In this document: piece by piece, positions 1 to 43,739 of the stretch
Numbering within the stretch: position 1 is the stretch's first letter
Layout: each line of letters opens with the position of its first letter
Assembly: GCA_001816455.1 (NCBI GenBank)
Contig: MHCB01000006.1
Span: forward strand, 1-43,739
Reading direction: 5' to 3'
DNA: 43,739 nucleotides
From: Candidatus Blackburnbacteria bacterium RIFCSPHIGHO2_12_FULL_44_25
GTDB lineage: Bacteria > Patescibacteriota > Microgenomatia > UBA8517 > UBA10165
Translations under genes and position numbers: made by a program
Notes under the pieces: generated by a model
Database searches by the model: none
Seen by the model: only the letters and a program-made list of their open reading frames with translations
Told to the model about the DNA's origin: nothing

Positions 1-363
1 TAGGGAATCTACACGTTTTAGGAAAAAACCCGAAGGTGTCGTATCTGTTCCACCTCCGGGGTGGAACAGTGCTTGCACCTCGCTTTTAATTTCTGTGGCA
101 AGCTCTGCTGGCACTCTTTCGTCGGCGTGGATGAAGAGGGCCCAGTCTCCTTTTACCCTGTCTAGGCCGTAGTTGTGTTGGCCTGCAAAATCGGAATTTA
201 ATTCTCGTCTGAAGACCTTTGCGCCTAAGCGTTTTGCGATTTCTACAGTCTTATCTTTGGAGTAATCATCAATTACAATTAGCTCGTCGCACCAGGAAGC
301 ACTTTTTATACAATCTTCTATGTTTTGCTCTTCGTTCTTGGTAAGGATCACACAGCTAAGCAT
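1..363 (-). CDS. Glycosyltransferase family 2 (partial, runs off left edge)
   Basis: Reverse-strand translation MLSCVILTKNEEQNIEDCIKSASWCDELIVIDDYSKDKTVEIAKRLGAKVF... matches the GT2 N-terminal pattern (ILTKNEE..I..C..S...DEIIVIDD.S.D.T). Confidence 0.85.
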   Translation of the reverse strand, partial: MLSCVILTKNEEQNIEDCIKSASWCDELIVIDDYSKDKTVEIAKRLGAKVFRRELNSDFAGQHNYGLDRVKGDWALFIHADERVPAELATEIKSEVQALFHPGGGTDTTPSGFFLKRVDSL

Positions 364-430
364 TTTTTTAATTTCAGAGAGGACACCCAGGTTTCCTCTC
401 TGCGCTCGCAAGCAAAGCTTGGCCTAACGG

Positions 431-1141
431 CTAAACTCGCTGCTCTCCTTCCTTGAAACGCGCAGCTCTGATTACTTTGTAGAGACGCGGAATAAAACGA
501 TACACTATTGACGAACCGACAATTAAAGCCATTGTTGGATAAATAATGTTTAGGGGGAAAGTTTGGGTGTCGGAGCCGATATTCCAACTGTGCAAGAATA
601 AAAACCAAAAGCCGACGTAGTTTAGGACATGAGATTTCAGCCAATGCCGATTCAAAAATGGCTTATGGCGAAAGTAGGCTGCCAAAACCCCTAGGGTAAT
701 TAAAGTAAAACCAATTCGGCCATAGTTTAGGAGAAGATCTGTTTGGGTGAAAAAGCCTGGGATAAAAGCATCGATTACACCCTGGGTTCCTTCTGCAAGA
801 AAAGCACTGAGAGTAAAGAAGGTAGGGTGGGCAAGAATTAAAAGATAAGCATAGATGCCATTTCTTTCATGGTCAACCGTGGATCTACTGTCGAAAATCT
901 TAAACCATAATGGCATAAAGGCGCCGTGGACAATTTGTAAAAAAATTAAGAAGAAGGCGTATAGGCCGGTTAACCGTAGGAAAAGATAAGCCACAAGAGA
1001 GGGATTTGAGAACATTTTGATCAAGCCAGCTGGTCCTCCCGAGTTTTTGAGGACCACATAGAGCGGGATCAGAAGGAAGAGGATGTAGAGAATTTTTACA
1101 AAAAGCCTAAGTTTGTTTTTCTGTCCGTAAGTTTGATCCAC
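431..1141 (-). CDS. Ferric reductase-like transmembrane protein (MsrQ/YedZ-like)
   Basis: Multi-TM protein with spaced histidines (LILAHPTFF, HWLKSHVLNYVGFWFLFLHSW) typical of heme-ligating ferric reductase TM domains. Confidence 0.6.
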   Translation of the reverse strand: MDQTYGQKNKLRLFVKILYILFLLIPLYVVLKNSGGPAGLIKMFSNPSLVAYLFLRLTGLYAFFLIFLQIVHGAFMPLWFKIFDSRSTVDHERNGIYAYLLILAHPTFFTLSAFLAEGTQGVIDAFIPGFFTQTDLLLNYGRIGFTLITLGVLAAYFRHKPFLNRHWLKSHVLNYVGFWFLFLHSWNIGSDTQTFPLNIIYPTMALIVGSSIVYRFIPRLYKVIRAARFKEGEQRV

Positions 1142-1185
1142 ATCTTTAGTATACCAATTCCGTGGTAGAATACCTTAGTTTTTGA

Positions 1186-1258
1186 GGATCCGTAGCTCAG
1201 TTGGTAGAGCGTTCGATTCACATTCGAAAGGTCACAGGTTCGAGCCCTGTCGGGTCCA
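1186..1258 (+). tRNA. tRNA-Val (anticodon CAC); 3' CCA not encoded
   Basis: Acceptor GGATCCG/CGGGTCC, D-arm GCTCAGTTGGTAGAGC, anticodon stem TTCGA/TCGAA with loop TTCACAT, T-arm ACAGGTTCGAGCCCTGT. Confidence 0.93.
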
Positions 1259-1263
1259 CATTG

Positions 1264-1848
1264 CTATAAGTATCCAAGATAACGTAGACCACCTAGAGCT
1301 ATTAGCCCAGAAACGACGATTCCTGTTAAAAGTTGGATTGTGGAGTGTTTGTTTAGTGTCAATCTCGCCCAAAAAATAATTGGGATTGTTATGTAGAGTA
1401 GGAGTAAATTCCACCCAAACAGGAAATTTATTAAAATTCCCCCAAATGTATTCAAAGCAGTGTGGAGGCTTATCTGCCAATGGGTTGTGATTGTAAAAAG
1501 AACAATTAAACAAGTAATCAAAAGGATATTTAAATCAAATAACAACCTAGTGCCAAACTGATGGGCTAGAAACAATGAAACTAAATTGTTGATAAAAACC
1601 AAGGCCAAAAATGGGTAGCGTTCTTTTCTTTTTGGCAGATCCCAGGCTGTGGCTAGACCCATCTTTGGAGCAAGATATAAATATGATAGTGGGATAACAA
1701 CTTCTAGAAATAAAATGCTTGGAAACAATATGACTAATTGTTGACTAGTCAGACCAGAACGAAGTATTGTTGCCAAAAATAATACTGGTAACCACATTTG
1801 TGGTCCAAGCAGTACAGATAGCAACTTAGCAATTTTTGTTGCGTTCAT
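1264..1848 (-). CDS. PAP2-like integral membrane protein
   Basis: Multi-TM ORF; C-terminal ARLTLNKHSTIQLLTG resembles the PAP2 SR....H...D..aG motif; start chosen at MNATKIAK. Confidence 0.45.
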   Translation of the reverse strand: MNATKIAKLLSVLLGPQMWLPVLFLATILRSGLTSQQLVILFPSILFLEVVIPLSYLYLAPKMGLATAWDLPKRKERYPFLALVFINNLVSLFLAHQFGTRLLFDLNILLITCLIVLFTITTHWQISLHTALNTFGGILINFLFGWNLLLLYITIPIIFWARLTLNKHSTIQLLTGIVVSGLIALGGLRYLGYL

Positions 1849-1948
1849 ATCTTCGATAGTATCAGAAACGTTGGGAATGGTGTGTGAAAGTGAGAGGTGT
1901 TTTCCGCAAGGCGAGACCTTACAGGGGTCACCCAAAAGCAGTTGGTGT

Positions 1949-2188
1949 TTAATACTTTCTATATTTATCGTGTTGCCCGATATCTATAAAAAGTGCTGTA
2001 GATTTATCAATCCAGGTGAGGAATATCCGATTACCCTTGTCGATTCTGATAGTCCAAATTTTGGTTCCTCGTAGTTTTTCCAACTTTAATCCTGGATGTG
2101 CTGGATTGGAAATAAACATAGAAATAGCTTTAGTAGTTTTACTGAGCAGACCTGGATCGTTTTTTAAAAACTTTCGTCGATATGACAA
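1949..2188 (-). CDS. RelE/ParE/YafQ-superfamily toxin
   Basis: Small basic protein ..HPGLKLEKLRGTKIWTIRIDKGNRIFLTWIDKSTALFIDIGQHDKYRKY; adjacent to Phd/YefM-like antitoxin. Confidence 0.75.
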   Translation of the reverse strand: MSYRRKFLKNDPGLLSKTTKAISMFISNPAHPGLKLEKLRGTKIWTIRIDKGNRIFLTWIDKSTALFIDIGQHDKYRKY

Positions 2189-2230
2189 GTATCGTGAAGA
2201 ATATTGGAGTTACACCATTCTTCTAGTCTT

Positions 2231-2500
2231 CTAGGGCTTGCTTTCTCTTTCCATCTCTTCGAAATCTGCTTCGAGTTCTGCTAGTGTAGAGATTTTTTTT
2301 GTCTTTCCGGCTTTATATTCTTTCAATGCTTCGTTTAATGCAGCCTCTAACTGAAGTTTTTCTAACAGATCTAGGCCTATTATTGCGCCAAGGGGTTTGT
2401 TGTTAGATACAACAATGATGGGTTCTTTGGATTTATTTGCATCCTGAAGAACCCTTTTATATTCCCTTTGAATTTGTCGTGCGGATATTGTGTTAAGCAT
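2231..2500 (-). CDS. Phd/YefM-family antitoxin
   Basis: MLNTISARQIQREYKRVLQDANKSKEPIIVVSNNKPLGAIIGLDLLEKL: Phd/YefM N-terminal pattern; located upstream of the toxin. Confidence 0.75.
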   Translation of the reverse strand: MLNTISARQIQREYKRVLQDANKSKEPIIVVSNNKPLGAIIGLDLLEKLQLEAALNEALKEYKAGKTKKISTLAELEADFEEMERESKP

Positions 2501-2538
2501 ATGTTTGCATATTATCACAGGCCAACTGTTTATGTCAA
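2499..2538 (-). promoter_or_regulatory. TA promoter: TTGACA-N16-GATAAT with inverted repeat ATATGCAAACATAT over the start region (candidate autoregulatory operator)
   Basis: -35 at 2533-2538, -10 at 2511-2516, palindrome 2499-2512 overlapping the start codon of the antitoxin. Confidence 0.5.
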
Positions 2539-2604
2539 GTTGACATACAATTATCAATAAGGGTGTTTGACACATTCTTCTCTTTACTCCAAAATGGTTT
2601 TTAT

Positions 2605-3159
2605 ATGATTACTAGGCGGCTTGGGGCAGCGATTGTTGATATTCTTCAGACGGTAGTTTTGGCTGTTGCGATATTTTTGGTTGTTTACCTCTTTCTTTTT
2701 CAACCACATCAGGTGAAGGGAGATTCCATGTTTCCTAACATGCTGGATGGGGAATATCTGTTGACAGACAAGCTGTCTTACCGGCTTGGGAAACCAGATC
2801 GGGGAGATATTGTTGTATTTGCAGCACCTCCAAACCCGAGTGAGGATTATATTAAGCGGATAATTGGTTTGCCTGGGGAGAGTGTTTTGATACGGGACGG
2901 AAAGGTTTATATAAACGGGAGCGAACTCAGAGAGAGCTATTTGCCCGATTCCTTAATAACTTCCGCCGGGCAGAGTTTATCAGAAGGGTCCGAGATGGTA
3001 TTGGCGGATGATGAGTATTTTGTACTTGGAGACAATAGACCCAATTCTTCTGATTCGAGGCGGTGGGGGCCGGTTAAGAGAAAAAAGTTAGTTGGACGAG
3101 CTTGGGTTGTTTATTGGCCGCCAAAAGAGGCGGGGGCAATCGACCACGCAGAGTACTAG
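2605..3159 (+). CDS. lepB: Signal peptidase I
   Basis: GDSMFPNMLDGEYLLTDKLSYR, RGDIVVFAAP, YIKRIIGLPGE, GDNRPNSSDSRRWG. Confidence 0.95.
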   Translation: MITRRLGAAIVDILQTVVLAVAIFLVVYLFLFQPHQVKGDSMFPNMLDGEYLLTDKLSYRLGKPDRGDIVVFAAPPNPSEDYIKRIIGLPGESVLIRDGKVYINGSELRESYLPDSLITSAGQSLSEGSEMVLADDEYFVLGDNRPNSSDSRRWGPVKRKKLVGRAWVVYWPPKEAGAIDHAEY

Positions 3160-3163
3160 AATA

Positions 3164-4009
3164 CTAGGCCGCTACTCCGCCGAAGAGTTTTTGGAGTCTG
3201 TCTTCTGTTTCGGTAATTCCGCCTTTGAAAACCAGGACTATTCTGGTTTCTCTTTGAGACCTTAATATCTTGACGGAGGTAGGTTTGTTTATTTCCTTGT
3301 CGGTTAGGGCATCTTTTAAGACTTCGGTCATTCTGTCAACCTCTTCTGAAACTATTATTGGATTTTTTGGAGGGGTTTGAGGGGAGGGTTTCTGACCAAC
3401 TTTTGCCTTCATCCTGCGGGCTAGGTCTTCCGCACGTCTTACGGAGCCTGATTCTCGCAAAATTATTTTGTAGGCTTCTACCATTAAGCTCGAGTCTTCA
3501 ATCGCGGCCAGAGCTCGAGCGTGGCCTTCAGTTATAAGTCCTGAGAGAAGCCCGTCTTTTAATGCATCCGGAAGGCGAAGGAGGCGAAGACTGTTGGCGA
3601 TGTATGCCGGACTTTTACCGATTCTTTGTGCAACATCGGCGTTAGTCAGACCAAATTCATCCATCAAGCGTTGAAACCCTCGGGCGCGGTCCAACGCGTT
3701 AAGATCCACACGTTGAACGTTTTCGATGATTGCTAACTCGAGCATTCCGCGGGGAGAGGTTTCTTTTATAATTGCCGGAACATGTGTAAGACCGGCATAT
3801 TTTGAAGCTCTCCAGCGCCTTTCGCCTGCGATTATTTGGAATCCTGCTGGGGTTTTAGCAATAACAAGAGGCTCAAGAATACCGTGTTCTTTTATTGAAT
3901 CGATGAGATCAACTAAACTTTCGGGCGTAATAACACCGCGTGGTTGAAGCGGGTTTGGTTGAAGTTCTTCAACCGAGATCATTTCTACTTGGGCTATAGT
4001 AACGGACAT
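3164..4009 (-). CDS. parB: ParB/Spo0J-family partition protein
   Basis: LQPNPLQPRG...GILEPLVIAKTPAGFQIIAGERRWRASKYAGL..IPAII, HTH VAQRIGKSPAYIANSLRLLRLP. Confidence 0.93.
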   Translation of the reverse strand: MSVTIAQVEMISVEELQPNPLQPRGVITPESLVDLIDSIKEHGILEPLVIAKTPAGFQIIAGERRWRASKYAGLTHVPAIIKETSPRGMLELAIIENVQRVDLNALDRARGFQRLMDEFGLTNADVAQRIGKSPAYIANSLRLLRLPDALKDGLLSGLITEGHARALAAIEDSSLMVEAYKIILRESGSVRRAEDLARRMKAKVGQKPSPQTPPKNPIIVSEEVDRMTEVLKDALTDKEINKPTSVKILRSQRETRIVLVFKGGITETEDRLQKLFGGVAA

Positions 4010-4025
4010 TGTTTAAAAGTTAGAG

Positions 4026-4271
4026 CTACCCAACTGCGACAACAGAAGAGCCTCTTTGTGTCTTGAATTTAACGCTTCCAGAAACTGTCGCGTAGAGGGT
4101 GTGGTCGCGGCCGACTTTTACTCCGTCGCCAGCATGGAACTTCGTTCCCCTCTGCCTTATTAAAACACTTCCTGCAGAGACTTTTTCACCGCCAGAAATT
4201 TTAAGACCCAAACTCTTGCCGCGCCTGTTGCCTTTTTGCCTTACTTTTCCGCCTGCTTTTTTCTTTGCCAT
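4026..4271 (-). CDS. rpmA: 50S ribosomal protein L27
   Basis: MAKKKAGG...NRRGKSLGLKISGGEKVSAGSVLIRQRGTKFHAGDGVKVGRDHTLYA. Confidence 0.97.
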   Translation of the reverse strand: MAKKKAGGKVRQKGNRRGKSLGLKISGGEKVSAGSVLIRQRGTKFHAGDGVKVGRDHTLYATVSGSVKFKTQRGSSVVAVG

Positions 4272-4376
4272 GGTTTATCTTTCCTTAAGCGATATGTAAC
4301 TATACAATAGTTTTTTCACGCAAGTCAAGTTGTATACTTTTATATGTTTAAGCACACTTACGAGTAGAATGGAGGT

Positions 4377-4691
4377 CTAGGAGACGATCTTTTCGACTTT
4401 CACGCGGGTATATTGGCTTCTGTGTCCGATTGTGCGACGGTATCGGGATTTGGCTTTATATTTACTAACACGAATCTTCTCACCTTTTTCTTCTCCCATA
4501 ACGCTCACTAGGACCTTTGCCCCTTTGACCAATGGCTCACCAATAGAAACTTTGTCTTCGTTGGTCACCAGTAAAACTTCGTCTAAATCAACGTTTTTAG
4601 TCTCTGTTGGATACTTGGCTTCTAAAAGGAGTTCTTTCCCCTCTTCTGCCTTGTATTGTTTGCCATTGGATTTTACTACTGCGTATTTCAT
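4377..4691 (-). CDS. rplU: 50S ribosomal protein L21
   Basis: MKYAVVKSNGKQYKAEEG...KYKAKSRYRRTIGHRSQYTRVKVEKI. Confidence 0.97.
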   Translation of the reverse strand: MKYAVVKSNGKQYKAEEGKELLLEAKYPTETKNVDLDEVLLVTNEDKVSIGEPLVKGAKVLVSVMGEEKGEKIRVSKYKAKSRYRRTIGHRSQYTRVKVEKIVS

Positions 4692-4714
4692 ATAAAAATC
4701 TCGGGGAGGATACT

Positions 4715-5791
4715 TTAGGAGATAAGTATACTTTGTTTTGAATACGTTTTCAATTTTGTGGATATACCAGATACCATGCCAAGAAGGGCAGACATTGAGA
4801 TTAGGGCCGAGCCTCCGGAAGAAACAAAAGGAAGGGGAATTCCGGTTATGGGGAGTATTCCTAAGTTCATTCCAATGTTTATCACCACATGAGTAAAAAA
4901 TACGAAAAATATACCCCCTAGGAGGCTTTGGGAGAATGGGTCTTCAACTCTTTTTAAAACAACAATTATTCTATAGAGAATCAGCCCAAAGGCCATGATT
5001 GCGGCAAGTGCCCCCAAAAAACCTAGCTCCTCAGAAAGACTTGAAAAGATAAAATCGGTGTGACGTTCAGGCAAAAACGCAAGCTGGCTTTGAGGCCCTT
5101 GGCCCAATCCCCGACCTAAAAGTTGTCCACTTCCAATTGCAATAACGGCCTGAAGAGAGTTGTAGCCGGTTCTTAGTGGGTCTGCGGCAGGATAGATAAA
5201 TGATAAAATACGGCTTTTTTGGTAACCGGCAAGGCTTTTCCACAGAATTGGTGTTGAAATAACAAAAAGCAGGATACTTGTTACAAACCACCAGATAGGA
5301 GCCCCGCCAACAAAAACGACTCCAAGAAAACCTGCTCCCGCAACAATACTAGAACCAAGATCTGGCTGTTTGAAAATCAAAAAGAAGGCTGGTAGAAAGA
5401 CAAGAAAGCTCCACAAGAATCTTTTTGGGTCCTTCCCTCGCGAAACAAGATGGGCAAGAAAAACAATAAGGAACGGTTTAATGATTTCTGAGGGTTGGAT
5501 ACTTAAAGATCCTATTACAAGCCAACGGCTGGCGCCGCGGATGAACGCTCCGGTAAAAAGAGTTAGCAATAGTAGGATACAACAGAGAACATATATGAAA
5601 GGTGATGTGTTTTTAATTATCTTAATGTCTACTGCGGAAAAAAGGACGAAAGTCAAAAGCGCAATAGCAAGATATATAAATTGCTGAGGAAAGCTTCCCG
5701 GAGAGACACTCGAGAGGACAATACTCCCCAGGGCAGTTAAAAAGATAGTTGGGATAAAAATAATCCAATCAATGGATCGAAGCAAAAACAC
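4715..5791 (-). CDS. rodA: Rod shape-determining protein RodA (SEDS family)
   Basis: SEDS membrane protein: QPSEIIKP, QPDLGSSIV, RHTDFIFSSLSEELGF, GIPLPFVSSGGSAL; next to ribosomal/ileS block. Confidence 0.85.
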   Translation of the reverse strand: MFLLRSIDWIIFIPTIFLTALGSIVLSSVSPGSFPQQFIYLAIALLTFVLFSAVDIKIIKNTSPFIYVLCCILLLLTLFTGAFIRGASRWLVIGSLSIQPSEIIKPFLIVFLAHLVSRGKDPKRFLWSFLVFLPAFFLIFKQPDLGSSIVAGAGFLGVVFVGGAPIWWFVTSILLFVISTPILWKSLAGYQKSRILSFIYPAADPLRTGYNSLQAVIAIGSGQLLGRGLGQGPQSQLAFLPERHTDFIFSSLSEELGFLGALAAIMAFGLILYRIIVVLKRVEDPFSQSLLGGIFFVFFTHVVINIGMNLGILPITGIPLPFVSSGGSALISMSALLGMVSGISTKLKTYSKQSILIS

Positions 5792-5807
5792 GAGTTATTA
5801 TACCTCT

Positions 5808-8678
5808 TTACGATCGTGTCACAGAAAATGTGTCACCGGTGGATAGGTTGCCTGCAAGTGTTTTTTTCTTAAGCCAGTTTAATAAGTCTGGATTAGTAGG
5901 AAGCCAGGGTGCAACGATATTGATTTTATCGGTCAAGGCGACTTTCAAGTTCTTTCTTTCTTCTTGAATACTGCGTGCGAGTTCTCGGGTTTTTCCTTCT
6001 TCCTCCAATTCTGGGGTTATAACAGTATCTAGTTCTATTTGTGGCTCATTGTCACTTTTCGACACTTTCCACATGACCTTTTTAACATTTAATTCGTCTT
6101 TAATCAGTTGAAGAAGTTCTTCGGAGGGTTTAACTTGCATATAAGTAATACGAATTTCGCTTAAGGGTTGGCGGACTGGAATACTGGCAAACTTTCTTGC
6201 GGCATGGCCCTTTTCCACAACTCTTCTTATAACCCCCATATTTTCGATTAGCTGCAGGTCACTTTCTCCTAGCTCTCTATATTTCGGCCACTGGGTAAGG
6301 TGCACGGATTCTTCCCCGGTTAAGTTCTTGTATATTTCGTCTGACAAAAATGGCACAAATGGCGCGAGAACTTTGCTTAGCGATATGAGTGTGAAGTATA
6401 AAGTATTAAAGCAGGCGCTTTTATCTTTTTCATCCTCGGCTGCTTGGCTTATTCTGTCCCGAGAGCGTCTAACATACCAAAGAGAAAAATCAGAAACAAA
6501 TTCCTCAAGCGCGAGAGCCGAACTTTTTGCGTCGTATTTTTCTAGCGACATAGTAACTATAGAAATGCTTTCATTTAATCGCGCAAGTATCCATCTGTCT
6601 AAAACATTTTCAGAAACATTATCTTCTGTTGGGGACCAGCTAGCTGAAATGGTGTAGTTTACAAAAAAGTTGTAGATGTTCCAAAGCATTAAGTGGAAAC
6701 TTCTTCGGACTTGGTCTGCGGTTTTGTAACCAAACAGGAGATTCTCTTTGGGGTCTTGGCGAGCATACAGCCAACGCATAACGTCAACACCAATTTTATC
6801 GGCGCCTTCGTTGAACTCAATCATGTTCCCCCAGCTCTTGTGCATTGGACGCCCATCTTCTGCAAAAAGTGTTGCGAATCCTAAAACAGTTTTGAAAGGT
6901 TCTTTATTTTCCAAAACTGTACTCATTGCTATCAAAGAATAAAACCAGTTTTTAAATTGGCCCGGAAAAGATTCTGTTATAAAATCAGCCGGGAACCGAT
7001 CTTTTGGCATTGTTGAAAATGGAACTATGCCCGCATCAAGCCAAGGATTTCCAACGTCTGGAATTCTTTCTGTTAGTCCTCCGCACTTTGTACATTTCAT
7101 TTTTACTTCGTCAATAAAGGGCCTGTGGGGAGAGTTGCCTTCTAATTTTTCCCAACCCTCAACGGCTTTTTCTTTTAATTCTTCTTTGCTGCCGATTACT
7201 TGAAACTCACCGCAACTTTTACATTCCCAGATTGGGAGCGCAAGTCCCCAGTATCGTTTTTTGGAAATTAACCAGTCGTGCATATTGTTAAGCCAGTCAA
7301 GTTCTCTTTTTAAACCAAACTCGGGGATCCAGTTTATTTTTTTTGCAACCGCCTTCATTGGTTCTCGCAGGGGGTCCATTGTGATATACCATTCATCAAC
7401 TACCCGCCAAACAAGCTCTGTGTGGCAACGCCAACAACCCGGGTAGCGGTGGGTGTACTTTAGTGTATTAAAGAAGAATTCTCCGTCATCTTTTTCTTTG
7501 ACATAATTTAAGATTACTTCTGGGTGGTCTTTGGCGTTCTTGCCTGAAAATTCACCAAGGTCTTCAAGATAATTTGCCCCTTCGTCGATCACATCTATTA
7601 CCGGAAGCTCCAATTTCTTGCCAAGTTGAAAATCTTCTGTTCCTGCTCCAGGGGCTATGTGGACCAACCCTGTTCCTTCTTCTTCGGAGATTGGTAGAAT
7701 TAAAGGGTCGGCTGCTACTATTTTGTGGGGTTTGTCACTCATTGCGTTTTTGACGCGGGGTAAATCGTCAAAAGGTGAGGTATATGTAAGCCCAATTAAT
7801 TCGGAGCCTTTAACTGTTTTTAAAACTTTGAGTTCGAGGCTTTCGACCTTACTGGCAAGTAGGTAGTATTTATTTCCCTCTACTTCCCCTTCGGCTAACG
7901 CATATTCTTTTTCCGGATCAACGGCAACTGCGACATTTGCCGGCAGAGTCCAGGGAGTCGTGGTCCAAACTAAAAGATACGTATCCTCTTTCCCTTTGAC
8001 AGGGTATTCAACGAAAACTGATTCGTGAGTTGCTTCTATGTAGTCCTCGGTTAGCATTTCGTGCTGGGAAATTGCAGTTCCGCAACGGGGACACCAGGGA
8101 ACTGAGTCGTGACCTTTGTAGACTAGTCCTTTTTCGTGACATTTTTTTAAAAAATTCCAAATTGCGAAATTGTTTTCATCGGATAGAGTGAAATATGAGT
8201 TATCCCAATCCATAAAATAGCCTAAGCGTTTTGACTGCTCGGTCTGAATTTCTGCGAACTTGTAGACCCGATCTTTGCAAAGTTGTACAAATTTAGCGAT
8301 GCTTGCTTTGACGTCTCCGGGAACTAAATTTTCTATATCTTTCTTACTTTTTAAACCCAGATCTTTCTCCACTTGAACTTCGACCCATAAGCCCTGGCAA
8401 TCAAACCCGTTTTGGAAGCGCTGTTTGTACCCTTGCATGTTATAGAATCGTTGCCAAATATCTTTATACGTTCTCCCCCAGGCGTGATGGACACCCATGG
8501 GGTTGTTTGCCGTTATTGGTCCGTCGAGAAAAGAAAATGTTTTATCGGACTTGTCATTTTTATGGAGGTACTTATCCACTATTCCCCCTTCATACCATGA
8601 CTTTAGAAGCTCCTTTTCGAGCTCTACAAAATTTACCTGTGTGTTAACGGGTTGAAATCTCTTTTGGGTCTTTTTCAT
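5808..8678 (-). CDS. ileS: Isoleucyl-tRNA synthetase
   Basis: Class I aaRS: NPMGVHHAWGRTYKD (HxGH-like), LLVWTTTPWTLPANVAVAV editing region, RPMHKSWGNM (KMSKS-like), IleRS zinc cysteines. Confidence 0.95.
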   Translation of the reverse strand: MKKTQKRFQPVNTQVNFVELEKELLKSWYEGGIVDKYLHKNDKSDKTFSFLDGPITANNPMGVHHAWGRTYKDIWQRFYNMQGYKQRFQNGFDCQGLWVEVQVEKDLGLKSKKDIENLVPGDVKASIAKFVQLCKDRVYKFAEIQTEQSKRLGYFMDWDNSYFTLSDENNFAIWNFLKKCHEKGLVYKGHDSVPWCPRCGTAISQHEMLTEDYIEATHESVFVEYPVKGKEDTYLLVWTTTPWTLPANVAVAVDPEKEYALAEGEVEGNKYYLLASKVESLELKVLKTVKGSELIGLTYTSPFDDLPRVKNAMSDKPHKIVAADPLILPISEEEGTGLVHIAPGAGTEDFQLGKKLELPVIDVIDEGANYLEDLGEFSGKNAKDHPEVILNYVKEKDDGEFFFNTLKYTHRYPGCWRCHTELVWRVVDEWYITMDPLREPMKAVAKKINWIPEFGLKRELDWLNNMHDWLISKKRYWGLALPIWECKSCGEFQVIGSKEELKEKAVEGWEKLEGNSPHRPFIDEVKMKCTKCGGLTERIPDVGNPWLDAGIVPFSTMPKDRFPADFITESFPGQFKNWFYSLIAMSTVLENKEPFKTVLGFATLFAEDGRPMHKSWGNMIEFNEGADKIGVDVMRWLYARQDPKENLLFGYKTADQVRRSFHLMLWNIYNFFVNYTISASWSPTEDNVSENVLDRWILARLNESISIVTMSLEKYDAKSSALALEEFVSDFSLWYVRRSRDRISQAAEDEKDKSACFNTLYFTLISLSKVLAPFVPFLSDEIYKNLTGEESVHLTQWPKYRELGESDLQLIENMGVIRRVVEKGHAARKFASIPVRQPLSEIRITYMQVKPSEELLQLIKDELNVKKVMWKVSKSDNEPQIELDTVITPELEEEGKTRELARSIQEERKNLKVALTDKINIVAPWLPTNPDLLNWLKKKTLAGNLSTGDTFSVTRS

Positions 8679-8685
8679 TTTCGAT

Positions 8686-8964
8686 TTAACCTAAGAAGCT
8701 AAGGAGGCGTTTGACTGTTCCTTGGTCAACCACTAAACCGTCACTTCCTGGGTTTGTGGCATCGACCTGTGTTTTGTTTCCTGGCACATTACCTTTTGAA
8801 TCCGGGTTATCATGCGGAAAATCCGGTCGATCCACAAAAAGATGTTCCCTGAAGTTGGGAAAGTATTTAGCAAGAAGCTCGTCACTTTGTCGCCACAACC
8901 TTGCATCATGTGCCATAGCCATTGCGTCTGCTTTTTCATGGTTTGCCTTGCGTTCAGTGTCCAT
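8686..8964 (-). CDS. Hypothetical small protein upstream of ileS
   Basis: MDTERKANHEKADAMAMAHDARLWRQSDELLAKYF...; 7 nt gap to ileS; the longer ORF reads back through a hairpin, so the start is placed at MDTERK. Confidence 0.5.
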   Translation of the reverse strand: MDTERKANHEKADAMAMAHDARLWRQSDELLAKYFPNFREHLFVDRPDFPHDNPDSKGNVPGNKTQVDATNPGSDGLVVDQGTVKRLLSFLG

Positions 8965-8970
8965 TAAATG

Positions 8971-8994
8971 AAAAACCAGCCCTTTTGGCTGGTT
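8971..8994 (-). terminator. Terminator-like hairpin AACCAGCCaaaagGGCTGGTTTTT (part of attenuator-like leader)
   Basis: 8-bp GC-rich stem followed by a short T run on the minus strand, immediately before the MDTERK start codon. Confidence 0.6.
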
Positions 8995-9159
8995 CCTTTT
9001 TAGTTTCCACCAAGAAACCAGCATCACCTAACCATTAATTATAATAATGGCTGCTGGTTGGATGGAAATCCTCTTGAACATGTGCTTTATTGTACCGCTG
9101 CCCACGGAATGTGTCAAACATACCGACATATTATAAAAGGCTCGATTTATCGGTCTCTA

Positions 9160-9174
9160 CAAGGGGTCGCCTTG
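9160..9174 (+). repeat. REP-like palindrome copy 1 (CAAGGGGTCGCCTTG) upstream of RAYT
   Basis: Inverted repeat AAGG..CCTT; AAGGGGTCGCCTTG repeated exactly at 9900-9913. Confidence 0.7.
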
Positions 9175-9206
9175 AAAATTATCGATTTGTCGTGCTAATC
9201 TGATAT

Positions 9207-9875
9207 ATGCCCTCAAAGAACGTGGTAAAGTATTACATTGAAAATGGTTATTATCATGTTTACAACCGTGGTGTAGAGAAAAGAAACATCTTTGAGGATC
9301 GGCAGGACTATAATGTCTTTACTTCTTACTTAAGAGATTACCTTCTCCCAAAAGATGCAGACACTTTAATGAAAGTTATCTCCGATCTCGACTCCACTCC
9401 TACAGAAAGAGATCGAGCGGCAAAACTTCTCCGTTTAAATAACTTTTCAGATGAGGTGCAGATGATTGCATATTGCCTTATGCCTAATCACTTTCATTTT
9501 CTTATTAAGCAGAGAAGTCGCAACGCTATTGATCAGTTAATGAACTCCCTGGGTACACGATATACTATGTATTTTAACAAGAAAAATGCGAGAGTTGGTC
9601 GCTTATATCAAGACGTTTATAAGGCTGTGGAAGTTGAGCAGGATGAATATCTTTTACATCTATCTAGATATATTCACAAACAAGCACTTGAATATAATCC
9701 TGTATCACCCCAGCCGTCATCGTATGAGTATTTTGTCCGATCAAAAACATCGGATTGGATCCATCCAGAGGATATACTTGCTTTTTTCTCAGGAAAGTAC
9801 CCGGTTGGTTATGAAACTTTCATGAGTCAAAAAGACGAGCTTGACTTGAGTAATCTACTACTAGAGGATAGCTAA
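9207..9875 (+). mobile_element. REP-associated tyrosine transposase (RAYT; Y1_Tnp / IS200-like)
   Basis: YHVYNRGVEKRNIFEDRQDYNVF..., MIAYCLMPNHFHFLIKQ (HUH), Y at RYTMYFNKK..GRLYQDVYKAVEV. Confidence 0.92.
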
Positions 9876-9899
9876 TCGGTGCGATATATAGGCGCTTTT

Positions 9900-9913
9900 A
9901 AGGGGTCGCCTTG
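9900..9913 (+). repeat. REP-like palindrome copy 2 (AAGGGGTCGCCTTG) downstream of RAYT
   Basis: Exact 14-bp direct copy of 9161-9174, flanked by GCGATTTATCGC palindrome. Confidence 0.7.
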
Positions 9914-9942
9914 GAGGGTGCGATTTATCGCTCTTTTTTTAG

Positions 9943-11175
9943 TTAAGAGCGGTTCTGTCTCAAGAAAGCCGGAACCTCGAATTTTTCGCCCCATTCGTCT
10001 TTTTCGCCTGATGTGTCGTCTGTGTCGTCACTCGCAGTACTTTGAGAAGTTGGGGTTGAGGAGGTTTGAGGTCTTTTGAAAATCGATCCTGAAAAAGTTG
10101 GAGAAACTGTTGGTGGTTCATGAGGCGCGGCACTTACAATACCCTGGGGTTGTTGGGGAGTGGCGGGGCGATTACTGGTTTGAACCATCTTTCCAAGTCG
10201 AGATTTCATTTCGTCAAAGCCGGTTGCCACAACTGTAATTCTTAGCTGGTCTGATAGTTTCTCGTTAATTGTTGCGCCGAAAATAATGTTTGCATCGGCG
10301 TCTGCACTTTCGGAAATAATCCGTGCTGCTTCATCTACTTCGGCCATCGTAATATCTGTACCACCGGCTATGTTGAATAGGATTCCCTTGGCGCCTTCTA
10401 TTGAGACTTCAAGGAGTGGGGAAGATATTGCTGCGCGGGCTGCCATTTGGGCTCTGTTTTCCCCAACTCCGGTTCCTATACCTAAGAGAGCCGATCCGGC
10501 GTCTTTCATAATTGCTCGAACGTCTGCGAAATCTACGTTTATTAAACCGGGGGTTGTTATAATTTCCGAGATTCCTTGAACGCCGTGTGCAAGAACTGAA
10601 TCCACAACTTTGAACGCATCGGCGAGGGTTGTCTTTCTGTCTATAACATCCATCAATCTTTGATTGGGAATAACGATTAGGGCGTCGACATTGGGTCGTA
10701 ATGCCTCGATTCCTTCTTCTGCAACTACCATTCTTCTTGTCCCCTCAAAAGAAAATGGTTTTGTAACAATTGCAACAGTTAGGGCTCCTGATTCTTTTGC
10801 AGCTTGGGCAATTACCGAAGTTGCGCCAGTTCCGGTTCCTCCTCCCATACCGGCAGTTAGAAAAATCATATCGGCGTCAAGAAGCAGTTCTTTTAGTTTT
10901 TCGTATGATTCTTCGGCTGCTTGTTTGCCCATTTCAGGATTTCCGCCAGAACCCAATCCTCGAGTTAGTTTTTCTCCAATTTGAAGCTTTGTTTCTGAGG
11001 GGTTATTGAGAAGAACCTGGGCATCGGTGTTTATTGCGATAAACTCGACGCCTTCTATTTGAGTGTCCTCGATCATGTGCGCAATCGAGTTTCCCCCGCC
11101 GCCACCAACGGCGATTACTTTTATTCTTGCAAGCCTTGAGGTATCTGGTTTTACAAGAGCCATTAGTGTGGCCAT
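9943..11175 (-). CDS. ftsZ: Cell division protein FtsZ
   Basis: VIAVGGGGGNSIAHMI, INTDAQVL, FLTAGMGGGTGTGATSVIAQAAKE, NVDFADVRAIM. Confidence 0.97.
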   Translation of the reverse strand: MATLMALVKPDTSRLARIKVIAVGGGGGNSIAHMIEDTQIEGVEFIAINTDAQVLLNNPSETKLQIGEKLTRGLGSGGNPEMGKQAAEESYEKLKELLLDADMIFLTAGMGGGTGTGATSVIAQAAKESGALTVAIVTKPFSFEGTRRMVVAEEGIEALRPNVDALIVIPNQRLMDVIDRKTTLADAFKVVDSVLAHGVQGISEIITTPGLINVDFADVRAIMKDAGSALLGIGTGVGENRAQMAARAAISSPLLEVSIEGAKGILFNIAGGTDITMAEVDEAARIISESADADANIIFGATINEKLSDQLRITVVATGFDEMKSRLGKMVQTSNRPATPQQPQGIVSAAPHEPPTVSPTFSGSIFKRPQTSSTPTSQSTASDDTDDTSGEKDEWGEKFEVPAFLRQNRS

Positions 11176-11202
11176 TGTATCACACGGTGTTGGGTCGTCA
11201 AG

Positions 11203-11673
11203 TTAAATGTTGATGAGATCAGACGTTGTTAAGGAGAGCTCTTGGAAAACCCTTTGGCCCGCATAAAAAACATTTAATGCTTCTCTTACTCCGGGCATAA
11301 TATTTTGTGCTGATGTTCCGGCAGTTTCTAAAACACTTAACAGTCTGTATGTGCCACCTTGCTGCAATCTTGTCGAAGGAGTTTGTTGAATTATTAGCGC
11401 CGCCTGTTTGGGCGTTATCTCCATTGCCTGTATTTCGGTTGAACGCGACCCGTCCGTTATTTGAAGTATCTTTCTGGGTTCTAGTCCTTCTGGTTGTCTA
11501 AAAATGTCGCCCACCATTTCTTTGGTAGGCATTTGAGCTTGTCCGTTTGAGACAAATGCAATCCACCGATCTTCATTTTCGTTTCCACCAGGACTGCGGA
11601 CAATAATAAGAACACCGATTTCTACTCTACTTCCTCTTTCCGTTGTTTTGCCGGTTGTCCGTTCGGTGTTCAT
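11203..11673 (-). CDS. Hypothetical protein upstream of ftsZ
   Basis: Open ORF in the same orientation, 27 bp from ftsZ; no family recognised. Confidence 0.6.
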   Translation of the reverse strand: MNTERTTGKTTERGSRVEIGVLIIVRSPGGNENEDRWIAFVSNGQAQMPTKEMVGDIFRQPEGLEPRKILQITDGSRSTEIQAMEITPKQAALIIQQTPSTRLQQGGTYRLLSVLETAGTSAQNIMPGVREALNVFYAGQRVFQELSLTTSDLINI

Positions 11674-11755
11674 TTTATGAAACTTTTACTGCGGCCTGAG
11701 TTCAAAACTGCAACCAATTTACCGTACTCCTTAGATTAATTCCCCAGAAATGTGT

Positions 11756-11855
11756 CTATACCTCTCTTTCCTACTTTACGCCGCTGGGCTTGGGGACTAG
11801 CTAAGCAGCGCCTTTGCAATGGTAAACTGCAATTTTGTATAGCATATCTTCCTAT
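11756..11855 (-). promoter_or_regulatory. Candidate extended -10 promoter plus structured leader for ORF156-ftsZ
   Basis: Minus strand TTGCTT-N18-TATACA preceded by TGC (extended -10), followed by stems TTGCA/TGCAA and CGCTG..CTT/AAG..CAGCG. Confidence 0.45.
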
Positions 11856-11921
11856 AAACAAGCAAGATTTTATGTCTCAATAATAATCGGAGTGGGAATA
11901 GGTGGTTCCAGAAGGCCATGC

Positions 11922-12458
11922 TTATAAGTTCAGTTTGTTCATAAACTCCAACGAAGAGTTAACTAACAAATTAATATCTTCATAGTCATGGTTGTCACCT
12001 GGGATCTCTAGAAGTTTATAGTTTTGAGCGTTTGAATCTGTTAAGAGCTCGTTTAAATCCTCAGCAGCTATTGCAGGATCTGATGTTTTTTGAATAAAAA
12101 GGGTTGGAACAGAATAATCTTGGAGCCAAGAATCAAAGTTTTCTTGTGTTGCTTGTGCCCATCCCACTGCGGTTCCTGCAAATATGCAAGCAGTCGGCTT
12201 AATGTCTTTATCAAAAATTGCTTTCATTGCGAGTATTGCACCTGCCGACTTAGCAAAGATTACTATTTCATCTTTTTCTTTGGCTAAGTTTTTCAGCTTT
12301 TCTAGTTCTAGCTCGAAATTCAGGTCTCCGTTTTCGGTTTCCCAATGAGAATAATCAAGGGTAAAAGTTAAGGGGTAATGAGTTTTAAAGCTGGTCTCTA
12401 TCTTTTCAATCCAAACTTTGTTTTTGCTACTTTTCCCTGGCAATAAAATCATGTTCAT
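11922..12458 (-). CDS. Alpha/beta hydrolase (RBBP9/dienelactone-hydrolase-like)
   Basis: LLPGKSS N-term, IFAKSAGAILAMKA nucleophile elbow, PTLFIQKTSDPA, GDNHDY catalytic His. Confidence 0.75.
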   Translation of the reverse strand: MNMILLPGKSSKNKVWIEKIETSFKTHYPLTFTLDYSHWETENGDLNFELELEKLKNLAKEKDEIVIFAKSAGAILAMKAIFDKDIKPTACIFAGTAVGWAQATQENFDSWLQDYSVPTLFIQKTSDPAIAAEDLNELLTDSNAQNYKLLEIPGDNHDYEDINLLVNSSLEFMNKLNL

Positions 12459-12502
12459 GGGAAGATTATATTCACAAGAAGAGTATGTTCATGTGGGGTG
12501 TG

Positions 12503-13816
12503 TTATTTCTTAGCTTCAACAACTGCGTTGTCAAAGTCTACCACATACTTCCACCAGTTTTTTAAGTTACCGTCTGTTGCTCCACTCAGACGTGGAATCC
12601 GATACATCCACCACTCAAGATAACCCTGTTGATTGCATCCCCAGGCACTACAGTTTTCTTCTTTTGTTGAACCGGTTGCTGGGTAGTTGAGATATGAATC
12701 ACAGGTGTGTTTTACTTCGTTTGTGTTCGCGTAGTTATAGTCGCTTGTGCCGTTTGGGGGATAATGTACGTTGCCACAGTTGGCTACCGTTGCCGGAGAG
12801 CTTGATTTGAGGTCCTTGTTGATACAGGTGAATTTATTGAAATCGCCGCTGGTACTGCAGGTTGCGTCCCAAGCTCCTCGTCCGACGGTCATAGCCAAAG
12901 CTGTTTCAATCCAGTGACCAAACGAGTGAAGTGCTTCTGCCGTCCCCCGCTGGTAGATCCATCCCAAAACATAGATCGTTTTGTTGTTGCAGTCGGGAAT
13001 GTTGTAATTTCTTCCGTAATACAACCAATAGTTGCTGGGGGCGTTATAGGGAAATTTGTTCCCAGGAATTTTATAGGCAAATTCGTCCCATCCTGCGTAG
13101 GCGGGACCATACAAAAACACCGCGTCAATCGCGCCGCTTGAGATCCTTGAGCATAGGTTTTGCTCGCTCCATATTTGGGCATAATCAGCATGCACCCCTG
13201 ATTCGCAATCGGTAGTATTTGATTCAGAAAAGATTCCCCGGCACTTTTTATATGAGTCTTCGGTATGTCTTGGTTTGTTGATTGTTGGTGGCCATTCGTC
13301 TCTTTCTGCAAATTCAATCTCAAAATCAACAACACCACTTGACGATTTTTCGACCGAATTAACTACCGCACTGGTTTGGGCAATAGGATCGTTCCATCCA
13401 GCTTCTTCATGTAGCTTTTTTCCGCTTTTAAGGACTGGATTGTAGATTACTGCTAATACCTTTTTTGTAATTGTTGACGCTTTTACCGAGGTTGTTGCTT
13501 GGGTAGGAGTTGGGGTAGGGGTCGTTTTTGCTGTGGAGTTGGGTGTGGGGGTTGGTGTTGGAGTAGAACTTTGTCCAGGAGTTGGCACGAGTATTGGCGT
13601 ATTGCTGTCTTGCTGAGGTTTTTCTTCAGCTTTTTGAGGGTTTTCGGGGTTAATTGGAAAATTTTCTTTGATACTTTGGGGTATAGGAAGCTCTGCTAAG
13701 GACGCTGTTTTTATCTCGCCTTTGTTTATTTTGTAGAGAAATGTTCCAGTAGCCCCTGCGATGAGGATCATTAAAAGTATAAAAATTGGAACGAAACCTT
13801 TTTGCTCCTGTAACAT
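12503..13816 (-). CDS. Membrane-anchored extracellular hypothetical protein with P/T-rich linker
   Basis: MLQEQKGFVPIFILLMILIAGATGTFLY TM anchor, PTPTPTPNSTAKTTPTPTP linker, extracellular domain containing LHSFGHWIETAL; start 1 nt after stop of upstream gene. Confidence 0.7.
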   Translation of the reverse strand: MLQEQKGFVPIFILLMILIAGATGTFLYKINKGEIKTASLAELPIPQSIKENFPINPENPQKAEEKPQQDSNTPILVPTPGQSSTPTPTPTPNSTAKTTPTPTPTQATTSVKASTITKKVLAVIYNPVLKSGKKLHEEAGWNDPIAQTSAVVNSVEKSSSGVVDFEIEFAERDEWPPTINKPRHTEDSYKKCRGIFSESNTTDCESGVHADYAQIWSEQNLCSRISSGAIDAVFLYGPAYAGWDEFAYKIPGNKFPYNAPSNYWLYYGRNYNIPDCNNKTIYVLGWIYQRGTAEALHSFGHWIETALAMTVGRGAWDATCSTSGDFNKFTCINKDLKSSSPATVANCGNVHYPPNGTSDYNYANTNEVKHTCDSYLNYPATGSTKEENCSAWGCNQQGYLEWWMYRIPRLSGATDGNLKNWWKYVVDFDNAVVEAKK

Positions 13817-13817
13817 C

Positions 13818-16800
13818 TCAGGGGGCAATTTCTTCCCATACAGGGTTATCCCGCAGGAGTTCTTTTGGAAAGTTGAGCATAAGATCTGGCGCGTATTCGA
13901 CAAGTTCTGCAGGATTTGTTTCGTTTGTACCGATAAGTCGCGGGGGTGGGTCAAGATCCCTTTGGAGAATTATTGAGTTCCAGGCGACGAGGGATCCACG
14001 AATGATGAGTTTTGAGTCGGGAGAAGAGCTGTTGGTTCCGGTTCTTATTATCCCATCGGCAACGTATACTCCTTCAATTGCCGGAGAGCTTGCGTTTGCA
14101 ACTCCCGGATCGATATTAATATCACCTGCTGCGATTGTCGCAAAGAATCCAGAGCCTTTGGTTAAATTGACTTTTCCTTGGATTGTTAGTGTCCCGTTTA
14201 CAAACAACACAATCTTTTTGGTACCGATACTCGTGTCGCCGGTTATAGTTAGATTTCCATTAGAATAAAACCAATTGTAGGAGGAAGAGCCGCTTTGGGA
14301 AACTAGTGAACTACCTGCAATACTTCCGGATATGTTTGTTGCCGTTGCCGGAAGTTTTTTCAAGAAGTAAGCATATTTGTAAAGATCCCCGGAATATCTT
14401 GAATTTGCTACCCATCCAGTTTGGGAAACTTGTCCGTAGCCCAAATTAAGATTTGACCCACCGTACATTGGGACTCCGGGGAATCCGCCGTCGCCTATTA
14501 AGTCAAGATAAGGAGAGCAGCTGCCGGAACACTGAACTGGAATTCTCGAGACAAGATTGTTGAAAGCAGCAATGTCTGAGTCTTTTACCTGGAACCATGG
14601 AACAGCAATTGGGGTGATACCGAAATTAACGGTTGTGTCGCCACTTAAATTGGAGACTGTTACCGGATCTGGGCCTTGGGTTAGACGGTATCCTGCAGGA
14701 AGTTCCAAGTCTACTGTATAGTTTTCCCCTCCCGCAAGTTCCGAGGCTATATAGTTGCCACTTGAATCGGTAGTGCGCGGACTGCCATTTACAAAAACTC
14801 TTGCTCCGCCATACCCCGGCTCTCCTCCATCTTTTGCTCCATTTGCATTATTGTCCTGGTAAACTTGGCCTGAAATTTTATATGTCGTGCCTTTGACGCA
14901 GATGTCGTATGCCAAAACGAATGCGTTTGAGTTAACACTCTCAAACGGGTTTGCCCAATAATTGGTGTGGCCCGCAATTGGAGTATCGAATTCCTTAACC
15001 GTGTTGCCCTGGTTTGTTCCGCCGGAAAAGTAGGCAGCGCAGGCTGCGTCGTTTCCGCCGTAGCACATACCGATAACTTTAAGCTTGTACGCTGTTGGGG
15101 CACCAACGCTAAAGGCAAATGTGCGTGCTCGTATCTCGTCGTATGTTCCGTCAAATGAGAAAGAACGCGTTGGGGCGCCAGCTTTGATTTCTATGTGCTG
15201 GCTCGTTTGAGGCCGGAAGCAACGGGGAAATGTTGACGGTTCATTTGGGGTTTCTATACAGGTGTCGTTTCCTGAATGTTTCCATTCTTTATAACAGTTA
15301 TTGCCCTCGTCGTCGCATATCTCTTCGTCAAACCATCCGCCGTCCATGTTTTGAGAAGGACAGCCCCCGATGGTTCCATCGGCATTTATTTGGTAGCCTG
15401 GATCTTTGTAGGGATGCCAGGGGGCAAATTCGCAAGCGCTTACACCATTTGAGAAATGTCCGGTCTCGCATTTATCGTCGTCTATATTTGGTGCGTTTTC
15501 CCCGGGGTATGGGACTCCTTCATCATCGGTACAGCTCCAGCCTTGTGCTTCGGCTTTATACAAAGGATAAAAAAGGCTGTTGTGTTTTTCCTGACCGTCA
15601 TTGTCGTCTTCTAAAAGATTGATTGTTTCGGGTTGGTTGTATGGCGTTGTGCAGTCTGCGTTGAAAAATCGCAAACGAACCTGGCCTGTTCCCGAGCAGG
15701 CTTGGCCCGGGCGGCTACAGCTTTGGCTTGGGTTATTTGAACAGGTTCCCCAGGAAACGGAACCGCAGGCGGGTTCGGCAGCGTTACAGTTCCCGCAAGA
15801 GCCATCACTACCACCGGTTCCTCCGCTGCCACCACTACCACTGCCTCCACCACCGGTTGTGAATGCAGGGCTACTTGAGTCGCATGCTCTTTTTTCGTTC
15901 TCGCCGCCGGAGTCCCATTGCACGGCTTGTGCAGAATAACTGGTCCCGGGTGTGAGCCCTGTAAGGCCGGCTGAAGGGCCTGAGTTTGTGCCGATATAGG
16001 TGCTATTCACAAACCAGTCGACACGATTCCTGCCTGAAAGCATGTCGGTACTGGCATTTCCTGTGGTGTTCCCTGTTGCGCTTGCTGAGGTGGAACAGTC
16101 TTCGGTGGTGCCACCGCCGGTTGGGGGAGGTGTGACCCCAGAACAATAAGGAACGCTAATAGTACATGGGTTGCCGCAGGAATCCTGGCCGCTTTGAACG
16201 CCTGAGGAGCTGCAGGCAGTGGAGGCGCTGCAGCCGGTACAAGTTCCAACATTGACCGTGCATTGGGCGGATTGTCCGCCCGATGAAGTTACTGTTACGG
16301 TCTTTGTGCCACTACTTTCGTATTGAACGGGGCCAAAACTGGTTCCGCTTCCAATCCCGGGGTTCCCGTCTGGAGCAGACCAGGAGAGTGTCCCTGTTCC
16401 CCCGCTGGCAGTAAACGAGGCAAGACCACCGGGTTGGATGGATTGGGAAGAAGGGGTGCAGGAGAGGGAGGAAGAGGGGGGGCTTATGTTAACCACCATC
16501 GTGACAGGACTGTTGCCATTTCCTGCTGTGTTGCTGCAAGTAAGAACAAAGTTGTAGGTGGACAGGCTTGAACTCCAATAAAGGGGCCCTATCCACGCTG
16601 AGTCTTGCGGAAGTTTACCTCCTGACCAAACGTTGTTTGTGCTTGCTGCGTCACAAGTTTGTGCTCTTAAGGAGGACCACGCAAGCTGAACTGAGCCGCC
16701 ACTGGGAATCGTTGTAGACCCCCCACCCTGCCCGCCGGCACCATTTGCTGTTAGGGAGGTGTTTGGAGCTTGAGTTATACATTGATGCGCAGAAGTACAT

Positions 16801-17309
16801 TCAGCAGGGGTTGGACACGCGTAGTTATTACTTCCTCCTGCTCCGGTACAGCTAGAAAGGCAAGCACTCCACCAACCAGGACAGTTTGGGCGAGTATCAT
16901 TGGGGTTAGTTTCGAAATAGTAACCGCAGTAGTTATTCTGATCACTTCCACTGGGCGGAGTGTTTATGGCGCCGCCTTGATTAAGAAGACCGGAACAGTA
17001 TGTATTGCATGTATAGCCGTCGTTATTGTAAGCACAAACTGATGTGTAGCCACTACAGCCATTGAACGATTCAACTGCACATGTGTTTGATACACCCGGG
17101 CACTGATAAAAAGTACGTGTGCCACTACAACTAAGGTTACTGCCATAAGTTAGGTCACGGTCAAATAGGAAGGCGCAACGCTTGTTGAGATCTTCGTCGT
17201 TTGCGGGGTTGGGAAAGTCGGCACACGTTGCTGCGCGCGTGAGTGGAGGCTTATACAAAAAGAGGGAGAAGAATACTGGTAATAGTATTATCCACCTTAA
17301 TCGGGGCAT
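13818..17309 (-). CDS. Large secreted cysteine-rich surface protein with Ig-like and SdrD B-like domains
   Basis: Signal peptide MPRLRWIILLPVFFSLFLY; KISGQVYQDNNANGAKDGGEPGYGGARVFVNG...TTDSSGNY SdrD-B/Cna-B-like repeat; many Cys; ends WEEIAP. Confidence 0.8.
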   Translation of the reverse strand: MPRLRWIILLPVFFSLFLYKPPLTRAATCADFPNPANDEDLNKRCAFLFDRDLTYGSNLSCSGTRTFYQCPGVSNTCAVESFNGCSGYTSVCAYNNDGYTCNTYCSGLLNQGGAINTPPSGSDQNNYCGYYFETNPNDTRPNCPGWWSACLSSCTGAGGSNNYACPTPAECTSAHQCITQAPNTSLTANGAGGQGGGSTTIPSGGSVQLAWSSLRAQTCDAASTNNVWSGGKLPQDSAWIGPLYWSSSLSTYNFVLTCSNTAGNGNSPVTMVVNISPPSSSLSCTPSSQSIQPGGLASFTASGGTGTLSWSAPDGNPGIGSGTSFGPVQYESSGTKTVTVTSSGGQSAQCTVNVGTCTGCSASTACSSSGVQSGQDSCGNPCTISVPYCSGVTPPPTGGGTTEDCSTSASATGNTTGNASTDMLSGRNRVDWFVNSTYIGTNSGPSAGLTGLTPGTSYSAQAVQWDSGGENEKRACDSSSPAFTTGGGGSGSGGSGGTGGSDGSCGNCNAAEPACGSVSWGTCSNNPSQSCSRPGQACSGTGQVRLRFFNADCTTPYNQPETINLLEDDNDGQEKHNSLFYPLYKAEAQGWSCTDDEGVPYPGENAPNIDDDKCETGHFSNGVSACEFAPWHPYKDPGYQINADGTIGGCPSQNMDGGWFDEEICDDEGNNCYKEWKHSGNDTCIETPNEPSTFPRCFRPQTSQHIEIKAGAPTRSFSFDGTYDEIRARTFAFSVGAPTAYKLKVIGMCYGGNDAACAAYFSGGTNQGNTVKEFDTPIAGHTNYWANPFESVNSNAFVLAYDICVKGTTYKISGQVYQDNNANGAKDGGEPGYGGARVFVNGSPRTTDSSGNYIASELAGGENYTVDLELPAGYRLTQGPDPVTVSNLSGDTTVNFGITPIAVPWFQVKDSDIAAFNNLVSRIPVQCSGSCSPYLDLIGDGGFPGVPMYGGSNLNLGYGQVSQTGWVANSRYSGDLYKYAYFLKKLPATATNISGSIAGSSLVSQSGSSSYNWFYSNGNLTITGDTSIGTKKIVLFVNGTLTIQGKVNLTKGSGFFATIAAGDINIDPGVANASSPAIEGVYVADGIIRTGTNSSSPDSKLIIRGSLVAWNSIILQRDLDPPPRLIGTNETNPAELVEYAPDLMLNFPKELLRDNPVWEEIAP

Positions 17310-17345
17310 GTTTTTACTATACTACAGCAAAAATAACTTTGAAAG

Positions 17346-18203
17346 CTAGGCTGTTTTGAGCGGAGCAGAAAGCCGCAGCGGAGGTGTTTCGGGGTGGCTG
17401 AGCCAACGGTCCCGCCATTCTTTGTAAGGTTGGCTATCGATACCTTTGTTTGTCCATAGCGGTATGGCTACTGTAAGTTCCGTACCCCAGTTCTGAGCCG
17501 CTGACTCTACTGGTGTCAATGCAAGGTCCGTTCTTGTTATGTTATAGAGGATTCTTAGATCTCTGCCTCCGTTGGTAAAGTTCAGGGTATAAAATCCAAA
17601 TGGGTTGTTGCAATCAGCACTGACTCCTGCTGGCGGGTTACATATTACAAGCCGTCCCACTGGAACTCCGGCTTCTCTTTTCAAACTGTCGTCATATGCT
17701 ATTTTCAGAGAATTCAAGCCAAAATCATTTGCCATTTGTTCCATCTCTTCTGGTGAATTTTGTTCGTCCTCGAGATACCAACCTATTTCACCAAGAGGAG
17801 GGTTGTTAAACTCAAATCTACCGGATTGGCTTCTGTATGTATCCCTGAATCGGCGTTCGATAAAAGTGGGTGGGTTGTCTCTCCCCTCTTCGTTGCCGGT
17901 GACTGCCATTGCGGCATCCGCTACTGTTTCTCCGTCAGGAGCAGGAGGAAGCGTGGAGGTGTCTTCCGTGGTTGGTCTTTCTTGTGCCATGGCGGAGCCG
18001 GAGATTGCCGCGCCCGTAATCAGACCAGCTATACTTGCAAACCTAGCAAGGAACCCACGACGATTGTTGTCGTCAACCGTGGGAACTACCGAGAGGGGTT
18101 CTCCGAAGGCTGGTGGGGTTGTCCTTACAGGGGATGTTTTTTGTTCAGACATGGGTGGCATATTTGGTGGGGCTAGAGAAAGTCCCCTTTCTTGGTATCC
18201 CAT
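17346..18203 (-). CDS. Secreted hypothetical protein with Tat-like signal peptide
   Basis: NNRRGFLARFASIAGLITGAAISGSAMAQE: twin-arginine, hydrophobic core, AMA cleavage site. Confidence 0.65.
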   Translation of the reverse strand: MGYQERGLSLAPPNMPPMSEQKTSPVRTTPPAFGEPLSVVPTVDDNNRRGFLARFASIAGLITGAAISGSAMAQERPTTEDTSTLPPAPDGETVADAAMAVTGNEEGRDNPPTFIERRFRDTYRSQSGRFEFNNPPLGEIGWYLEDEQNSPEEMEQMANDFGLNSLKIAYDDSLKREAGVPVGRLVICNPPAGVSADCNNPFGFYTLNFTNGGRDLRILYNITRTDLALTPVESAAQNWGTELTVAIPLWTNKGIDSQPYKEWRDRWLSHPETPPLRLSAPLKTA

Positions 18204-18237
18204 AGTTAGACTATTGTATCATATGTCTGCAAGTTTT

Positions 18238-18729
18238 TCAAGGGTTTGAGGCTACTGGAACGTAGGATATAGAAACAATCTTGTATACTCCCCCGTCGGC
18301 CTGAAGAGTGATAGTCGCCTTCTGATCTAATTTAATTGCGCTTAGCCCTGTTGAGGTGTTAGGGGGCTTGGTTAGGCTTCGAAACGTATAAATTTGGACA
18401 TTTGGTGCTGCTTCGAAACTATCTGTTTGCCCCTGATCGTCTCGCATGGTAAGTGTATTGTCTTTAACTCTTGTTACAAATCCATTTATTGTTGCTGTTT
18501 GTCCGATGAAGAGTGGGCTAGTTTTGAGGCATGCCAGTTCAGTGCCGGCCGTTTTTTGTCTTGGCAACCATCCAAGCACTTCGGGGAACATCTTTGAGAG
18601 ACTTAAGATATTGAAATAGTTTAAGACTGCGAGTGTGGCTAGAAAGAGGACGACGGTTCCGAATATGGCTGTAAGAATAAGAGGAAGATCAGAGGAGGGT
18701 TTTTGTTGAGGAAGGTTTGCCTGCTCCAT
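18238..18729 (-). CDS. Single-TM hypothetical protein
   Basis: MEQANLPQQKPSSDLPLILTAIFGTVVLFLATLAVLNYF then a small beta-rich extracytoplasmic domain (FIGQTATINGFVTRVKDNTLTMRDDQGQ). Confidence 0.7.
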   Translation of the reverse strand: MEQANLPQQKPSSDLPLILTAIFGTVVLFLATLAVLNYFNILSLSKMFPEVLGWLPRQKTAGTELACLKTSPLFIGQTATINGFVTRVKDNTLTMRDDQGQTDSFEAAPNVQIYTFRSLTKPPNTSTGLSAIKLDQKATITLQADGGVYKIVSISYVPVASNP

Positions 18730-18764
18730 GCTTTAATACTAGAATTCACCCTCTTCTTTGTCAA
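18729..18764 (-). promoter_or_regulatory. Leaderless sigma70-type promoter TTGACA-N17-TAGTAT, 6 nt to ATG
   Basis: -35 18759-18764, -10 18736-18741, ATG at 18729; copy 1 of a triplicated cassette. Confidence 0.7.
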
Positions 18765-18773
18765 ATTGGAGTT

Positions 18774-19610
18774 TTATCTGCCCATTCGGGGGGTATAACT
18801 TAGGAAGTGGTTTATCGCTTCAATAAGAGCTTGGGGGGTTAATTCTGGAAACATTTCAGGTAGAAATTTAAATCTAGACTCTCCGGTTTGAAGAGGCATA
18901 AACCAGTTTGTGCGAGACAACTCATCTTCAGTTACCCCGGTTCTAATTACAAGGTCTGGAGATGCTTGTCCTGCTGTGTATAAGTAGTTTGCGATAATTG
19001 AAGGGTTTTTTATTAGCTCATTAGGCTCAAGATTTCCGTTGTTGATAGCTGAAGCAATTTTAATAATAGCCTGCGCGAGTTCTTCACGTCCTCCATAATT
19101 TATTGCTAGATTTATGGTATGTTTCGTGGCTTGTTTTGTCCATTCTTCTAGACTGGCTAGTGCGTCTGCTATGTCTGGCGGAATCCCAACTTTGCTTCCA
19201 ATATGTATCACACGTACATCGTCCTTTTTAAATTCTTCTAGCAAGGTTTGGTTTGTCAAATATGTTCTTGCAAGTTGGGTCATAAAGTTTATTTGAGCCT
19301 CTTCTCTTCCCCAATTTTCAGTTGACCAAAGCCAGTATGTACAGGTTGGAATACCCCAGACTCTGGCTGCTCTATCTATGGCAAGTACGGTTTCTACGCC
19401 TGCTAGGTGTGCCAGAAAAGGTGGTGCCACTCCTCGTTTTGTTGCAGCACGTCTGTTGCCGTCACAAATAACTGCCAGATGCCTTAGTGTATCTGGGTTT
19501 ATCCTTATCTCCGGAACAGATGTCCATCGACTATGTATTTCCGTCAGCCACTGGTCGACAGCCGAAATATGTTCTGTGTTTATTGAGCCTTTTAACTCTG
19601 GGGGGTACAT
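18774..19610 (-). CDS. uppS: cis-prenyltransferase (undecaprenyl diphosphate synthase-like)
   Basis: LAVICDGNRRAATKRG, HLAGVETVLAI, WSTENWGREEAQINFMTQLA, LAINYGGREELAQAI, PDLVIRTG. Confidence 0.85.
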   Translation of the reverse strand: MYPPELKGSINTEHISAVDQWLTEIHSRWTSVPEIRINPDTLRHLAVICDGNRRAATKRGVAPPFLAHLAGVETVLAIDRAARVWGIPTCTYWLWSTENWGREEAQINFMTQLARTYLTNQTLLEEFKKDDVRVIHIGSKVGIPPDIADALASLEEWTKQATKHTINLAINYGGREELAQAIIKIASAINNGNLEPNELIKNPSIIANYLYTAGQASPDLVIRTGVTEDELSRTNWFMPLQTGESRFKFLPEMFPELTPQALIEAINHFLSYTPRMGR

Positions 19611-19616
19611 TTTAGG

Positions 19617-20186
19617 TTAAAATTTTCTTTCTCTGCTTGAGGTTGGTGCCAACTCTGATTCAAGTTTTCTTGTTAAGAGTGCTATTGTGTGGTCGAGCGG
19701 GCCGTTGTTTTCTATATGAAAATGGGCCTTGGTTATCAATTCCATCATTCCTGCTGCAAGTTTTAGTCCATCAATAAATTCCATCTCTTTTGTTGCCTGT
19801 TCTGCGGGCGTGCCTTCCCGATCTGTAACTCTTTGTCGTCTATTTGCTTCGGTTGTGTGAATGTGGATTACAAAAACTCTGCTCTCTGGAAAAGCGGTTT
19901 CAAGATGGGTTAGAAAGTTGGGGTCGTAACAACCGTCTATTATAAAGCCTGGTTGGGCAACTTGTTCTTGGATAAGCTCAACTGTTCTTTGAGCTGCTCG
20001 GTCCCTTACACCAGAGGTCCCGATAGTTTCCATCCAATCTCGTGTTCTTTGATACCCTGCTTGTTTTGTAAGCTCTGCGGTGATTTTTCTTTCTTCAATA
20101 ACTGACAGTTTTAGTGCCTGACTGATTGCCTTAGTGATAGTTGACTTGCCAGCCCCAGAAAAGCCAGTGAAGATAAATAAGATCAT
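19617..20186 (-). CDS. P-loop kinase (adenylate/nucleotide-kinase-like)
   Basis: FTGFSGAGKSTITKAI Walker A, GFIIDGCYDPNFL, R..Q RVTDRE. Confidence 0.75.
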   Translation of the reverse strand: MILFIFTGFSGAGKSTITKAISQALKLSVIEERKITAELTKQAGYQRTRDWMETIGTSGVRDRAAQRTVELIQEQVAQPGFIIDGCYDPNFLTHLETAFPESRVFVIHIHTTEANRRQRVTDREGTPAEQATKEMEFIDGLKLAAGMMELITKAHFHIENNGPLDHTIALLTRKLESELAPTSSRERKF

Positions 20187-20638
20187 TAAGGAATTGCTGG
20201 TAGGGACTTAACAAGCTCTTTGGTTCCGGGGACGAGATTTTTTATTCTTCCTAGATCTTTAAGTTTTATCCATTTATATTCATTGTGTTCTGACGATAAG
20301 GTAATCTTGCCAATTAGTTTAGAAGTTATTATTATTCTTAGGAGATGGAATTTCTTTCCTGCAAACGGGTAGATTAATGAGAGTGCATGTACAATCTTGG
20401 GCCTTGATGGTTTACAGCCAAGCTCTTCTGTTATTTCCCTTTTGAATGTCTCCAGGGGTTGTTCGCCAAACTCTATTTTGCCTTCCGGTAGCTGCCAAAA
20501 GTCGGGGAATGTTTTACTGCTTGTGCTTCTGCGGACAACGAGTATCTCGTTCCTAGGCTTAATTATTACACCAGTTACTAAAACTATAAAATCTTTGAAA
20601 TGGGCTATTGCTGGTTTTTTTGTAGTTTTACTTGGCAT
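20186..20638 (-). CDS. NUDIX hydrolase
   Basis: Nudix box GKIEFGEQPLETFKREITEELG. Confidence 0.9.
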   Translation of the reverse strand: MPSKTTKKPAIAHFKDFIVLVTGVIIKPRNEILVVRRSTSSKTFPDFWQLPEGKIEFGEQPLETFKREITEELGCKPSRPKIVHALSLIYPFAGKKFHLLRIIITSKLIGKITLSSEHNEYKWIKLKDLGRIKNLVPGTKELVKSLPAIP

Positions 20639-21521
20639 TTTTCAGACTATTTTCTACCTGGTTTACCACATCTTCTACGTTTTTTAGGAGAGACTTTGTG
20701 AATTTCCACTCTTTATTAACACTGTGAGTTGCTGTTTTTATGTTTTTTCTTGCCTGGTTGATTGATTTTGTGAAAGGATTTCCTTCAAGCAATGGAAAGG
20801 AGTGGTAACCCGATTTCCTGTCCTCCTCGACCTCTATTATATCGTCTATCAATTGAAGGGCTAAGGCGTAATGAGTCGCGAACTTTGTGAGTTTCTTTCG
20901 CAGGTCGTTCCTTCCGCAAAATTCTAGTGCGGTATGAGAACCTATTTTAATAAGTTCCGCCCCATCTGCGACCCCTTTTTTATAGTCTAAGAAATTTTTA
21001 GGAGATTTTTTCCATAAAAGTTCAACTCTTTTTTGTTGTAAAAAATGATTTCTATTTACTATGTCTATTAGGATCTTGGCTATATTTTTGTACCCATTTT
21101 CGATAAGATTTTTGATAGCTTCCAGAGAAGCAATGTTGCCGGCGTATATCAATGCTGCAAGATCACTTTGATCGTTTGGTGTTTCATCCACAGCATCGTC
21201 ATGACTTGAGATTTGGAGAGAAATTGTGCCAATGCTGGATAGAATGGTCTCCGGGCATTTTTTTCCAAGGTCTAGGCATAGATAATCACAAACCGCTATC
21301 GGACCAATTGCGATTATTTTGCGATGCAGTGTATCGAATACTTGCGACAGATTCCTGTTCTTATATTTTCTCTTAAGAGCATGTTCTTGCCGGGTTAGTA
21401 TGTCTGTGTATTTTTTGATTCTATGGGGTATCAGGGGAATTAATAAGCCAGAGGAGTGGATCTTGGCAGATGGAATGTTGCCTACTTTATTCACTTGTCT
21501 GGGATAGTATACCAGACGCAC
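20628..21521 (-). CDS. trans-isoprenyl diphosphate synthase-like protein
   Basis: First Asp-rich motif SSHDDAVDE and second LQLIDDIIEVEEDRKSG; all-alpha protein. Confidence 0.75.
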   Translation of the reverse strand: MRLVYYPRQVNKVGNIPSAKIHSSGLLIPLIPHRIKKYTDILTRQEHALKRKYKNRNLSQVFDTLHRKIIAIGPIAVCDYLCLDLGKKCPETILSSIGTISLQISSHDDAVDETPNDQSDLAALIYAGNIASLEAIKNLIENGYKNIAKILIDIVNRNHFLQQKRVELLWKKSPKNFLDYKKGVADGAELIKIGSHTALEFCGRNDLRKKLTKFATHYALALQLIDDIIEVEEDRKSGYHSFPLLEGNPFTKSINQARKNIKTATHSVNKEWKFTKSLLKNVEDVVNQVENSLKNAK

Positions 21522-21563
21522 TGCATGCCTGCTGCGTAGTTTGCGGCTTCTGGTTAACCAGAC

Positions 21564-21585
21564 CGCACTTCCGATGTGTGATGTT
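21564..21585. repeat. Palindromic repeat copy A (cgcacttccgatgtgtgatgtt)
   Basis: Shares CACTTCCGATGTGTGATGT with copies at 23195 and 30981. Confidence 0.75.
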
Positions 21586-21623
21586 TGTTGGGAGACGAAT
21601 TTCTAACTTAGTGAATAGGATGA

Positions 21624-21812
21624 GCCGTTTCAAGATTTGATAATATTCCACAAAAAAGGTTTAATTTAGTACTCACAGGAGCACAAGATTCTTACTTATC
21701 CTGGGCTGCATACAGCTACAAAAAGAATAAGACTGAGATAATACACGAATCACTTAACAAACAAATGGAAAAAGACCAAGTTTACAAGAAATACTTATCT
21801 AGACAGTCTTAA
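21624..21812 (+). pseudogene. Orphan start-less reading frame just upstream of NUDIX gene
   Basis: 62-codon open frame ...RFDNIPQKRFNLVLTGAQDSYLSWAAYSYKKNKTEIIHESLNKQMEKDQVYKKYLSRQS* without a canonical early start; possible gene remnant. Confidence 0.3.
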
Positions 21813-21815
21813 TTT

Positions 21816-22271
21816 ATGGACGCATATGTAGGTGTAGTTCTAATTGACGCCAAAGAGCGTGTCTTTCTTATTAAGGAAGATGACAAGAATCATATCTCAA
21901 GGGGTAGATGGAATCTTCCTGGCGGCTCTGTTGACAGAAACGAATCTTTACCCGAAGCGGCACTTAGAGAAACAAAAGAGGAAACGGGCTGCGATGTAAG
22001 AATAACTTCTTTGCTGGGTGTTTATGAGTGTAAAAAGAGTGACAAGAATTGGCTTTATGTCGTATTCGAAGCAAGATTGGCTAAAGAGAGAAGGGGTAGA
22101 CCCGTAGATCCAGAAGTTAAAGAGGGTAAGTGGTTTACAAAAAATGAATTTCTACACCTGGACTCTTCTCAAATAGTTCACCCTGATATGCAACTTGTTT
22201 ATAACGTGGCTATCGGGGAACGTGGCTTGGATATAAACTGCGTAAAATATATTAATTACGACGACCAATAA
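21816..22271 (+). CDS. NUDIX hydrolase
   Basis: Nudix box GGSVDRNESLPEAALRETKEETG. Confidence 0.92.
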   Translation: MDAYVGVVLIDAKERVFLIKEDDKNHISRGRWNLPGGSVDRNESLPEAALRETKEETGCDVRITSLLGVYECKKSDKNWLYVVFEARLAKERRGRPVDPEVKEGKWFTKNEFLHLDSSQIVHPDMQLVYNVAIGERGLDINCVKYINYDDQ

Positions 22272-22274
22272 GCT

Positions 22275-22337
22275 GGGGGAGGTTTGCCTGCTCCATACCT
22301 TATGTTAGAATCTCTATCTGTGTTTTGTCAAACAATT
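22275..22337 (-). repeat. Leaderless promoter/start cassette copy 2 (TTGACA-N18-TAACAT, then ATGGAGCAGGCAAACCT)
   Basis: Matches 18729 cassette through the -35/-10 and MEQANLPQ codons; reading frame stops soon after (MEQANLPQLIGRRN*). Confidence 0.7.
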
Positions 22338-23017
22338 TTTTCTTCGATTAGATGTTTGTTGTTCTCATAGTAATCTCTTATCCTTTCTATACCCGACCAC
22401 TCGGTTTCGCTGACATCTCTTTCCTCTTCACTTCTACTTTCATAATAGTAAACCTTGTCTATTGCATCTGACAGGGCACGGTTGAGATCGTGTTCCCACT
22501 CTGTCTCCATGTCCACAAACCTGTTGTGGCTATATAAATCAAAAGCTATGCCCTCTAAGTCACCTAGAGAAATTTTTCCGCCAAAAAAGTCTCTCAATAC
22601 CCTCAAGAATATATCTCTCGTTTTTTCCTCCCCAAGACCGTTCTTAGTAAAAGAGACCGTCTCTCGAAGGTATTCTAAAAATTTTTCTGATAAGGAAGTT
22701 TGATCTTTCATTTTTGAGTGTGGTGGGCAGCGGAGGCGATCACGATCCCTGTCGCCATGTAGCGACCCATGGGACCCAGACACCTCGCCAGTCCTGGAAT
22801 CGGTATCCCAGGAGAAGTGCCCACCGCCGTCAGACACTGACGTCGAATGATCTTTGCCCTTGCCGTCTTTGTCGAGGTCAACATGCCCGCGGTCCACATC
22901 ACCGAAATCAGAGCTATAGACATCTCCGCTTCGGTCGCCAGAGCTAGAGCCGTCGGAGTTGTCTGATCCGTTTGAGCCGTCTCGTTCTACCACTTGTGTG
23001 GCTCCTTCTACCAACAA
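22328..23017 (-). CDS. Hypothetical protein with low-complexity D/S/G/H-rich N-terminus (alternative start at 22711)
   Basis: SDNSDGSSSGDRSGDVYSSDFGDVDRGHVDLDKDGKGKD... followed by an ordinary helical domain starting MKDQTSLSEKFLEYL. Confidence 0.5.
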   Translation of the reverse strand: MLVEGATQVVERDGSNGSDNSDGSSSGDRSGDVYSSDFGDVDRGHVDLDKDGKGKDHSTSVSDGGGHFSWDTDSRTGEVSGSHGSLHGDRDRDRLRCPPHSKMKDQTSLSEKFLEYLRETVSFTKNGLGEEKTRDIFLRVLRDFFGGKISLGDLEGIAFDLYSHNRFVDMETEWEHDLNRALSDAIDKVYYYESRSEEERDVSETEWSGIERIRDYYENNKHLIEEKIV

Positions 23018-23111
23018 ACTAGGGACATCAACGTTTCAGCGCACAAACAAATCTCGTTTGAGGCCACCTCCTTATTAAAGTACTGGTTAATTGTAGCAAG
23101 CGGGATCAACC

Positions 23112-23187
23112 GAGGAGGGTTTTTGTTGGGGAAGGTTTGCCTGCTCCATACTTTATATTAGAAGTGCGTGTTGTTCTTTGTCAAATT
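23112..23187 (-). repeat. Leaderless promoter/start cassette copy 3 (TTGACA-N18-TAATAT, then ATGGAGCAGGCAAACCTTCCCCAACAAAAACCCTCCTC)
   Basis: Near-identical to 18692-18768; frame closes as MEQANLPQQKPSSVDPACYN*. Confidence 0.8.
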
Positions 23188-23194
23188 CCCTGTA

Positions 23195-23216
23195 TCACAC
23201 TTCCGATGTGTGATGT
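23195..23216. repeat. Palindromic repeat copy B (TCACACTTCCGATGTGTGATGT)
   Basis: Perfect TCACAC/GTGTGA inverted repeat, identical 21-bp core to copy C. Confidence 0.8.
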
Positions 23217-23300
23217 ATCCGTATAGTTCTGATGTACAGGCTGGACAATTTATGAGCAGAAAAAGTCCAATGCGGGCCTAATTTGTGATAATATTTGGTT

Positions 23301-23402
23301 ATGGAATATAAGAAAGACCCACACGGTAGACGGCTTATCGATCAAGGAGGGATTCGAGTCGAAAGGAAAGGATTTTTGGGGGAAATGGTAGTGTCTTGCT
23401 GA
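23301..23402 (+). CDS. Possible small ORF (33 aa)
   Basis: MEYKKDPHGRRLIDQGGIRVERKGFLGEMVVSC; GATAAT -10-like box 8 nt upstream of ATG. Confidence 0.3.
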   Translation: MEYKKDPHGRRLIDQGGIRVERKGFLGEMVVSC

Positions 23403-23420
23403 GAGCGAGCAATAGGAGAC

Positions 23421-24281
23421 ATGTCAAAATTACAAAAGAAAGTAAATGGTGGTGACTCTAAACTTGAAACGTTAATTTCTTCTTACCCTGGTCTGTTAAC
23501 CTATAAGGGTTTTTTATCTGATTTATATGATTTTTCTACAGAATCTTCTTTTGTAAGAGGTTTTTGGGTTCATGGGTCTCGTATTACTGGCTTTTACCAT
23601 GAATTTTCTGATCTAGATATAGCCTTTGTCTTGGATAGTGACAAATCCAAGGGGAAAATAAAAAACTACCTGTCCGGTAAAATTCACTACGATCCAAGTT
23701 TTCCAGAATACTTTCTAGACACTTTATGTGAATATTGGGAATTAAATGGTATAGAGGTTGGTGTTCACATTTATACCCTCAAAGAGGTAGGTGCCAAATT
23801 GTGTAGTTTAAACAGCTCTGTTGAATTTTTTGAGCGAACTCAGGCTTTTGTGGAACATGTTTTTCTTGAATCTCTTTTTTTGGTAGATAAGGGTATGGTT
23901 TTGAAAAAGTTCAAGGATAAGGCTTATAATTACCCGGAGGATATTCGCACTGAAATAATTGAACTTTACAAAAAGAGATTGGAGCAAAAATTTGTTTGGT
24001 GGCAGAAGCGCCCTATATGGAAAAGTGTTTTTGAAGAAATTACAGATTTGAAACTGATAATCGATGAGATATCTAAGTTACATTATGCAATTAATCGTAG
24101 ATATTATGTTTATGCTTTGAAGAGTTATGCAAAAGACTTAGAGACTTTAAAGCCAAATATTAAAGATGCAGTGTTTAGTATTTGTACTATAAATCCACAG
24201 AGTTTTGAAGGAAAGGACAAAAGGAAACTAATTATGCAAGTGTTCAGTAAATTAATGCGATATTATGATGAGTATAAGTAA
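23421..24281 (+). CDS. Nucleotidyltransferase-fold protein (pol-beta/aminoglycoside-NTase-like)
   Basis: FWVHGSRITGFYHEFSDLDIAFVLD = GS...G...SDxD motif. Confidence 0.75.
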   Translation: MSKLQKKVNGGDSKLETLISSYPGLLTYKGFLSDLYDFSTESSFVRGFWVHGSRITGFYHEFSDLDIAFVLDSDKSKGKIKNYLSGKIHYDPSFPEYFLDTLCEYWELNGIEVGVHIYTLKEVGAKLCSLNSSVEFFERTQAFVEHVFLESLFLVDKGMVLKKFKDKAYNYPEDIRTEIIELYKKRLEQKFVWWQKRPIWKSVFEEITDLKLIIDEISKLHYAINRRYYVYALKSYAKDLETLKPNIKDAVFSICTINPQSFEGKDKRKLIMQVFSKLMRYYDEYK

Positions 24282-24314
24282 AAAAGATTTTTAATGTAAA
24301 TTATTAGTTTGAAA

Positions 24315-25313
24315 ATGATTAAAATAGTTGACGTAACAATCCGCGATGGGGGTTATGAGAATAATTGGAATTTTTCGCTCAACTTCGTGGATTCTTTAAT
24401 AAGGGGTTTAGCCGAGGCTGGGATTGAATATATAGAAGTTGGGCATGGGTATGGGTTGGGGGGAGAAAGAGATTTTGGGGCTATGGCCCATACAGATAGA
24501 GAATATCTTGATTTAATAAACAAGATAAACATCAATGCCAAAATAGGAATGTTTGCAAATGTAAATATTTGCAAAGTTGATGATGTTAAACTGGCTGGAG
24601 AGTTTGGCCTTGACTTTTTAAGGGTTGGATTCATAGGATACAGAAGTCCCCATCCAATGTCGGGATTACCTCAGTTAGTTGGTGAGGCTAAAAGGCAAGG
24701 TATGTTTGTTTCAGTGAACATGGTGTTGTCAACTTTATATTCAGATAAAGATCTATTAGAAAATCTTAAATTCATTGAAGACCTGGGGTCAGATGTAATT
24801 TATTTGGTTGATAGTACGGGCGGTATGTTACCAAATGAGGTGACTAGAAAGATTGAACTCCTAAAAACTAATAGTAATATATTAGTGGGTTTCCATGGAC
24901 ATCAAAATTATGATTTGGCTGTGGCTAATTCACTGTCGGCTGTTAAAGCTGGTGCAGACTTTGTTGACGGAACACTGCTTGGTCTAGGTAGGGATCTTGG
25001 TAATGCTCAGCTTGAAATATTGATAAATGTACTTGAGGATTCTGGTTACAATCTGGAAATAGATTCCATGAAGCTTGTTGATCTAACCGATAGCGTGGTT
25101 TCATCTCTTTTTGAGAGGTCGCGAGGTGCACGGAAGCAAAATATATTGATGGCTAAATATGGAGTAATGAAACATTCCTTGGATCTTGCTTACAAAATTG
25201 CAGAAGAAAAGAAGGTGGATGTAAGAGAAGTGTTAGCCCTTATGAAAAACAAGAATATCCATTTTCCAACCTACGAGGAGGTTGTTGGTTATTTTGTTAG
25301 AGGAAACCGATGA
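24315..25313 (+). CDS. HMGL-like aldolase, 4-hydroxy-2-oxovalerate aldolase (DmpG/BphI/MhpE) type
   Basis: VDVTIRDGGYENNWNF, YIEVGHGYG, VDSTGGMLPNEV, VGFHGHQNYDLAVANSLSAVKAGADFVDGTLLGLGRDLGNAQLE. Confidence 0.82.
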   Translation: MIKIVDVTIRDGGYENNWNFSLNFVDSLIRGLAEAGIEYIEVGHGYGLGGERDFGAMAHTDREYLDLINKININAKIGMFANVNICKVDDVKLAGEFGLDFLRVGFIGYRSPHPMSGLPQLVGEAKRQGMFVSVNMVLSTLYSDKDLLENLKFIEDLGSDVIYLVDSTGGMLPNEVTRKIELLKTNSNILVGFHGHQNYDLAVANSLSAVKAGADFVDGTLLGLGRDLGNAQLEILINVLEDSGYNLEIDSMKLVDLTDSVVSSLFERSRGARKQNILMAKYGVMKHSLDLAYKIAEEKKVDVREVLALMKNKNIHFPTYEEVVGYFVRGNR

Positions 25314-26272
25314 AAGTTGTTGCTGTTGGAGGTTATATTTTTTTTAAGAAAGAGACTTATGCGAGACTTACAAAAGTTTCCGACTTCATGCATATTAAAG
25401 AGGAGCCTTCGGAAAAAGTTTTGGGGGACGCGGCCAAACAAGCTGATATTGTCGTAACTTACGGGAAAATCACCCCCTCGTTTATAAAAAAATATAGGCA
25501 CCTGAAAGCTATTATTGTATTGTCAACCGGAAAAGAAGACCTTGAAAGTGCAGAGATGTTAAATGCTGCTTCTGATTCGGATACTTTACTAATGTATACA
25601 CCGAAGTATTCAACGCAGTCTGTTGCTGAGTATACCTTAGCAGCACTGTTTTCCCTTCAAAGTAAAATATTGCTGGCTACAAGAGCCTCTTTTTTGGATC
25701 AGAGTTTTGGGGTGCTTGATTCTCAAAGGGTTTGTCTAACAAACAGTACAGTAGGAATTGTTGGTCTTGGACATATTGGTGCATATGTTGCAAACATATT
25801 GTCAAAACTAGACATAAACACTCTTGCATATACAAAGCACCCTGACGGCAAAAAACTTGATGATTATAGGGGATTTTTGACCTTTTCTCCCACTCTTGAG
25901 CATTTGTCATCTAACTCTAATTTTGTTGTGGTGACGTGCAGTTTAAACCCAGAAACTGTTGCTTTCCTCAATAAAACGTCCTTTTTTGATCATCTTAAAG
26001 CAGATGTTGGACTAATAAACACCGCTAGGGGAAGGATTTTCAATCCTGATGATTTATATAAATTTATTTCGGAAAAGAAGAAATCATGCCTTTTTGTAGA
26101 CGTTCTAGATTTCGATCTGGAAACTAACAACAAGCTGCGGCAGCTTCCCAATGTGTTTGTAACTCCACATATAGCTTTCAATAGTTTAGAAAGTCTTTAT
26201 AACTGCACAGATGTTGTTGTGGAAGACATTGGAAGTATATTAGCAGGCAAGCCTATTAACATTGTAAAATAG
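25310..26272 (+). CDS. D-isomer-specific 2-hydroxyacid dehydrogenase
   Basis: TVGIVGLGHIGAYVANILSKLDINTLAYTK, VGLINTARGRIFNPDDL, NVFVTPHIAFNSLES. Confidence 0.88.
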   Translation: MKVVAVGGYIFFKKETYARLTKVSDFMHIKEEPSEKVLGDAAKQADIVVTYGKITPSFIKKYRHLKAIIVLSTGKEDLESAEMLNAASDSDTLLMYTPKYSTQSVAEYTLAALFSLQSKILLATRASFLDQSFGVLDSQRVCLTNSTVGIVGLGHIGAYVANILSKLDINTLAYTKHPDGKKLDDYRGFLTFSPTLEHLSSNSNFVVVTCSLNPETVAFLNKTSFFDHLKADVGLINTARGRIFNPDDLYKFISEKKKSCLFVDVLDFDLETNNKLRQLPNVFVTPHIAFNSLESLYNCTDVVVEDIGSILAGKPINIVK

Positions 26273-26407
26273 ATGAGTGTCTTTGGTGGTCCGCCAAAAA
26301 TCCAGGTTGGGATGAGGCTTGATGTCAGGATTGAGTCGCTTCAACCGAATCGTCGGGACCCAACACGAAAGGATGTGAATCTTGAGTATGTTAGACATAT
26401 AAAATGA
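26273..26407 (+). CDS. Small ORF (44 aa) translationally coupled on both sides
   Basis: MSVFGGPPKIQVGMRLDVRIESLQPNRRDPTRKDVNLEYVRHIK*; starts right after upstream stop, ATGA overlap with next ORF. Confidence 0.4.
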   Translation: MSVFGGPPKIQVGMRLDVRIESLQPNRRDPTRKDVNLEYVRHIK

Positions 26408-26607
26408 ATCTCCCACGAGGGATAAAAAATGAAAGATTCAACACACGACTTTACGAAATGTTTATAAAAAAGATGGCCGACAGAAATATTTTATTCCCTC
26501 CTTTACCAACAGAAACAGTTTTCCTATCTCCAGTTCACGAGGAAATAATAGACGATATTGAAAGAGCATTAAAAACTACTTTGTCAGAAATGAGGGATGC
26601 AAAATAG
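26404..26607 (+). CDS. 67-aa ORF resembling the C-terminus of class-III aminotransferases (glutamate-1-semialdehyde aminomutase)
   Basis: LYEMFIKKMADRNILFPPLPTETVFLSPVHEEIIDDIERALKTTLSEM parallels FF..ML..GVYL.PS.FEA.F.S.AH...DI..T..A. Confidence 0.5.
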   Translation: MNLPRGIKNERFNTRLYEMFIKKMADRNILFPPLPTETVFLSPVHEEIIDDIERALKTTLSEMRDAK

Positions 26608-26609
26608 TT

Positions 26610-27830
26610 ATGAGTTCTCAAAGTTCAACCATCCTGAGTAATCTCAATAAGACAATAATGTCGGCCAAAAGGACACGGCTTTACAAGGATAAAAACCTGC
26701 ACAAAATAAATTCAATAAGCGAACTGTCGGGTCTTCCGTTTACCACAAAAGAAGATCTAAGGGGGGCTTATCCATATGGGGGCTTAGCAGTTTCCGAAGA
26801 TAAAATTATCGAGGTACATACTACGTCAGGAACCACAGGTAAGCCAACCCTTTCTTTTTTAACAAGAAAAGATCTTAACGAAAGCTCAAAGGCAATTTCT
26901 GAAGCCTGGAGGGCCTTTGGAATTACTAAAAATAGCAAAGTTATGTTCATCATGAGTTACGGTTTGTTTAGTGGAGCGGCTTTAAATACATATGCGATTC
27001 AGAGTATTGGTGCCTTTGTTCTTCCTGCAGGAATTCAGCCTGTAAAAACGCAGGTAGATTTTATGGTTGAATTTGGAATAGATACTGTTATCGCTACCCC
27101 AGGGTTTTTGCTTTATCTTTATGAGTGGATGGCTGCAAATGATTTTGATCGTAGTAGGCTCAAGCTGGTTAGGGCTATTGCCGCTGGTGAAGTCTATTCC
27201 AATAAAATACGAAGGGAAATCGAGAAGAAGCTCAAAATAAAAGTATTTGACCACTACGGATTGTGTGAAGTAAATACAGGAATAGCTTATGAATGTGACA
27301 AAATGCAAGGTCTACATGTGATAGACGATTATGTCGTTCCTGAGATAGTAGACCCTGAAACCGGAAAGGTAATGCCTGAAGGAGAGTATGGAGAACTTGT
27401 GCTGACAAGTCTCAAAAAAGACGCCTCCCCCATTGTTCGATATAAAACCAAGGATATTACTCGTATTATTCCCGGTAAATGCCCATGCGGTAGACATAGA
27501 ATCCGCATTGACAGAATAAAGGCTAGAGTCGGAGAAACGCTATTTATTAAGGGAATAAAGATTGATCCTTATGAGCTGAGGGATTTTATTAGGGAATATC
27601 TAGGAAAAAGCTTTTTTGGTGGAGACATGCAAATAGTTGTGAAAGATAATGACATAAAGTTTCTGCCAAAAATTTTTCTTAGTCTCGTCCAAAATGATGA
27701 AAAAATAATTAAGAGCTTGACGGAAAAGATATATGAACAGACAAGAACCAGGTTTATTGTTGAACATGCTGACCCACAGTTTTTTAATAGAGAGAAGAAC
27801 AATAAGGTTAAATTCATCCATCATGAATAA
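26610..27830 (+). CDS. Phenylacetate-CoA ligase (PaaK)-family adenylate-forming enzyme
   Basis: TTSGTTGKPTLSFLTRKDL, DHYGLCEVNTGIAYEC, GELVLTSLKKDASPIVRYKTKDITRI, CPCGRHRIRIDRIKAR. Confidence 0.88.
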   Translation: MSSQSSTILSNLNKTIMSAKRTRLYKDKNLHKINSISELSGLPFTTKEDLRGAYPYGGLAVSEDKIIEVHTTSGTTGKPTLSFLTRKDLNESSKAISEAWRAFGITKNSKVMFIMSYGLFSGAALNTYAIQSIGAFVLPAGIQPVKTQVDFMVEFGIDTVIATPGFLLYLYEWMAANDFDRSRLKLVRAIAAGEVYSNKIRREIEKKLKIKVFDHYGLCEVNTGIAYECDKMQGLHVIDDYVVPEIVDPETGKVMPEGEYGELVLTSLKKDASPIVRYKTKDITRIIPGKCPCGRHRIRIDRIKARVGETLFIKGIKIDPYELRDFIREYLGKSFFGGDMQIVVKDNDIKFLPKIFLSLVQNDEKIIKSLTEKIYEQTRTRFIVEHADPQFFNREKNNKVKFIHHE

Positions 27831-29013
27831 CAAGTTTGAAGTGGATTCCTTATGTTACGACTTGGTTACTTGGCTTAATAAAAAGAAGAGCATAATTTTC
27901 AAATTAAACAATGAATGCACTCAAGATACTGAATATTCAATAAAAATTGATTTTCAGTTTATTAATCAGTATCTACTCTCTTACTCTAAAAACAATTCAC
28001 ACTTTTTCAACTCTCAATTGAAGCCAAAAGGAAAGGTCATACTTGTTTTATCGTTTAACGAACCATTAGTTACAGCGATAGTTCCAGTTCTAAACGCACT
28101 GGTTGCAGGGAATGAAGTTGTGGTTCGTCCAAGTAGGCGGGGGACTAGAATTTTTGACTACATATGGAAAGAGAGTGGTGTTTGTCAAAAATATGGAGGG
28201 AACCTAAAGACAATGTCTGGTGGTGGGCCGGAAGTTCTAGAAAAAGAGCTCATGTGTGCACAAGCTTTATATTTTTTTGGTGGACATAAAAACGCAAAAA
28301 CAGTCTTTCTTTTATGCTCTAAGAACTTTGTTGAGTTCTATCCTGAAATCGAAGCCGCAGATTTTAAAGTTGTCAAGATTAGCAATCTTAGTAACTTCGA
28401 TATGGATCAAGATATTGAAACTTCACTAACGGAGGCTTTTACTCACACTGGACAAAGCTGCCAAAGAATCCAAGGAATATTTGTTCACGACAGCAACCAT
28501 GAAGAGTATTCAAAAAGAATCCTTAAAAGGTTCAATCAACTAGTGTTGTCAAAAAGAATAGAAAGATATATTTCTCCTAATTTTAATTTTGATGAAACAA
28601 TGGTTCAACAATTAAATGTTGATATGTCAAAAGCCGCACCAACAAAACTTATTAGGGCAAACAATAAATTTGGGTTTCCCGTTTTGGTCCTAAATCCAAA
28701 TCCTAAAAGTGTCTTTGTTCAGTCTGCTTATTTTTTGCCAGTCATCTGGGTAACCAGGTACTCAACAGAAGAAGAATTGTTTGATAATATATCCTCTCGA
28801 CCATACCATCTTGGAGTAAATATCCAATCGGATGAGGATAAGTTCATCCAGAAACTAATAAGAAAAACAAATTTTACCAGATATACAGTTAACACTGATC
28901 ACTCGAGAGTTAGACCTAACGAAGGATGGGGTGGAAGTTGGCCGACCGGCTATTCTGGGAACAAAAGCTGGTTGGAGCTTTTTTCATACCCATATCAAAT
29001 CGTGACACAATGA
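27823..29013 (+). CDS. Aldehyde dehydrogenase-family / acyl reductase protein
   Basis: PVLNALVAGNEVVVRPSRR cofactor region; catalytic Cys motif FTHTGQSCQRIQGIFV; 8-nt overlap with ligase gene. Confidence 0.8.
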   Translation: MNNKFEVDSLCYDLVTWLNKKKSIIFKLNNECTQDTEYSIKIDFQFINQYLLSYSKNNSHFFNSQLKPKGKVILVLSFNEPLVTAIVPVLNALVAGNEVVVRPSRRGTRIFDYIWKESGVCQKYGGNLKTMSGGGPEVLEKELMCAQALYFFGGHKNAKTVFLLCSKNFVEFYPEIEAADFKVVKISNLSNFDMDQDIETSLTEAFTHTGQSCQRIQGIFVHDSNHEEYSKRILKRFNQLVLSKRIERYISPNFNFDETMVQQLNVDMSKAAPTKLIRANNKFGFPVLVLNPNPKSVFVQSAYFLPVIWVTRYSTEEELFDNISSRPYHLGVNIQSDEDKFIQKLIRKTNFTRYTVNTDHSRVRPNEGWGGSWPTGYSGNKSWLELFSYPYQIVTQ

Positions 29014-29045
29014 AATCTTGGAATTACAGGGAGGAAGTCATAGAC

Positions 29046-30317
29046 TTACTCTGCCTCGATTGCTAGCATGTTTAACGACCTTTTTCCCAGCCTAATCACG
29101 AAACTTCCATTTTCGGCAAGTTTTATGTGTGCGGTTTTTGGGTCAATTGGTATACCATCAACATAGAACCCGTGTTGCTCGATCAGTCTCCGCACATCCG
29201 CTTTACTCCTAGCCAAGTTTTTCTCAACTAGCAAGCTCACTAGAGCTTTGATGCTAATATCTCCAGGTTCAAGCTTACTCCTTAGAACTGATTCTGGGGT
29301 TTCCATCCTTTGAACAGTACTTTGGAAATATGTTGCAGCGTTATCGGCAGCTTCATTACCGTCATAGAGTCTTACTACTTCATGTGCCAAAACCTTTTTC
29401 AGTGCTACAATATCTGCGGTCCCATCGTGTAATTCTTGTATTGACCTTCCTACAAAATCCATAGGAAGTCGAGTTGCACATTCTAGATATGTGGGTATAA
29501 GGGAGTCGGCAATCTTCATCAATTGAACGTATTTTATCTCCGGAGTGTCGTCGATCCATATGCAGTTTCCTATGCTAGTACTCATCTTTTCTCCATCGGG
29601 ACCTATTAGCAATTGGGTGGTCATATAATCCTGAGGAGGCATACCATATGCCTCTTGAACATCTCGTCCTTTGGTGAGGTTATACGTTTGGTCGGTCCCC
29701 CCAAGCTCAACATCAGCGTTAATCATTACAGAATCATACGCCTGAAGAAGAGGATAAAATGCTTCCGCAAATGAAACAGAGTCGCCCCGACTAATTCTAT
29801 CGGAGAAATTTTTTCTTCCCACCGCTTCCTGCATTGTCTGACATGATGCAAGTCTTAAGAGTGTATCCAGTGAAATATTTTCCAACCAATCAGCATTATG
29901 AACTAATTCCAGCTTTGAAACATCAAGGATCCTAGCAAATTGCTGCATATAATCTTTAATATTATCTGCAATCTGTTTCGGCGTGAGTCCTTTTCTGGCA
30001 CCTGTCTTATCAGATGAGTCGCCAACCTGTGCGGTTCCGTCACCGATAATTATCACAATTTGATGTCCTAAATCTTGAAATTCTTTCAGTTTTAACAGAG
30101 TAGATCCCCGACCTACGTGTAACCTAGAGCCCGTAGGATCAATTCCCAGCTTGACTCTTAAAACTGTGCCTTCCTCCAGCAACCTGGCCCGAAGATGTTC
30201 CTTATCAGCCACTTCAACTACGCCTCGAGTCAATAGCTCATCTACTCTACTTTCTATTTCCTTTCTGCTGGCTGTTTCGGGAATCATGGCTTCAGGTTTT
30301 ACTCTTTCTCCAGTCAT
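29046..30317 (-). CDS. tyrS: Tyrosyl-tRNA synthetase
   Basis: GIDPTGSRLHVGRGSTLLKLKEFQDLGH, AYDSVMINADVELGGTDQTYNL, GEKMSTSIGN, C-terminal S4-like domain. Confidence 0.93.
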   Translation of the reverse strand: MTGERVKPEAMIPETASRKEIESRVDELLTRGVVEVADKEHLRARLLEEGTVLRVKLGIDPTGSRLHVGRGSTLLKLKEFQDLGHQIVIIIGDGTAQVGDSSDKTGARKGLTPKQIADNIKDYMQQFARILDVSKLELVHNADWLENISLDTLLRLASCQTMQEAVGRKNFSDRISRGDSVSFAEAFYPLLQAYDSVMINADVELGGTDQTYNLTKGRDVQEAYGMPPQDYMTTQLLIGPDGEKMSTSIGNCIWIDDTPEIKYVQLMKIADSLIPTYLECATRLPMDFVGRSIQELHDGTADIVALKKVLAHEVVRLYDGNEAADNAATYFQSTVQRMETPESVLRSKLEPGDISIKALVSLLVEKNLARSKADVRRLIEQHGFYVDGIPIDPKTAHIKLAENGSFVIRLGKRSLNMLAIEAE

Positions 30318-30502
30318 GGTATAGCGAAAATTATACACCACGATCCAGCCCAGTCAAGCTATATACTTTAGGAAAATCATTCCGCGCCCTTTTTCTCTTG
30401 AAGCAAACAGGGTTCTTCACATTGCTCTGAGCGCCAGACTCACACCGAGAGAGATGGTGGATGTTGACAGTTGGTCCGGTCCGGAATAGACTAAGACCCA
30501 TA

Positions 30503-30880
30503 ATGGGCCTAGTTGAGAGAATTAAGCAAATTGCTAGTGGGAAAGAAAGGGGTTCGGTTGTTAAACCCACGAGGAAACTTGCGGATGTATTGTCGGGTTC
30601 GAGAATTTTAGATATTTTGGAGGGACTGAGAGACCAAACACCGCTAGAGTTCTCTAGCCAGGTTGTTGAAGACGGCAAAAAGATAGTAATTAGAGTAAAT
30701 TGGCCGACAGTTGTTAGCCAGGGAAAGAAGGGGTTTACGGTTTCTCTCACCGAAGAGTCTATATCATTTATGGGCAATACGCCCAACAACCACAGGCATC
30801 TAGAGGGTATGGATATGCAAGATGGAGAATTAATCGAGAACTCGTTGTTAGAAGCCTTCAGAAGTCCGTCAATGGTCTAA
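30503..30880 (+). CDS. Hypothetical protein
   Basis: MGLVERIKQIASGKERG... coherent soluble protein; preferred over overlapping minus-strand ORF 30331-30789. Confidence 0.5.
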   Translation: MGLVERIKQIASGKERGSVVKPTRKLADVLSGSRILDILEGLRDQTPLEFSSQVVEDGKKIVIRVNWPTVVSQGKKGFTVSLTEESISFMGNTPNNHRHLEGMDMQDGELIENSLLEAFRSPSMV

Positions 30881-30924
30881 AAATCCCTCCTGTTTTTGCT
30901 TGCCTAAGCCAACTTTTAGAAAAA

Positions 30925-30959
30925 GAGGTAGTCTTCTCAGGCTACTCTGCAATTTTTTA
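30925..30959 (+). terminator. Possible rho-independent terminator
   Basis: Imperfect hairpin GAGGTAGTCttctcaGGCTACTC then ATTTTTT. Confidence 0.4.
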
Positions 30960-30980
30960 GACGCTGAAATTGGGTATGGA

Positions 30981-31002
30981 TCACACTTCCGATGTGTGAT
31001 GT
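30981..31002. repeat. Palindromic repeat copy C (TCACACTTCCGATGTGTGATGT)
   Basis: Identical to copy B over 22 nt. Confidence 0.8.
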
Positions 31003-31012
31003 TTGTAGTGTG

Positions 31013-31249
31013 TTACGAGGTGGGTTTTTCTAGTTTTACAAGACGATCATCGTGGTCTGCTAGATCGTCGTTTATACGCTGGTGAGAAAACTGGTGGGCG
31101 TCAAAATTGTCTCTTATTTTTTGCAATTCACTAAGGATTTCATCTTTAAATTCCAGCAGGTCGTTTTTAATCTCGCTGTGAAGTTCGGTTTTCAACCCTT
31201 CTAGTCGTTCGTCTAAGTATTTTTTAGTGACTGGGGTTTTGTCGTTCAC
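31013..31249 (-). CDS. Small coiled-coil hypothetical protein
   Basis: KKYLDERLEGLKTELHSEIKNDLLEFKDEILSELQKIRDNFDAHQFSHQRINDDLADHDDRLVKLE heptad-like. Confidence 0.6.
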   Translation of the reverse strand: MNDKTPVTKKYLDERLEGLKTELHSEIKNDLLEFKDEILSELQKIRDNFDAHQFSHQRINDDLADHDDRLVKLEKPTS

Positions 31250-31294
31250 ATCTTACATGTTATGCAGTGAAAACTAGGGTGTCAACGAATGGAA

Positions 31295-31335
31295 AAGGGC
31301 AGGGCCATCCTTGATGGATAGGCGGCCCTGCCTTT
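31295..31335. terminator. Strong GC-rich hairpin downstream of lipase/propeller gene (terminator-like)
   Basis: AAGGGCAGGGCCATCCttgatGGATaggcGGCCCTGCCTTT nested stem-loop. Confidence 0.55.
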
Positions 31336-31353
31336 GGTACCCTGTGGGAGAAT

Positions 31354-33267
31354 TTATGTGGTGCGGGATTCTCCGGGGTTGTGGGCGGCAAGCACTTGGG
31401 GTGGTTTGGGATTCCAGGCAGGACTGTCGGCTTGGTTGATGACAACTTCCCCACCACCAGACGCATTGGTAATAGTCAGCGTTGACACGCACTTCTCTCG
31501 GCAAGTATAGTCCACCGCAGCGATCGCCCCACCGTCGAATGAAGGGACGGCAATGGCGCCTTTTACTGTGAATCGCTGTACATTGTTGTTTGCCGTGTCG
31601 ACTCGCCAGAAAATTGGTTTTTCGTCTTGACGACAGGCTGTGCCAACGAGCAACTTGGAGGTTTGGCCAAGCCACGAAAGTTGAAAGTCCACCATGCCCA
31701 TTTCGCGTCCACAACTCATGCTAACATCCAAGACTTTGGTGCTGGTTTGGGTCGCTGAGTCGTAAACCATCACCGCCGCCGGGCGTGATCTTTGAGCAGA
31801 CATATAGGCAATCTTGCCTTGGGAAGGACTCCATTGAGCGTTGAAAAACTGCTTATCGTAAGTAAGTGAGAAATCCAGACCACTTGTACGCGGCAAGCCG
31901 ATATGTGCCACCTCGACACGACTGTACGGTGATCTGTTGGTATCGGTGGCAGCGTAAACAAACCATAAGTTGTCGAAGTCATCACCCGACCAGCTGGGCG
32001 GATAGTAGAGCGCGACGTTGGAGCTTCCGTGACTCAAAATCCGTTGCCTTTGGACATCAAAGACCGCGATCGTCCCGACAAAGAAGCCCAAACTTTGGGT
32101 TGCGGAGTCGAGAAACACGATAAACTCACCACTAGGAGACCAGCTTGGCAAAGCGCCCTTGGCAACAACTCGTGTTCGTCCTGAGAAAACATCTGTAAGC
32201 AGGAGTTCTGTCGAGTGGTCTGCTTTTATCCGCGTGTAGGCAAGCGTTGTGCCGTCTGGCGACCAGGCAAGATTGGAGTACCAGTGCCTTGCATAACTCT
32301 CGATAGGTTGGCCGTCTTGAGTTAGCTTCCTCTTTTCGCCTGTGGCAAGCCTGGCAAGCCAGATATTGCCGTCCGCACCAGTATAGGCTATCTCGCCGGT
32401 CCGCAGGGCTTCACCATGAGGTAACTCGGCAAGGGCTTCCTTGATGGTCCGAATGGCAGACTGGGCGTGCAGGATTTGTTCGTGCCCGGCGCAGGTAGCC
32501 CAGTATGCTGATGAGGCACACTTTACTCCTGTTGTGACTCCAAGGTTGAAGAAAACCTCGAACCCAGGAATCATTGCATCCAGCGTTGGGACCATAACGT
32601 CGTCGACAGAAGATAGAGTGCGGATGACGACTTTTTCTTTCAGGCGTTCTGCCAGGGCGATGTTCCTGTTCAGAACAATCTCCTGATTGAGTTGTACGAG
32701 TACTTGCGCAACGTCGCTTTCTGCGAGATCGTAACTAACCTTGTCAGCCATCACCCGGATCGTCTCTTTACTGCTACCGTTCACGGGGCTGTCGAGGGTT
32801 ACCAGGTGTTTGATGTGCCTGAGCGCAGGTCCTTGCTCCTCTGTTCCAGTGTAGTTTAGTGCAATCAGTCCGCCCAGGCTATGTCCCAAAAGATCTATCG
32901 AAACTCCGGGGCAGCGCTGGATTTCTTCGTTGATTGTTTGCCTGAGTGCGCTGACACTGTGGGATAAATGCTGATGAGTGTTTTTCTTTGTGTAGTTGTT
33001 TCGATCCTGGAGATTGTAACTAAACGGAAGAACCTTGTTGTATCGTGGTCCGGCCGCGTTGATTATGTCGCCAAACGTCTCTGTCCAACTGCTGTATTCG
33101 GTTTCAATTCCCTGTAACAGCAATAAGACACGCTCGTTACAAGCGATTTTGGTTTGTGCGGTTGACGTGCCTCCCGGTAGAAGAAGACCCAGCAAGAGCA
33201 CGGTGTACAACAAGTGCCTAAACCAGCTATACTTTTTCAAGGTACCCCTCCTATGAGGCCAACTCAA
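31354..33267 (-). CDS. Secreted lipase-like alpha/beta hydrolase fused to PD40/TolB-like beta-propeller
   Basis: Signal peptide; SIDLLGHSLGGLIALNYTG; repeats LAWSPDGTTLAYTRI, PSWSPSGEFIVFLDS, AQWSPSQGKIAYMS. Confidence 0.85.
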   Translation of the reverse strand: MSWPHRRGTLKKYSWFRHLLYTVLLLGLLLPGGTSTAQTKIACNERVLLLLQGIETEYSSWTETFGDIINAAGPRYNKVLPFSYNLQDRNNYTKKNTHQHLSHSVSALRQTINEEIQRCPGVSIDLLGHSLGGLIALNYTGTEEQGPALRHIKHLVTLDSPVNGSSKETIRVMADKVSYDLAESDVAQVLVQLNQEIVLNRNIALAERLKEKVVIRTLSSVDDVMVPTLDAMIPGFEVFFNLGVTTGVKCASSAYWATCAGHEQILHAQSAIRTIKEALAELPHGEALRTGEIAYTGADGNIWLARLATGEKRKLTQDGQPIESYARHWYSNLAWSPDGTTLAYTRIKADHSTELLLTDVFSGRTRVVAKGALPSWSPSGEFIVFLDSATQSLGFFVGTIAVFDVQRQRILSHGSSNVALYYPPSWSGDDFDNLWFVYAATDTNRSPYSRVEVAHIGLPRTSGLDFSLTYDKQFFNAQWSPSQGKIAYMSAQRSRPAAVMVYDSATQTSTKVLDVSMSCGREMGMVDFQLSWLGQTSKLLVGTACRQDEKPIFWRVDTANNNVQRFTVKGAIAVPSFDGGAIAAVDYTCREKCVSTLTITNASGGGEVVINQADSPAWNPKPPQVLAAHNPGESRTT

Positions 33268-33624
33268 CCCAAAATTGGGCTAATTCGAATTATACTTTTT
33301 CTTGTTGTTCAGTTTCTAGGAGTGGTTTTTTCGTTTGTTTTCTCCCTTATACCCTCAGCTATGATTGTTGTTTTTAATTCCGATTCGATTCTTGAAGCGA
33401 CGAGTTCAGCGGTTAAAATAGTGTTAGTGGTTGGAACAATTTCAGCCTTTTTGGTGGGGATCGCAACGTATGCTTTGACCAGAAGAGTAAGATGGGTAAA
33501 GATGTCTGTGGCTATCACTTTCTTAGCAGCGGCATTACCGCCACTTTTAGTTCTAACCGGTGTAGGCGGGGTATTATTCTGGGTGATAGGTGCTTGGATG
33601 TCGTTTTGGGGATCTTTTCGCTAG
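33253..33624 (+). CDS. Small integral membrane protein
   Basis: Four predicted hydrophobic segments in MRPTQPKIGLIRIILFLVVQFLGVVFSFVF... Confidence 0.55.
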   Translation: MRPTQPKIGLIRIILFLVVQFLGVVFSFVFSLIPSAMIVVFNSDSILEATSSAVKIVLVVGTISAFLVGIATYALTRRVRWVKMSVAITFLAAALPPLLVLTGVGGVLFWVIGAWMSFWGSFR

Positions 33625-33644
33625 ATAGCAGAAGCTAGAGATAA

Positions 33645-34166
33645 TTAAAGCTTATTCACAACTACTCGGGTTATGAGGATATTGTCCGTTTCTTTTTTCG
33701 GAAAGCAGTTAAATTGAGCGACAACTTCGGCGTCGTTTGCTAAACCTTTAAGGCCAATGTCTTTTCCGTTGGCATCTTCTACGAGTCCTGGTTTTTCATT
33801 TAGAGAAAGCGTTAAACTTTCCCCTTCTTCTTTGGGAACAAGGTCAAATCTTCCCGAAGTGCCGCTTATTGTCAAACTTGCAATTTTACCGTTCATTGAC
33901 CCGATAACGGTTTTTTTACCGCTATATTCTGCGACTTCTATCCGGCTTACGACTTTGTTTTCTTTAAGAGATGTGCAACTTCCGATGTCTGTATTATCTG
34001 TAACTTCTGATCTTTTTGTCGTTATTTGCGGGGTTGGTGTTATATTTTGGGTAGTTTTTTTGGCGGTTGGCAAGGGACTGCCACGCAAATAGAAGTAGTA
34101 GCCGCCTAGACCTAAGATAGAAAAAAGAGCTAAGGCGACGAGAGTATAGAAGAATTTATTGCTCAC
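33645..34166 (-). CDS. Single-TM extracytoplasmic hypothetical protein
   Basis: N-terminal TM MSNKFFYTLVALALFSILGLGGYYFYL, T/P linker, beta-rich domain. Confidence 0.6.
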   Translation of the reverse strand: MSNKFFYTLVALALFSILGLGGYYFYLRGSPLPTAKKTTQNITPTPQITTKRSEVTDNTDIGSCTSLKENKVVSRIEVAEYSGKKTVIGSMNGKIASLTISGTSGRFDLVPKEEGESLTLSLNEKPGLVEDANGKDIGLKGLANDAEVVAQFNCFPKKETDNILITRVVVNKL

Positions 34167-34221
34167 CGTTTAATCATACATACAACTCGTTTCAAAACTC
34201 AAGCATCTTGTCTAAAAGGTG

Positions 34222-34421
34222 CGGCAGGGAAGGACAGGAGTTTGTGGTATGGAAATTGGGGTTAAATTTACCACATTCTCGTGTTCGCTTCCCTGCCGGG
34301 TCGTTTGTCGTCTTTTGGCTACCTCCTTTCGTTGAGGGGCGAAGGGCTGGGGTGTAGAACCCCGAGGTAATGTCCGTCGATAGTCCGACAATTTGACTGA
34401 AAAGTACTGCTGTTTATTGTA
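34222..34421. ncRNA. Candidate structured non-coding RNA
   Basis: Long nested hairpin CGGCAGGGAA/TTCCCTGCCG, three-way junction TACCTC/GAGGTA containing GGGGTgtagaACCCC and CCTTTCG/CGAAGG, hairpin GTCG/CGAC; strand undetermined (minus has TACAAT box at 34416-34421). Confidence 0.4.
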
Positions 34422-34443
34422 CACCCCTTTAGCAATTGGGGAT

Positions 34444-35727
34444 TTATGGAAGAATCTTTTTAACGAGATCTGAGGCGCGACCGACAAGGCCGCGAACAGG
34501 GAGGCCTCCGCGGAAAGTTTTGGAGATTATATTTGCCGGGGACCAAGACATTTCGCGACTCGAAGGGTTTCGGCTTGAGTAAATTAAGAGCCCAACAGCC
34601 GCCGCAAAAACAGGGCTTGAGATTTCCTCTACCAATCCAACAACGCCTTTGGGGGTACCTACTCTTGTAGGAAGTGATAGCATTCGTCTTGCGGATTCTG
34701 CTGCGCCCACGCAAAGCGCGCCTCCACCGGTTATAACAACCCCTGACGGGGTCTTGCCTGCAACCCCGCTATCTGCAAGATTCATCCCTACCATCGTAAA
34801 GACTTCGTTTAGTCGGGGTTTTATTATTCCTTCAACAAGAGTTTTTTCGGAAACCTTTCTGTCTCCCTCTTCAACTCCGTATGACTTTAGATCCAGTTCA
34901 TCGTTGTCTTCTTCGCCTGCCTTCCCTTTCTTTCTTCTATCACCGAGCATGATTTTTATTTTTTCTGCTGAATCAAGGGAGACTCTTAAGCCGGCTGCAA
35001 TATCGTTTGTGACGTTTTTACTACCTATTGGCAGGACTGAGGAATGCGCAATTGAACCTTCTATGTAAACGATAATTGACGTTGTCCCAGCACCCACATC
35101 TACAAGTACAACCCCTAGTTCCCTTTCGGTATCGGAGAGAACAGAGGTTGCCGCGGCAAGGCCTGAAAAAACTAAACCTTGTGGGGTAACACCAACTTCA
35201 GAAACGCTTTTTTGAACATTTTTAACTGCAGTTGTGGAGCCGGTTATCAAATGGGTTTCAACCTCTAGCCGAACACCGCTCATTCCTTCTGGATCTTTTA
35301 CTTGGGTTTCGCCGTCGACTCGGTACTCTTTGGGAATTACATGAAGGATCTCTCGGGCTTCCGGGAGGGAGACTGCGCGAGCTGCTTCTATTACTCGTTC
35401 TATATCCTGCGAACTTATTTCGCCTCCGGGATCGGCTACTGCCACAACCCCATTGGAGTTTCTGGAGTCCACATGTCCCCCACCGATTGTTAGCACTGCC
35501 TGGTCCAGGTTATAGCCAGCCATGCGTTCTGCTTGCTCTACAGATTCAATAATTGAAGACGCGGCTTCGTCTATATCGACGATTTGACCTTTTCGAACAC
35601 CTTTTGACGGAACGCTTCCAACACCGGAAATACTAAGTTTGTCTTCCAGCTCGTCGTATTGAGCAATCAATGACGCGATCTTTGCTGATCCTATGTCGAT
35701 TCCTGCGAGAACTTTAGGTTTGGCCAT
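34444..35727 (-). CDS. ftsA: Cell division protein FtsA
   Basis: LAGIDIGSAKIASLIA, VLTIGGGHVDSRNSNG, VVLVDVGAGTTSIIVY, GVVITGGGALCVG. Confidence 0.93.
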   Translation of the reverse strand: MAKPKVLAGIDIGSAKIASLIAQYDELEDKLSISGVGSVPSKGVRKGQIVDIDEAASSIIESVEQAERMAGYNLDQAVLTIGGGHVDSRNSNGVVAVADPGGEISSQDIERVIEAARAVSLPEAREILHVIPKEYRVDGETQVKDPEGMSGVRLEVETHLITGSTTAVKNVQKSVSEVGVTPQGLVFSGLAAATSVLSDTERELGVVLVDVGAGTTSIIVYIEGSIAHSSVLPIGSKNVTNDIAAGLRVSLDSAEKIKIMLGDRRKKGKAGEEDNDELDLKSYGVEEGDRKVSEKTLVEGIIKPRLNEVFTMVGMNLADSGVAGKTPSGVVITGGGALCVGAAESARRMLSLPTRVGTPKGVVGLVEEISSPVFAAAVGLLIYSSRNPSSREMSWSPANIISKTFRGGLPVRGLVGRASDLVKKILP

Positions 35728-35754
35728 AAAATTAATACTCCTCCTTTAAAAACA

Positions 35755-36450
35755 CTAATATGTTAGTACAGGATTTTTGTAGCGCAAGTCAACTGAGACG
35801 GGCACTTTATTATCCATTTTAGTCCGGGTTAGGATTAGTTGTAAAGCTCCGGTGAGAAGAGTTGGATCAAGGTCCACAGGATAAGTTACAATTAGTGCCG
35901 GAAGTACTATTTCTAAACGGTCCCTAAAGAGCGTGGCTTTCCTGACTTCGTCGATTTTGGACGTTAACTTGACGAGCTTTCCTGATGTTACTACCCGGGA
36001 ATCTACTTTTTCGCCTACGACTGGGGTTTTGTAGTCTGTACTTAATACTAAGCTTGGTAATGCGGTGTTTCTTGCGAACGATAGGACTGTTCCGTTGGAG
36101 TCGACCACAAAAAACCCTTCACCGATCCCCTCTTTTTTTAAGGCGATGTAGCCTTTTCGTTTTTGGATGACAACTTCGATGGTACTCGGGAAAACTCTTT
36201 GAATAAAAACTTCTTCATTTTTAAACCTCTGGAGGAGTTTTTCTTTTAAGCGCTTTGCATTGAAAGTTATTATGTTTTCTCCAAGTGCGGAGTTGGTTAT
36301 CTTTAAGTCCTCCTCCTCGCAAGGTCCATATTGTGTTTTGCATTCGATACGTCTTGCCTCAAGAAATTTCGCGTTCGTTATGTTTTCCCGCATTATCCAA
36401 AGGAGGCTGAATGAGAGTGGGACAGACAGCAGGAGTAGTTTTTTCTTCAT
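35755..36450 (-). CDS. ftsQ: FtsQ-like (POTRA) division protein
   Basis: N-terminal TM, LGENIITFNAKRLKEKLLQRFKNEEVFIQRVFPSTIEVVIQKRKGYIAL; position between murG and ftsA. Confidence 0.75.
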   Translation of the reverse strand: MKKKLLLLSVPLSFSLLWIMRENITNAKFLEARRIECKTQYGPCEEEDLKITNSALGENIITFNAKRLKEKLLQRFKNEEVFIQRVFPSTIEVVIQKRKGYIALKKEGIGEGFFVVDSNGTVLSFARNTALPSLVLSTDYKTPVVGEKVDSRVVTSGKLVKLTSKIDEVRKATLFRDRLEIVLPALIVTYPVDLDPTLLTGALQLILTRTKMDNKVPVSVDLRYKNPVLTY

Positions 36451-37523
36451 TTACGGGATACAGAAAAAGTAAGGTCTGCTAGATTTTCTGCTGCGTGTGG
36501 ATTTGCCAGTTTCTTTGCTTTCCCAGCATTCTTTTTAAAACTGGAGTAGTTTTTTGCAATGTTTTTTATTGTTTTTAAAAGTTTTTGGGGAGAGAGTTCT
36601 TCTTCTCTAAGCACAACTCCTAAACCTGTTTCTTCAAAGGCACGAGCATTTTTAAGTTGTTCTCCTCCGCCCGACCATGGAAGAGGAATAAATATGGTAG
36701 GCACGCCAAGGGCGGCAAGTTCTACAACAGTATTTGCTCCGGAACGAGATATTGCTAAGTCTATTATTGGAAAAATTTCCTCTCCTCTAAAACTACTTAA
36801 CACCTGGTATTTTTTTTGGAGTGTCTTTGGGAGTTCACCCCAAATCTTGACCATTTCGTCAAAATCCAGAGACCCTGTTTGGTGAATTACCTTGAATTCT
36901 TTTAAGAGTTTCACAACTATTTCCCCAACTGCCAGGTTGATGTTGTGCGAACCGCGGCTCCCTCCGGTTATAAAAATGGTTAGGGGTTTTTGGGGAAGTT
37001 TTTTCTTTTTGGCAATTTCAAATACTAGTTTCCTTGTTGGATTCCCAGTCAAGACGATCTTGTCGTTCTTGTTTTCAGAAGGGAAGGTTACGGCGACTTT
37101 TTTCGCAAAGTTTGCGATTATTTTGTTTGCCAATCCGGCGACTGTTGTCTGTTCGTGGGTTACGATAGGGATCCCCAGCACAGCAGCTGCCAGAGTTGGC
37201 GGAACGGCCACATAGCTTCCGAAGGATAAAAGGACGTGAGGTCGAATTTTCGAAAAATAAATCAAACTTTGAAAAAAGCCTATTGCCAGCTTCCAAGAAT
37301 TAAGGATAGTTTTTAAGGAGTCGTTTCTTTGGAGCTTGCAGGAGGTTATTGAGAAGAAAGGAATTCCCAAAGCGGGAATTACTTGGTATTCCAGTGTTTG
37401 ATTCTTTTGTCCTACAAAAGCTCTTTTTTCTCCGAACCAAAAAACCTCCGCGTCTCTATCCCGCAAGACTTCAATTGTGGCTAGGGCCGGAGTCAGGTGT
37501 CCTCCCGTAATAACTACGCGCAT
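36447..37523 (-). CDS. murG: UDP-GlcNAc:undecaprenyl-PP-MurNAc-pentapeptide GlcNAc transferase
   Basis: VVITGGHLTPALATIEVL, GIPIVTHEQTTVAGLANKI, ITGGSRGSHNINLAV, SRSGANTVVELAALGVPTIFIPLPWSGGGEQLKNA. Confidence 0.95.
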   Translation of the reverse strand: MRVVITGGHLTPALATIEVLRDRDAEVFWFGEKRAFVGQKNQTLEYQVIPALGIPFFSITSCKLQRNDSLKTILNSWKLAIGFFQSLIYFSKIRPHVLLSFGSYVAVPPTLAAAVLGIPIVTHEQTTVAGLANKIIANFAKKVAVTFPSENKNDKIVLTGNPTRKLVFEIAKKKKLPQKPLTIFITGGSRGSHNINLAVGEIVVKLLKEFKVIHQTGSLDFDEMVKIWGELPKTLQKKYQVLSSFRGEEIFPIIDLAISRSGANTVVELAALGVPTIFIPLPWSGGGEQLKNARAFEETGLGVVLREEELSPQKLLKTIKNIAKNYSSFKKNAGKAKKLANPHAAENLADLTFSVSRK

Positions 37524-37542
37524 ATTTGTTATATTCTACAGT

Positions 37543-37650
37543 AGTTTAGGGTGTAGGTTTGGAAGCTCGTATGGTGAGGGGGTTTCGTTAAACGGCTTTA
37601 CACCTTTACCCTTCAGCCTTTTTCCATACTAGCTTCGATACCCTTTAACT
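37543..37650. other. Intergenic near-full-length inverted structure between ftsW and murG
   Basis: Arms AGTTTAGGGTGT..GAAGCTcGTATGG and CCATACtAGCTTCgATACCCTTTAACT with inner GTTTcgttAAAC hairpin. Confidence 0.6.
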
Positions 37651-37659
37651 CCTCACTGT

Positions 37660-38754
37660 TTAGCGTGTTTTGCCCGCGTGCTTGGATATATTGAGAAGGA
37701 TTCCGATTGCACAAAATGAAACAAACAAGGACGAGCCCCCGTAGGAGATAAAAGGTAATGGAATTCCAGTTAGAGGGACAAGCGCTACCATTGCGGAAAG
37801 ATTAATAAAAGCTTGAATTGCAATCCAGGCGGTAATACCCGTTGCGAGGAGTTTCCCAAAAGGATCGTTAACACGGGCAGCTATAGATAACCCTCTCACA
37901 ATAAGAAAGAGAAAAACTGCAATCACAAGGCTTGCTCCGATAAACCCTAGTTCTTCTGCGATTACTGCAAATATGGAATCTGTTGCCGGCTCGGGCAGAA
38001 ACAAGTGCTTTTGCCTAGACTGCCCCAAACCTCTGCCCCACAATCCTCCGGAACCTAGCGCAATTAGAATTTGGCGTACATGATAGGAGCTATTGACCGG
38101 ATCGGAATGAGGGTTGAGGTAGGTAATGATCCTTTCTCTTCTGTAGCCTGAGGTCAACGCCAAGATAAGACCCAGGATTCCTCCTGAGGCACAAAGGCTG
38201 AAAAATTGCATTAGCGGTGCTCCGCTGGCAAAGTAGATTGTTAAGGCAATTCCGGCAGTTATAATCGTAGTTCCAAGATCCGGCTCAACCACGATAAGAA
38301 GGCATGTTAGGCCTGTTGGGACTATAAAACGAAGTAGTGAGTTCTTTTTGGAAAGAGAAGCTGCAAGAAAGATTGTTAGGGTAAGTTTTGCCAATTCTGC
38401 TGGTTGAATCCCAAAGAAGCCTAATGCCAAACGTCTACTTGCTCCTAGGGTTGAAATACCGACCCCGGGTATCAAGACCAACACAAGAAGGAAAAGGGTT
38501 GCCCCAAGGAGAGGAACACTTAGTTTCTCGTAAACCTTGTAATTGACTTGAGAGAGTATGAGCATGCAAAGCATCCCAAGGGTCGCCCACATTACCTGGC
38601 GTTTAAGATAAAAGAAGGAATCATCAAAGGTTTTGGCTCCATCTGCTGCAGAAGCATTAAAAACCATGGCCAACCCAAAGATGGATAAACCTACTGCGGC
38701 AAGAAGGAGGGGTTTGTCAAAGGATATTTTCTGGGGACGAAGAGACAGTTTCAT
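37660..38754 (-). CDS. ftsW: Lipid II polymerase/flippase-type SEDS protein FtsW
   Basis: GIQPAELAKLTL, EPDLGTTII, LGRGLGQSRQKHLFLPEPATDSIFAVIAEELGF, GIPLPFISYGGSSL. Confidence 0.9.
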   Translation of the reverse strand: MKLSLRPQKISFDKPLLLAAVGLSIFGLAMVFNASAADGAKTFDDSFFYLKRQVMWATLGMLCMLILSQVNYKVYEKLSVPLLGATLFLLVLVLIPGVGISTLGASRRLALGFFGIQPAELAKLTLTIFLAASLSKKNSLLRFIVPTGLTCLLIVVEPDLGTTIITAGIALTIYFASGAPLMQFFSLCASGGILGLILALTSGYRRERIITYLNPHSDPVNSSYHVRQILIALGSGGLWGRGLGQSRQKHLFLPEPATDSIFAVIAEELGFIGASLVIAVFLFLIVRGLSIAARVNDPFGKLLATGITAWIAIQAFINLSAMVALVPLTGIPLPFISYGGSSLFVSFCAIGILLNISKHAGKTR

Positions 38755-38791
38755 GGGTAGACATTTTTACCTTCTTTGTTTAGGCTTGTGC

Positions 38792-39847
38792 CTAAATGAA
38801 AGCCAACCAGAGACCGAGGATTGCTAATACAAGGCCCGCGAGCCATGCTCTGATCACAATCTTGGGTTCTTCCCATCCTATTGCTAGGAGCGCATGGTGG
38901 AGCGGAGCGAGGGGAAGAATGGGCCTTTTAAGGATTTTCCAACCCAGGATTTGTACAGCAGAGGAGGCTACTTCTAAAACAAAGAGTCCTCCAATAATGA
39001 CAAGTGCGACAATGCTCCCTGTTAGTAAACCCATTACCCCAAGCATTGCTCCAAAGGATAGGGCTCCTGTGTCCCCAAGAAAAATTCTTGCAGGCCAGAC
39101 ATTGAAGTAGAGAAAGGCGATTAGGGCGCCGATCCAAAGAGAAAGAAAAACAGATAAAGGGGTGTCTAAGCTCTCTGAGGCGATTATTATGAAAGCCAAC
39201 AAACAAATCATAAGAAGGCCCGATGCTAACCCATCGAGGCCGTCTGTAATGTTGAAGGCGTTACTAAAGGAAACAATCACAAACGCGCCAAAGGGGACGT
39301 AAAGCCATCCGAGGTCTATTACTTGGTTTAATAGCGGGATGTGGAGTATGTGGATTCCTAAAAATTTGTAGATAACAAAACTGAGAATTGTGGCTAAGAT
39401 GCATTGAAGGGTAAACTTCACTCTCCGAGACAGACCAAACCAGATCCCGATACTTCCGGCTTTTCCCTTTCCAAAGATTTTAAGAAGATCGTCAGACAAT
39501 CCCAGGAAACCAAAGGAGATAAACGTAAAAAAGATAACAAAGAGCTCCATGTGGGGGGGGTAGGCTGTTTCGATAAAAACTCCCAGGTAGGATACGAGTG
39601 GAAAAACAATTGCAAACAAAGATGAGACGGCAGCTATTAATAAGATTCCTCCTCCAACAGGAGTACCAGCTTTTCCGTCGTGGAGCCTATCAAAGAGTGG
39701 AATCTTTCCTTTTTTGGGAGCTTCGACACGGCGTGTGAGTTTCAAGGAATAAAGAAGGTTGATAAATGGGATTACCAAGACCCCGGTTATTAAGAAGGAA
39801 AAAAGTATAAGTCCAAGGGCAATGGGGAGCATGTTATATGTGGTCAC
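38792..39847 (-). CDS. mraY: Phospho-N-acetylmuramoyl-pentapeptide transferase
   Basis: KAGTPVGGGILL, GLSDDLLKI, NAFNITDGLDGLASG, FLGDTGALSFGAMLG. Confidence 0.93.
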   Translation of the reverse strand: MTTYNMLPIALGLILFSFLITGVLVIPFINLLYSLKLTRRVEAPKKGKIPLFDRLHDGKAGTPVGGGILLIAAVSSLFAIVFPLVSYLGVFIETAYPPHMELFVIFFTFISFGFLGLSDDLLKIFGKGKAGSIGIWFGLSRRVKFTLQCILATILSFVIYKFLGIHILHIPLLNQVIDLGWLYVPFGAFVIVSFSNAFNITDGLDGLASGLLMICLLAFIIIASESLDTPLSVFLSLWIGALIAFLYFNVWPARIFLGDTGALSFGAMLGVMGLLTGSIVALVIIGGLFVLEVASSAVQILGWKILKRPILPLAPLHHALLAIGWEEPKIVIRAWLAGLVLAILGLWLAFI

Positions 39848-39874
39848 TTTTAAAGATTATATGCCAATCGCGAA

Positions 39875-40900
39875 CTAAAGTCGCCTTGTGATTCGACGTA
39901 GTGTTTCAAAAATATAGGTCAGCCAGTAAAATGGGCTTACTGGTAAATCTTGGGCGTGAAGCCAGTCGATTCTTTCTCCACCGAAACCTTTTTTAAAGGT
40001 TGTTACCCCCGCAAACCTGTGCTTTGGATTATCGCTTGGGGCAATACCCCAAAAATTGTAGGTCCGGGCATTTCTTTTTTTGGCTTCTTTGATAATATGC
40101 CATTGAAGAAAGTAGGAAAAAGGGACTTTGGGATATTTAATAAGGGTTGATGCGCTGTGGTGATAATAGGCGATATGGCCATAAAAAATAATGATTGCTG
40201 CTGCTAGTACATCTTTCCCATATTTGCACACGAACAGACTCCCTTCTTGGTTTTCTTTGAATGACGCGAGTTCTGCCTCAAATAGTTTTTTAGGGTATGG
40301 GGAGAATTTGTGTCTTGCGGCGGTTTCTTTCTGGAGGGTACAGAGTATTTCTGCTCCGTTGGGGTGTGTATATTCCTCAAATGTGAGGTTCTCTTTTAAA
40401 CTTTGACGGATTAAATATCTTGTTGTCTTTCGCATTCCTTGTAGAAGCGTTTCCTCCTCGGGAGTTATATCTAAAACCCAAGTATTTTCGGCGTGAAGAT
40501 GCATTGGGGCCGGAAGGAACCCTAACTTAAGAAATGCTTTCTTGCTCCCAAAACTATCTGGGACTTCGGGACGGATCCTTATAAACCACACCTTCTCTTT
40601 TTGAGCAAGATCTCTTATATGGTCAACTACAAACTTCACCAGTCTCTGGTTGGACCAATCGAGGAGTGGCCCTCCGGGGATTAACAGATAAGGGCCACGT
40701 CTTGCCTTTTCCTTAATGATTTGCGCAACTCCGACTGTTTTATCATCTTGGCAAAACCCTAGTCGTATCACCTTTGCTCCTACTCCAACGTTTGTTTGAC
40801 CCCAGCTCCAACCTTGTAAAAAAGTTTGTGGGGCAAAGGATAGTACGGCTTTTTCCCACTCATCTCTATTTTCAATTGATTTTACTGAGTAATTAGCCAT
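39875..40900 (-). CDS. FemAB/FemX-like peptidoglycan bridge aminoacyltransferase
   Basis: FLQGWSWGQ..., GPLLDW, MRKTTRYLIRQSLKENLTFEEY, YNFWGIAPSDNPKHRFAGVTTFKKGFGGE. Confidence 0.88.
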   Translation of the reverse strand: MANYSVKSIENRDEWEKAVLSFAPQTFLQGWSWGQTNVGVGAKVIRLGFCQDDKTVGVAQIIKEKARRGPYLLIPGGPLLDWSNQRLVKFVVDHIRDLAQKEKVWFIRIRPEVPDSFGSKKAFLKLGFLPAPMHLHAENTWVLDITPEEETLLQGMRKTTRYLIRQSLKENLTFEEYTHPNGAEILCTLQKETAARHKFSPYPKKLFEAELASFKENQEGSLFVCKYGKDVLAAAIIIFYGHIAYYHHSASTLIKYPKVPFSYFLQWHIIKEAKKRNARTYNFWGIAPSDNPKHRFAGVTTFKKGFGGERIDWLHAQDLPVSPFYWLTYIFETLRRITRRL

Positions 40901-42126
40901 TCCTTGATAGTATGAACAACTTTTTCTGCGTCCTTTAGTGCAAGTGTGGGGTAAGTGGGAAGGTTCACTATATGTCGGCTAGCATGTTCTGCGTTGGGAC
41001 AACTTCCCCGTTCATACCCAACAACGGTTGGATCAGGGCAGGGGGCAATTATTTCTTTATACCAGTCTCCCACTAGTACTCCCCGCTTTTTTGCAAAGTG
41101 CATAAGTCCTTGGGCATTTTTTACTCTTATCGGAAAACGTAACCAGACCTGATTACCAAGAGGCGGAAGTTCTATGTTTTTTTTGTTTCTAAGACTTCTA
41201 AAGTAATAGTCTGCGATTCTCTTCCTGTGTGTATTAAATCTATTTAATTTCTTAAACTGGTTTTTTGCAAGGATAGCAAGCATCGGTGGCAATTTTTGTG
41301 GGAATACTTTTGGATGTTTCCCTTGTTTTTCGGAAGCGTATACTGCACGCGACAGAAGATTAAGTTTTTGCAATCCGAGAAGTAGGAGTTTACCTAAACC
41401 TGAGGAATAAACTGGTAAAATTACTGAAAAGGCTATTGGGTGGAGAAGTTGTTGAAGCGACCACAGTAGATTGGGTTGAAAGAGATTGTCTGTTTCGTTC
41501 TTTAACCTATTAAATAAGGTTTCCTTTGAATTATTTACTAGAATCATTCCACCGAATACAGATGAAATGACTTTATCCCGACCGAAACTGAAAAAAGAAA
41601 CGTCGCCAAGAGTTCCAATCTTTTTTGTTTGCCACGAACCCCCTAAGGAATGCGCGCAATCTTCAACTAGGGCTATATCTTTTCCGCGAATTACCTCTTT
41701 AATCCTCTCAAGGTTTGCACTTATGCCAAAGGTATGTTGAACGATTATTGCCTTGGTTCTTTTTGTAATTTTTTTCTCTAGGTCTTGCGGATCAATGTTG
41801 TAGTTATTATCAATGTCCACATAAACTGGGGTTGCCCTTAACCAACGAACAGAGTTAGGAACTGCGACACAGGTAAAAGCTTGAACTATCACTTCATCTC
41901 TTTCTTTAATGCCTAAGGCTTTTAATATTAGGTATTCAGCACCTCTTCCGCTGTTGACCGCAAGAGCATGGTAATGGTTGCCATAGAGGCCAGCAAACTC
42001 TTTTTCTAGTTTCTCAACCTCTGCATTATTAAACCACTTGAATGGGTTGATGAGAGTTTTTACTGCCAGTAGTACATCGTCTCTCTCATAGTTTGGGGCT
42101 AGAGAAATTGCAATTGGTCTTCTCAT
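40882..42126 (-). CDS. DegT/DnrJ/EryC1/StrS-family PLP aminotransferase
   Basis: HYHALAVNSGRGAEYLILKALG, DEVIVQAFTCVAVPNSVRW, ALVEDCAHSLGG, GDVSFFSFGRDKVISSVFGGMI. Confidence 0.9.
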   Translation of the reverse strand: MRRPIAISLAPNYERDDVLLAVKTLINPFKWFNNAEVEKLEKEFAGLYGNHYHALAVNSGRGAEYLILKALGIKERDEVIVQAFTCVAVPNSVRWLRATPVYVDIDNNYNIDPQDLEKKITKRTKAIIVQHTFGISANLERIKEVIRGKDIALVEDCAHSLGGSWQTKKIGTLGDVSFFSFGRDKVISSVFGGMILVNNSKETLFNRLKNETDNLFQPNLLWSLQQLLHPIAFSVILPVYSSGLGKLLLLGLQKLNLLSRAVYASEKQGKHPKVFPQKLPPMLAILAKNQFKKLNRFNTHRKRIADYYFRSLRNKKNIELPPLGNQVWLRFPIRVKNAQGLMHFAKKRGVLVGDWYKEIIAPCPDPTVVGYERGSCPNAEHASRHIVNLPTYPTLALKDAEKVVHTIKEWLITQ

Positions 42127-43730
42127 TGTTTCTCTCTTTCGGTTTCCTTTTGTACCGCTTTATTGACGCTTGCGGGCATTCGTCCCTCAAGAAGTATTGC
42201 GCAGTCAAGCCGTAGATAATACTTTATTTTCTCTGCGAGTCTGTTGGGGTTTGTAACAACTACTAGTTTCTTCGAATTATCTCCTAAGCCTGCCAGAATA
42301 CCTTCTTTGGCATCGGAGTTGGTAAGTATTATTTCATCTGCAATTTGCCCCAACTTCTTTCCTATTTCTTCGTGGACTTGATATGTTGTTTTTCCCAGTT
42401 CAATTATTCCAGTCATAAAAACAATTCTTCTTTTTTTAAACATCTTGAGATGATCTAGGGCGGCAACAAAAGCATGAGGGGTGGAGTTATAGGAGTCGTC
42501 TACCAGTATACCTTTTGAGGGGAGATTTTGGGTTCGCATTGCTCTTCCTGACAAATCTAGGGTTTTTACCCCTTTTTCAATTTGCTGCCAATTGACTCCG
42601 AGTTTTTTTGCAACGAGAATTGCTGCTCCCAAGTTTTGTAATAAATGTGGGCTTGGAATAAGGGTCTCCATTGTCTTCTTAATCCTGCCGTAATGAACGG
42701 TTATTGTGCTGCCGGTCAGAGAAATCTTTTCGATTTTAAGTCTCAGGTCCGCTTTTCGTTTTTGATTATCTCTATCTAAAACCTGGCAGACAAAAACCTC
42801 TCTCCCGTCTCTTCTTGCCCACTCAAGCATTTCCAGGCAGTCGGTATTGTTTCCATTGAATATAGCTTGTCCGTTTTTGGGAAGAGCTTGTATGAGTTCA
42901 TATTTTGCCTCTTTGATGTTTTGAAGTGAACCAAACAGGGCAAGATGTTGAGGTTCGATTCCTGTTATGACTCCAATTTGCGGTTTGACAATATCCGCCA
43001 CTGTTTTTATCTCCCCTTTTTTGTATGCTCCCATTTCGACAACAAAGATTTTTGTGTCGCGAGATAGGTTTGCTGTTTTTCTGGCAACTCCTACGGGGGT
43101 GTTTTGACTAGTTGGGGTTTTTTCTACCTGGTATTTTTGGGACAATAATGACGCAATAAAGTCTTTGGTCGTTGTTTTCCCATAGCTTCCTGTAACTCCT
43201 ATTACAATTGGTTTAACTATCGAAAGTCTATACATTGCTTTATTGATAACTTTTGTTTTCGATCTCTCAACAAGTGGTCTGGACCATAGGATTCCCACCA
43301 CAGGAAGGCCGAGCAGCAAGATTTCTCCAAAAGCGAGATTTGAGGCGATGATCCCGGACTGGTAACTCAAGAATACGATAAGAAACATTCCAAACAGGGT
43401 TGTTAGAAAGAGTTCAATTGCGCGAAGTGTGAAAATTGGTTTTCTTAACTGGCGGAGGAACACTTCTCTAATTAACTTAAGGTTGAGCCAAGTAAATAAC
43501 AATAAAGCGGGATAATAAATACCCAAAAATAACGCTAGAAGGAGACATGTAAATTTGGTGATTATTAGGTTAATCTCAAGATTTTTTTTGCCTTCCTTAC
43601 TTTCTAAAAGCAAACGAAACCTGTCAAACCGGTATTCTTTGACTTGCCACCAGTAAACCCAGTTTAAGGCCTGTCTTAAGGCTTGCAAACTCCAAAGAAA
43701 AAAGATGATTATTGTAAGTTCTTTGCCCAT
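42123..43730 (-). CDS. murF: MurF-type UDP-MurNAc-tripeptide D-Ala-D-Ala ligase with N-terminal multi-TM domain
   Basis: GVTGSYGKTTTKDFIASLL, VVEMGAYKKGEI, GVITGIEPQHLALFG, DDSYNSTPHAFVAAL; ~175 aa hydrophobic N-terminal extension. Confidence 0.9.
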   Translation of the reverse strand: MGKELTIIIFFLWSLQALRQALNWVYWWQVKEYRFDRFRLLLESKEGKKNLEINLIITKFTCLLLALFLGIYYPALLLFTWLNLKLIREVFLRQLRKPIFTLRAIELFLTTLFGMFLIVFLSYQSGIIASNLAFGEILLLGLPVVGILWSRPLVERSKTKVINKAMYRLSIVKPIVIGVTGSYGKTTTKDFIASLLSQKYQVEKTPTSQNTPVGVARKTANLSRDTKIFVVEMGAYKKGEIKTVADIVKPQIGVITGIEPQHLALFGSLQNIKEAKYELIQALPKNGQAIFNGNNTDCLEMLEWARRDGREVFVCQVLDRDNQKRKADLRLKIEKISLTGSTITVHYGRIKKTMETLIPSPHLLQNLGAAILVAKKLGVNWQQIEKGVKTLDLSGRAMRTQNLPSKGILVDDSYNSTPHAFVAALDHLKMFKKRRIVFMTGIIELGKTTYQVHEEIGKKLGQIADEIILTNSDAKEGILAGLGDNSKKLVVVTNPNRLAEKIKYYLRLDCAILLEGRMPASVNKAVQKETEREKQ

Positions 43731-43739
43731 GTTTCTATA

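Follow-up and report, generated by a model that had tools for sequence, protein, structure and literature searches.

The window, the whole 43,739-nucleotide stretch that was analysed, carries seven plus-strand ORFs at 23421-29013 (Table 1), and the operon was thus confirmed at its reported place. All the couplings described in the original prediction were found: a 4-nt aldolase/dehydrogenase overlap (25310-25313), a TAG-ATG junction (26270-26275), an ATGA overlap at 26404, a 2-nt gap (26608-26609) and an 8-nt overlap between the ligase and aldehyde dehydrogenase (ALDH) genes (27823-27830). The five main families were also matched far above chance by Pfam and NCBIfam models. The tight operon of six or seven genes stands as regards ORFs and coupling, but neither of the small ORFs belongs to the pathway: one is an aminotransferase stump and the other a junction stretch, and the close packing around 26273-26607 is partly a by-product of deletion or replacement. 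The relevant unit reaches beyond 29013, up to a convergent gene encoding a second tyrosyl-tRNA synthetase (TyrRS2); this gene and the aminotransferase stump had both been overlooked. The G+C content was 0.33-0.38 in both operon halves compared to 0.44 in both flanks, indicating that the halves form one island; GC3 (0.29-0.34) was alike on both sides of the junction. PADLOC gave no credible defence match, Rfam models detected neither T-boxes nor other RNAs around the cassettes, and the cassette contains no exporter gene.

Table 1 Features of the cassette and its downstream synthetase gene, with the best supporting matches.
Feature	Coordinates	Strand	Evidence
NTase-fold protein, polymerase-beta type, 286 aa	23421..24281	+	PF01909 NTP_transf_2, 1.9e-5, 25.4 bits, cut-off 21
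HMGL/DmpG-superfamily metal-dependent aldolase, 332 aa	24315..25313	+	PF00682 HMGL-like, 2.5e-36
D-2-hydroxyacid dehydrogenase (D2HDH), 320 aa	25310..26272	+	PF02826 2-Hacid_dh_C, 1.1e-32; PF00389, 8.8e-11
Junction between replaced front half and old core, 131 bp	26273..26403	+	G+C 0.458, host-like; single copy in genome
C-terminal stump (~63 aa) of a class III, GSA-type aminotransferase; ORF 67 aa	26404..26607	+	NCBIfam PRK00062
PaaK-like adenylate-forming ligase, 406 aa, core gene 1	26610..27830	+	PaaK-type ligase match, 8.8e-76; TTSGTTGK at 71
Divergent short ALDH, 396 aa, core gene 2	27823..29013	+	PF00171 Aldedh, 8.5e-26, 90.9 bits, cut-off 23
Second, divergent tyrosyl-tRNA synthetase (TyrRS2)	29046..30341	-	TIGR00234, 273 bits; HVGR at 75, KMSTS at 252

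The NTase-fold protein, a candidate nucleotidyl transferase, carries GS at 52 and SDLD at 63; no relatives were found in 323 CPR genomes, and its AlphaFold prediction, made without an alignment, reached a pLDDT of 37. The aldolase (start ATG 24315, with TTG 24309 as a possible alternative) had been predicted to be of the DmpG/BphI type. It does belong to the HMGL/DmpG superfamily and has the metal site, but it is not an ordinary DmpG/BphI: it passed the subfamily model PRK08195 marginally (230.3, cut-off 229) and fell below the cut-off of the equivalog model TIGR03217 (205 bits, cut-off 286). In alignments with PDB 1nvm and 3dxi, residues R10, D11, H194 and H196 match DmpG Arg17, Asp18, His200 and His202, which make up the metal site, so that the proposed ligand set is kept. 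Tyr and Met occupy the positions of His21 and Tyr291, which are catalytic in DmpG; 3dxi likewise has RDGGY. The window aldolase shares with the DmpFG/BphIJ 4-hydroxy-2-oxovalerate aldolase-dehydrogenase the HMGL-like fold family and the Arg/Asp/His-x-His metal site, and differs in the two replaced residues, in the missed equivalog cut-off and in its partner. No DmpF acylating acetaldehyde dehydrogenase is present in the operon, as had been noticed, and the neighbour is an unrelated ALDH; the suggestion that DmpF was replaced by ALDH plus ligase did not hold, since the present front half took the place of kinase, NadR-like and aminotransferase genes. A single-sequence scan of a genome contig collection with the aldolase gave no match. 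Its closest CPR relative (L034, 36% identity) lies amid polysaccharide genes, and DmpF-DmpG pairs occur with CDP-sugar genes in other CPR loci (L035-L037). The D2HDH shows GLGHIG at 152, Arg240 (NTARG) and His287 (TPHIAF), with Asp269 close to the usual Glu position.

The ligase shares with the PaaK phenylacetate-CoA ligase the adenylate-forming fold, the TTSGTTGK loop and a best PDB match to 4r1l (3.8e-67), but it missed both PaaK equivalog models (255 bits, cut-off 700; 236 bits, cut-off 646) and is partnered by an ALDH; as judged from these scores it is a superfamily member and not a PaaK. It shows 73, 58, 44 and 47% identity to its four relatives. Viral contigs held no relative of the ligase, and plasmids held only distant PaaK, ALDH, DmpG and housekeeping-type TyrRS relatives. 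In the ALDH, the Cys of GQSCQR (codon 28459-28461) is kept, being invariant in the alignment of all five loci, in agreement with the active site proposed. The AlphaFold model of the ALDH matches ALDHs (prob 1.00, TMq about 0.7), these being general ALDHs that do not separate oxidising from acyl-reducing types. The LuxC model scored 14.2 bits for the window ALDH (cut-off 21) and 21.8 for that of L055. The short ALDH is proposed to be an acyl/adenylate reductase. Acid activation and reduction to an aldehyde, as originally put forward, remain the predicted function of a core that is constant in five CPR loci; the ligase/ALDH scheme had been reached without comparative data.

Five loci with the cassette are known (the window, L055, L056, L058 and L060). 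The ligase and ALDH core recurs in all of them, and the front of the window was found in a single genome only. Genes for a kinase, a NadR-like adenylyltransferase and an intact aminotransferase precede ligase and ALDH in three other CPR genomes (version A); in the fourth relative, from Saccharibacteria, an NTase and an iron alcohol dehydrogenase (Fe-ADH) do. The intact aminotransferases occupy the exact place of the window stump. The version A aminotransferase is nearest to HemL (318 bits, compared to about 145 for ArgD), whose substrate is an alpha-amino aldehyde; consequently, it fits an aldehyde derived from an amino acid. Acyl reduction to an aldehyde followed by a HemL-like aminotransferase is also the order of the C5 haem route (GSA reductase step and HemL aminomutase), but version A has ligase and ALDH in place of GluTR, scores below the HemL cut-off and includes the kinase and NadR-like genes. 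By its gene order the window copy is a third version, in which NTase, aldolase and D2HDH took the place of the kinase, NadR-like and aminotransferase front. The cassette is rare, and its recently rearranged window copy belongs to a tiny CPR bacterium of parasitic type. The aldehyde-using step of the earlier scheme survives in a broader form, each version having a different candidate aldehyde consumer, namely the aminotransferase, Fe-ADH or aldolase with D2HDH, and one nucleotidyl-transfer enzyme; all versions fit one logic, in which ligase and ALDH would convert an acid to an aldehyde for a swapped consumer and a nucleotidyl transferase.

The stump aligns with positions 374-427 of the 429 of PRK00062 (E 8.8e-4), and is 58.7% identical to the C-terminus of the L055 aminotransferase and 59% to that of L058. 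About 63 of some 400 aminotransferase residues are left in the window, the PLP domain is absent, and this ORF is not a working gene. Its reading as an acyl carrier protein or a new gene was rejected accordingly. Synonymous sites were saturated in a substitution count of the stump against ligase and ALDH. The 44-aa ORF spanning the junction stretch (26273-26407) is probably meaningless.

TyrRS2 is the best clue to the function of the cassette. It lies next to the ALDH gene in four of the five loci, 6-72 bp downstream (window, 32 bp; L058, 22 bp; L056, 72 bp; L060, 6 bp), in either orientation; in three loci it is convergent with the operon and therefore not co-transcribed with it. A second TyrRS was not found in L055, where the cassette is present. 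Every genome with a cassette-linked TyrRS2 (4/4) has a canonical TyrRS elsewhere, and the gene at 29046 was rejected as the housekeeping copy, the canonical one of the window genome lying at G000:C38:4121-5263 (318 bits). Among 163 other CPR genomes checked, only 2 had two TyrRS, compared to the four of five loci (Fisher p 2.3e-6). Five genomes of the same family (G001-G005) each have a single TyrRS, so that a lineage trait was rejected; the three of these that were checked for the ligase (G001, G002, G005) lack it. The TyrRS2s cluster apart from the canonical copies (94/94; 58-93% of bootstraps), a grouping that may reflect long-branch attraction; TyrRS2 identity across classes is only 30-36%. 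All four are full-length synthetases, C-terminal region included, and score above the TyrRS cut-off. The window and L058 copies have HVGR for HIGH and KMSTS for KMSKS, and the L060 copy has a KQSKS loop.

A divergent TyrRS2 beside small-molecule genes suggests a compound aimed at TyrRS, with the spare copy being protective. From the observed gene content, rearrangement and TyrRS linkage we infer substrate, product and immunity as follows: the ligase would activate a carboxylic acid, probably tyrosine (for which the TyrRS link is the sole basis) or a close analogue; the ALDH would reduce the activated acyl group to an aldehyde; the front module would diversify the aldehyde, by amination/aminomutation or by reduction to an alcohol, depending on the version, and in the window by aldol addition of a 2-oxoacid and reduction to a 2,4-dihydroxyacid; the nucleotidyl transferase would add a nucleotide, giving a tyrosyl-adenylate mimic that inhibits TyrRS; and TyrRS2 would be the insensitive copy shielding the producer. 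We give close to an even chance to the view that these CPR genes make a nucleotidylated TyrRS inhibitor, probably resembling tyrosine, and that TyrRS2 provides self-immunity. Against it speak the lack of a second TyrRS in L055, the convergent orientation of TyrRS2 in three loci, the single occurrence of the window version with its NTase unmatched among 323 CPR genomes, the missing exporter, the low identity among the TyrRS2s and the small number of loci. The wider reading, a mobile, combinatorial CPR system for anti-TyrRS antibiotics in which ligase and ALDH with interchangeable fronts make tyrosyl-adenylate mimics and a dedicated TyrRS2 lineage confers immunity, is put forward tentatively and is rather doubtful.

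A second divergent synthetase beside biosynthesis genes, with the canonical copy elsewhere, was found in four of the five loci, and has precedents. Self-immunity to agrocin 84 involves the LeuRS AgnB2, with KQSKS in place of KMSKS (PMC5059758), the same loop as in the L060 TyrRS2, and its biosynthesis enzyme AgnA derives from an aaRS (PMC4392301); a nucleotide-type aaRS inhibitor and a divergent second synthetase encoded with the biosynthesis genes are thus common to agrocin 84 (PMC5059758, PMC4392301) and to the CPR cassettes, where the inhibitor is the inferred product. Resistant extra synthetases adjoin the pathway likewise in the obafluorin BGC (ObaO ThrRS; PMC9854587) and in those of ascamycin (AcmD AlaRS) and SB-203208 (SbzA IleRS) (PMC12945691). 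Agrocin 84 differs in its LeuRS target and 17-gene plasmid operon, the CPR cassettes having TyrRS and 5-6 genes on CPR contigs; the ObaO, AcmD and SbzA BGCs involve neither TyrRS nor CPR. We know of no comparable ligase and ALDH core in these three BGCs. The literature library searched contained no paper on TyrRS self-resistance, nor any on TyrRS duplication in Saccharibacteria.

Secondary metabolism is regarded as uncommon in streamlined genomes, e.g. Patescibacteria (PMC12455944). For a CPR-made compound, a cassette of this small size with its second TyrRS would supply both a target and a mechanism that are concrete and testable; if the wider reading is true, the system would rank with the first antibiotic pathways of reduced CPR organisms and could act against hosts or rivals. 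With their three front modules and a single swap scar, the five loci constitute a natural experiment in pathway recombination, and the cassette is small enough to be expressed whole in E. coli.

The immunity reading has to be weighed against other roles of TyrRS2. A biosynthetic or tailoring function in place of or besides immunity, making Tyr-tRNA or moving tyrosyl onto the product while ligase and ALDH use another acid, would agree with SbzA, an extra IleRS that both tailors and resists (PMC12945691), with the aaRS-derived AgnA (PMC4392301) and with the altered motifs of the window and L058 copies; we consider it fairly unlikely, given four full-length TyrRS2s above the TyrRS cut-off with their C-terminal region kept, and cassettes without a peptidyl or acyl transferase partner. 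The scheme as originally written, in which a 2,4-dihydroxyacid goes into a surface glycan or a nucleotide-linked metabolite and TyrRS is adjacent by chance, draws on the sugar-related surroundings of L034 and L035-L037. Glycan attachment found no support, however, none of the five cassettes being directly flanked by a glycosyltransferase, flippase or sugar-nucleotide gene, and the TyrRS2 linkage (4/5 vs 2/163) speaks against chance, making this scheme improbable.

Two further explanations concern the window copy itself. It might be a decaying relic that lost its front and received NTase, aldolase and D2HDH as an unrelated insertion without a common pathway: the aminotransferase is cut to 67 aa, the kinase and NadR-like genes are absent alongside, the junction is host-like in G+C, and the gene combination was seen only once. 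This is unlikely, since the five main ORFs are all intact with their motifs kept, the aldolase/D2HDH and ligase/ALDH pairs are translationally coupled, the low G+C is equal on either side of the junction, and L060 shows an independent swap, in the same place, to an NTase and an aldehyde-consuming enzyme. An assembly chimera fusing two unrelated DNAs at 26273-26403 would explain why the junction splits two gene sets exactly in what is one MAG contig, but neither the rest of the aminotransferase nor a second copy occurs anywhere in the 95.7%-complete window genome, and both G+C and GC3 match across the junction and are unlike both flanks, which makes it very improbable.

The operon is real, and it is more interesting than the original prediction stated, on grounds that the prediction did not notice. 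The ORFs, overlaps and gaps it listed are present in the sequence as given, and family searches agree at superfamily level with its gene names (NTase-fold protein, HMGL-like aldolase, D-2-hydroxyacid dehydrogenase [D2HDH], PaaK-like ligase and aldehyde dehydrogenase [ALDH]). Motif residues are kept throughout: R10/D11/H194/H196 in the aldolase, Arg240/His287 in the D2HDH, TTSGTTGK in the ligase and the catalytic-motif Cys in the ALDH.

Coordinates of the window operon, the linked tyrosyl-tRNA synthetases (TyrRS) and other features mentioned in the text
Feature	Position	Strand	Remarks
NTase-fold protein	window 23421-24281	plus	
Aldolase	window 24315-25313	plus	preferred start ATG 24315, 332 aa
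D2HDH	window 25310-26272	plus	
Aminotransferase stump	window 26404-26607	plus	67 aa
Ligase	window 26610-27830	plus	
ALDH	window 27823-29013	plus	preferred start ATG 27823, 396 aa
Linked TyrRS	window 29046-30341	minus	32 bp past ALDH, opposite strand
Linked TyrRS	L058		22 bp past ALDH, opposite strand
Linked TyrRS	L060		6 bp past ALDH, opposite strand
Linked TyrRS	L056		72 bp past ALDH, same strand
Canonical TyrRS upstream of cassette	L056:4156-5385; L060:4229-5446		
TyrRS gene groups	L083:4211-11341 (G021); L076:182-4560 (G195)		
G341 cassette flanks	L055:952-7523 and 15061-15963		
Nudix hydrolases	window 20186-20638, 21816-22271; L060:5450-6016		
DmpF/DmpG-like sets	L035:2381-7933; L036:6050-11692; L037:6424-11910		
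Nearest CPR aldolase relative	L034:3465-12449		
Intergenic repeats	window 23112-23187, 18692-18767, 22274-22310		
Intergenic repeats	window 23191-23216, 30977-31002, 21566-21584		

The ligase and the ALDH form the constant core of a cassette. With the ALDH as query, 362 CPR genomes yielded two close relatives, G341 (40%) and G232 (32%), and a ligase-alignment scan of 84,980 species genomes, confined to a pair of peptide patterns, detected four loci: L058 (Ca. Woesebacteria), L059, and L060 and L061 (both Ca. Saccharibacteria). After merging duplicates (L059 with L055 of G341; L061 with L056 of G232), five distinct loci stand, the window included. Searches within the window's class (329 genomes) and within that of the Saccharibacteria (343 genomes) turned up no further close member, and the cassette is absent from three genomes that belong to the same family as the window's (G001, G002 and G005). 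The gene order is conserved for the core in all five loci, and the NTase-aldolase-D2HDH front was found in the window only. Version A (L055, L056, L058) carries an APH/ThrB-type kinase, a NadR-like adenylyltransferase and a GSA-type aminotransferase before the core; version B (L060), an NTase-fold protein and an iron-containing alcohol dehydrogenase; version C (window), the NTase-fold protein, aldolase, D2HDH and stump. The L060 and window NTases have a common fold and a GSx..SDxD motif, and BLAST between them gave no significant similarity. Horizontal transfer is suggested for the G341 cassette by its position between restriction-modification-like genes and an integrase-type transposase. Near the cassette, the window has two Nudix hydrolase genes and L060 has one, perhaps by chance.

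The 67-aa ORF corresponds to the C-terminal end of glutamate-1-semialdehyde aminomutase (E 8.8e-4 against NCBIfam PRK00062, model positions 374-427 out of 429). Another CPR genome has an intact homologue directly upstream of the same ligase gene, with which the ORF shows 58.7% identity over 63 residues; judged by these matches, it is an aminotransferase stump. No second copy of this aminotransferase was found in the window's genome. The junction segment 26273-26403 is single-copy, with a G+C content like that of the host. Window 26428-30248 and L058 can be aligned as DNA across stump, ligase, ALDH and TyrRS (68.6% over 3.85 kb). The alignment does not continue upstream, and its end marks the replacement breakpoint.

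Four of the five loci adjoin a divergent second TyrRS. A canonical TyrRS is encoded elsewhere in each of these genomes and scores higher (window, L058, L060 and L056: canonical 318, 310, 334 and 328 bits; linked 273, 272, 218 and 264 bits). G341 (L055) has a single TyrRS, which does not adjoin its cassette. Among 145 evenly drawn CPR genomes, only the window's genome and G195 have two full TyrRS genes, and 22 relatives added one, G021. Two TyrRS genes thus occur in 4/5 cassette genomes versus 2/163 background genomes (pooled CPR genomes after removal of three overlaps; Fisher p 2.3e-6, a guide since genomes are not independent); the cassette loci were recovered through ligase or ALDH searches, not through TyrRS. 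In the linked copies, Lys replaces the Tyr that opens the GxDPT motif of canonical copies; the window and L058 copies have HVGR in place of HIGH and KMSTS in place of KMSKS, and the L060 copy has KQSKS. The four group in the TyrRS tree (94/94), two of them with long branches, and bootstrap support drops to 58-78% if one is omitted. In both Saccharibacteria a canonical TyrRS is also close upstream, so that the cassette lies between two TyrRS genes. Duplicated TyrRS genes of G021 and G195 belong to another gene group, without ligase or ALDH, in which names read from the sequences are M20 peptidase, TyrRS, GNAT acetyltransferase and EamA transporter, with a PLP decarboxylase additionally in G021; this is possibly another pathway with TyrRS immunity.

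PaaK-like ligases form acyl adenylates or CoA thioesters, which ALDH-fold and LuxC enzymes can reduce. HMGL-like aldolases with such a metal site act on 2-oxoacid enolates, D2HDHs reduce 2-oxoacids, and NTase and NadR folds transfer nucleotides. The shared intermediate would be an aldehyde, because all three front modules hold a gene able to use up an aldehyde. In version A the aminotransferase is HemL-like, which hints at an alpha-amino aldehyde. The TyrRS linkage points to tyrosine as the starting acid, which may be reduced to tyrosinal or tyrosinol and, joined to a nucleotide, would mimic tyrosyl-adenylate; synthetases are known to be blocked by such mimics. The window product, the least certain part of the scheme, would be three carbons longer with two hydroxyls.

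That the window operon is a relic, in which the cassette front was lost and unrelated genes were inserted, is unlikely; the main argument against a relic is the independent front swap in L060. A biosynthetic role for the second TyrRS seems slightly less probable again. We doubt somewhat more the original scheme, in which a dihydroxyacid would be attached to a nucleotide or surface glycan. An assembly chimera is very improbable, the main counter-argument being the low and equal G+C on either side of the junction.

A cassette product that mimics tyrosyl-adenylate would resemble agrocin 84, which blocks LeuRS as an aminoacyl-adenylate-type mimic and whose producer carries AgnB2 (PMC5059758, PMC4392301), whereas the synthetase linked to the window cassette is TyrRS. 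The enzyme families, and the aminoacyl-tRNA synthetase immunity strategy in other bacteria, are already known. As far as our searches reach, there is no earlier description of the CPR hosts, of the ligase-ALDH core, of its exchangeable front modules or of a linked target that is TyrRS.

In other CPR genomes (L035-L037), DmpF-like and DmpG-like genes occur with a thiamine-diphosphate enzyme and adjoin genes that code for a sugar-phosphate nucleotidyltransferase and for a sugar dehydratase-like protein, a set that looks like branched-sugar synthesis. The nearest CPR relative of the aldolase (36%) lies within a surface-polysaccharide-like cluster, flanked on one side by a holo-ACP-synthase-like gene and on the other by an acyl ligase; genes for an ACP and a cyclase-like protein follow further along. 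Short intergenic repeats, 86-100% alike, surround the operon; one of them, perhaps a terminator, contains the near-palindrome CACACTTCCGATGTGTG.
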